Part shown: positions 1 through 36,798 of the stretch, piece by piece
How positions within the stretch are numbered: the first letter of the stretch is position 1
How the letters are laid out: each line of letters begins with the position of its first letter
IMG/VR virus record: IMGVR_UViG_3300030103_003096
Span: 1-36,798 of that record
DNA from: a virus
Reading direction: 5' to 3' (one strand)
Length of the DNA: 36,798 nt
Made by a program: the position numbers and the translations under genes
Notes under the pieces: model-generated
The model's input: the letters and a program-made list of their open reading frames with translations, nothing else
The model's database searches: none
Told to the model about the DNA's origin: nothing

Positions 1-131
1 TATTCACTGAGAAGGCTGATATACGCCTCAGAGGGCGTTCTTTTGCTCTTAGGCTAGAAAGTACAGCAACAGGAGTGTCATGGCGTTTAGGAACAACTAG
101 AGTTGATCTGAGGCAGGATGGTGGGCGATAA
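1..131 (+). CDS. C-terminal end of a phage virion protein (partial)
   Basis: The frame is open from base 3 and gives about 42 residues ending in GVSWRLGTTRVDLRQDGGR. Its TAA stop overlaps the next ATG as TAATG, so the gene belongs to the same late operon. An Arg-rich tail with a W-R-L-G-T core is what I remember from the C-terminus of tail or head-completion proteins in marine podovirus-like phages, but this fragment is too short to assign. The position upstream of the lysis and internal virion genes fits a structural protein. The rest lies outside the window. Confidence 0.55.
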   Translation, partial: FTEKADIRLRGRSFALRLESTATGVSWRLGTTRVDLRQDGGR

Positions 132-427
132 TGTCCACAAAAGTACCCATACCGTTCTTTCCATCGGCTCCAAATGAGTATGATGCAAACTACATAACAC
201 AGATCGTAAGAGCCTTTGCGATATATACAGAACAGCAAAACGCAGGGGGAGAGGGTAGAAACACAGGTCTAGTATTAACTAATCTACAGGCACATGACGA
301 TAACCTAGAAGTGGGGTCATTGTTTGACCACGATGGTTTTGTAAAAATAAGTAGAGCAGATAGACCACATCCAAGAGGCAGTTTGGGAACGACAGGACTA
401 GGGTCGGTAACCATAACATTACCATAA
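131..427 (+). CDS. Small phage protein, unknown function
   Basis: A 98-residue protein with no recognised domain, no signal peptide and no membrane segment. It begins with a short Pro/Phe-rich stretch (IPFFPSAPNEYD) followed by a helix-like segment containing Tyr, Ile and Thr-Glu-Gln residues, and ends with a Gly/Thr-rich tail (GTTGLGSVTITLP) that could be a beta strand. The start overlaps the upstream stop (TAATG) and the stop is immediately followed by the next ATG, so it is translationally coupled on both sides. The position at the end of the tail genes suggests a minor virion component, but that is inference from context only. Confidence 0.8.
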   Translation: MSTKVPIPFFPSAPNEYDANYITQIVRAFAIYTEQQNAGGEGRNTGLVLTNLQAHDDNLEVGSLFDHDGFVKISRADRPHPRGSLGTTGLGSVTITLP

Positions 428-985
428 ATGGGAAAGAGAAGTAATTTCGTCAGGTTTGATAGAGACTATTATACGACTCCAATAGAGGGGGTAACGCCTT
501 TGCTGCCACATATAATGGGAAAAATACAAAGATTTGCTGAACCGTGTGCAGGTAATGGTGCTTTGATAGATCACATAGAAGGGCATGATTTTTTTTCGTT
601 AGAAAAAAACAATCCTGTTTGTGTGTATGCGTCAGACATTGAGCCTCAAAGAAAAGATATTATTAAGAAAAACGCTTTGCATTTAACTAAGAATGATGCT
701 GTAGGTGCAGAAATATTTATAACAAACCCTCCTTGGGATAGAAGTATACTTCACCCATTAATATTTCACCTAACAGCTTTCAAGCCAGCGTGGTTACTGT
801 TTGATGCTGACTGGATGCATACAAGACAAAGTGCTATTTTTCAGAAAATGTTGAAGAAAGTTGTAAGTATTGGTAGAATAAAATGGATTAAAGATAGCAA
901 AGGTACAGGTAAAGATAATTGCTGTTGGTATTTGTTTGATAAAAGATTTGATGGAAAAACAGAGTTTTACGGAAGAACGGAATGA
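428..985 (+). CDS. DNA adenine-specific methyltransferase (N6-adenine family)
   Basis: A 185-residue protein that carries the two hallmark motifs of an amino-methyltransferase in the order expected for adenine enzymes: an AdoMet-binding FxxPCxGxG-like motif (AEPCAGNG, residues 37-44) and the catalytic NPPW motif (residues 100-103). No separate target-recognition domain is visible, which fits a small phage orphan methylase. It would methylate phage DNA and so protect it from host restriction, or serve in regulation. No restriction nuclease lies beside it. It starts directly after the upstream stop and overlaps the next start by ATGA, so it is expressed with late genes, when methylation would mark packaged DNA. 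Confidence 0.85.
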   Translation: MGKRSNFVRFDRDYYTTPIEGVTPLLPHIMGKIQRFAEPCAGNGALIDHIEGHDFFSLEKNNPVCVYASDIEPQRKDIIKKNALHLTKNDAVGAEIFITNPPWDRSILHPLIFHLTAFKPAWLLFDADWMHTRQSAIFQKMLKKVVSIGRIKWIKDSKGTGKDNCCWYLFDKRFDGKTEFYGRTE

Positions 986-1317
986 AACAAAAGAAACTAG
1001 AAAAAGGCTCTATATGGGAAAAAGCAGATGCAAACGGTGATGGTATAGTTACAGATCAAGAAATGGCTATGCGAGAGCGTATGGTTCTTTTGGAGAACAG
1101 AGACAAGAAAGAAGATCAACAAAGATATCTAGTTTGGTTTTCAGCTTTGACTGTCACAGTATTTATTGTTGTATTAATGACACCACTTGTACCTATTGAT
1201 AGAATTTCACACCTCTCTGGAATTGCAGAAATTTGGGTGTTATCTAATATGGGCGTGATTGGCAGTTTCATAGGCTTTAATCAGCTTGCTAGAAGAGCAG
1301 ATAAAGGAGAAAAATAA
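982..1317 (+). CDS. Small membrane protein with an EF-hand loop
   Basis: A 111-residue protein. Residues 16-27 (DANGDGIVTDQE) form a canonical EF-hand calcium loop with Asp1, Asn3, Asp5, Gly6 and Glu12. A charged helix follows (MRERMVLLENRDKKEDQQR), then two hydrophobic segments, about residues 51-70 and 84-102, that look like transmembrane helices. The ends are charged. It lies just upstream of the lysis genes and is coupled on both sides (ATGA at its start, TAATG at its end). Calcium binding is inferred from the motif. A role in lysis or in membrane-linked assembly is possible but not shown. Confidence 0.85.
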   Translation: MKQKKLEKGSIWEKADANGDGIVTDQEMAMRERMVLLENRDKKEDQQRYLVWFSALTVTVFIVVLMTPLVPIDRISHLSGIAEIWVLSNMGVIGSFIGFNQLARRADKGEK

Positions 1318-1508
1318 TGGCTGTAAAAAAAAAGAGTAAGTCTAAAGTAAATCAAGCAGGAAACTATACAAAGCCAGAAATGAGAAAAAGAATATTTAAT
1401 AGAATAAAAGCAGGGTCTAAAGGTGGAAGACCAGGTCAATGGAGTGCTAGAAAAGCACAGATGTTAGCAGCTGCTTATAAAAAAGCAGGTGGTGGTTATA
1501 AAAGTTAG
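1317..1508 (+). CDS. Small Lys/Arg-rich protein
   Basis: A 63-residue, strongly basic protein. The C-terminal half contains GGRPGQWSARKAQMLAAAYK, a motif I recall from small proteins of marine phages and some large eukaryotic viruses. I do not know its function. The basic charge suggests nucleic-acid binding. It overlaps the preceding gene as TAATG and heads a run of very small basic proteins lying between the methyltransferase and the holin. Confidence 0.8.
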   Translation: MAVKKKSKSKVNQAGNYTKPEMRKRIFNRIKAGSKGGRPGQWSARKAQMLAAAYKKAGGGYKS

Positions 1509-1517
1509 GAGATAAAA

Positions 1518-1655
1518 ATGCACGTTAAAAAAGTAAAAAAAGTAGTAAAAGGTCTAAAAAAAGCATCGAAGTTACACGCTAAACAGGCTAAATCTTTGAA
1601 CACTTTAGTTAAAAATAAAAAGTTTAGAGATTATGGTAAAAAAAAGCGATCCTAA
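1518..1655 (+). CDS. Tiny basic protein (45 residues)
   Basis: An ORF starting MHVKKVKKVVKGLKKASKLH, preceded by a good ribosome-binding site (TTAGGAG, about 7 bases upstream). About one third of its residues are Lys. The pattern VKKVKKVVKGLKKASK would form an amphipathic basic helix. It overlaps the start of the next gene by 23 bases, a normal arrangement in this compact operon. No function can be assigned. DNA binding or membrane interaction are both plausible for such a peptide. Confidence 0.65.
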   Translation: MHVKKVKKVVKGLKKASKLHAKQAKSLNTLVKNKKFRDYGKKKRS

Positions 1656-1959
1656 AACAGGAACAGGAAAAAAACCAAAAGGCTCTGGAAGGAGGTTATA
1701 TACTGATGAAAACCCCAAAGATACAGTCACTATTAAATTTGCCACTGTGGCAGATGCCCAAGCAACTGCTCGTAAGGTTAAACGCATTAGTAAGCCGTTT
1801 GCTAGGAAAATACAAATCCTCACTGTTCTTGAACAGCGAGCCAAAGTTGCAGGTAAAAACAAGCAAGCCCAAATCGCAAAGAGGGCGAAAGAAGAAATCA
1901 GAGCTAAGCATAGAGGAAATCAAGCAACAGTTAAAACCAAAAAAAAGAGGAAGACCTAG
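1633..1959 (+). CDS. Small basic phage protein, GTGKKPKGSGRRLYTDENPKD family
   Basis: A 108-residue protein whose N-terminus carries GTGKKPKGSGRRLYTDENPK, a stretch I recognise as conserved in many uncultured marine phage genomes. Residues 32-75 look helical and contain the pattern KPFARKIQILTVLEQRAKVA. The C-terminus is Lys/Arg-rich. The function of the family is unknown. A second, overlapping reading frame in the same DNA ends in an AT-hook and has its own ribosome-binding site (reported separately), so the 3' half of this gene may encode two proteins. Confidence 0.8.
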   Translation: MVKKSDPKTGTGKKPKGSGRRLYTDENPKDTVTIKFATVADAQATARKVKRISKPFARKIQILTVLEQRAKVAGKNKQAQIAKRAKEEIRAKHRGNQATVKTKKKRKT

Positions 1960-1996
1960 AAAAGATGGCTCTAGCAAAAAGTCAAAAAAGTCTTAA
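1706..1996 (+). CDS. Candidate overlapping ORF ending in an AT-hook
   Basis: A 96-residue ORF lying in the +1 frame inside the preceding gene and overlapping the next gene by 32 bases. A near-perfect ribosome-binding site, AAGGAGG (1689-1695), lies 10 bases before its ATG. The C-terminal part contains QRGRKKK and then LKPKKRGRPRKDG, a textbook AT-hook (R-G-R-P core) for minor-groove DNA binding, with a helix-like SELSIEEIKQQ between them. The N-terminal part looks unremarkable. It may be a genuine overlapping gene, or the tail may be reached by a +1 frameshift from the upstream frame. The AAGGAGG bases also encode the conserved GRR of the other frame, so the site could be coincidence. Confidence 0.4.
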   Translation: MKTPKIQSLLNLPLWQMPKQLLVRLNALVSRLLGKYKSSLFLNSEPKLQVKTSKPKSQRGRKKKSELSIEEIKQQLKPKKRGRPRKDGSSKKSKKS

Positions 1997-2207
1997 AAAA
2001 TGGACAAAACAAAAATGGCGAACCAAGTCAGGTAAGAAGTCCTCTAAAACAGGAGAGCGTTATCTACCTGCCGCAGCTATTAAAGCCTTGTCACCACAAG
2101 AATATGCCGCTACCACAAGAGCGAAGCGAAAGGGTACAAAAAAAGGCAAGCAGTTCGTTAAGCAACCTAAGAACATAGCAAAAAAGGTTAGGAAGTACAG
2201 AGCATGA
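1965..2207 (+). CDS. Small basic phage protein, KWTKQKWRTKSGK...GERYLP family
   Basis: An 80-residue Lys/Arg-rich protein. The pattern SLKKWTKQKWRTKSGK, then GERYLPAAAI and KGKQFVKQPKNIAKK, is a motif set I recall from small proteins in many marine phages and some large DNA viruses. Function unknown. The mix of Trp, basic residues and a conserved Pro suggests a small nucleic-acid-binding fold. Its stop overlaps the holin start as ATGA, so it is cotranslated with the lysis block, though nothing in the sequence indicates a lysis role. Confidence 0.82.
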   Translation: MALAKSQKSLKKWTKQKWRTKSGKKSSKTGERYLPAAAIKALSPQEYAATTRAKRKGTKKGKQFVKQPKNIAKKVRKYRA

Positions 2208-2599
2208 TACAGAGTTTAATAGCACCTGTCACAGGTTTACTAGATAAGTTTATTGAAGACAAAGATCAAAAGGCAGCTCTCGCCCACGAGATAGCCACCA
2301 TGAGTCAGAAACACGCTCAGGAATTGAATCTTGCTCAAATAGAGGTTAATAAAGCAGAGGCACAGTCAGGTTCATTGTTTAAGGGCGGCTGGCGACCAGC
2401 AGTTGGATGGGTCTGTGCGATTGCTTTCCTATATCATTTTCTCTTAAAAGACATAATTATATTCGTATGTGCATTTGCAGGAGTAGAAGTGCCAGACCTA
2501 CCAGAGTTTGACATGAGTACACTGCTTACAGTTCTAGGTGGTATGCTCGGAATTGGCGGCTTGAGGACATATGAAAAGCAAAAGGGAATAACAAAATAA
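2204..2599 (+). CDS. Holin, 3TM (GTA-type) family
   Basis: A 131-residue membrane protein. The N-terminal 50 residues form a charged, helix-like region. They are followed by the family signature FKGGWRPAVGWVC (about residues 60-72) and hydrophobic segments at about residues 66-87 and 104-120. This matches the 3TM holins found in phages and gene-transfer agents of Alphaproteobacteria. Holins open the inner membrane at the end of infection so that the endolysin can reach the wall, and the endolysin gene follows closely. The end of this gene overlaps the open frame of a zinc-ribbon ORF. Confidence 0.88.
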   Translation: MIQSLIAPVTGLLDKFIEDKDQKAALAHEIATMSQKHAQELNLAQIEVNKAEAQSGSLFKGGWRPAVGWVCAIAFLYHFLLKDIIIFVCAFAGVEVPDLPEFDMSTLLTVLGGMLGIGGLRTYEKQKGITK

Positions 2600-2760
2600 C
2601 ATCGATAAAGTGCGATGTGTGTGGGCATAATATGGAGAACGTAGAGGGAAGTATACGTTGTAAATACTGTCAATACTTCTATGATATGAACAAAGAGTGG
2701 ATAGATTTTGTCCACAAGAAAACGATTATAAAAGAGGAGGAAGAAGACGATGGATTATAA
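2596..2760 (+). CDS. Small zinc-ribbon protein, apparent non-standard (ATA) start
   Basis: An open frame encoding KCDVCGHNMENVEGSIRCKY followed by CQYF: two CxxC knuckles about 15 residues apart, the pattern of a zinc ribbon. No ATG, GTG or TTG precedes the first Cys pair. The frame is closed by TGA at 2572. The best-placed start is ATA at 2596 (I-T-S-I-K-C), with AAAGGGA about 9 bases upstream. An ATG at 2632 would remove the first CxxC and leave 42 residues. The ORF overlaps the endolysin start by 11 bases. It may use ATA, be a recently damaged gene, or contain a consensus error. Confidence 0.5.
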   Translation: MTSIKCDVCGHNMENVEGSIRCKYCQYFYDMNKEWIDFVHKKTIIKEEEEDDGL

Positions 2761-3274
2761 TTATGATGATTGCATAGTGATGCTGTTGCAACACGAAGGG
2801 GGGTATGTAAATCACCCAAAAGACCCAGGCGGAATTACAAATTTGGGAGTTACTAAGAAAGTATACGAAGAATATCTTGGTAGAGAAGTTACAGTTGATG
2901 AGATGAAGAACCTTAAACCATCAGATGTAAAGCCTTTATACAAGAAACTATACTGGGATCGCTGTAAATGTGATGATTTACCTAGTGGTCTTGATTGGGC
3001 GGTTTTTGACTGGGCTGTTAACAGTGGTACAGGTCGTAGTGCAAAGGCAGTGCAAAAGATATGTGGTGCCATGCAAGATGGTGCGATAGGACCTAAGACA
3101 TTAGCCTTAGTGGAGGGGCAAAGCCCACACTACATGATAGAAGAGTTTGGTAAGATACGACAACAGTTCTATGAATCTCTTAAAACATTTGATACTTTTG
3201 GAAAAGGTTGGACAAGACGTAATAAGGAGACAACCGAAAAAGCAATGAAGATGATGGAAGAAGATGACGACTAA
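2750..3274 (+). CDS. Endolysin, GH108-type N-acetylmuramidase
   Basis: A 174-residue protein with the family signature HEGGYVNHPKDPGGITNLGV (residues 15-34). Glu16 in this motif is the catalytic acid of glycoside hydrolase family 108 (lysozyme-like). The second half (QDGAIGPKTLALVEG and FGKIRQQFYESL) matches the C-terminal putative peptidoglycan-binding part usual in these enzymes. It would cleave the glycan chains of the cell wall after the holin opens the membrane. No signal peptide is visible, so release depends on the holin. A strong ribosome-binding site (AGAGGAGG) lies a few bases upstream of the ATG. Confidence 0.92.
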   Translation: MDYNYDDCIVMLLQHEGGYVNHPKDPGGITNLGVTKKVYEEYLGREVTVDEMKNLKPSDVKPLYKKLYWDRCKCDDLPSGLDWAVFDWAVNSGTGRSAKAVQKICGAMQDGAIGPKTLALVEGQSPHYMIEEFGKIRQQFYESLKTFDTFGKGWTRRNKETTEKAMKMMEEDDD

Positions 3275-3572
3275 GAGAGACCCAAGATTAGCCAGAGCAG
3301 GGGTTAGTGGTTACAACAAACCTAAGAGAACTCCTAGCCATCCAAAGAAGTCACACATTGTTGTGGCAAAAGAGGGTGACAAGATTAAAACAATACGTTT
3401 TGGTCAACAGGGTAAGAAAGTTGGAACAGTAAAAGGCACAGCAGGAAAGCCAAAATCTGGAGAATCTAGGACAATGAAGATGAAGCGTAAGAGCTTTAAG
3501 GCAAGACATGGTAAAAATATAGCTAGAGGTAAGATGTCAGCGGCATATTGGGCAGATAAAGTAAAATGGTAA
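3264..3572 (+). CDS. Small basic protein, DPRLARAGVSGYNKPKRTPSHP family
   Basis: A 102-residue basic protein with GVSGYNKPKRTPSHPKKSHI near the N-terminus, followed by VVAKEGDKIKTIRFGQQG and a C-terminal RKSFKARHGKNIARGKMSAA then YWADKVKW. I recognise this family from marine phages and large algal viruses (a domain of unknown function, possibly DUF6321). The two halves are joined by a low-complexity Lys/Gly linker. The K-S-F-x-x-R-H and WADKVKW motifs could bind nucleic acid or metal. It overlaps the endolysin end by 11 bases. Function unknown. Confidence 0.85.
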   Translation: MTTKRDPRLARAGVSGYNKPKRTPSHPKKSHIVVAKEGDKIKTIRFGQQGKKVGTVKGTAGKPKSGESRTMKMKRKSFKARHGKNIARGKMSAAYWADKVKW

Positions 3573-3644
3573 AAAAAGCTACTATATTTATTTTTATGTT
3601 TAATTTGTGTTATTTTGAGCTTTTGGCTTACGAGATTATATGGT

Positions 3645-3667
3645 AAAAAGTTACATAGAACTTTTTT
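3645..3667. repeat. Palindrome family copy a (AAAAAGTT-N6-AACTTTTT)
   Basis: An 8-base-pair perfect stem with loop ACATAG and a T-run on the right. It ends 12 bases before the ATG of the next gene, with the AAAGG ribosome-binding site in between, so in RNA it would sit in that gene's leader. It resembles seven other copies in this window. Confidence 0.75.
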
Positions 3668-3679
3668 GAAAGGTTATTG

Positions 3680-5023
3680 ATGGCACTTCCTTTAATACTA
3701 GGACTACTAGGATCAACACTCGGCACTGGATCGGCTATAGGAGCTTTGGGAGCAGGAGCTTTAGGTTCTGGTCTAGGTAGGTTTTTAGAGACTGGAGACT
3801 TTGAGGAAGGGTTAAAAACAGGTGCAACAAGCTTCCTAGGGGGTAAAGTCTTGGGAAGCGTACTTGGTGGTATGGGCAGTCAGGCTAAAAACGTAGCAGA
3901 GGGTATACCAGAAGCCATTCCATCGTATGGAGACGCTATTAACCTTAATCCAAAGTTTTTATCCAGTGGTGTTGGTGCTAACCCAGTGAAATATCTAGGT
4001 GAGTCAAATCTTATGGGTGGACTACAAGCCGCAGCCACAAACCCAATAACACTAGGACAGGCAACCATAGGTCAGTCTATGTCTACAATGCCAGAGCCTC
4101 CAAAAGAGGACGAAATACCTTTTGAAAACAGAGAAGCTATGGCTCCTCCAAGATTAAGAAGAAGACAGCCACCTCCTGGGTTTAGACCTGGCTACATGGG
4201 TGAGTTTGATTACGGGGTAGCACCAAACTATAACGTACAGTATATGTCATCAGGTGGTCTATCTAATCCAGAAAAAGCAGACTTAGACAACGATGGTCAA
4301 ATCTCTTCCTATGAAAAGAAAAGAGGAGAGGCTATAGAAAAGTCTATGGCTGAGCAAGGCAAGAACATGGGAGGTTTGGTTGGTCTTTTGGGAAATAAAA
4401 AGGTACAAGACGCTTTAAGTAATACAGTTGGGATTGCTCTAAATCCTGCTGTGCAGAGAGAAGCCAACAAATTAATGACAGGTGAATTTACACCAAAAGG
4501 ATACACAGCTTTAACTATGGCAGATGCTGGCTTTGCTGAAGGTGGTCAGGTAGAAGACCTTGGTATGACAGAGAGCGAAGACGAAATAATGATGAATGCT
4601 ATAAATGCTCTTACAGGGAAAAGCGAAAACCCAGACGAAGACATACAGACATTTGTACAGACGTTTGGAATGCAAGCCTTAAAAGCATTACAAATGCAAG
4701 TTGCCACAGGCAAAATAGGAGACGCAAAGCAAGGATTGCCTGGCTTGATAGAGGGTGAGGGCGATGGTATGAGCGATAGTATTGACGCTGAGCTTGTGGA
4801 AAAAAGAGGTAGTGAGGATGGGCAAAAGCAACCACTAAGAGTAGCAAACAATGAGTATGTCATAGCAGCCGATGTTGTTTCTGATATAGGCAACGGATCA
4901 ACAGATGCAGGTGCCGATAAACTAGATAAGCTTATGAAAGAAGTAAGAAAAGCCAGACATGGCACAGATAAACAGCCACCAGAGAAAAACATGATGGCTG
5001 TTATGAAGAGGGCAATCGCATGA
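3680..5023 (+). CDS. Internal virion protein candidate with EF-hand loop
   Basis: A 447-residue protein. The N-terminus is a Gly/Ala/Leu-rich hydrophobic stretch (PLILGLLGSTLGTGSAIGAL and onward), the type seen in phage ejection proteins that enter membranes. A Pro/Arg-rich linker (RLRRRQPPPGFRPGYMGEFD) follows, then a canonical EF-hand loop, DLDNDGQISSYE (residues 201-212). The C-terminus has VANNEYVIAADVVSDIGNGS and TDAGADKLDKLMKEVRKARH, motifs I recall from virion proteins of marine podovirus-like phages. ATG at 3680 is preferred over TTG at 3677 because AAAGG lies six bases upstream. It is the first of five consecutive likely virion genes. Its stop overlaps the next start as ATGA. Confidence 0.85.
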   Translation: MALPLILGLLGSTLGTGSAIGALGAGALGSGLGRFLETGDFEEGLKTGATSFLGGKVLGSVLGGMGSQAKNVAEGIPEAIPSYGDAINLNPKFLSSGVGANPVKYLGESNLMGGLQAAATNPITLGQATIGQSMSTMPEPPKEDEIPFENREAMAPPRLRRRQPPPGFRPGYMGEFDYGVAPNYNVQYMSSGGLSNPEKADLDNDGQISSYEKKRGEAIEKSMAEQGKNMGGLVGLLGNKKVQDALSNTVGIALNPAVQREANKLMTGEFTPKGYTALTMADAGFAEGGQVEDLGMTESEDEIMMNAINALTGKSENPDEDIQTFVQTFGMQALKALQMQVATGKIGDAKQGLPGLIEGEGDGMSDSIDAELVEKRGSEDGQKQPLRVANNEYVIAADVVSDIGNGSTDAGADKLDKLMKEVRKARHGTDKQPPEKNMMAVMKRAIA

Positions 5024-5436
5024 TGTTTAGTGCAGTTCCTAAGCAGGTACTAGATGTAGTATGGGAAGATGTTAAGAAAGTGTTAGAACCTGCTGTGAAA
5101 ACAGCAAAAGGTAAGCTAAGCGTAAAAGACGTATACGACTATATAAAGAAAGGCGTGTATGAACTTTGGGTTGTCATGGAAGAAACAAAAATAGTAGCCG
5201 TAATAACCACTCGTGTGATAGAATATCCAGAACGTAGAGCTTTGGCGATGGATTTTATTGGTGGCAGTAAGATGAAAGAGTGGTTGCCAGAGGCTCAACG
5301 CACCCTCGAAAGCTTTGCTAAAGACAATAATTGTAGTCATTTAGAAGGTTATGGTAGAAAAGCATGGAAAAGATGGCTAGATAAATACGGATGGGAGCCA
5401 GATTACATAGCATATAGGATGGAAATAAATGGGTAA
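5020..5436 (+). CDS. GNAT-like virion-associated protein
   Basis: A 138-residue protein that resembles the acetyltransferase-like small proteins encoded with internal virion proteins in podoviruses (compare T7 gp13, from memory). The strand-rich middle, YELWVVMEETKIVAVITTRV, is followed by ALAMDFIGGS and the C-terminal NCSHLEGYGRKAWKRWLDKY with GW, which looks like the last helix and strand of a GNAT fold. A clear acetyl-CoA-binding Q/RxxGxG/A motif is not evident, so enzymatic activity is doubtful and a structural role in the virion is more likely. It overlaps both neighbours. Confidence 0.8.
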   Translation: MMFSAVPKQVLDVVWEDVKKVLEPAVKTAKGKLSVKDVYDYIKKGVYELWVVMEETKIVAVITTRVIEYPERRALAMDFIGGSKMKEWLPEAQRTLESFAKDNNCSHLEGYGRKAWKRWLDKYGWEPDYIAYRMEING

Positions 5437-6313
5437 AGGTTCAGCACCTACAGAAACAAAACAAACAGTAACTCAGACTAATTTGCCTGAGTATGTTAGA
5501 CCTTATTTTGAGAGACTGTTAGGTAGAACAGAGGCTGAGTCCAAAAGGGAGTATGAGCCTTATGTTGGTCAGCGAATAGCTGATACTAGCCAAGACCTTT
5601 TGACATCTGAAGGAATGGTTAGAGACATAGCAAGCACAGGATTGCCTGGCATACAGACAGCCTTAGATAGAGTAGGTCAGTCTATAGACTATACACCTCG
5701 TCAGTTTACGGCAGAGGAAGCAGAAAAGTATATGTCACCATTTCAACAGCAAGTAACAGATAGAGCCAAGCAAGCAGCGATTGATGACTACAGACAACAA
5801 ATAGCAGGAGGTCGAGCCAGTGCTATATCAGCAGGTGCTTTTGGTGGTTCTAGAGAGGGAGTGCAAAGAGCATTAGGAGAAGAAGCTCTGTACGATAGAC
5901 TAGCTGATATAGATGTACAAGGTAAACAGCAAGCCTTTGATAAAGCATCGTCACTATTTCAAGCCGACAGAGCGGCTGATTTCCAAGGTCAGCAACTAGG
6001 ATTAGGGGCGGCAAATCAGTTTGCTAATCTATCTGAAAGAGCAAGAGCAGGTGATGTAGATGCGGCTCGTATGTTGGAGCAGATAGGTAAGGCAGGTATG
6101 GCAAGAGATCAAGCATCTCTGGATATGGGTTATCAAGACTTCATGCGACAGCAAGCTTACCCACAAGAGAAGCTTGGACTGTTCTCTTCTGTATTAAGAG
6201 GTATACCAGTAACCCCATCACAGACAACATCAACACGAATGCCGTATGATCCGTTTGGAAGAGCCATAGGTCTAGGATTAACAGCACTCGGTGGTGCCAA
6301 GTATTTTGGATAG
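5429..6313 (+). CDS. Probable internal virion / DNA-ejection protein
   Basis: A 294-residue protein with long Ala/Gln-rich helices and no enzyme motif. The middle contains FQQQVTDRAKQAAIDDYRQQ and ISAGAFGGSREGVQRALGEE, a pattern I recall from virion proteins of marine podovirus-like phages. The C-terminus is Gly-rich and mildly hydrophobic (GRAIGLGLTALGGAKYFG). Alpha-helical, Gln-rich proteins next to a giant virion protein fit the role of ejection proteins that form a channel for DNA, as gp14-gp16 do in T7. This is context inference, not sequence homology to T7. Confidence 0.82.
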   Translation: MGKGSAPTETKQTVTQTNLPEYVRPYFERLLGRTEAESKREYEPYVGQRIADTSQDLLTSEGMVRDIASTGLPGIQTALDRVGQSIDYTPRQFTAEEAEKYMSPFQQQVTDRAKQAAIDDYRQQIAGGRASAISAGAFGGSREGVQRALGEEALYDRLADIDVQGKQQAFDKASSLFQADRAADFQGQQLGLGAANQFANLSERARAGDVDAARMLEQIGKAGMARDQASLDMGYQDFMRQQAYPQEKLGLFSSVLRGIPVTPSQTTSTRMPYDPFGRAIGLGLTALGGAKYFG

Positions 6314-6316
6314 GTA

Positions 6317-7654
6317 ATGTTTAATTTAATACAACTACAAGACAGACTTAGAGGATTTAGCGAAGATCAACTAAAACAATTCTTACAAAGACCCGATCCA
6401 AGTATACCTGATTTTATGGTTATGGCGGCTCTGGACGAGAAGAACGATGCCAAAGTCCAAGAAGCCCAGATGAAAGCACAAAACCAACCATCTGTTAGAG
6501 AAGAGATGTTAGCAGTGGCAGGACTACCTGCTATGGAGGCAGGGCAAATGGCTTCTTCTATGGCTCCGAAGTCTGATGTTAGAGCGAACACTGGTGGAAA
6601 TGAAATGATGACAATGGCAAGACTAGCCGAAGAGATGCCAATGGAAGACGAGATGGAGGAGGACGAAGACCTAGATATCGTAGAAACGCCAATAAGAAGA
6701 ATGAATGAGGGTGGGTTAGCAGGTATGGCAGGTGGTGGTAGAGGTATGTTTTCAGACCCTAATTTTAATCCATCTATGAACTTATTTCCTATGAGAGTTA
6801 GACCAAGACCATCAGATGCTCAAGGGCAAGGTTTGTTAGGGAGTATTGGATTTGATCCAAATAGATTTCAAAGAACAGATTGGGATGCACAGTTTGGTAA
6901 ATACTATAACGTAGATGGATCAATAAAAGACGAATACAAAGATTTTGCAGGCGTTCCTAAAATAGACACTGCTGTGTCACCAAAAGGCAGTGATCCACTG
7001 TTAGACGCACAAGATCAATTTGAAAAAATAGATGAACCAAAGCCTACAGAAAATAAAGATGACAAAACACCACCTCCAGGCACAGATGATCCTGCACCAA
7101 GAGGTTTTTTAAGTGATCTTACAGCAAGCTTAGATAAGATGAGAGCAGATCAGAAAGAGCAGATGGAAAAAAATCAAGCTCTTGGGATTATGCTAGAAGG
7201 TATTAAACTAGCTAGACGAGGAGTTATCGATGACGAGTCAGGAAAGGGCTTAATGTTTGGTCAACAACAGACACAAAAAGTACAAGATAGACTGGCACAA
7301 CTACAAGGTCTAGAGGCGAAGATAGGAATAGCAGGAGCTAACATAGCACAGAAAGATAGAGCTACACAGGCGGCTTTGACAAAAGCTCTTGAAAAGGGTA
7401 GTAAAATGACAACTAGTCAGTTGGCTGATAAAATAAAAGGATACTCAACATCAATAGGAAATTTAAGAAAAAATCTTTCAGATACAGAGTTGTCTTTTGA
7501 TGATAATCTAAAAGAAAAAACTTTAAAGGATATAGAAGAGCTTGAAGCACTAAGAAGTATATATATGGCTGATTTGGAAGGTCGTTATGGAGGAGACATA
7601 TTAGACAATGAATTTTTAAAAACATTGCTCAATGAAAATCCAGAAGATAAGTAG
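6317..7654 (+). CDS. Probable internal virion protein, acidic and Met-rich
   Basis: A 445-residue protein. Residues 1-30 form a short helical region (RLRGFSEDQLKQFLQRPDPS). An acidic stretch (MEDEMEEDEDLDIVETPIRR) lies near residue 115, followed by the Gly-rich NEGGLAGMAGGGRGMF. A Pro-rich, disordered segment (KPTENKDDKTPPPGTDDPAP) precedes a helical C-terminal half with Gln- and Lys-rich heptad-like stretches that may form coiled coils. No enzyme motif is seen. Its position between two likely ejection proteins and the giant gene suggests a virion role. The EGG-type motif recurs in several other proteins of this phage. Confidence 0.8.
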   Translation: MFNLIQLQDRLRGFSEDQLKQFLQRPDPSIPDFMVMAALDEKNDAKVQEAQMKAQNQPSVREEMLAVAGLPAMEAGQMASSMAPKSDVRANTGGNEMMTMARLAEEMPMEDEMEEDEDLDIVETPIRRMNEGGLAGMAGGGRGMFSDPNFNPSMNLFPMRVRPRPSDAQGQGLLGSIGFDPNRFQRTDWDAQFGKYYNVDGSIKDEYKDFAGVPKIDTAVSPKGSDPLLDAQDQFEKIDEPKPTENKDDKTPPPGTDDPAPRGFLSDLTASLDKMRADQKEQMEKNQALGIMLEGIKLARRGVIDDESGKGLMFGQQQTQKVQDRLAQLQGLEAKIGIAGANIAQKDRATQAALTKALEKGSKMTTSQLADKIKGYSTSIGNLRKNLSDTELSFDDNLKEKTLKDIEELEALRSIYMADLEGRYGGDILDNEFLKTLLNENPEDK

Positions 7655-7661
7655 GTGACGA

Positions 7662-10600
7662 ATGCCAATGAAGCTAATTCAAAGTCCTACAACTGGGAAA
7701 TACTACCCAGTTAATATTGCAGGTGAAAGCCCTACAGACGATGAAAAAACAAGAATAGCTGAATATCTCCGACAGAGAGAACAGCCAATAGCCCCACCAG
7801 AAGAAGAACAGCAGTACGAAGCCCGATCAGGGATACTAGGTGCGTTTGACGTTGGAACAGATTACATGGGTAATCAGATAGGCTCCACACTAGAGGGTAT
7901 AGGTAAGGTACTAGGCATCGACTCACTAGAAAATTATGGTGGAGAGATGGCTGAATCCTACGCAGAGTCAGGGTCTCAGAAAGCAGAGGGTCTTACACGA
8001 ATGGGTGAGGTCGAGGGAGTAGGATCAGGGGCTAAGTTTGTAGGTGAAGTCCTCGGTCAAGCCGCACCACAGATTGGAACAGCGATAGCCGCAGGAACAG
8101 GGTTGGCGTTACTAGCTCCTGCACTGCCATTCGCCGCAGTTATAGGTGGTATAGCCGCCACATTGCCCTTGTTATATGGTGCCAACAGAGAAAGACAAAA
8201 AGAAGCCGATATAGCAGAAGGTAGACCAGTAGAAGTAGACGAAGGAGCTGCGGCTATAACAGCTTTGGGTCAGTCAGCACTAGAAAGTTTGAGTCTTAGA
8301 TTTTTAACCTTAGCCAACAAGGCAGGTCTAAAAGTTAACGCTAACTATTTTAAAGAAAATCCTGCATCAGGCTTGTTTACCAAGATTGTAGACAAGGCAC
8401 CAAGAACGACACGAGGTGTAGCAGGAGCGGCTAGTGGTGCATCTGTCGAATCACTTACAGAAGCAGGTCAGCAGATGCTAGAAAGGATGCAAGCAGGTCT
8501 AGATATAGGTAGTGACGAGGCATTAGAAGAGTATCTAGAGGCGGCGGTAGCAGGAGGTATAGTCGGTGGTACACTAAAAGGTGGTGTTAGTGCAATATCT
8601 GATCCAAATGCCAAGAAAGCCAAAGAAGACCTACAAAAGAAGAACGAGCTAGAAGAAGACGACAGAATAGAGGGCGTTCAAGATCAAGATGCTATGGCTA
8701 ATATTAGGCAAACAGCTAACGCCCAAGACCTAAAAATACAGTCTAATCAAGAAGGTGTAACGAATCAGACGCTGTCAGAGCAAGAGATTATAAAGCAGAC
8801 AAAGCAGAAGACAAAAGAAGCAAGACCTGTAGAGCCTGACGAGCTAACATCAGATGAGAAAGCTCGACTAGATGATTTCAGAAGAGCAAGGAATATACCC
8901 TTAGAGGCACCCATAACACTACAAGAGATTAGATCAGCGTTAGGCGGTCAAGCTGTAGAGAGATTGGCATTCAATCAGGGAATGACAGGTGCAAGAACTA
9001 ACTACGCAAAATTAAGTGGGGCGAAGCCTTTCAGTCAGGAGCAGGTAAACAAGGTAATAAACGCTGTAAGAAAATCTAAAAAAGAAAAACTAACAGAAAT
9101 AGAGATAGATAATCTTATATCTGGTCAGATAGATAGTAAGTCTTTTGAGCTAATTGAAGGTATTAAAAACGAGCTAATAGACCAAGGCAAAATAAGACTT
9201 ACAGCAAGACAAGAATACGATGTAAATACGAAGAAACTAAGAGCTATTGGTAAGGCTGAGTTTAAGAAGACATTTGAGATAGAGGGTGAGGTAGCTAGAG
9301 AGGCTAATAGACTAGAGAATGAGTCTAATACAGCTAAAAAAGACCTAGAGAAAAAGCGTAAAGATATAGAAGAGCTAGAGATAAGGGTCAATAGACTAGA
9401 GCAGATGCGAAACCTTGATCTATATGACGCTAAAGACATGGATACAGCCGCTAAGTATTTGAAGTCTGAAGAGGGGGATACTTATACAGAGATAAACGTA
9501 ACAGACCCTCAAAATATAGAGCAAAAGTTAGTTGCGTCCGTATCAAAGAGAATAAACAAAGCTTTAGGTCAGAAGGGTGACTTGAAGAAAGAGCCTACAG
9601 GTCTACGAAAAACACTAAAAGATGCCAAAGAAGACAAAGATAATCTTATTGGCTACATAGAGAATACAGAGAACGCATTAAAATTTGTAAATACAAGCGA
9701 TTTTACCACTGAAAACTTGAAGTATGGCAAGAAAGTTGACCCAAATGAGTACAATCCAGAAGCATTAGACACTACGCTAAAATTTAAACAAAGAGTTTTG
9801 ACTGAAAAGGTTGCGGAAAACAAAAGAAAAGCACCACAAAGAAGTCCTGAAGAAAAGAAAGCCGCTAGAGAAGAGGTTGACAAGCTCAGAAAAGATATAA
9901 AAGAGCTAAAAGATGCTATAGCTAACCCACCAACCCCTGTGCAAAAAGATAACGCAAAGAACGATGGAAACGCCATACGGCAAGCCGCAAAAGTAACAGC
10001 TAAAAAGAGGCTAAAACCTCGATATTTAAGCACATTAAAGTCTATGCGAACTAGTTTGGTTAAGTATCTAAAGAAGATGAACTTAGCTAACGATATAATT
10101 ATACGACAGGCAGACATGATAGACCCAGATCAGCCTTTCATAACATATGCAGAAGAGGGTAAAGGCGAAAACGGAAAACGAATCATCACTGTCGCTATGG
10201 ATTTGTTTGACCCAGATACAGTAATGGATGAAGAGGGTGCAAAGACTGTATATAAGAGGCTAAAAAGCACTCTAAATCACGAAATACTGCACTCTTTAAG
10301 AGAACTACAGCTTATTACAGAGACAGAATATCAGTCACTAGTGAAAGCCGCCTCAACAAGAAAGAGAGTAGTTCTTAGAGATGGCAAGACAGTCACTAGA
10401 AACTACACTTACCTAGATCATGCCAAGCATCTCTACAAGAGAGAGTTCTTCCCAAATATGACTGACCAAGAGTTTAACGACATGGTGCAGGAAGAAGCAG
10501 TAGCCGAGATGTTTAGGGATGTACTTGATGATAAGTTGCCAATGACAGGCAAGCCAAGAACACTACTAAACAGAATCATAGAGTTCTTCCGATCTTTATT

Positions 10601-13600
10601 CTTGGCACATCAGGACAATGGCATAACCTCTGTGGAGCAGATATTCGAAGATGTTCGATCTGGTACTATAGGTAAGACAAGAGAAGCAAAACAGAAGGAA
10701 GGTGATCGTGGAACCAGACTATCTATCAGTCAGGTTCTTACAGATGCCGAGAACAACTACGAGAGCTACAAGTATAAGAACAAGTTGTTCAAAGAGACCA
10801 TGCAAGCTATGGAAAAAGAGGGTTACAAGTTTGATCCTATAACTATGGAGTTTCTAGGTATGAAAGAGGGTATGGAAATACCCCCTCCGTTAGAGCATTA
10901 TGTGGCTAATCTATTTACCGACAGAGGTCTTGAGTTCTTACAAGCTAGACACTCTGGTAACAGACGTAGAAATCTAGCATCTCTCTTCCAAAAACAAGTC
11001 GGTCTTAGACAGGCTGAAATAGATCGACAACCAGTAGAGCAAGACATGAGTTTTGAGCCTAATCAAGAGGCACTCGATAAGATACGCTTTGACTTGTGGA
11101 AGATAACACAGGCTCAGTTGGCACATCTACCAGATAGAATACCAATATTCCGAATAGGACCTGTAGACTCCAAGAACCTATACAAGGGTCAGATGCACTC
11201 CTACTCTCTATCTCCAAATCCAAAAGAGATGGGTCTGTATAAGAACAGAAGAAGTTTTGCTTACAAAGAGTACATCAAAGAAAGAAAGAAACAGATAGGT
11301 ATATTTGGTCGAGGTCAAGTAGAGCCAGAGATACTTGGTTATCTCGTGGATAAAGAAGATATAGTTGTGGCTCCTAATTTAGGATATGGAGACATATTTA
11401 ACAATGATCCAGAGCAAGAGGTCGTTGTAAGACCGAGCGATGTGATGCGAGTTAACATCGAGGAATACGAGAACATCTACGGCAAGCCAGATGTTAAAGT
11501 TAGAAAGTCTATTGGTAGAAAAGTATATAATTCATCTGACATAGAGAGAGGTCAAGGGCAACTTGAGGACTATGCAGATTATAAAGAAAATGGTGTTACA
11601 GGAAACATAGATTTCTTAATGTCAACTAAATCACCAACTAGCTTTAGTGTTTTGCAACAAAATATGGCAGACAACATAACAGAGGCATGGGGAAATGATG
11701 GATTTTATGACGAAGAGTTCCCTGTACAAAAATTTAAATCTAAAAGATTTGAGTTTGAAGAATATACCATGAAAGAGATGCTCGATGACTATAATTATCT
11801 TACAGCGTTATCTTTAGAATCAGTCGGTAATAGTGGAGACTCAGAATTTATACTGGAAGATGCAGCAAGAGATGAAGATACTGGTCAAATAAACACAGAA
11901 TTAATGAATATCTTTAGAGAATATCTTAACGAAGCAAAGAAAGTCTCTATAAGAACAGCACCTAAAAATGAAGAGTTCAAGAGAAAGTCTATTGGTAGGC
12001 TTGTAAAAGACCCTGTTCTTTACAATATGTCCTCTTTGCCAGACGTAGACCTAAACACACTAAAGTTTAAAACAAAGATAGGTCAAGACGATATAGAGAG
12101 AAGTCTTGTAGAGGCTGTAAGAGACTACTATGAAGAGAGATTAGAGAGGGCAGGTGAGGACTTTAGAGTAGACTATACTGACCCAAGTCCAGAAACATTA
12201 GAAAGAATAGCTACCATCATGGCGGCAGAGGCAGAACTAGCTCTAGCTAGAGATGGTAACGCTATAGGATGGTACGACAACAAACTGAAGTTGGCTAAGA
12301 AGTTATTTGCTATTGTGCATCCAGAGTTGATGCCAGACCCAGAGACTATGTCACCAGTAGAACTGATGGAGGCTAAGAGACATGAGGCAGTATTTGACTA
12401 CGCACTAGCCGTCACCTCCAACGGAACACCAGTTATTGACAATGCAAAGTATGCCATACAAGCATATAGATCATGGGTAGATACAGGTAAGTTCGAAGTA
12501 AGGGGATATGGCGACAAAGTCGATCCTATGAAGAAAGCTTTTGAGTTCTACAATGCGATGATAGATAGATATCAAGGTAATACAGTTGGTATCGCTGAGT
12601 TCCTAGATGAAAAACTAACTGTAAGAGAGATTAAGGATAACGAGTTTATAAAGCAGTTAGAAGAAGACTACGGACTGAAACTCACAAAGAATTTATCTCA
12701 AGAAACTATGGACACAGAGGTTAGTATATCTGCTCTCATGGGAGCCAAGATAGGTAATGGATTTTATCAAAACCTCAGAGGTAACTACAAAAGCCTCACT
12801 ATGGATAGATGGTGGCAGAGATTTTATAATAGAGTTACAGGCAACCCATATTATCGAACACAAGATAAGACAAAGATAAAGGTCTACAATCAATTTATTG
12901 AGCAACTAAAAAGACCAAAGAGAGAGTTACCAGATATAGATAAAAAAGCTCTCAAGTTGGCTACGGAAGCGTTAGCCAATCCTCTAATTAAGAAAGGTAA
13001 GTTTGACGGCACTGTCCAAGAGGTGGACGCTAACGTCATAGCTCTAGCATCTGCTTTTGCCGCAGAAAGAAATAGAATTTATCAATCCATATCCAACGAG
13101 GGTACGGAGGGTATGAAAGCAGGAGCGGCTAGAAGTAGAATAGTAGCCGAAAATAGACGAAGAGCAGGTATCGCTGAGAATACCGAGATGTCCAAGGTGG
13201 CTAACAGTATGGAAAGAAACTTTGGTTTGTCTCTTCAGGAGATGCCAAGAACTGGAACAGAGAGATCATATCAGAGAAGAGCCACTGAAAGAGCCATAAA
13301 AATATTAGAACAAGATAAGATTATCAAGCCAGGAACCCTGTCTATGGCTGATTTCCAAGCGTTAATGTGGTTCCACGAGAAAAGTTTATTTAAAGATTTA
13401 GGTATTGCTCAAGGTGGTGGTCGTGAAAATGACTATGTAGATGGAGCAATAGCCGTTTTAAGAGAGGAAGGTATAACCGATGACAATATTCAAGAAGCAC
13501 TCCCCACAACAGATAGATTCAGAGTCGCTGGTGGAGTTAATCCCAACTCAGGAAATGCCGAGGTTCGTACTAGAGCTACAGAAGTTAGTGGAAAAATCCA

Positions 13601-16600
13601 AGAGTTCCAAGAGCAAGCAGAAGTCGATCAAGAAATCCGTGCCAGAAATCAAAGACACAAAGATCGTGTAACAGAAAGACGTAAGAGTATCGGTCGAGTA
13701 GTCGAGGCTACATTAAAGCAAAAGAGGACTGTAGAAGATTCACCTAGGGCAGACGTAAAAGAGCATAACCACAAGATGCTTTATACTGCCTCTGCTAACG
13801 CTATAGCAAGAGCCTTGCAAGGTGCGTCTAAGATTAGAGTTATCTATGGTGGTAAGCCTTTGGAAACAGCAGAGGCTAGAAAAGTTAGCGATAACTTTAT
13901 TCGAAAGATACAAGACAGAACAATACCTATCGCCAGGATGATAGATGAGCTACAAGAGAAAGGTCTAAAGCTCACAGACGCTATCGATCCTATACTTCGA
14001 GAGCAACTCATGCATGGAAGAGTAGGTGACCTATTAGATACAAAACAGAATGGTATTTATAAGGCTGTTCTTAGCGTTATCCAACGATTTAAATATTCTG
14101 ATGCTGAGGTAGAAGCACTGAAGAGGGTATCAAGGGAAGCATCTGATCCTGATCAGCAGGGATATGTATCGACAGCGATAGATTCGTTTAAGCCAAGCTT
14201 GTACAAGAGGTTACTGTACGGTGAAGACAGCAAGCAGTTGGTTATGGCAGAGGCATATTTGTATGCCCTACACGCCAAAGAGAGAAACGATTATGTGAAA
14301 CGAATCGATAGAAACGAGATTAATAAGAACACAGATCGTGGCTCAGGTATGTCTAATACAGAGGCTGATGCAATAATAAATTGGTTTGATAGAAACAGCC
14401 CAGAGGGATTGCTAAAAGACCTACAAAGAACTGTGCAAGATGTAGTGGCTGACACTAATGCAACCAGACTTGAAGGAGAGTTGGTTCCCTTATTTGACAG
14501 AGGTTCAGGTTGGAATAATTATGTTCCTTTGAAAGGTGTATTCCACGCTGAAGACGAAACACAGGACTACACTAACAAAGGTAAATATACAAAGCCCTTG
14601 CTAGGTGCCAGAGGGCAGGAAGATACAAGAGTAAAAGGTAGATTAGATTATTCACCAAACATACTAGCTAATCTTTTCACACAAAACTCTACGTCCACCA
14701 TCAATTCAGAAAGAAATAGAGTTGGTCTATCTATGTTGAACCTAATACGAAAAGACCCAGATATGCTCAGAGAGTTTGCATTTATAGACAACATAACACC
14801 GAAGAGACGAGTTGTGGACGCAAGAACAGGGGTTCTAAGCACAAGACCTGTTAGCAATGTAGAGATATGGAACGATCCAAACGTCCTCATAGTCAAAGAG
14901 GGTGGTCAGGAGATAGTGATTCGTTTTAATAGCCCTGTCATTGCAGGTGCATTCAGAGGAGATACAGGTCAGTCAGTCTTGCCAGAGTCAGTGATTCGAA
15001 ATCTAGGTAAGTTCAATAGGTTCTTATCAAGCATAAACACATCCTATAACCCTGCCTTTATAGCACCAAACTTTATACGAGACGTACAGACAGCTTTAGT
15101 AAACATAGATCAATACGAGGGCGATAATCTCAAGAAGAAAGTGTTTGCAGATGCTTGGAGAATGAGCCGTGGTGTATATAGAGCAGAGGCAAAGGGGGAT
15201 GTAGATACCGAAGAGGCACAGCTATACAGAGACTTTGTTAAGTTCGGTGGTAAGAACGTAAACAACCAGATGACTACACTAGAAGACCAAGCTAACGACA
15301 TAACCAAGATACTCAACACAATATCAGAGGGTGGATTAGTTGGAAACGTCCAGAAGATGCGAAATGGTTGGGTTGGAAAAGGAACAAACAACGTCCTCAG
15401 CTTTGTAGAAAACATGAACACAGCGGCGGAGAATGGTGTTCGTGTAGCGACATACAAGGCTTTATTAGATACAGGTAAGTATAGCCAAGAGCAAGCCGCA
15501 CTAGCCGCTCGTAACATCACAGTGAACTTTGCAAAAGGTGGTGAATACAAGAATACATTTAACTCTCTCTATCTATTCTTCAACGCATCACTACAGGGTA
15601 GCTTTGCACTACTAAACGCATTCTCTAAGTCTGCCAAAGTTAGAAAGACATGGATGGGTGTATTTGCTTTAGGCATCATGCTTGATCAGTTGAACGCTCT
15701 CATATCAGATGAGGACGAAGAGGGTATGCTAGAGTACGACAAGATTACAGACTATATGCTAGAGCATAATATAGTTATCGGTAACGTAGGTGCTTTTGCT
15801 ATCGATAAGTTTACAGACAAAGACCTTGAGTACAAAACATTTGCCACCATACCTCTTCCCTATGGAGTGAACATGGCATTCAACTTTGGAAGAGCATTGA
15901 GCCGAAGAACTAGAGGTGGGTACACAGGAGCCGAGGCAACTAGCACTATTTTCTCCACGACATTAGAGGCAGTCAACCCACTGGGTGGTGCAGAGAGCAT
16001 AGGTAATTTAATTATGCCTACAGTTGCAGACCCATACGTCAGCTTATCTCAGAATACAGACTACGATGGAACACCAATATACAAAGAGGTCTCTCAGTTT
16101 GCAGTGGGTACACCAGATAGTCAGTCTTATTGGAACAGTGCCTCTCCCATGTCTGTAGCTACAGCGCAAGCAATAAACGCTTTGACAGGAGGCTCTACAG
16201 TTAGAAAAGGACTTGTGGACTTTTCACCAGACACATTGGATTACATATTCGGCTACTTCACGGGTGGAGCAGGAGCATTCGTACAGAGGACTATGACGGC
16301 AGGATACAAGGTTACATCTGGTGAGGCGTTCCAAGCGTTTGAAGATGGACTTGAAGCTCAAGAGGTTAGAGAGGGTATACGACAAGTGCCACTCGTTAGA
16401 AAGCTTGTCTACTCTACATCAGAGCGTGAAGACACAGGTAAGTTTATAGAAAAAAGAAACCAAGTCTTTATAGCAAGAAAGGAACTCAAAGCAGCGATGC
16501 AGAGTGGTGACAGGTCAGAAGTTCTAGCCGTAAGACAAAAGTACCCAGACGAACTTAAGATATACGGAATAGTAAGAGCCATAAACGGAAAGAGACAAAA

Positions 16601-16778
16601 ACTAACTGCTGTTAGAAATAAGTTACTACGAATGCCTAAAGATAGAATAAGTGATTCGGAAAGAGATAGAAGATTAGAAATCCTAGATAAGAGAATACAA
16701 AAGCTTATCGAAAGAGGTAATGCCGTTATGAAAGGTATCGATGTTCCATTCTTAACGGCACTAGGTGTGGGTGTATAA
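7662..16778 (+). CDS. Giant polyvalent virion protein: metallopeptidase, ART-like and LPD38-like segments
   Basis: 3038 residues. The N-terminus (MKLIQSPTTGKYYPVNIAGE) leads to a Gly/Ala-rich hydrophobic part near residues 120-175 that may enter membranes, then long charged coiled-coil-like helices (about 530-780). HEILH at residues 873-877 with EEAVAE downstream (E945 or E949) looks like a zinc metallopeptidase. Residues 1155-1265 carry FRIG (R1164), SYSLS (1180-1184) and EQE (1251-1253), the order expected for an R-S-ExE ADP-ribosyltransferase. A conserved polyvalent-protein region around 1530-1710 includes GAKIGNGFYQNLRGNY and LTMDRWW. Residues about 2190-2900, with NPAFIAPNFIRDVQTALVN, match the LPD38 type. 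RKSIGR occurs three times (1281, 1441, 2007). It is probably carried in the capsid and ejected into the host. Confidence 0.9.
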   Translation: MPMKLIQSPTTGKYYPVNIAGESPTDDEKTRIAEYLRQREQPIAPPEEEQQYEARSGILGAFDVGTDYMGNQIGSTLEGIGKVLGIDSLENYGGEMAESYAESGSQKAEGLTRMGEVEGVGSGAKFVGEVLGQAAPQIGTAIAAGTGLALLAPALPFAAVIGGIAATLPLLYGANRERQKEADIAEGRPVEVDEGAAAITALGQSALESLSLRFLTLANKAGLKVNANYFKENPASGLFTKIVDKAPRTTRGVAGAASGASVESLTEAGQQMLERMQAGLDIGSDEALEEYLEAAVAGGIVGGTLKGGVSAISDPNAKKAKEDLQKKNELEEDDRIEGVQDQDAMANIRQTANAQDLKIQSNQEGVTNQTLSEQEIIKQTKQKTKEARPVEPDELTSDEKARLDDFRRARNIPLEAPITLQEIRSALGGQAVERLAFNQGMTGARTNYAKLSGAKPFSQEQVNKVINAVRKSKKEKLTEIEIDNLISGQIDSKSFELIEGIKNELIDQGKIRLTARQEYDVNTKKLRAIGKAEFKKTFEIEGEVAREANRLENESNTAKKDLEKKRKDIEELEIRVNRLEQMRNLDLYDAKDMDTAAKYLKSEEGDTYTEINVTDPQNIEQKLVASVSKRINKALGQKGDLKKEPTGLRKTLKDAKEDKDNLIGYIENTENALKFVNTSDFTTENLKYGKKVDPNEYNPEALDTTLKFKQRVLTEKVAENKRKAPQRSPEEKKAAREEVDKLRKDIKELKDAIANPPTPVQKDNAKNDGNAIRQAAKVTAKKRLKPRYLSTLKSMRTSLVKYLKKMNLANDIIIRQADMIDPDQPFITYAEEGKGENGKRIITVAMDLFDPDTVMDEEGAKTVYKRLKSTLNHEILHSLRELQLITETEYQSLVKAASTRKRVVLRDGKTVTRNYTYLDHAKHLYKREFFPNMTDQEFNDMVQEEAVAEMFRDVLDDKLPMTGKPRTLLNRIIEFFRSLFLAHQDNGITSVEQIFEDVRSGTIGKTREAKQKEGDRGTRLSISQVLTDAENNYESYKYKNKLFKETMQAMEKEGYKFDPITMEFLGMKEGMEIPPPLEHYVANLFTDRGLEFLQARHSGNRRRNLASLFQKQVGLRQAEIDRQPVEQDMSFEPNQEALDKIRFDLWKITQAQLAHLPDRIPIFRIGPVDSKNLYKGQMHSYSLSPNPKEMGLYKNRRSFAYKEYIKERKKQIGIFGRGQVEPEILGYLVDKEDIVVAPNLGYGDIFNNDPEQEVVVRPSDVMRVNIEEYENIYGKPDVKVRKSIGRKVYNSSDIERGQGQLEDYADYKENGVTGNIDFLMSTKSPTSFSVLQQNMADNITEAWGNDGFYDEEFPVQKFKSKRFEFEEYTMKEMLDDYNYLTALSLESVGNSGDSEFILEDAARDEDTGQINTELMNIFREYLNEAKKVSIRTAPKNEEFKRKSIGRLVKDPVLYNMSSLPDVDLNTLKFKTKIGQDDIERSLVEAVRDYYEERLERAGEDFRVDYTDPSPETLERIATIMAAEAELALARDGNAIGWYDNKLKLAKKLFAIVHPELMPDPETMSPVELMEAKRHEAVFDYALAVTSNGTPVIDNAKYAIQAYRSWVDTGKFEVRGYGDKVDPMKKAFEFYNAMIDRYQGNTVGIAEFLDEKLTVREIKDNEFIKQLEEDYGLKLTKNLSQETMDTEVSISALMGAKIGNGFYQNLRGNYKSLTMDRWWQRFYNRVTGNPYYRTQDKTKIKVYNQFIEQLKRPKRELPDIDKKALKLATEALANPLIKKGKFDGTVQEVDANVIALASAFAAERNRIYQSISNEGTEGMKAGAARSRIVAENRRRAGIAENTEMSKVANSMERNFGLSLQEMPRTGTERSYQRRATERAIKILEQDKIIKPGTLSMADFQALMWFHEKSLFKDLGIAQGGGRENDYVDGAIAVLREEGITDDNIQEALPTTDRFRVAGGVNPNSGNAEVRTRATEVSGKIQEFQEQAEVDQEIRARNQRHKDRVTERRKSIGRVVEATLKQKRTVEDSPRADVKEHNHKMLYTASANAIARALQGASKIRVIYGGKPLETAEARKVSDNFIRKIQDRTIPIARMIDELQEKGLKLTDAIDPILREQLMHGRVGDLLDTKQNGIYKAVLSVIQRFKYSDAEVEALKRVSREASDPDQQGYVSTAIDSFKPSLYKRLLYGEDSKQLVMAEAYLYALHAKERNDYVKRIDRNEINKNTDRGSGMSNTEADAIINWFDRNSPEGLLKDLQRTVQDVVADTNATRLEGELVPLFDRGSGWNNYVPLKGVFHAEDETQDYTNKGKYTKPLLGARGQEDTRVKGRLDYSPNILANLFTQNSTSTINSERNRVGLSMLNLIRKDPDMLREFAFIDNITPKRRVVDARTGVLSTRPVSNVEIWNDPNVLIVKEGGQEIVIRFNSPVIAGAFRGDTGQSVLPESVIRNLGKFNRFLSSINTSYNPAFIAPNFIRDVQTALVNIDQYEGDNLKKKVFADAWRMSRGVYRAEAKGDVDTEEAQLYRDFVKFGGKNVNNQMTTLEDQANDITKILNTISEGGLVGNVQKMRNGWVGKGTNNVLSFVENMNTAAENGVRVATYKALLDTGKYSQEQAALAARNITVNFAKGGEYKNTFNSLYLFFNASLQGSFALLNAFSKSAKVRKTWMGVFALGIMLDQLNALISDEDEEGMLEYDKITDYMLEHNIVIGNVGAFAIDKFTDKDLEYKTFATIPLPYGVNMAFNFGRALSRRTRGGYTGAEATSTIFSTTLEAVNPLGGAESIGNLIMPTVADPYVSLSQNTDYDGTPIYKEVSQFAVGTPDSQSYWNSASPMSVATAQAINALTGGSTVRKGLVDFSPDTLDYIFGYFTGGAGAFVQRTMTAGYKVTSGEAFQAFEDGLEAQEVREGIRQVPLVRKLVYSTSEREDTGKFIEKRNQVFIARKELKAAMQSGDRSEVLAVRQKYPDELKIYGIVRAINGKRQKLTAVRNKLLRMPKDRISDSERDRRLEILDKRIQKLIERGNAVMKGIDVPFLTALGVGV

Positions 16779-16800
16779 AAGTTACTTATAACTTTTTTTT
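16777..16800. terminator. Bidirectional terminator, palindrome family copy b
   Basis: AAAAGTTA-CTTA-TAACTTTT, an 8-base-pair perfect stem with tetraloop CTTA, followed by T's to 16800 and preceded by A's on the other side. It lies exactly where the plus-strand giant gene and the minus-strand operon converge and overlaps both stop codons (TAA on plus at 16776, TAA on minus at 16784). The symmetry suits termination from both directions, although the stem is AT-rich and therefore weak. Confidence 0.7.
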
Positions 16801-16976
16801 GGGTAACAGATATTATGTTGCTTTTCTAATTCCTTCTTCAAGTCTGCAATAGCATCTATCAAGCAATCAATCTTTATGACAACGGGCATTGCATCATAAT
16901 GCTCGGTAAAATAAGCCTTTAGTTCTTCTGCATATATATCATATCTATGTTTAATCATAATTGACTTGTGTCTCAT
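16782..16976 (-). CDS. Small protein, unknown
   Basis: A 64-residue protein starting MRHKSIMIKHRYDIYAEELK. ATG at 16976 overlaps the methyltransferase stop as ATGA, which decides this start over a longer in-frame extension that would lie inside the methyltransferase gene. Mostly helical, with a mix of charged and aromatic residues and a C-terminal KKELEKQHNICYPKKSYK. No recognised domain. It is the last gene of the recombination operon and ends inside the bidirectional terminator. Confidence 0.65.
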   Translation of the reverse strand: MRHKSIMIKHRYDIYAEELKAYFTEHYDAMPVVIKIDCLIDAIADLKKELEKQHNICYPKKSYK

Positions 16977-18064
16977 TCTATACTCACTTTCGTAAACATT
17001 GGTGTTTCCCCCATGATTCGCTTCTCTGCTATGTCGACATAGTCCTTGTTTAGCTCTATAACTGTTGCATTTCTGCACAGCCTATCAGCCACCAGACCTG
17101 TAGTTCCAGACCCACCAAAAGGATCAAGGACATGACCATCTTTAGGAGAACCTGCCTTTATACATGGCTCGATAAGATCAGTGGGGAAGACAGCAAAGTG
17201 TGCTTCTTTGTATGGCTTAGTATTTACTGTCCATACTGATCGTTTGTTTTTAGTTTCGTAAGACTTCTCTAATCCTGTGTGAGGAGATAGACCTGTACCC
17301 TCATTGTGATACTTTCCATTTGACCTATCTCTGGTTCCCCAGTCTGTTGCCTCTTCTTGTATAGCCTCATGGTCAAAGTAGTAATGTGAGTTCTTGCTAA
17401 GAAGAAAAATATACTCGTGTGCTTTAGTGCATCTGTCCTTTACAGACTCTGGCATGGGGTTCGGCTTGTGCCAAATAATATCCTGTCGTAGATACCACCC
17501 ATCCTCTTGCAAAGCGAAAGCTACTCGCCAAGGTATGCCCATCAAATCTTTCTGCTTCAAACCATGAATTTTGTTCGCTCTATGAGGACTACTCTCTGGT
17601 TGATCGTGTTTTGTGCTATGTACGCTCTGTTTTACGTTACTTCCACCATCTGCACGATAATTATGATAGGAGTCTCCCAAATTTAGCCACACAGTGCCGT
17701 CATCTCTTAGCGTATCTCTTACTCCACGAAACACCTCTACAAGCCGTGAGACGTAATCCTGTGGGGTCAATTCTAAGCCAATTTGGTCATCTTGACGCTT
17801 TGCACCACAAATTGGGCATTCTTGACGATAAATCGCATCTCCGACCACATCTCCGTGTTCATACATATTCGCATGACCTGTTGCAGTGTCTTTAGATATC
17901 TTTGTGAGACGTTTATGTGGGCAGTTGGGGTCACCACCTATCCATGTTCCTGTATTGTAGTCACGCAATCCGTAGTAAGGTGGAGAGGTGACTACAGTAT
18001 GGAAGTGATGCTTGGGTAGTTCCTTGAGAACGTCCAAGCAGTTACCTATCTTGATATTGATCAT
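16973..18064 (-). CDS. DNA methyltransferase, TSPPY type (N4-cytosine or N6-adenine)
   Basis: A 363-residue protein with the catalytic motif TSPPYYGLRDY at residues 26-36 and the AdoMet-binding motif LDPFGGSGTTGLVADRL near residues 313-329. Catalytic-before-AdoMet order is the beta-type arrangement of site-specific amino-methyltransferases. The SPPY motif fits either N4-cytosine or N6-adenine methylation. Two Cys-containing segments between them (DPNCPHKR and ECPICGAKR) may bind zinc. No companion restriction enzyme is present, so it is an orphan phage methylase, likely protecting phage DNA during replication. It is encoded in the recombination operon, overlapping both neighbours by four bases. 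Confidence 0.92.
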   Translation of the reverse strand: MINIKIGNCLDVLKELPKHHFHTVVTSPPYYGLRDYNTGTWIGGDPNCPHKRLTKISKDTATGHANMYEHGDVVGDAIYRQECPICGAKRQDDQIGLELTPQDYVSRLVEVFRGVRDTLRDDGTVWLNLGDSYHNYRADGGSNVKQSVHSTKHDQPESSPHRANKIHGLKQKDLMGIPWRVAFALQEDGWYLRQDIIWHKPNPMPESVKDRCTKAHEYIFLLSKNSHYYFDHEAIQEEATDWGTRDRSNGKYHNEGTGLSPHTGLEKSYETKNKRSVWTVNTKPYKEAHFAVFPTDLIEPCIKAGSPKDGHVLDPFGGSGTTGLVADRLCRNATVIELNKDYVDIAEKRIMGETPMFTKVSIE

Positions 18065-18510
18065 AGGACTTGTGAGTGTTCACGATAGTCCATGAGTAAG
18101 TTCTCAAACTTCTTCAAGGCTACGTCATTAGTTTTAAGATCACTTCTAGAGTCAATGCCAAGTCGGTCACGCAACAATACAGCACAAGCCTCTTCTGAGT
18201 TAACCTTTAAATCTACCTTAAAAGGACTTGTGTTCTCCATGTACATCCAAAAGCTTTCTTCTTTACAAACCATGATAGCACTCTTCATAAGTCTTTCTTT
18301 TCTGCGTTGTTCATCACTAATTTCTGGTTTATCTTCATCGTCAAGCTTAACCATCGCAACCATGTATCTACTACCCACCCAATGCTGATGTAAATCTTTG
18401 GGAACATCATCTGGGTGTATGCATAGACGCAAGTTGGTTCCGTTCTTATCTTGAGACATAGACACTTTGACTGCCTCAAACTTCAACGCTAAATCTTTTA
18501 TATCACTCAT
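18061..18510 (-). CDS. Phage protein of unknown function
   Basis: A 149-residue soluble protein. The N-terminal half contains EAVKVSMSQDKNGTNLRLCI and HPDDVPKDLHQHWVGSRYMV, a strand-rich pattern I recall from phages of Alphaproteobacteria. The second half is helical and ends in KKFENLLMDYREHSQVL. No catalytic motif. Its end overlaps the methyltransferase start and its start overlaps the stop of the preceding small gene, so it is translated as part of the recombination operon. A role in DNA metabolism is possible from context alone. Confidence 0.82.
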   Translation of the reverse strand: MSDIKDLALKFEAVKVSMSQDKNGTNLRLCIHPDDVPKDLHQHWVGSRYMVAMVKLDDEDKPEISDEQRRKERLMKSAIMVCKEESFWMYMENTSPFKVDLKVNSEEACAVLLRDRLGIDSRSDLKTNDVALKKFENLLMDYREHSQVL

Positions 18511-18748
18511 CTATCTTCTCCTCTGATGGCTTGGCTTTCACGACTGATACTTTCTTCACTTCATAATCAATAACCTTTTGATGATCGTATCGCCTTTTTG
18601 CGTAACCCTCTTCACGCTCTCGTGCAAAGTCCTTTGCTTGGGTTATTGTGTTTGCCCTTACTTTCCTTGTGCGTCTATAGGTTACTTCAACTATAACGTC
18701 ATAAGGCATCGCTCTAAGGTAGCTTGCTTTTCTTCGATCTAGTCTCAT
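18503..18748 (-). CDS. Small basic protein, unknown
   Basis: An 81-residue protein starting MRLDRRKASYLRAMPYDVIV. This start is preferred because it lies 35 bases inside the end of the HNH gene, as is usual for this operon, whereas the longer frame would run deep through that gene. A strand-like DVIVEVTYRRTRKVRANTIT is followed by a basic helix (KDFAREREEGYAKRRYDHQK). It may bind nucleic acid. No family is recognised. Confidence 0.7.
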   Translation of the reverse strand: MRLDRRKASYLRAMPYDVIVEVTYRRTRKVRANTITQAKDFAREREEGYAKRRYDHQKVIDYEVKKVSVVKAKPSEEKIDE

Positions 18749-19019
18749 TGTATTTACTCCAATTCTTTTTCGCCCACTCAATGGGGTCAACTCCTTGGAT
18801 AGTCCACCACTTCTTTTCGTTGCCATAATGATGGATATCCATGTGATGTTCATGACACATAGGTACAACCCAGTTGTCACCAACCTTTAATGCAACACCT
18901 CTTGGTTCTGCATACATTATGTGATGAGCCTCACCCTCTTTACCACAAATGAGGCAAGGCTCACCTCTTACGATAGAAAGATATTTGTTATCCCTAACCC
19001 TATAGTGAGAATGGGTCAT
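18714..19019 (-). CDS. HNH-type nuclease-like protein
   Basis: A 101-residue protein starting MTHSHYRVRDNKYLSIVRGE. It has paired zinc ligands (CLIC at 22-25 and CHEHH at 55-59) around a central AHHI (residues 31-34), the layout of an HNH/zinc-finger nuclease in which the double His is catalytic. This type is common in recombination operons of phages, where it may cut or resolve DNA intermediates. ATG at 19019 is chosen because it lies just inside the end of the preceding gene. A longer frame reaching 19085 would overlap that gene strongly. Confidence 0.8.
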   Translation of the reverse strand: MTHSHYRVRDNKYLSIVRGEPCLICGKEGEAHHIMYAEPRGVALKVGDNWVVPMCHEHHMDIHHYGNEKKWWTIQGVDPIEWAKKNWSKYNETRSKKSKLP

Positions 19020-19308
19020 CGTTAGACATAGTTTGCTTTGTAGGCTGAACATCCTCATCTCTGTTTCTGCGTTCTTGAAGAACACTAGCTTTCACAGATA
19101 AGAATGTAGAACCAGACTTCTTTGCCGTTCTCTTCCATCCTGCTATAGAAATTTTTGGGAATGCAACACCAGCATGAAACTGATTACTCAAATCCTCAAC
19201 AACCTCTTGGTTGAGTTCCAAGGTTCCTGTGTAATCTGGGTGAGCATCCTTGCTCTTGTTTACGTTTTGAAAAAGACTACCCTGTGGGTATTTGTTTCTA
19301 TCATCCAT
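19000..19308 (-). CDS. Small protein with SSB-like acidic tail
   Basis: A 102-residue protein starting MDDRNKYPQGSLFQNVNKSK. AGGAG seven bases upstream supports this ATG. The middle has YTGTLELNQEVVEDL and ISIAGWKRTAKKSGSTFLSV, beta-strand patterns compatible with a small OB-like or DUF736-like fold. The C-terminus, MSNDDPFSL, resembles the acidic D-D-x-P-F tail used by single-strand-binding proteins to dock partners. The gene lies directly after the annealing protein and overlaps its end, which fits a single-strand-binding accessory role. That role is inference. Confidence 0.75.
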   Translation of the reverse strand: MDDRNKYPQGSLFQNVNKSKDAHPDYTGTLELNQEVVEDLSNQFHAGVAFPKISIAGWKRTAKKSGSTFLSVKASVLQERRNRDEDVQPTKQTMSNDDPFSL

Positions 19309-20026
19309 TTGATTTCTCCTCATTTAATAATGTGTCTCTTCTTGCTTTAAACTTCTCTCGACACTTTTCTAGAAGTTCTTCGTCTTCTGCTGTCATCTTA
19401 TGCACGACATAACCCTCATCCATGTTCTGTTTCCAGAACTTCATAACCGAATCAGATGTCTTGCAAAGACGTAGTAGTCCAACAAACTTTTGTGCAACAT
19501 CCTTTATATGACTAGCCTTTACATTTTCTTCTGCACCCTCTGGGTTTTTGATAGTCACATCAAAAAGTTCTATATCACTTTTTTTATCCTGGGCTGCTGC
19601 CGACTGTCTTACTGGAGCGTTTGATGCACCCTCATCTGGTAAATCTTCGCCAGAATAAATCTGTACACCCATACCATGTAAAGCAATAGCCTTTGCCAAG
19701 CATCGTTGTAATGACGTATTGACCTCAAAACTATTTGGGTTTTGTAAAGGTTTGTTTGCGTAATTAAGAACAGGCAACATCTCTGTAATGGACTTAATGC
19801 CTACAGTTACAGTTACCTTGGTAAAGCACCATCCATTCTCATCCTTAAAATATGGAAAGCCTTGTTCATTGCAATGTTTCTCCATTGTAGCATCTGGATA
19901 TTCATCACACAAAGCACTCCACGCTTTTGCCCAAGAGATGTAGGATAGATTGTTCTTCTTCTCCACCATCTTCTTCTCTTCGACATTTATACCCTTTAGG
20001 GTAGACCACACATTTTTTTCACTCAT
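19301..20026 (-). CDS. Single-strand annealing protein (DUF1071 family)
   Basis: A 241-residue protein with the DUF1071 pattern: NNLSYISWAKAWSALCDEYP near residues 25-44, then a strand-rich part, then EVNTSLQRCLAKAIALHGMG and VQIYSGEDLP (about 100-130). Members of this family act as single-strand annealing recombinases in phage recombination operons (Sak/Erf-like role). It would anneal complementary strands during recombination-dependent replication or end repair. A nuclease encoded upstream in the same operon would supply the single strands. The C-terminal half is charged and helical and less conserved, as is usual for partner-binding tails. Confidence 0.85.
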   Translation of the reverse strand: MSEKNVWSTLKGINVEEKKMVEKKNNLSYISWAKAWSALCDEYPDATMEKHCNEQGFPYFKDENGWCFTKVTVTVGIKSITEMLPVLNYANKPLQNPNSFEVNTSLQRCLAKAIALHGMGVQIYSGEDLPDEGASNAPVRQSAAAQDKKSDIELFDVTIKNPEGAEENVKASHIKDVAQKFVGLLRLCKTSDSVMKFWKQNMDEGYVVHKMTAEDEELLEKCREKFKARRDTLLNEEKSNG

Positions 20027-20342
20027 TATTTTCTCCGATCATTGCGTGTAATTTAAAGAACCCCTTATGTTGGGGGAACCTATGCATAAAGTAACGGCTA
20101 TAAAACGCTATGTAGTCGTTACTAATTTTAAATGGGTCACCATATGTTTCGACACTGGTCTCCCATCTAACACGATTAATTATCAACCAAGCTGATAATC
20201 TCTTGTGTCCTTTCTTAATTGCTTGAAGAGAAAACTTCTCAAACAATTCATACACCTGTGGGTTTTTCTTATGCCACGACCACCATTTGGCTTTTCGTGC
20301 CTTGAAATACTCAGAGGCTTCTTCATTTGTTTTTATTGGCAT
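20019..20342 (-). CDS. Small phage protein, possible DNA-binding
   Basis: A 107-residue protein starting MPIKTNEEASEYFKARKAKW. It is helical and basic, with KFSLQAIKKGHKRLSAWLII followed by NRVRWETSVETYG, then NDYIAFYSRYFMHRFPQHKG. I recall this arrangement from hypothetical proteins of marine and freshwater phages. The residues around 50-70 look like a helix-turn-helix but this is not certain. It overlaps the annealing protein start by eight bases and the upstream gene by 20. Confidence 0.75.
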   Translation of the reverse strand: MPIKTNEEASEYFKARKAKWWSWHKKNPQVYELFEKFSLQAIKKGHKRLSAWLIINRVRWETSVETYGDPFKISNDYIAFYSRYFMHRFPQHKGFFKLHAMIGENNE

Positions 20343-20523
20343 TTTTAGACTTCTTATTGTTAAACGAATCAACGTCAATAAGACTGCTCTTCATATCTTC
20401 TTTAATAAGCTTATTTATCTTATTGACTGTTTCTTTTTTCCAAAATCTATTCTGATGTGCCGTAGACTTCTTGATATTGAAGTTTCTAATATCAAACATC
20501 TTTTCTAAATCATCATCACTCAT
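20323..20523 (-). CDS. Small charged protein, unknown
   Basis: A 66-residue protein rich in Lys, Asn and Asp. It begins MSDDDLEKMFDIRNFNIKKS and ends with a Lys/Asn-rich tail. No domain or membrane segment. Its start overlaps the upstream stop as ATGA, and its end overlaps the downstream start, so translation is coupled on both sides. The AAT/AAA-rich composition is higher than in its neighbours. Confidence 0.7.
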   Translation of the reverse strand: MSDDDLEKMFDIRNFNIKKSTAHQNRFWKKETVNKINKLIKEDMKSSLIDVDSFNNKKSKNANKNK

Positions 20524-20750
20524 AGCATTCCCTCTGGTTTACTAAGTGGTATCCTAACGGCAATATCGTAGTTCTCTACCTCAACGCAGTTGTTTTTCCC
20601 AATAATGGGGTCTTTAAGTTGACGTAGTTGTTGTGCCATCTCTATGCAGTCTTCTTTGTAACTAAATACCAATCGGTGCATAGCGTGATCGGCTATCTCG
20701 ATATCTGGTAGAGTGATTAGATATAAAACATAAAACATTACAGGTTTCAT
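20520..20750 (-). CDS. Small protein, unknown
   Basis: A 76-residue protein with a hydrophobic N-terminus (MKPVMFYVLYLITLPD) that could be a signal peptide or membrane anchor, followed by a charged part containing FSYKEDCIEMAQQLRQLKD and VEVENYDIAVRIPLSKPE. Two Cys residues are present. No recognised family. It overlaps its neighbours by four bases at each end. Confidence 0.7.
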   Translation of the reverse strand: MKPVMFYVLYLITLPDIEIADHAMHRLVFSYKEDCIEMAQQLRQLKDPIIGKNNCVEVENYDIAVRIPLSKPEGML

Positions 20751-20971
20751 TTCACCACCTTAACTACGTCTATCTTGCTTTCTATATCAAGAATATCCCT
20801 AGTCATTTGATTTATCTTGTCGATATCCTCAGTGTCTGGAACCTTAAATCGTATAGTTATTTCCTTGCGATCAGTGTACTGCTTTTCTTCTACAGGTTGC
20901 CATCTATCCAATGGACACTGTTCAAGCCAATTATAAAATTGTGTTTTCAAACTAAAGTCTTTCTTGCTCAT
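20747..20971 (-). CDS. Small protein, unknown
   Basis: A 74-residue acidic-basic mixed protein beginning MSKKDFSLKTQFYNWLEQCP. The centre has a strand-like KEITIRFKVPDTEDIDKI followed by a helix. No recognised domain. The gene overlaps the nuclease end by 20 bases, so the two are likely cotranslated. A partner of the nuclease is possible, but there is no sequence evidence for it. Confidence 0.7.
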   Translation of the reverse strand: MSKKDFSLKTQFYNWLEQCPLDRWQPVEEKQYTDRKEITIRFKVPDTEDIDKINQMTRDILDIESKIDVVKVVK

Positions 20972-21875
20972 TTAACATCTCCCTATATTGTGAACAAAAT
21001 TCAGAAACCCCACAGTAGTTCCCACTACATCTAGGATTGTCACCCTTTCTGTGTTCGACATAATAATCATCGGACGCATAAGGGTTAGCCTTGGAACCTT
21101 TTGATGGTTGACTTTTTTTCCACTCAATATGATCCTCAGCAATCTCTTTATCGTTAAAAAGTTTTATGGCACTTTTTCTACCTTTCTTCATAACTGCCCA
21201 TTTGTCTGGTCTTGCCCATCGTTCATCCGAATTACAAATCGTCATAGTATCGTCAAAATCAAACGATTGCCTTGCCTCTTGATGAATGTCCATTCTGCTC
21301 TCAACGTACTCTGTACGAGCCTTAAATGAGCGTAGAGGGATGTTTACGACTACCATTGGTGTATCTGGATAATCTGGCTTGAGACTAGCCTCTCTTCTAT
21401 TCCAATCACGCAAGATCGCACATATCTGTATCTTCTTTACAGGTATCTTCTTTTCTTTCTCAAGAAGATAAGCGTATACGTTGAGTTGGTTTACCCATTC
21501 CTGTTTGCTGTATATCACTGACCAGACCGAGGTTACCTTGTAGTCTGTTATAATTATTCCATCGTCCTCTATCTCGTACTGATCTATAGCACCAGATAAC
21601 GTCCACCCTTTTACGTCTGAGTAGATACGCTCTTCTTTGACTACATTATCTCCTGTTGCCCCCTCTAGCACTGCGTGTACTGCCGTTCCAAATAAAGCAA
21701 ACACCATGTCCATCGCATCAGTTGACATTTGATCTCTATGTTTTTCTCTCATCAAGAGAACACGAGGACTATCAATCAACTGAGTAACAGAAATATCCGA
21801 ATCACCTTTGGTATATTTATCGTTACGAGCAAAGTTTACAAAAGCCTCTGGGAGACCATGTTTATTAGTAATCAT
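20952..21875 (-). CDS. RecB/PD-(D/E)XK-type exonuclease
   Basis: A 307-residue protein with the RecB-nuclease motifs in order: GTAVHAVLE (His67, Glu71), SGAIDQYE (Asp98) and ITDYKVT (Asp111-Tyr-Lys113). A Gln-containing helix with YAYLLEKEK follows, as in Cas4/AddB-like nucleases. The C-terminus has CSGNYCGVSEFC, a Cys cluster that could hold an iron-sulphur or zinc site. It likely resects DNA ends to give single strands for the annealing protein encoded downstream. It is the first gene of the operon. Only 55 bases separate it from the diverging RusA gene, so the promoter must lie there. Confidence 0.9.
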   Translation of the reverse strand: MITNKHGLPEAFVNFARNDKYTKGDSDISVTQLIDSPRVLLMREKHRDQMSTDAMDMVFALFGTAVHAVLEGATGDNVVKEERIYSDVKGWTLSGAIDQYEIEDDGIIITDYKVTSVWSVIYSKQEWVNQLNVYAYLLEKEKKIPVKKIQICAILRDWNRREASLKPDYPDTPMVVVNIPLRSFKARTEYVESRMDIHQEARQSFDFDDTMTICNSDERWARPDKWAVMKKGRKSAIKLFNDKEIAEDHIEWKKSQPSKGSKANPYASDDYYVEHRKGDNPRCSGNYCGVSEFCSQYREMLNEQERL

Positions 21876-21930
21876 TGTTAACCTATGTAATTTTATTTAT
21901 ATTTATTAAAAAATAATATAAGGAACAGCC
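21876..21930. promoter_or_regulatory. Divergent intergenic region
   Basis: A 55-base, almost purely A+T gap between the minus-strand nuclease gene and the plus-strand RusA gene. It contains TTTATTTATATTTATTAAAA and AATAATATAAGGA. The plus-strand ribosome-binding site AAGGA lies six bases before the RusA ATG. The spacer must hold both promoters or be transcribed through. The -10-like elements TATAAT/TATATT are too many to choose one. Confidence 0.5.
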
Positions 21931-22347
21931 ATGTCAGTGTCAATGCAAAAAAGTGAAAAAGATATTTTTAATATTACTTTTACAGTGTTAGGGGAGCCAT
22001 GCTCCAAAGCAAATCAAAGACAATTAGTGAAGATTAATAACCGAATAGTTCCTATAAAGTCTAAAAAGGCATTGGGTTATGTTAAGAGTTTTCAGGAGCA
22101 AGTTCCCAAAATTGATCCTATGACAGAGGATTATGTCAAGGTGGAAATGATGATTTACTACGCATCTAGAAGACCAGACTTAGACGAATCACTTATCTTG
22201 GATTGTATGCAAAACTACATCTACTACAACGACAGACAGGTCAAAGCGAAACATATTTTCTGGGGTCTCGATAAAGAAAACCCAAGAACTATTATACGAG
22301 TAAGCACCTACAACCATGAGGACACACCAAGCTACTTGACAATCTAA
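21931..22347 (+). CDS. RusA-like Holliday junction resolvase
   Basis: A 138-residue protein with the family layout: a strand TFTVLGEPCSKANQRQLV near residues 16-33, acidic catalytic motif RRPDLDESLILD (Asp83, Asp85, Asp91) near 80-91, and YYNDRQVKAKHIFWG (Asp101). RusA enzymes cut four-way junctions symmetrically and resolve recombination or replication intermediates before packaging. The gene is paired with the primase-helicase on the plus strand and diverges from the recombination operon. ATG with AAGGA six bases upstream. The N-terminus is a few residues longer than the core family. Confidence 0.9.
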   Translation: MSVSMQKSEKDIFNITFTVLGEPCSKANQRQLVKINNRIVPIKSKKALGYVKSFQEQVPKIDPMTEDYVKVEMMIYYASRRPDLDESLILDCMQNYIYYNDRQVKAKHIFWGLDKENPRTIIRVSTYNHEDTPSYLTI

Positions 22348-22388
22348 TACGTCTTGAATTAAATAGAAAAAGTCAGAGTGTAGGAATC

Positions 22389-24134
22389 ATGGAAAACGTA
22401 CAGATAAACGTCATGGTTCGAAATTTAGGTGTTGGTCAACATAAAATACATTGCCCAAGTTTTGAATGCCGTGACAGGAAGAAGAAGAATTTACGAACCC
22501 TATCGGTCAAAGTAGACCCAGATGGGGCAGTTTATTATTGTCATCACTGTAGTCTCTCTGGTTCCGATAATTACAAAGAAGAAAGAGAGGTAACACCCAT
22601 GTCAGTAGTGAAACAATTAGATGAAAAACCCTTAACAAACAAGGGGTTAGACTGGTTGACAAAAAGAGGTATCAGCGAAAAGACAGCCAGTAAGATTGGT
22701 ATAAAAAGTTTAAATAACTACATCAATTCCGTGGGGCAGGAAACAGAGTGCGTAAGTTTTCCCTACACTAATCAAGGTCAAGTCTACGCATCCAAGATAC
22801 GATCCATCAAAGACAAAGGCTTTGCTTGCAATGGATCACCACAAACATTTTTTAACATAGATAACATAGACCCAGATAAACCATTAATCGTATGTGAAGG
22901 CGAGATGGATGTGCTTAGCTTCATGGAAGTTGGTTACGATAACTGCGTAAGCGTTCCCAATGGAGCCGTTATGAAAGTTGTGGACGGCAAGATAGACCCA
23001 GAGTCAGATAATAAGTTTAGGTTTTTATGGAATGCAAAAGACGTTCTTGAGAATGTGGAAAAGATTATTATCGCAACCGATGATGACTCTGCTGGCAAAG
23101 CAATGTCAGAGGAGATAGCGAGAAGAGTGGGTAGGCATAAGTGCTATCGATTTAAATATCCAGAGGGTTGCAAGGATGCAAACGATGTTCTGATGCAAAA
23201 AAGTTCTATAGAACTTTTTGAAAGCATAGATCAGGCAGAGCCGTTTCCAGTGTCAGGTTTGTACGATGCGAATCACTTCTACAAAAAGTTAGAGAAGTTA
23301 TACACTGATGGGTTTGGTAAAGGAGAGTCGACAGGGTACGAGAACGTAGATGATCTATACACTGTGGTTACAGGACAGATCACTGTTGTTACAGGTCACC
23401 CAAGTTCTGGTAAGTCAGAGTTTGTAGATCAGTTGATGGTAAATTTAGCAAAGAGCAAGGGTTGGAAATTTGCCGTCTGTAGCTTCGAAAACCAACCAGA
23501 CATACATTTAGCCAAATTAATCTCTAAGCACTGTGGTAAGCCATTTTTCGATGGTCTCAGTCCAAGAATGACCAAGGATGATCTGTCAAAAGGCAAGGAC
23601 TTCTTGCAAGAACATTTTAGTTTTGTGCATCAAGCAGATGGTTCTTTGGCAACGCTTACATCAATCATAGAAAGATTAAAGGTAGCAGTGCTACGTCATG
23701 GTGTTAGAGGTTGTGTCATAGACCCATACAACTATATAGCCAAACCAAACGATGTGAAGGAGACTGATTGGGTTTCTGATATGCTGACACAACTGAGAGT
23801 GTTTGCTCAAAGTTATGATGTCCACCTTTGGTTTATCGCTCACCCAACAAAGATGTTAAGAGATAGTTCTGGCAAGGTTCCTGTGCCAAAGGGATATGAT
23901 ATATCTGGTAGTGCATCCTGGTTCAGTAAAGCTGACGTTGGTCTCACTGTACACAGACCCAACCCATCCGAATCAAACGTGACTGAAATACATTCATGGA
24001 AGTGTAGATACTCATGGGTCGGCAAGCAGGGAGATACGTCTCTCAACTACAATGCTGTTACTTCATCGTATAGTGAGATGAAACCTAAAGGTATATATGA
24101 TGACTTCATTGGAGATGATGATCCTCCTTTCTGA
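22389..24134 (+). CDS. Primase-helicase (T7 gp4-like organisation)
   Basis: A 581-residue protein. Residues 22-54 hold a zinc-binding site (C22, C27, C51, C54). A TOPRIM-type primase core follows with VCEGEMDVLSF (168-178) and ATDDDSAGKA (Asp231-233). The C-terminal half is a RecA/DnaB-like helicase with Walker A GHPSSGKS (336-343) and a likely Walker B region, VIDPYNYIA, further on. It would unwind the template and lay primers for a host polymerase, since no phage polymerase is seen here. The protein ends DDFIGDDDPPF, an acidic tail ending in Phe like that of SSB. A perfect palindrome lies inside the coding sequence. Confidence 0.93.
   Translation: MENVQINVMVRNLGVGQHKIHCPSFECRDRKKKNLRTLSVKVDPDGAVYYCHHCSLSGSDNYKEEREVTPMSVVKQLDEKPLTNKGLDWLTKRGISEKTASKIGIKSLNNYINSVGQETECVSFPYTNQGQVYASKIRSIKDKGFACNGSPQTFFNIDNIDPDKPLIVCEGEMDVLSFMEVGYDNCVSVPNGAVMKVVDGKIDPESDNKFRFLWNAKDVLENVEKIIIATDDDSAGKAMSEEIARRVGRHKCYRFKYPEGCKDANDVLMQKSSIELFESIDQAEPFPVSGLYDANHFYKKLEKLYTDGFGKGESTGYENVDDLYTVVTGQITVVTGHPSSGKSEFVDQLMVNLAKSKGWKFAVCSFENQPDIHLAKLISKHCGKPFFDGLSPRMTKDDLSKGKDFLQEHFSFVHQADGSLATLTSIIERLKVAVLRHGVRGCVIDPYNYIAKPNDVKETDWVSDMLTQLRVFAQSYDVHLWFIAHPTKMLRDSSGKVPVPKGYDISGSASWFSKADVGLTVHRPNPSESNVTEIHSWKCRYSWVGKQGDTSLNYNAVTSSYSEMKPKGIYDDFIGDDDPPF
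23198..23219. repeat. 22-base perfect palindrome inside the primase-helicase gene (family copy h)
   Basis: AAAAAGTTCTA followed by its exact reverse complement TAGAACTTTTT. It shares the AAAAAGTT...AACTTTTT arms with the intergenic palindrome family but has no spacer and lies inside a gene, in the linker between primase and helicase parts. Confidence 0.8.
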
Positions 24135-24147
24135 CCAAAGTTGGTCA
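24132..24147. repeat. Short inverted repeat at the primase-helicase stop
   Basis: TGACCAA-AG-TTGGTCA, a 7-base-pair perfect arm with a 2-base centre, overlapping the stop codon. As a DNA palindrome it could be a protein-binding site. As RNA the tight loop is unlikely to fold fully. No T-run follows, so it is not a simple terminator. Confidence 0.5.
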
Positions 24148-24165
24148 CGAGGAGTTGGACACGAT

Positions 24166-24267
24166 ATGATGATAAGTCCACATCTTGTGCCGAGCCGAGA
24201 CCACAACGCAAAATATTGAGTCGATCATCTTGACAAAATAAAGAAAAAAGATTTATATCGGAATTGA
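24166..24267 (+). pseudogene. Short ORF interrupted by TGA, possible remnant or recoded gene
   Basis: After a GAGGAG ribosome-binding site, ATG at 24166 opens MMISPHLVPSRDHNAKY, then TGA at 24217, then VDHLDKIKKKDLYRN to a second TGA at 24265. The residues before and after the first TGA read like one continuous protein (N-A-K-Y-[W?]-V-D-H-L-D). It may be a one-base-damaged tiny gene (TGG to TGA), a 17-residue peptide, or coincidence. Nothing else coding is seen between the primase-helicase gene and the terminator. Confidence 0.3.
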
Positions 24268-24309
24268 CCAATGTAATTTTCACTCTGACAAGATTGTGTC
24301 AATTTAACT

Positions 24310-24335
24310 GAGCCTCTTCGGAGGCTCTTTTTTTT
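24310..24335 (+). terminator. Rho-independent terminator for the RusA/primase-helicase unit
   Basis: GAGCCTC-TTCG-GAGGCTC, a 7-base-pair stem closed by a stable UUCG tetraloop, followed directly by eight T's. This is a textbook intrinsic terminator on the plus strand, 176 bases after the primase-helicase stop. Confidence 0.93.
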
Positions 24336-24345
24336 GGTTGGAAAC

Positions 24346-24364
24346 GCTGGCTACCCGTGCCAGC
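24346..24364. repeat. Hairpin after the plus-strand terminator
   Basis: GCTGGC-TACCCGT-GCCAGC, a 6-base-pair perfect stem with a 7-base loop, with no T-run on either side. It adds to the dense secondary structure between the converging units. Confidence 0.55.
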
Positions 24365-24368
24365 ATTC

Positions 24369-24390
24369 AAAAAGTTATAGGGAACTTTTT
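24369..24390. repeat. Palindrome family copy c (AAAAAGTT-N6-AACTTTTT)
   Basis: An 8-base-pair perfect stem with loop ATAGGG. It lies between the plus- and minus-strand terminators. It may act as an extra terminator or a processing site. Confidence 0.75.
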
Positions 24391-24397
24391 TATTCTC

Positions 24398-24444
24398 AAA
24401 AAAAAAGACAAAAAAAAAGCCCCCAGACAAAATGTCTGAGGGCT
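24398..24444 (-). terminator. Rho-independent terminator for the minus-strand unit
   Basis: On the minus strand the sequence folds as AGCCC-T-CAGACA-TTTT-TGTCTG-G-GGGCT style arms (24418-24444) with one bulge, followed by a run of eight T's and then a second T-run. It is placed to end transcripts coming leftwards from the minus-strand genes and from the pseudoknot element. Confidence 0.88.
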
Positions 24445-24460
24445 GAGTTTGGGAGGAAAG

Positions 24461-24570
24461 TGTCTGCTAAAAAAAGTGGGGATAGGCATTAAGGATTATG
24501 TCGGAAACCTATCCCCAAGTTTTCCAATGGGCAAAGGGGAGTGAACCCTTAGCAGGCAGATGCCCATTGG
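24461..24570. ncRNA. Candidate structured RNA with a pseudoknot
   Basis: Three long complementary pairs lie in about 110 bases. TGTCTGCTAA (24461-24470) pairs with TTAGCAGGCA (24549-24558). GGGGATAGG (24478-24486) pairs perfectly with CCTATCCCC (24508-24516). CCAATGGGCA (24524-24533) pairs perfectly with TGCCCATTGG (24561-24570). The first and third cross each other, so the fold is a pseudoknot. A small stem AAGGG/CCCTT (24534-24538 with 24546-24550, 7-base loop) sits inside the third. Strand is uncertain: one T-G position in the first stem is a wobble only on the plus strand, but the minus strand has the gene upstream and a strong terminator 17 bases after the element. It encodes no protein that I can see. 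Confidence 0.75.
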
Positions 24571-24587
24571 TGTTCTATATTAACCGA

Positions 24588-24788
24588 TTAAAAAGGATAT
24601 TCCGACCAAAATTTTTCATATGTTTGAGGATGATCTAATCTTTCCTTTTCTTTTTTTTCAGTCTCGATATCTGACAACCAATTATCAAATAACTCTTGCA
24701 AATCGGAAGGCATATCTTGTTGTATTTTTACAAGCTTATCTTTGTCGCTCCACTGAGCGAGTATCTTTGTAGATATTATTGTTGACAT
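24588..24788 (-). CDS. Small acidic protein, unknown
   Basis: A 66-residue protein starting MSTIISTKILAQWSDKDKLV and ending HPQTYEKFWSEYPF. It is helical and charged, with no recognised domain. The leader AAAGAGAGTGAACAATG resembles the shared AAGGAGTGAA leader of other minus-strand genes here. It is the last gene of this unit, with the candidate structured RNA in its 3' untranslated region. Confidence 0.75.
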   Translation of the reverse strand: MSTIISTKILAQWSDKDKLVKIQQDMPSDLQELFDNWLSDIETEKKEKERLDHPQTYEKFWSEYPF

Positions 24789-24928
24789 TGTTCACTCTCT
24801 TTCTGATACATGATTGCATCCACAGGGAGACTATCGCTAGTCTCCCAAGGGATAAAATCATCTAGTAATCGGCTCCCCAAAAGCCAATTAATAAGAAGAC
24901 AAAGTCCACAAGGGCAAGACTCGCCCAT
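24776..24928 (-). CDS. Candidate small ORF overlapping two neighbours
   Basis: A 50-residue frame from ATG at 24928, or 34 residues from TTG at 24880. The part outside other genes reads LLDDFIPWETSDSLPVDAIM then YQKESEQCQQ, an acidic sequence with protein-like composition. Its stop overlaps the next gene start by 11 bases. The N-terminal part would lie inside the membrane-protein gene. The perfect hairpin at 24825-24846 falls in the middle of the frame, so the DNA may be constrained for RNA structure instead. Confidence 0.3.
   Translation of the reverse strand: MGESCPCGLCLLINWLLGSRLLDDFIPWETSDSLPVDAIMYQKESEQCQQ
24825..24846. repeat. Intergenic hairpin GGGAGACTA-TCGC-TAGTCTCCC
   Basis: A 9-base-pair perfect stem with tetraloop TCGC between two minus-strand genes and upstream of the ribosome-binding site of the downstream one. 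There is no T-run, so it is more likely a leader element or an RNA processing site than a terminator. Confidence 0.75.
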
Positions 24929-25053
24929 GTAGATAGTTGATCAAAGTCATCGATAGCTATCGAGTTAATAACACCGAGGGTTATTATCCAGAACGCTATA
25001 CCAGAAACAACCAAGACCTTATTGAGAAAACCTCTATTCCAAAATTCAAACAT
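24862..25053 (-). CDS. Small membrane protein, two hydrophobic segments
   Basis: A 63-residue protein starting MFEFWNRGFLNKVLVVSGIA. It has two hydrophobic segments, about residues 12-32 and 43-60, separated by a short acidic loop (IDDFDQLST). It would be a hairpin in the inner membrane. Its start overlaps the end of another small membrane protein by eight bases. Function unknown. Such pairs of tiny membrane proteins in phages may act in host takeover, superinfection exclusion or as an antiholin, but nothing here decides this. Confidence 0.75.
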   Translation of the reverse strand: MFEFWNRGFLNKVLVVSGIAFWIITLGVINSIAIDDFDQLSTWASLALVDFVFLLIGFWGADY

Positions 25054-25189
25054 TGGTTCCCCCCATCTCTAATGAAAATGCACTCCATATAAATATGAGG
25101 GCAAATATTCCCATAAGTATTAGAATAAATTTTAGAACATCTGCAACGCTCATGTTCATTAGATCATTTAATATTTCTCTAATAGTCAT
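25046..25189 (-). CDS. Small membrane protein, single hydrophobic helix
   Basis: A 47-residue ORF starting MTIREILNDLMNMSVADVLK, with a hydrophobic helix FILILMGIFALIFIWSAF (about residues 21-38) and a short polar tail. GGGAG lies eight bases upstream of the ATG. The start lies just after the stop of the preceding gene and the end overlaps the next start, a coupled arrangement. Function unknown. Confidence 0.7.
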   Translation of the reverse strand: MTIREILNDLMNMSVADVLKFILILMGIFALIFIWSAFSLEMGGTNV

Positions 25190-25191
25190 TA

Positions 25192-26037
25192 CTAATCTCC
25201 CAATAAAGTTGAAGTTGCTCTGCTATTGTATCGTCTCTCGATAAGAGAATAAGCAGAATGAATGTCCTTACCAACACCGACCAGATCGTCTTCCATAGTC
25301 TTCTTACGCAAGACCCACCAATCAAAATGCACCTCTGGTTCAAACTTGGTACCTCTGTGCTTAAATGCAAAGTCAACAAGAGTAGCCTTGAAAGACTCGA
25401 TACCCTCTTCGACTAGATAGTCCTTGGGTTCGCTTTGCAAGTCCATCACTAGGTATCTACGCTTACCAGACTCCACACAGTCGAGACCTTTATTTTGAAC
25501 TTTCCACTTCCAAGTATATGGTGGGCATAGTGTTTCGCCAAGGTGAGCAGTTAAAGGATAAACTGACTCAGTGTTTAAATTTGGTCTACGCTTTTTAATA
25601 GTGACATTGGTGTATGCCTTGGGAAAGTGATGTCTCATCGTATCACGGAAAGCCGTGTCGTTCTGCATCATTCGCAACTCAAGCTTATCCACTTCGGCAC
25701 ATACAATCTTGCCATCCTTGACGTTGTAGGTCTCGCCTCTGGCATCCTTACGAAACTCTCGTATGTGCTTGATAGCATCGGCTATGCCTTTGATCGCAAG
25801 CATAGTGCTATCGTCTTTAGTTGGGGCAGACTGTCGTAAGTTCATTAGGTAATCCCTTACCTCATCGTCCATACTCCTAGTTATACTGAAACCATAGAAA
25901 TGTTTAGCAGTCATCTGCTTATGCAACTCTTGCACAACCTTAGACGGCACTTGATAGATTTTTCGCATCATATCAATCTGCTCTTGATACAATGCCACCA
26001 TCTTATGAGGTGGTAGTACGTTAGAAAATATTGTCAT
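25192..26037 (-). CDS. Phage protein of unknown function (281 residues)
   Basis: A soluble protein with no motif I recognise. The first 110 residues are helical and charged (VALYQEQIDMMRKIYQVPSK). The middle contains TAFRDTMRHHFPKAYTNVTI. The last third is rich in aromatic residues and strands (PPYTWKWKVQ, HFDWWVLRKK). It has its own leader with AAAGGAGTGAAACAATG, the ribosome-binding pattern shared by the MoxR gene and two others. A 7-base-pair hairpin (GGGAGTT/AACTCCC) lies just upstream, suggesting separate control of this gene. Confidence 0.8.
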   Translation of the reverse strand: MTIFSNVLPPHKMVALYQEQIDMMRKIYQVPSKVVQELHKQMTAKHFYGFSITRSMDDEVRDYLMNLRQSAPTKDDSTMLAIKGIADAIKHIREFRKDARGETYNVKDGKIVCAEVDKLELRMMQNDTAFRDTMRHHFPKAYTNVTIKKRRPNLNTESVYPLTAHLGETLCPPYTWKWKVQNKGLDCVESGKRRYLVMDLQSEPKDYLVEEGIESFKATLVDFAFKHRGTKFEPEVHFDWWVLRKKTMEDDLVGVGKDIHSAYSLIERRYNSRATSTLLGD

Positions 26038-26070
26038 TGTTTCACTCCTTTATGACAGTTGAAATTATAG

Positions 26071-26099
26071 GGGAGTTTCAGTTTAAAGGCTTAACTCCC
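26071..26099. promoter_or_regulatory. Leader hairpin upstream of the 281-residue gene
   Basis: GGGAGTT (26071-26077) pairs with AACTCCC (26093-26099) across a 15-base loop, about 20 bases before the AAAGGAGTG ribosome-binding site on the minus strand. The loop contains TTTAAA. It may be an attenuator, a stabilising 5' hairpin or the remains of a terminator. Confidence 0.5.
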
Positions 26100-26205
26100 A
26101 CACCGAAAAGAGCCTTGCAATTAGAGGTTTGAGCCTTGTTTAAAGAGTGGTAAACCATGATCGCACCGACCAAAATGCACTCTGATACCCAAGGGTACCT
26201 CGATA

Positions 26206-26242
26206 GGGATTGAAAAAAGTTACATATAACTTTTCTAATCCC
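26206..26242. repeat. Palindrome family copy d, extended stem
   Basis: AAAAGTTA-CATA-TAACTTTT (26215-26234) with outer arms GGGATT and AATCCC separated by a small internal loop. It lies eight bases after the stop of the 145-residue minus-strand gene, so it may terminate or process that transcript. Leftwards of it there is about 130 bases with no gene I can support. Confidence 0.78.
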
Positions 26243-26249
26243 CATCCAG

Positions 26250-26687
26250 TTACTCTTGTTTTTTCCAATAACCATACACTGCTCGATTAACATTGCCACT
26301 CGGATCGTATCGTCTCGGATCGTGGTAATGGTTAATAACTCCATCGATAACAGCAACAAGATCGCCAGATACTTTTACAATAAGGTTACCCTCTGGCAGT
26401 TCTTCTTTACGCAGATGAACCTCTACTCCAGAGCCTATACGCATTGTCGAATGCCAATCGAAACCAATACTGCAAATGTAATCTTTGACCTTTTGGTATT
26501 GAACTCGTCTCGACTTCGATGCGTCATGGATCAATTTCATTTGCTCATGGGCATCGATGTAGGAAATGTCAGAGGCGATAGCTATCGCCACTGAACCAAA
26601 ATATAGTTTAGGTTTTCTAGCATTTGGATGCTTGGGTAGGAATGGCTGATAGAACCATTCCCCCCCATCGTTGTGCTTGTACTCCAT
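26250..26687 (-). CDS. Phage protein of unknown function
   Basis: A 145-residue protein starting MEYKHNDGGEWFYQPFLPKH. ATG at 26687 overlaps the upstream stop as TGATG, which favours it over GTG at 26690. The C-terminal half contains LIVKVSGDLVAVIDGVINHY and YDPSGNVNRAVYGYW, a strand-rich pattern I recall from phage hypothetical proteins. No catalytic motif is evident. It is coupled to the VWA protein, so it may be a third component of the MoxR-VWA set. This is context inference. Confidence 0.8.
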   Translation of the reverse strand: MEYKHNDGGEWFYQPFLPKHPNARKPKLYFGSVAIAIASDISYIDAHEQMKLIHDASKSRRVQYQKVKDYICSIGFDWHSTMRIGSGVEVHLRKEELPEGNLIVKVSGDLVAVIDGVINHYHDPRRYDPSGNVNRAVYGYWKKQE

Positions 26688-27949
26688 CACTGATCCACCC
26701 TAATAGTCTGACCGAATGGTGCCTCGCTCTTGGTAGGCGATACGTTCACCCAGAGGACAGGATAATCTGGGGCAACTTTTGGATAGTCAAATATGCCCAT
26801 GTCAGTAAAGATTATAAGACGATCAACCTCGATGCCTGTCTCCTCGATGAAGTCAAAAACAGGCTGAACACAGGTACCACCTCTCCCCTTGATGTTGATC
26901 TTCTCGATCTCTTCGCCTTGATCAAAGAACTGCACCTTATCTTTGTTGACGCTCGCATCGAATGGAATGACAGTGACACTCTCTGGCTTGAGGTCTTCGC
27001 AAAGATAGTTCAACTCGGTAAAGCCTCGGACAAGTTCCTTGTCGTGAACTGATCCAGACTGATCCTGTGCGACTACAATATGACCAACACCCTTGCGATC
27101 AACTACAGGATCAAGAACTCCTGTTGTCCTGTGCCTAATGATGTTGATCTTTTTCTCAGTCCAACCTTGACGATTATCGCCACCCTTAATGAACTGATCA
27201 AACTGATCGTGCCATGAAACTTTAGGCTCAAGTAATTGGTCAATTATCCCATGTAGTTCGCTTGGAATATCGCCCCTTGATCTATGCTGAGTCGCATTGA
27301 GCAACTTCTGATCTGCATCAGCCTCTGCCAACTTGTACTCACTCTCGGACAAAGCAGTGCCATCGGCTTTCTTTGGCTCGATAACCTCGCCCCAACCTTG
27401 AGGCTGAGGAGCAGAACCACCACCAGACTCGCTAGGCTGATTGCCTTGATCCTGTGGGTTGCCTTGACCATCAGAGGGAGTCGACTGTCCATCGTCTCCC
27501 TCATCGCCCTTGCCTTTGGTGGGTGGCTCTGGTGGCTCGGACATATCTTTTCTGATCTTGTTGTAGATAGTCTCGGCAGTGAACGTGCTATACTCATCCT
27601 TGAATAATGCACCCTCTGGCAAAGTAAAATCACCTCTTTTAAGAATGTGATTGATAGCATAATCGCAAGCAATATTCCAAAGCTGATGCACTCGCCCTCT
27701 CATACGCAATGCGTGTTTGAAAAGGATATGCAGAACTTCGTGAGCAAATACTCCAACAACTTCCTGTTCGGTGATGCTATCAACAAAGGCTCTGTTCCAG
27801 AAAATACTGGAACCATCGGTTGCCATTGTCTGCACAGTGTTATCCTCTCGGACAACACTGCTCAATAATGTAGACCCATAGAATGGGTGCTTTAAGATCA
27901 AATAGGTTTTAGCCTTAGCGATCTTTTTATCTGCATCTAGTGTGATCAT
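26687..27949 (-). CDS. VWA-domain protein with N-terminal HExxH metallopeptidase-like part
   Basis: A 420-residue protein starting MITLDADKKIAKAKTYLILK. ATG at 27949 overlaps the MoxR stop as ATGA. The N-terminal part has VFAHEVLHILFKHALRM with HEVLH at residues 70-74, the zinc-binding pattern of the DUF2201 N-terminal metallopeptidase-like domain. A Pro/Gly/Gln/Ser-rich linker follows (about residues 135-190). The C-terminal VWA-like domain has the metal-binding motif DQSGS (296-300) and IIFTDMG further on. This arrangement pairs with MoxR ATPases, which are thought to act as chaperones that remodel or load metal into partner proteins. The target in this phage is unknown. Confidence 0.9.
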   Translation of the reverse strand: MITLDADKKIAKAKTYLILKHPFYGSTLLSSVVREDNTVQTMATDGSSIFWNRAFVDSITEQEVVGVFAHEVLHILFKHALRMRGRVHQLWNIACDYAINHILKRGDFTLPEGALFKDEYSTFTAETIYNKIRKDMSEPPEPPTKGKGDEGDDGQSTPSDGQGNPQDQGNQPSESGGGSAPQPQGWGEVIEPKKADGTALSESEYKLAEADADQKLLNATQHRSRGDIPSELHGIIDQLLEPKVSWHDQFDQFIKGGDNRQGWTEKKINIIRHRTTGVLDPVVDRKGVGHIVVAQDQSGSVHDKELVRGFTELNYLCEDLKPESVTVIPFDASVNKDKVQFFDQGEEIEKINIKGRGGTCVQPVFDFIEETGIEVDRLIIFTDMGIFDYPKVAPDYPVLWVNVSPTKSEAPFGQTIRVDQ

Positions 27950-29016
27950 ACCATTAACTCCCTTCCTGTTGATTTTAACCAAGCTTTAACTTCTGGATGC
28001 TTGGCAAAAGAATTGTCTCTCTTGACTGCATCCTTGATGCACACAACTGCCATCTCTTGAGATGTAAGCCTTGAAACATAGGCGATAATATTGCCCATGT
28101 TTGCATTACTTGCCTTCTGAGATAAGGCACCACAAAGAGCATACTGAACGTCTGGTCTATCTGGTATCCTTGCACTCTCTGGGTTAGCGATAAGCTTATC
28201 CAAGTTTAAGAACTCTGGAACGTCCTTGATGATCTTAAGGAAACCGATAAAATCTGCACAGGCTGACTCACCAACTGTTCCTGTTATATTCTGCTGAATA
28301 ACAGATGCACCCAGACCCTTTAGCTTTAGGATATTGCTCACCCTTTCCCATGATCTAGGATTAGGAGAAACATCCTCAAGAGGATCGTTGTTGCAGTAAA
28401 ACTCTGGTCTCGCTCTGAGGTAGGAAACAACCTTGAAATCCCACCCAGATTCTACAGCATAGGAACAAGTATCTTCTAGGTCTGCATCAGCCTCAAGAAA
28501 CACTAAGCAGTCCTTAAAATGTGTAGGCAGTCTCTTTGCACCAGCCTTATCTTTCACCCTGTTTCCAGCTAATGCGATGAACCAACCTTGGGGCAATTTG
28601 AACTCACCAATTCCGAGTCCGTTGATCAACTGCCTACCAACATTAAGAACTTGCATCTCAGCCTCTGCAACCTCGTCAAGAAAAAGAACTCCATATTTCT
28701 TGCCATTGTTGTATGCATTCCAGACCTTAACGTGCCAATCTGGACGTGCTAGGACAACCTCTGTTCCCTCTTTATTTGGTATTCTGCAACCAGATAAAAT
28801 TGTTGGTTCATGGTCTGACAATCGATAAGGAACACATCCCCAGTCATCGCCTAACACCTTGATAGCATCGTTAACACAACAAGTTTTTCCAATGCCATAT
28901 GTACCAACAACGTATGGGTTAAGGATGGACGAGTCCGTTGCCTTTCCAGACTGTTGAACTTCTAGGTTATGTCTCATAATTGAAACGATTGAGTCTCTAA
29001 TATCTGTAAATCTCAT
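27946..29016 (-). CDS. MoxR-like AAA+ ATPase
   Basis: A 356-residue protein with Walker A GTYGIGKT (residues 38-45) and Walker B VLFLDEV (110-116). A sensor-1 Asn lies in FIALAGNRV, and the lid region follows with SWERVSNILKLKGLG. This matches the MoxR branch of AAA+ proteins, which almost always work with a VWA partner, here the next gene. It would form a hexamer in the cytoplasm and use ATP to remodel a client. The leader has TATAAGGAGTGAAAACATG and the extended palindrome copy e about 80 bases upstream. Confidence 0.9.
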   Translation of the reverse strand: MRFTDIRDSIVSIMRHNLEVQQSGKATDSSILNPYVVGTYGIGKTCCVNDAIKVLGDDWGCVPYRLSDHEPTILSGCRIPNKEGTEVVLARPDWHVKVWNAYNNGKKYGVLFLDEVAEAEMQVLNVGRQLINGLGIGEFKLPQGWFIALAGNRVKDKAGAKRLPTHFKDCLVFLEADADLEDTCSYAVESGWDFKVVSYLRARPEFYCNNDPLEDVSPNPRSWERVSNILKLKGLGASVIQQNITGTVGESACADFIGFLKIIKDVPEFLNLDKLIANPESARIPDRPDVQYALCGALSQKASNANMGNIIAYVSRLTSQEMAVVCIKDAVKRDNSFAKHPEVKAWLKSTGRELMV

Positions 29017-29070
29017 GTTTTCACTCCTTATAATTAATTGAGATTAATTGATGCTGATTGCATCTCTCAA

Positions 29071-29106
29071 GGCAGTAAAAAAAGTTAGGTATAACTTTTT
29101 ACTGCC
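29071..29106. repeat. Palindrome family copy e, 15-base-pair extended stem
   Basis: GGCAGTAAAA...GTTA (29071-29087), loop GGTA, TAACTTTTTACTGCC (29092-29106). The stem is perfect apart from two extra A's on the left. It lies between the 232-residue gene and the MoxR gene on the minus strand, directly after the former's stop. It is the strongest member of the family and a plausible terminator or RNase III site. Confidence 0.85.
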
Positions 29107-29119
29107 CTGTAAGACATAA

Positions 29120-29818
29120 TCAGAATGGGTTGTTATCTAGGTCTGCTTGATGGTCTGCATTTGCAGAGGCAACCAACTGAGCAGAGCAATCGTTGACCTC
29201 TTCGTTGATCTTCTGCTCTTCTTTTTTGGTCTTCTCTGCCTTGGCTCCCTTAGTGTTCATCTCTGCCTTGGCTGTCTTGGTTGCCTCAAATACCTCTTCG
29301 AATTTCTCAAGGTCTCTAGCATCAAGACCACCAACCCAACCACCTTCATTTTTGGATGGTCTGCCTAGGATTTTCTCTACAAGCTTTTCTACATCTGACT
29401 GATCCTGTCGCTTTGGATCAAAATGCTTGATCAACTTAGCCTCAGAGGTAACACCCAGAGCATCAAATTTGTTCTTGATCTCTTGCACTAAGGTTGCACC
29501 AGATAGGTTGTGCATCTTCTTGAGAGTGCCATCCTTGTGAAAGCTTTCGAAAACCCATTGAGTTTTTTCTACTACCTTTTTTAACTTTGAGGGGGAAAGC
29601 TTTGCCTCTTCTGAGCAGTCGTTACGAAATGCCTTAACGTCTTTAGTTGAGATTGTGGGTGCCTTGTACTTGGCAAAGGCTGAGACAGTGACGCAGTAAA
29701 TGTCGATGTTGCCTTGATTGATAGCCTCGGCATTAGCCTTGTTATGCTTTCGCATTACCTCAATGTTTGAGGCTGTTTCTCTGATTGTAGTCGCTTGATC
29801 TTTAGTTAATATTGTCAT
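29120..29818 (-). CDS. Phage protein of unknown function with SSB-like tail
   Basis: A 232-residue protein starting MTILTKDQATTIRETASNIE. ATG at 29818 lies seven bases after AGGAG, so it is preferred over the in-frame GTG at 29827. It is largely helical and Lys/Glu-rich, with a coiled-coil-like segment near residues 180-215 (AKTEMNTKGAK-type repeats of Ala, Lys, Glu). The C-terminus, ADHQADLDNNPF, resembles the acidic Pro-Phe tip of SSB. No domain recognised. It may be a partner of the MoxR-VWA pair or a DNA-metabolism protein. Confidence 0.82.
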   Translation of the reverse strand: MTILTKDQATTIRETASNIEVMRKHNKANAEAINQGNIDIYCVTVSAFAKYKAPTISTKDVKAFRNDCSEEAKLSPSKLKKVVEKTQWVFESFHKDGTLKKMHNLSGATLVQEIKNKFDALGVTSEAKLIKHFDPKRQDQSDVEKLVEKILGRPSKNEGGWVGGLDARDLEKFEEVFEATKTAKAEMNTKGAKAEKTKKEEQKINEEVNDCSAQLVASANADHQADLDNNPF

Positions 29819-29850
29819 GGTTTTCACTCCTATTTGACGTTGATTTTTGC

Positions 29851-29888
29851 CCTGTAATTACAGGCGAGTCGAGCCTCAACTGAGGCTC
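29851..29888. promoter_or_regulatory. Leader with two palindromes
   Basis: CCTGTAATTACAGG (29851-29864), a perfect 14-base palindrome, and GAGCCTC-AACT-GAGGCTC (29871-29888), a 7-base-pair stem whose arm is the same sequence as in the terminator at 24310. Both lie upstream of the AGGAGTGAAAACC ribosome-binding site on the minus strand. No T-run follows the second hairpin. Confidence 0.65.
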
Positions 29889-29901
29889 TCATCGTTTGTA
29901 A

Positions 29902-30207
29902 TTAATTGTATTTCAACCAATCTGGTTCGTTGCCTACAATCTCATATGAAACCTTGAGCATATACACTGCCTTTCGTATCAACTCCTTGGCTCCCTCTGG
30001 TTTGTCGAAACCATACTCATGGGCAAAGTCGATGCTAGAAGACTGCATCCAGTTTGCTATTTGATACTTGTTAAATAGCTGTGCTAGTTGCTTGCCTTTC
30101 ATCGCAGACCCAAGCTTAACTCCATTTCGATTAATCCAAACTCTGCCCTTGTCGGCAGATAAAATTACAGTGTCATCCTCTGACGTTCTAAAAAATTCGG
30201 TACCCAT
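29902..30207 (-). CDS. Phage protein of unknown function
   Basis: A 101-residue protein starting MGTEFFRTSEDDTVILSADK. The N-terminal half is strand-rich (DTVILSADKGRVWINRNGVK), the second half helical (MKGKQLAQLFNKYQIANWMQ), ending NEPDWLKYN. No recognised family. It is the first gene transcribed leftwards from the large control region. The leader has AAAAAGGAGTGAACAATG and a 12-base-pair hairpin immediately upstream. Confidence 0.8.
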   Translation of the reverse strand: MGTEFFRTSEDDTVILSADKGRVWINRNGVKLGSAMKGKQLAQLFNKYQIANWMQSSSIDFAHEYGFDKPEGAKELIRKAVYMLKVSYEIVGNEPDWLKYN

Positions 30208-30231
30208 TGTTCACTCCTTTTTAATTCTAAA

Positions 30232-30259
30232 AGAGATGCAGAACTATTTCTGCACCTCT
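30232..30259 (-). promoter_or_regulatory. Leader hairpin / attenuator-like element
   Basis: On the minus strand AGAGGTGCAGAA-ATAG-TTCTGCATCTCT forms a 12-base-pair stem with one G-T wobble, followed by TTTT and then the ribosome-binding site AAAGGAGTG. This resembles a short intrinsic terminator placed just before a gene, which would fit attenuation or simply leader stability. Confidence 0.7.
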
Positions 30260-30536
30260 CGTAAAACTAGTCTTGTCGTTGTGGCATCCCTCTAATCACA
30301 TTGTGGCTTTTGTGTTTGATAGGTGGGGAAGTATTTCATCTAGTTGCCTGTTCGTGCCGATGTATCAAATCATTACCCTTATCTCTTGGACGCTAAGGTC
30401 TGGGGTCATGGGGTCACAGGTTTTCTAGACACCTTTTTTTGCTTGCGATATCTGGGTCGTATATGTCTCCTTTCGAATCAGTCGGCATCAGTGCCGAGGC
30501 GGTCGTCTCCCTCTAAAGTAGGGATTTTTTCAACCA

Positions 30537-30557
30537 TGTCAAATCAATTATTTGACA
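30537..30557. promoter_or_regulatory. Operator-like inverted repeat
   Basis: TGTCAAAT-CAATT-ATTTGACA, perfect 8-base arms with a 5-base spacer. Each arm contains TTGACA or its complement, so the site could overlap -35 elements on both strands. This suits a dimeric repressor or two back-to-back promoters. Confidence 0.55.
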
Positions 30558-30583
30558 CACCTAAATCCTTGATACCTTTGGAG

Positions 30584-30605
30584 AAAAGTTACCTCTAACT
30601 TTTTT
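30584..30605. repeat. Palindrome family copy f (AAAAGTTA-CCTC-TAACTTTT)
   Basis: A perfect 8-base-pair stem with tetraloop CCTC and T's on the right, within the control region and 20 bases before the TATAAT element. Confidence 0.78.
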
Positions 30606-30712
30606 GGGTCTTTTTTGGACATATATAATAGTGAGACCTTTTTTAACTGATGTAGATAATCTTTACCTTGCGTCAACTTTTGTACCCTGTTTGTTCTGGT
30701 TTTAGCGAAAAT

Positions 30713-30792
30713 TAAGTCATTGATTTTATTGACTTTTTTTTTAGCAAAATGTCGAAAAGTACAGAAAGTGAACTTCTAAGTCATTGATTTTA
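30713..30792. repeat. Two-copy 16-base direct repeat, iteron-like
   Basis: TAAGTCATTGATTTTA occurs at 30713-30728 and 30777-30792. Each copy is followed by GA and a long T-run and then an A-rich stretch (AGCAAAAT and AACCAAAA), so the similarity extends beyond the 16 bases. The copies are 64 bases apart, about six helical turns. Confidence 0.75.
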
Positions 30793-30919
30793 AAGGATTT
30801 TTTTTTTGAACCAAAAAAGCTAAAATGGACGATAAGCATCACTGAGTGGGTGTTAGCCGATTTCGTGACCCAGAACACCTAAAACGATATAAAGGCTCTG
30901 TATGACGCTTAAAACTATG

Positions 30920-30949
30920 TTGCCCTTTTGTTCTTTTAAGTGCTATATA
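30920..30949 (+). promoter_or_regulatory. Possible sigma-70-like promoter for the terminase unit
   Basis: TTGCCC, an 18-base spacer and TATATA, with the expected start near 30957 and the terminase ATG at 30999. Match to consensus is four of six at both boxes, so this is only a candidate. Confidence 0.35.
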
Positions 30950-30962
30950 GGACTATTAGAGT

Positions 30963-30982
30963 AAAGTTATCGCTAACTTTTT
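30963..30982. repeat. Palindrome family copy g (AAAGTTA-TCGC-TAACTTT)
   Basis: A perfect 7-base-pair stem with tetraloop TCGC, located in the short leader between the candidate promoter and the CAGGAG ribosome-binding site of the terminase small subunit. Confidence 0.78.
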
Positions 30983-30998
30983 CAGGAGATTTTATGCA

Positions 30999-31496
30999 AT
31001 GGCAGACCACAAAAAACCCAAATTAAAGCTCGTAAAAGGCAAGGCAAAACCTCGGCACCGACTGACTGCTAAGCAGTCTAAATTCATTGATTGTGTCCTT
31101 GGCATAGGAGTAAAGAACCCTATGACCTTGAGTGATGCCTACAAGGCATCCTATGATTGTAAAAACTTTAGTGACAGTAATGTCCGAAAAGAGGCTCACC
31201 TATTATTCCGATCCCCCAACATTACCCCAACTTATGAGGACAGGAAATTGCAGATAGAAGAGAGGCATCGGACGCAGTCGCTCAATCGATCACACCAAAT
31301 AATTACAGGTCTCGAAAGAGAGGCTAACGACTTTGAGCATGGCAGTCCAACAAGCCGAGTCCGAGCCTTAGAGCTACTGGGCAAGCTTAAGGATGTCAGG
31401 CTCTTTAGTTCTGATATCTCAGTCGAGGACTCCAGATCATCTGATCAAATCAAAGAGGAATTAGAGAAAAAGCTTAAGACACTACTAGGAGAGTAA
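30999..31496 (+). CDS. Terminase small subunit
   Basis: A 165-residue basic protein. The N-terminus is Lys-rich (KPKLKLVKGKAKPRHRLTAK). It is followed by a helix-turn-helix-like region typical of small terminases, QSKFIDCVLGIGVKNPMTLS with DAYKASYDCKNFSD and VRKEAHLLFRSPNI. The C-terminus is an acidic-basic helix (SDQIKEELEKKLKTLLGE), as in proteins that assemble as a ring. It recognises phage DNA and recruits the large subunit to start packaging. The large subunit is encoded 1.7 kb downstream, not adjacent. CAGGAG lies 11 bases upstream of the ATG. An ATG at 30994 gives only a short out-of-frame peptide. Confidence 0.82.
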   Translation: MADHKKPKLKLVKGKAKPRHRLTAKQSKFIDCVLGIGVKNPMTLSDAYKASYDCKNFSDSNVRKEAHLLFRSPNITPTYEDRKLQIEERHRTQSLNRSHQIITGLEREANDFEHGSPTSRVRALELLGKLKDVRLFSSDISVEDSRSSDQIKEELEKKLKTLLGE

Positions 31497-31574
31497 CCCC
31501 ACCTACCCCCACCCCCCTATGACAAGCCACCTAGCTAGACACGAGTATATATAGTAATCTGCACATAGAATCAT

Positions 31575-31727
31575 ATGGAATTCATAAAACGGTTCAAAGT
31601 CAGTGAATGGGTCATCTTTAGTGTCCTATTTTCGTATATTATGGAAAGGCTTATAGAAGGCGATACAGAGGGTTTAATGGTTTGGTGGTACTTGGTGTTG
31701 TATTTAGGTTCACTGCCTACTGAGTAA
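31575..31727 (+). CDS. Small membrane protein (50 residues)
   Basis: An ORF starting MEFIKRFKVSEWVIFSVLFS. Two hydrophobic segments, about residues 11-24 and 34-46, flank a short acidic part (MERLIEGDTEG). No strong ribosome-binding site is seen, so confidence is moderate. It ends four bases before the converging minus-strand gene. Tiny two-helix proteins of this type are frequent in marine phages near the terminase. Function unknown. Confidence 0.6.
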   Translation: MEFIKRFKVSEWVIFSVLFSYIMERLIEGDTEGLMVWWYLVLYLGSLPTE

Positions 31728-31730
31728 CGC

Positions 31731-31961
31731 TTATTTCTTCGCTATGAGGCTATCTAGCTTAGTTTCTAGACGTAATAAGTGTTCGACTAATTTATCGATG
31801 TCATCTTTATGGTCATTCTTGTGTACATATTGTTCTCTTGTTTTATTGAGGAGTATCTGAACTCTTTTGAGTTCATCACTTTGGGATTTGATATACCAGG
31901 CTATTGGTGCTACTATCACCGTGAGCAGTATGTTCCATATTGTTGCAAGTTCTAATACCAA
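31731..31961 (-). CDS. Membrane-anchored coiled-coil protein
   Basis: A 76-residue protein starting at TTG (31961): MVLELATIWNILLTVIVAPI, one hydrophobic helix (about residues 6-23), then a heptad-rich charged helix (KSQSDELKRVQILLNKTREQ and DDIDKLVEHLLRLETKLDSL). No ATG is available in frame, and the N-terminus matches related proteins I recall, so TTG is likely. It is the only minus-strand gene in the packaging block, sits opposite the flow of its neighbours, and its promoter must lie in the GGTATACC region directly upstream. Confidence 0.75.
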   Translation of the reverse strand: MVLELATIWNILLTVIVAPIAWYIKSQSDELKRVQILLNKTREQYVHKNDHKDDIDKLVEHLLRLETKLDSLIAKK

Positions 31962-32033
31962 GGTATACCTATAAATTACTATGTAATTTTAACGATATAC
32001 CTAAAAAGGTATACCTTATTATACAGGTATACC
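31962..32033. promoter_or_regulatory. Array of GGTATACC palindromes in a divergent promoter region
   Basis: GGTATACC, an 8-base perfect palindrome, occurs at 31962-31969, 32008-32015 and 32026-32033, with a one-mismatch copy GATATACC at 31994-32001. The region is 99 bases long and separates the minus-strand TTG start from the plus-strand HExxH gene. The spacing (32, 14 and 18 bases) and symmetry suggest operators for a dimeric regulator. Confidence 0.7.
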
Positions 32034-32060
32034 CAATAAAGGAGAGGATGTAAAGAGAAA

Positions 32061-32978
32061 ATGGCAAAAAGAAAATCAGGTGCATTAAAGTCTGCGAAGT
32101 TCCCCCCACCCAGTCCGTTTAGGGAGAGTGAGAACATTGATAAAGCTAATGTTGCTTTTGGTGATTTGGAGTTTGAGGCATCTATACAGGATTATGTGAA
32201 AGATAGTCCAGTAGCACTACTTGCCCTACAGGATATAAATAAAAGAGGTGGTATAAGTAAATTTATCAAAGCATTGCAGAAAGGTGACAAGTATTATGGA
32301 ACAACGTCAAGAGGAACATTTAATCCTAAAACAGATGAGATAAACTACAACGTAACAGATGTTCTAGACTTCTTAGAAACAAAACCGACTAAAGAGCAGG
32401 TTGAAGCAGCAAATCTTGTTCAATCTTCTATACCCACCATAGCCCATGAGTTGTTTCATTACGGAGTGAATGTATTAAGAAAAAAGGGATATGATGTTCC
32501 ACAAGGTTACATTGGAAGAGAACGTGGAGACCCAAGAATTGCTACTGATGTTAAAAATGAAGAAGCAATTATAGATTTTTTAGAAAAATATCAAAGAAAG
32601 AGAACTGGTGAAGATGAAGATGATTTTGAGAAATCAGCTAGGTTGATAGGGTTGCCTTTGAAAAGAGGGGATAGGTCAGAGCAACTTTTAGGAAGTTTTA
32701 GATCAAGTGGTTACAGTGCAAACGAATCTCCTTTTTCACTTTTTCAAAAGGGAATGTATAAGCGTCAAGAGTCTTCAAGTGAGGCTTTAGATAGATTTGA
32801 GGATATGGCTTTAGATGAACTAAAAGAAAGAAACTATGCCAGAACAAAAGAGCCATTAAAAGACACAAGAGAAAAATCATTTCTTGAAAAATTAGCAGGT
32901 TTAAATCCTTTTAGAGAAAAACCAAGACCGATGTACAAAGAAGGGGGCGTTGTTAATATGCTTAGAAAAATGAAATGA
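32061..32978 (+). CDS. Putative zinc metallopeptidase, virion-associated
   Basis: A 305-residue protein with TIAHELFHYGVNVLRKKGYD, that is HELFH at residues 129-133, the zinc-binding HExxH motif. Downstream Glu residues in NEEAIIDFLEKY are candidates for the third ligand. The N-terminus has a basic, Pro-rich stretch (LKSAKFPPPSPFRES) and the C-terminus ends KPRPMYKEGGVVNMLRKMK, a motif shared with other proteins of this phage. Encoded between the small and large terminase genes, it may be a prohead or virion protease, but the sequence does not match known prohead protease families, so the role is open. Confidence 0.78.
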   Translation: MAKRKSGALKSAKFPPPSPFRESENIDKANVAFGDLEFEASIQDYVKDSPVALLALQDINKRGGISKFIKALQKGDKYYGTTSRGTFNPKTDEINYNVTDVLDFLETKPTKEQVEAANLVQSSIPTIAHELFHYGVNVLRKKGYDVPQGYIGRERGDPRIATDVKNEEAIIDFLEKYQRKRTGEDEDDFEKSARLIGLPLKRGDRSEQLLGSFRSSGYSANESPFSLFQKGMYKRQESSSEALDRFEDMALDELKERNYARTKEPLKDTREKSFLEKLAGLNPFREKPRPMYKEGGVVNMLRKMK

Positions 32979-33181
32979 GTGAATATAGAAGATATCATGC
33001 ATCTAAGAAAATGAAGCAAGAACGGGCTTTGAGAAATAAGAACCGTAGAGCTGCCTTAAAAAAAGGAACAGTGAAGAAAGGCGATAAGAAACACATAGAC
33101 CACAGGGATGGTAACCCTCGGAACAACAAAAAGACAAACCTAAGAGTTGTGTCTGCCAGAAGAAACAGAAAAAAACAGTGA
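32975..33181 (+). CDS. Mini-HNH-like basic protein
   Basis: A 68-residue, strongly basic protein. The core is KKHIDHRDGNPRNNKKTNLR followed by VV, which matches the H...N...N layout of the HNH_3-type homing endonuclease motif (IDHxDGNPxNN...NLR). It has no Cys pair. It overlaps the metallopeptidase end by ATGA and the large terminase start by GTGA. HNH proteins next to the large terminase assist packaging in several phages, so a role at the packaging step is a reasonable inference. The extreme N-terminus is a Lys/Arg-rich helix that would bind DNA. Confidence 0.7.
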   Translation: MSEYRRYHASKKMKQERALRNKNRRAALKKGTVKKGDKKHIDHRDGNPRNNKKTNLRVVSARRNRKKQ

Positions 33182-34689
33182 ACATTCATTCAAAAGATAT
33201 AAAAGATAAAATCGCTCTTCTTCCGATAGATCAACAAAAGGATATGCTAAAGCTTTTAGAAGAATACGAAGTAGCAAAACAAAAAGATACAGCCAAGACA
33301 GACTTCCTATCCTTTGTTCGCATGATGTGGTCGAGCTTTATCGGAGGCGAGCATCACGAGATCATGGCTGATGCTTTTGAGAGAGTGGCTCGTGGTGAGC
33401 TAAAAAGACTGATAATAAATATGCCACCCCGTCATACCAAGTCAGAATTTGCATCGTATCTTTTTCCTGCTTGGTTTTTGGGGCAGTATCCAGATAAGAA
33501 GGTAATCCAAACAGCCCACACTGCTGAGTTGGCAGTTGGCTTTGGTAGAAAAGTGCGTAACCTCATACAGTCAAAAGACTTTCAGAATGTTTTTAGTGGC
33601 ATTGAACTGTCGACAGACAGTAAAGCCGCAGGAAGATGGAACACAAACAAGCGTGGTGACTACTTTGCGATAGGTGTTGGTGGTGCTGTAACAGGTAAAG
33701 GTGCTGATATTCTCATAATTGATGACCCCCACTCGGAACAGGAGGCACAATTAGGGCAGTACAACCCTGATGTATACGATAAAGTATACGAATGGTACAC
33801 ATCAGGACCTCGTCAGCGTCTACAACCAGGAGGTGCCATCATACTTGTGATGACTAGATGGTCAAAAAGAGACCTAACAGGTCAGATTATCAAGAGTATG
33901 TCCGAAAGAGAGGGTGCAGATGAGTGGGAAGTTATAGAATTACCTGCAATTATGCCTTCTGGTAAGGCATTATGGGGTGAATTTTGGAGTTTAGAGGAGT
34001 TAGAGAGCCTAAAAGCTGAATTACCTGTTGCAAAATGGAATGCACAGTACCAACAAGACCCCACATCCGAGGAAGGAGCGTTAATTAAGCGTGAATGGTG
34101 GCAGGAATGGGAAGAAAACGACCTACCACCCTGTGAATGCATCATTCAATCATGGGATACAGCATTTTTAAAGACAGAAAGAAGCGATTATAGTGCCTGC
34201 ACCACATGGGGAGTGTTTTATCACCATAAAGATGTGGATCAGAGCCGACCCCACCTCATATTACTCGATGCATTTAAGGAAAAGCTAGAATTTCCAGAGC
34301 TAAAAAGAGCCGCATACGATAAATATTGGGAATGGGAGCCTGATCAGATGATTATAGAGGCAAAAGCATCGGGTGCGCCGCTTGTTTTTGAGCTTAGAGC
34401 TATGGGCATACCTGTTACAGAGTTCACCCCCACTAGAGGTAACGATAAAATTGCCAGAGTAAACGCAGTTACTGACTTGTTTTCTAGTGGCAGTGTGTGG
34501 TATTATTCAGCTAGATGGTCGGATGAGGTTATCGAAGAATGTGCATCTTTTCCATCTGGTGAGCATGATGATTTAGTTGACAGCACTACACAGGCACTGT
34601 TAAGATTTCGTCAAGGTGGATGGGTTCGTGCCGAAAGAGACGACTGGGATGACGAGCCAAAATACAGGAGACCAGTAGAATACTACTAA
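33178..34689 (+). CDS. Terminase large subunit
   Basis: A 503-residue protein starting at GTG, overlapping the upstream stop as GTGA. The ATPase half has Walker A-like INMPPRHTKSEF (residues 80-91) and Walker B-like ILIIDDPHS (Asp182, Asp183). The nuclease half has SWDTAFLKTERSDYSACTTW (Asp327) and EHDDLVDS (Asp464, Asp465, Asp468), the acidic residues that hold the catalytic metals. It pumps DNA into the prohead at the portal and cuts the concatemer. The motif spacing is complete, with no sign of truncation. Confidence 0.95.
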   Translation: MNIHSKDIKDKIALLPIDQQKDMLKLLEEYEVAKQKDTAKTDFLSFVRMMWSSFIGGEHHEIMADAFERVARGELKRLIINMPPRHTKSEFASYLFPAWFLGQYPDKKVIQTAHTAELAVGFGRKVRNLIQSKDFQNVFSGIELSTDSKAAGRWNTNKRGDYFAIGVGGAVTGKGADILIIDDPHSEQEAQLGQYNPDVYDKVYEWYTSGPRQRLQPGGAIILVMTRWSKRDLTGQIIKSMSEREGADEWEVIELPAIMPSGKALWGEFWSLEELESLKAELPVAKWNAQYQQDPTSEEGALIKREWWQEWEENDLPPCECIIQSWDTAFLKTERSDYSACTTWGVFYHHKDVDQSRPHLILLDAFKEKLEFPELKRAAYDKYWEWEPDQMIIEAKASGAPLVFELRAMGIPVTEFTPTRGNDKIARVNAVTDLFSSGSVWYYSARWSDEVIEECASFPSGEHDDLVDSTTQALLRFRQGGWVRAERDDWDDEPKYRRPVEYY

Positions 34690-34698
34690 GGAGCAGTT

Positions 34699-35655
34699 AT
34701 GGCAGACGAAAAGAAAAAGAAAGACGGTGTGACCTTTAAGCAAAGAGTTGAAAGGTCTATGGGTACAGATTTTGGTAAAAAGAAAGCCAAAAAAATTCTT
34801 GAAAAAGACAAAGCAAAAGGAAATGATCCTAATAGGATAGTTGCTTTTCCACCAAAGAGAGGACCTGGCTTACCGAAGCAAGGAGTGTCCACTGCTCCCC
34901 CAAAGCCTAAAAAACCTAAACAGCCAAACTTAGCAAAGCCTGCAAAACTGGTTAGGAAAGGACCTGCTTTAGGAGATACTCCAAAGAAAAGCACAGCAAA
35001 AGGTCAGGCAGAAAAAGGAGCAAGTCCTTTAGCCAATAAGCCAAGAAGTATAGCTGAAGCCAAGAAGAGAGGTGAGGTTTACTTTTTTGATAGTAAAGGC
35101 GTAAAGAAGATAGCCGCGACTGCAGCAGATTTAAAGAGAACAGGTCTTAGTTTGAATGAGTATGCCAATAAGTTTGCACCTAAGAAACAAACTAAGAAAC
35201 AAGCCGAAGCCTTAAAAGGATTTGCCGCTACAAAGAAAAGAGTTGGTGGTGTAATGAAAAAGAAAGGTGCCAGAGTTGGTGGAGTAATGAAGAAAAAGAC
35301 AGCTAGAGTTGGTGGTGTTATGAAGAAAAAAGGTGCTAGGGTCGGTGGCGTTATGAAGAAAAAAATGGCTAGAGTTGGCGGTGTAATGAAAAAGAAAACA
35401 GCTAGAGTCGGAGGAGTTATGAAAAAGAAAAACATGGCTGCAGGAGGAAGAACCACTATGAAAAAGCAAATGATGCGTGGTGGTGGAATGACAGGCATGA
35501 AAAAGAAGATGATGGCTGGCGGTGGAGTCATGAAGAAAAAAGGCTATGCTATCGGAGGTGCTATGAAGAAAAAAGGCATGAAAAAAGGTGGCAAGGTTAT
35601 GAAAATGAGAGGTGGAGGTCTAGCCACTAGAGGCACTAACTTCAGAATCAGATAA
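34699..35655 (+). CDS. Lys-rich protein with 33-base tandem repeats
   Basis: A 318-residue, highly basic protein. The N-terminal half is Lys/Pro-rich (PPKPKKPKQPNLAKPAKLVR). Residues 181-246 are six tandem copies of RVGGVMKKK-x-A (11 residues, 33 bases each). The C-terminus continues with degenerate copies of GGxMKKK and ends GGGLATRGTNFRIR. Such a protein should be largely disordered and bind DNA through Lys clusters. It lies between the large terminase and the portal and overlaps the latter as TAATG, so a packaging or capsid role is likely. I do not recognise a named family. Confidence 0.82.
   Translation: MADEKKKKDGVTFKQRVERSMGTDFGKKKAKKILEKDKAKGNDPNRIVAFPPKRGPGLPKQGVSTAPPKPKKPKQPNLAKPAKLVRKGPALGDTPKKSTAKGQAEKGASPLANKPRSIAEAKKRGEVYFFDSKGVKKIAATAADLKRTGLSLNEYANKFAPKKQTKKQAEALKGFAATKKRVGGVMKKKGARVGGVMKKKTARVGGVMKKKGARVGGVMKKKMARVGGVMKKKTARVGGVMKKKNMAAGGRTTMKKQMMRGGGMTGMKKKMMAGGGVMKKKGYAIGGAMKKKGMKKGGKVMKMRGGGLATRGTNFRIR
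35239..35436 (+). repeat. Six tandem 33-base coding repeats
   Basis: Units start at 35239, 35272, 35305, 35338, 35371 and 35404. Each encodes RVGGVMKKK plus one variable residue and Ala. Units differ mainly at third codon positions (for example AGA/AGG, GGT/GGC/GGA), which suggests selection on the protein and an older duplication. Confidence 0.9.
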
Positions 35656-36798
35656 TGGCTGTAGATAAAAACCTTGAAAAATTCGAGGTGGATGTAGAAG
35701 AAAATCCTTCCGAATCCGAATTAAAAGTAGAAGTGGTAAATCCTGATGCTGTTTCTGTGGAAACAGATGATGGAGGAATGGTTATAGACTTTGAGGGAAG
35801 TGCCACAGAAGAACTTATGGGTGCAGATCATAACTCCAACTTAGCAGAGTTCATAGAAGATAGTGATCTTGACGAAATGGCATCTGACCTAGTCAGTGAT
35901 TTCGAATCAGATAGAACATCAAGAAAAGAATGGTCACGATCATATGTAAAAGGTCTTGATCTTCTTGGTATGAAAATAGAAGAAAGAACCCAACCTTGGG
36001 AGGGTGCATCTGGAGTTTTTCATCCATTACTATCAGAAGCGATTGTTAGGTTTCAAGCACAGGCTATGGGCGAGATATTTCCTGCTTCAGGACCAGTGCG
36101 AACAAAAATTGTAGGCAAACAAACAAAAGAAAAAAGCGAACAGTCAAAGCGTGTAGAGCATGAAATGAATTATATGCTTACTGAAGAGATGACAGAGTAT
36201 CGTGATGAGACGGAGCAGATGTTGTTTAGGTTACCTCTTGCAGGATCAGCATTTAAGAAAGTGTATTACGATCCTATAATGGAAAGACCATGCTCTATGT
36301 TTGTGCCTGCTGAAGATTTTGTTGTGTCATATGGCGCATCAGACTTAATGTCTTGCTCAAGATACACTCATGTGATGAAAAAGACACAGAACCAAGTAAG
36401 AGAGTTACAAGTAAATGGATTTTACAAGGATGTTGATCTTCCAGAGCCTCATGTAGACGATTCAGATATACAAGAAAAGTATGATGAAATGGACGGAAGT
36501 GAGGCTGTTTATGATGATGATGACAGGCATACTATATTGGAGATGCACGTTGATCTAGATATGCCAGAACCTTTTGAAGATAAAGACGGACTGGCACGAC
36601 CATATATAGTGACTATAGATAAATCATCTAGAACAATACTATCGATAAGAAAGAACTGGTATGAAAGTGATGAAAAGAAAACTAAGCGACAGCATTTTAT
36701 TCATTATAGATATCTTCCTAGCCTTGGCTTTTATGGTACAGGACTTATTCATCTTATTGGTGGGTTGGCTAAATCGGCAACGTCCATACTGCGTCAGC
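35655..36798 (+). CDS. Portal protein, P22-type (partial, runs off the right edge)
   Basis: 381 codons are present and no stop is reached. The acidic N-terminus (about 90 residues, MAVDKNLEKFEVDVEENPSE and on) leads to LLGMKIEERTQPWEGASGVF and HPLLSEAIVRFQAQAMGEIF then PASGPVRTKIVG, a pattern typical of podovirus-like portals. LPLAGSAFKKVYYDP and VPAEDFVVSYGASDL follow in the usual order. It forms the ring through which DNA enters and leaves the head. The start overlaps the preceding stop as TAATG. Confidence 0.92.
   Translation, partial: MAVDKNLEKFEVDVEENPSESELKVEVVNPDAVSVETDDGGMVIDFEGSATEELMGADHNSNLAEFIEDSDLDEMASDLVSDFESDRTSRKEWSRSYVKGLDLLGMKIEERTQPWEGASGVFHPLLSEAIVRFQAQAMGEIFPASGPVRTKIVGKQTKEKSEQSKRVEHEMNYMLTEEMTEYRDETEQMLFRLPLAGSAFKKVYYDPIMERPCSMFVPAEDFVVSYGASDLMSCSRYTHVMKKTQNQVRELQVNGFYKDVDLPEPHVDDSDIQEKYDEMDGSEAVYDDDDRHTILEMHVDLDMPEPFEDKDGLARPYIVTIDKSSRTILSIRKNWYESDEKKTKRQHFIHYRYLPSLGFYGTGLIHLIGGLAKSATSILRQ

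Follow-up and report, generated by a model that had tools for sequence, protein, structure and literature searches.

A structured RNA at the end of a phage operon with a loop complementary to the operon's extended Shine-Dalgarno sequences

The locus and the architecture of the RNA

The window analyzed here, the whole stretch of 36,798 nucleotides, comes from an uncultured virus whose record is 41,868 bases long. Its minus strand carries an operon that encodes small unknown proteins, a MoxR-like ATPase (phrog_1297), and a DUF2201 metallopeptidase/VWA protein (phrog_1314). The DUF2201 gene lies beside that of the ATPase in the minus-strand interval 26687-29016, and its product is labeled "HNH endonuclease" in PHROGs; Pfam gives the metallopeptidase/VWA pair, and the PHROGs label is probably wrong. 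The run of genes ends with one encoding 66 aa; a structured RNA starts no more than about 20 nt beyond its stop codon and extends through a strong intrinsic terminator (Table 1). A −10-like hexamer near the first stem, P1, recurs in seven different upstream contexts, a weak promoter signal.

The named phages closest by terminase (52-57% identity) are seawater phage 023Pt_psg01, Phage DSL-LC04, and Pelagibacter phages HTVC027P and HTVC023P. The phages carrying the RNA are uncultured and probably marine. Separately, the palindrome AAAGTT-ATATAG-AACTTT and variants of it are found between genes, in the window at about 24367-24390 and 29060-29085, with some copies inside genes. It is also present in relatives G002, G003, G011, and G012, and possible roles are an operator, a terminator, or an RNase site. 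The idea that the palindrome AAAGTTATATAGAACTTT marks a promoter common to the RNA and other genes was considered and found no support, the RNA having no AAAGTTATATAGAACTTT.

Table 1. Positions in the window of the RNA, its parts, the operon, and the complementary Shine-Dalgarno (SD) sequences
Feature	Position	Strand	Remarks
Structured RNA, whole	24411..24577	-	from just past the 66-aa gene stop through the terminator; P1 begins at 24570
Possible −10 element TAATAT	24576..24583	-	just upstream of P1; weak support
P1 5′ arm	24561..24570	-	10 bp with 24524..24533
P1 3′ arm	24524..24533	-	10 perfect pairs; 97.8% of cells paired; three pairs with compensatory changes
P2 5′ arm	24549..24558	-	10 positions with 24461..24470
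P2 3′ arm	24461..24470	-	largely invariant core; one doubly changed pair
Hairpin AAGGG-UUCACUC-CCCUU inside P1	24534..24550	-	24534-24538 with 24546-24550; 5 pairs, 7-nt loop
Pairing loop 5′-UUCACUCC-3′	24538..24545	-	exact complement of GGAGUGAA
P4 5′ arm	24508..24516	-	9 perfect pairs with 24478..24486
P4 3′ arm	24478..24486	-	9 bp
Intrinsic terminator	24411..24444	-	12-pair stem (24444-24418), then U run
Target operon	24588..30207	-	
Target SD GAGUGAA	24791..24797	-	before 66-aa gene 24588-24788
Target SD GGAGUGAA	26041..26048	-	before gene 25192-26037
Target SD GGAGUGAA	29020..29027	-	before MoxR-like ATPase gene 27946-29016
Target SD GGAGUGAA	29823..29830	-	before gene 29120-29818
Target SD GGAGUGAA	30210..30217	-	before gene 29902-30207

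A first-pass annotation had described, between a minus-strand gene and a terminator, a compact structured RNA with three near-perfect stems of 9 to 10 pairs and a 5-pair hairpin, two of the long stems crossing. All of these stems are present, and its coordinates were right. P2 does cross P1, with its 5′ arm inside P1 and its 3′ arm beyond P4. One P2 position in the window that would be U.G on the plus strand reads as a mismatched A.C on the strand of the RNA, the minus strand. Compared with shuffled sequences, the minus strand folded with a z score of −4.1 (0/200 shuffles) and the plus strand with one of −2.4. P1 and P4 contain G.U pairs when the element is read as the minus strand; on the plus strand these become A.C.

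The same annotation had judged such a density of stems very unlikely to arise by chance, a view that did not hold up: with a generic descriptor for crossing stems plus a hairpin, chance arrangements in 20 kb scored 56 versus 57 for the element. Because this layout search yields near-equal chance matches, the structure of a single sequence is unconvincing by itself. A layout of crossing stems plus a hairpin is by itself not rare, and it is conservation that carries the case for the element.

Conservation of the RNA and its relation to known families

We looked for homologues by protein searches with the neighboring primase/helicase and by DNA-pattern scans of IMG/VR. Nine distinct homologous RNA sequences were found on 13 contigs, all of them at the 3′ end of an operon encoding the MoxR-like ATPase and the DUF2201/VWA protein. 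Identity of the ATPase to that of the window ranged from 44 to 100% across the RNA-bearing contigs, and the gene immediately upstream of the RNA varied from contig to contig while the RNA was kept. Another pattern-based scan of viral contigs brought no additional homologue, and a DNA similarity search of named phages returned short matches only, mostly across the plus-strand terminator.

Across the nine sequences, 94.6% of the cells in P1, P2, and the hairpin were paired, versus 35 to 44% in slid versions. Four pairs, with 7 cells, had changed on both sides, three in P1 and one in P2, and the covariation score exceeded that of 500/500 shuffles and of every slid version. Homologues with kept stems and compensatory changes, which the first-pass annotation had named as potential support, thus exist, and the element is a real minus-strand structured RNA. 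P4 and the weaker crossing stem P2 also recur in the nine sequences, P2 with A.C mismatches or several mismatched cells in some members. By these comparisons the predicted P1 helix is well supported. Most of the P2 core is invariant, one P2 pair is changed on both sides, and several cells are mismatched, so we regard the pseudoknot made by P2 as plausible but less certain than P1.

Like the first-pass annotation, which could name no known family, an Rfam search gave no match at the gathering score in the window or at four homologous loci. At relaxed E-values nothing credible appeared; several of the subthreshold matches rest on the terminator hairpin, and C4 was absent from the 32 that involve the element. 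ARAGORN reported no tRNA or tmRNA, and there was no Rfam tRNA match. A known riboswitch or other Rfam RNA was rejected for want of a gathering-score match. Among the roles floated earlier, a tRNA mimic, a riboswitch, and a regulator of the convergent transcript found no support, and the suggestion of a 3′UTR-derived RNA has proved the apt one: the element is best described as a 3′UTR-type regulatory RNA at the end of an operon.

Complementarity between the loop and the ribosome-binding sites of the operon

The most conserved part of the RNA is the loop UUCACUCC. It had been likened to the loop of a T-arm, and its exact complementarity to the SD sequences of the operon, which explains it, had been missed. 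GGAGUGAA is an extended SD sequence in the operon upstream of the RNA, and in that operon, which runs into the RNA, AAGGAGUGAAAAAUG precedes successive genes. In six nonredundant contigs, GGAGTGA made up 33/46 GGAG-type SDs in the operon versus 1/87 at other genes (Fisher P = 1.6e-19), counts that rest on gene calls from an ad hoc caller and on related contigs, so that P values overstate independence and the contrast within genomes between operon and other genes is the safer guide. On contig G003, GAGTGA stood before all eight operon genes (8/8), seven times as GGAGTGA. When every 7-mer of the RNA was scanned against windows around ribosome-binding sites (RBSs), the top complement of the operon RBSs sat in the loop in 6/6 contigs, and the best loop 7-mer had 0 to 1 matches among non-operon RBSs. 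Genome-wide there were 50 GGAGTGA sites, 34 of which were RBSs and 6 the complement of the RNA itself.

The motif was present in 40/46 genes with a free leader versus 4/22 genes that run into or directly adjoin the gene before them, for which coupling is presumed. The free-leader genes lie 41 to >1000 nt past the previous stop, so the TGA within the motif is not a stop codon there, and a simple stop-codon explanation is excluded. This bears on whether the operon might favor GGAGTGAA for ordinary reasons, such as an SD preference of the host or overlapping TGA stops, with the RNA being unrelated. GGAG followed by A-rich sequence is indeed common in related phages, but the solitary GGAGTGA among the other GGAG genes of the same genomes, the distance of the free genes from any previous stop, and the fact that in each contig the best-matching RNA 7-mer falls in the loop make coincidence extremely improbable.

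The predicted duplex between loop and RBS averaged −13.1 kcal/mol, versus −9.8 kcal/mol for the same RBSs with the standard 16S anti-SD. A variant loop, GGG-UCUCACU-CCC (L134/L138), has an extra base and a one-base shift and retains UCACUCC. The match between loop and SD is essentially invariant across contigs and hence comes without loop-SD covariation. Taken as sequences, the two argue strongly for pairing.

We also considered whether GGAGUGAA might be read by a phage protein, either a translational repressor or a RegB-type nuclease, the plus-strand hairpin then serving as a GGAGUGAA decoy. The plus-strand loop, GAGUGAA, is identical to the RBS motif, as such a decoy would be. Against this, the terminator of the RNA is on the minus strand, a plus-strand terminator (24310-24327) stands ahead of the element, the minus strand folds better, and the wobble pairs of P1 and P4 are lost on the plus strand. 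A protein reader with a plus-strand decoy is therefore very unlikely.

A proposed role in translational control

Most probably, this phage-encoded RNA acts by base pairing: it masks the SDs of the operon it belongs to and jointly lowers their translation. Transcribed from the minus strand, it would come from the 3′-terminal part of the operon mRNA and perhaps in addition from a start of its own just ahead of P1. P1, P4, and the crossing P2 would form a compact scaffold displaying the 7- to 8-nt loop UUCACUCC, and the loop would pair with GGAGUGAA, the SD mark of almost every gene in the operon that is initiated independently. Pairing would hide the SD and block 30S loading; as the RNA accumulated, the whole operon would be turned down together, in a dose-dependent shut-off or feedback, and overlapping downstream genes would follow by translational coupling. 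The RNA would thus probably be a dedicated translation switch for the neighboring operon. Its expression, its pairing in the cell, and its repressive effect we infer from sequence.

Pairing of this kind has precedents. The c4 antisense RNA of phages P1 and P7 pairs around an RBS of the phage's own mRNA, the described target being ant, and blocks translation; its function depends on secondary structure, and the complementary segments are likely to be in loops (PMC12197685). The RNA described here is likewise a phage RNA complementary to RBSs of its own transcription unit, a likeness of action and not of homology. Unlike c4, it has one loop matching an extended SD common to four to eight RBSs of a single operon; it lies at the 3′ end of the operon, folds differently, with a crossing stem, and gave no Rfam C4 match. 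The bacterial alpha-r14 or "cuckoo" sRNAs, such as NfeR1, have three hairpins with CCUCCUCCC directed at the SDs of scattered genes; this anti-SD motif is ultraconserved, unpaired in the hairpins, and occludes RBSs, while the stems are more variable (PMC10746234). The phage RNA shares a conserved unpaired anti-SD hairpin motif and stems that vary more than the motif, but it has a single hairpin, with UUCACUCC and without CCUCCUCCC, and its targets carry a noncanonical, operon-specific SD.

In Staphylococcus aureus, C-rich loops of RNAIII pair with unpaired SDs of several mRNAs and block ribosome binding (PMC2837412). There too a hairpin loop is complementary to several SDs, but the motif is C-rich, the RNA is long and bacterial, and an operon-specific SD code is lacking. 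The sibling sRNAs NmsR of Neisseria use conserved anti-SD segments to silence several functionally linked mRNAs (PMC5362039); these are bacterial, differ in structure and motif, and have targets in several loci. With its conserved, predictedly unpaired segment complementary to the target SDs, the RNA of the window fits the anti-SD base-pairing class by sequence. It would act like c4, alpha-r14, and RNAIII and belongs to none of them. The difference is that its target SDs have in common a noncanonical extension, limited to a single operon and fitting the RNA. In the open-access literature searched, we found no description of the RNA or of this arrangement; one elsewhere is possible.

The same pairing could have a positive effect, with the RNA shielding, stabilizing, or circularizing operon mRNAs, for example, by guarding GGAG sites against a nuclease, or freeing SDs from leader structure. 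Four of the five target leaders are strongly structured, with strong hairpins just upstream of the SD in the minus-strand leaders at 29017-29119, 29819-29901, 30208-30300, and 24789-24861 (z of −3.2 to −5.1), and the place of the RNA, last on the operon mRNA, would suit circularization. Against this, the SD is predicted to be mostly unpaired in several of the leaders and would need no opening, and the pairing covers the SD core GGAG, an arrangement that blocks initiation in alpha-r14/NfeR1, RNAIII, and NmsR. The hairpins may themselves be stabilizers or processing sites that cut the operon mRNA into single-gene pieces. We consider a positive role unlikely and prefer repression as the direction of the effect because NfeR1, RNAIII, NmsR, and the phage c4 RNA repress by such pairing.

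It is rather likely that the virus has given one operon a translational address of its own, a noncanonical GGAGUGAA on almost all of the genes initiated independently, served by one structured reader RNA at the end of the operon that switches the whole set at once. Address and reader would constitute a self-contained RNA feedback circuit or timer that has persisted in phages sharing only about 45% identity in their operon proteins. The described SD-hiding RNAs compared above act either on canonical SDs of scattered genes or on single genes. In this virus, regulator and address appear to have been coselected for one operon, which makes a directly testable case of operon-wide translational control by one RNA. 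The combination of an operon-restricted SD extension with an RNA loop complementing it provides a search recipe, and the two would supply synthetic biology with a natural orthogonal SD/anti-SD pair. The proposal would also give a role to some of the extensive noncoding sequence of environmental phages that has no assigned function.

We examined relatives without a detected RNA as well. Across 136 such loci with related operons, which have the same ATPase/VWA genes, GGAGTGA made up 53/1466 GGAG SDs (3.6%). In the first 50 kb of each of 023Pt_psg01 and HTVC027P, there was no match to the RNA model and no GGAGTGA SD. L077, L078, and L096 have AGGAGAAAC repeated before several genes of the same operon type, the SD extension in the L077 operon being GGAGAAAC; no hairpin complementary to the SD extension was found in the sequence searched, and a weak model match in L077 (E = 0.029) was rejected as a divergent RNA, being a terminator-like hairpin without the loop. 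In a neighboring phage group, L060, L244, and their relatives carry GGAGTGAG at a few operon genes. The sequence searched held no hairpin matching GGAGTGAG in L060/L244, and this group may possess an independent system or have lost one.
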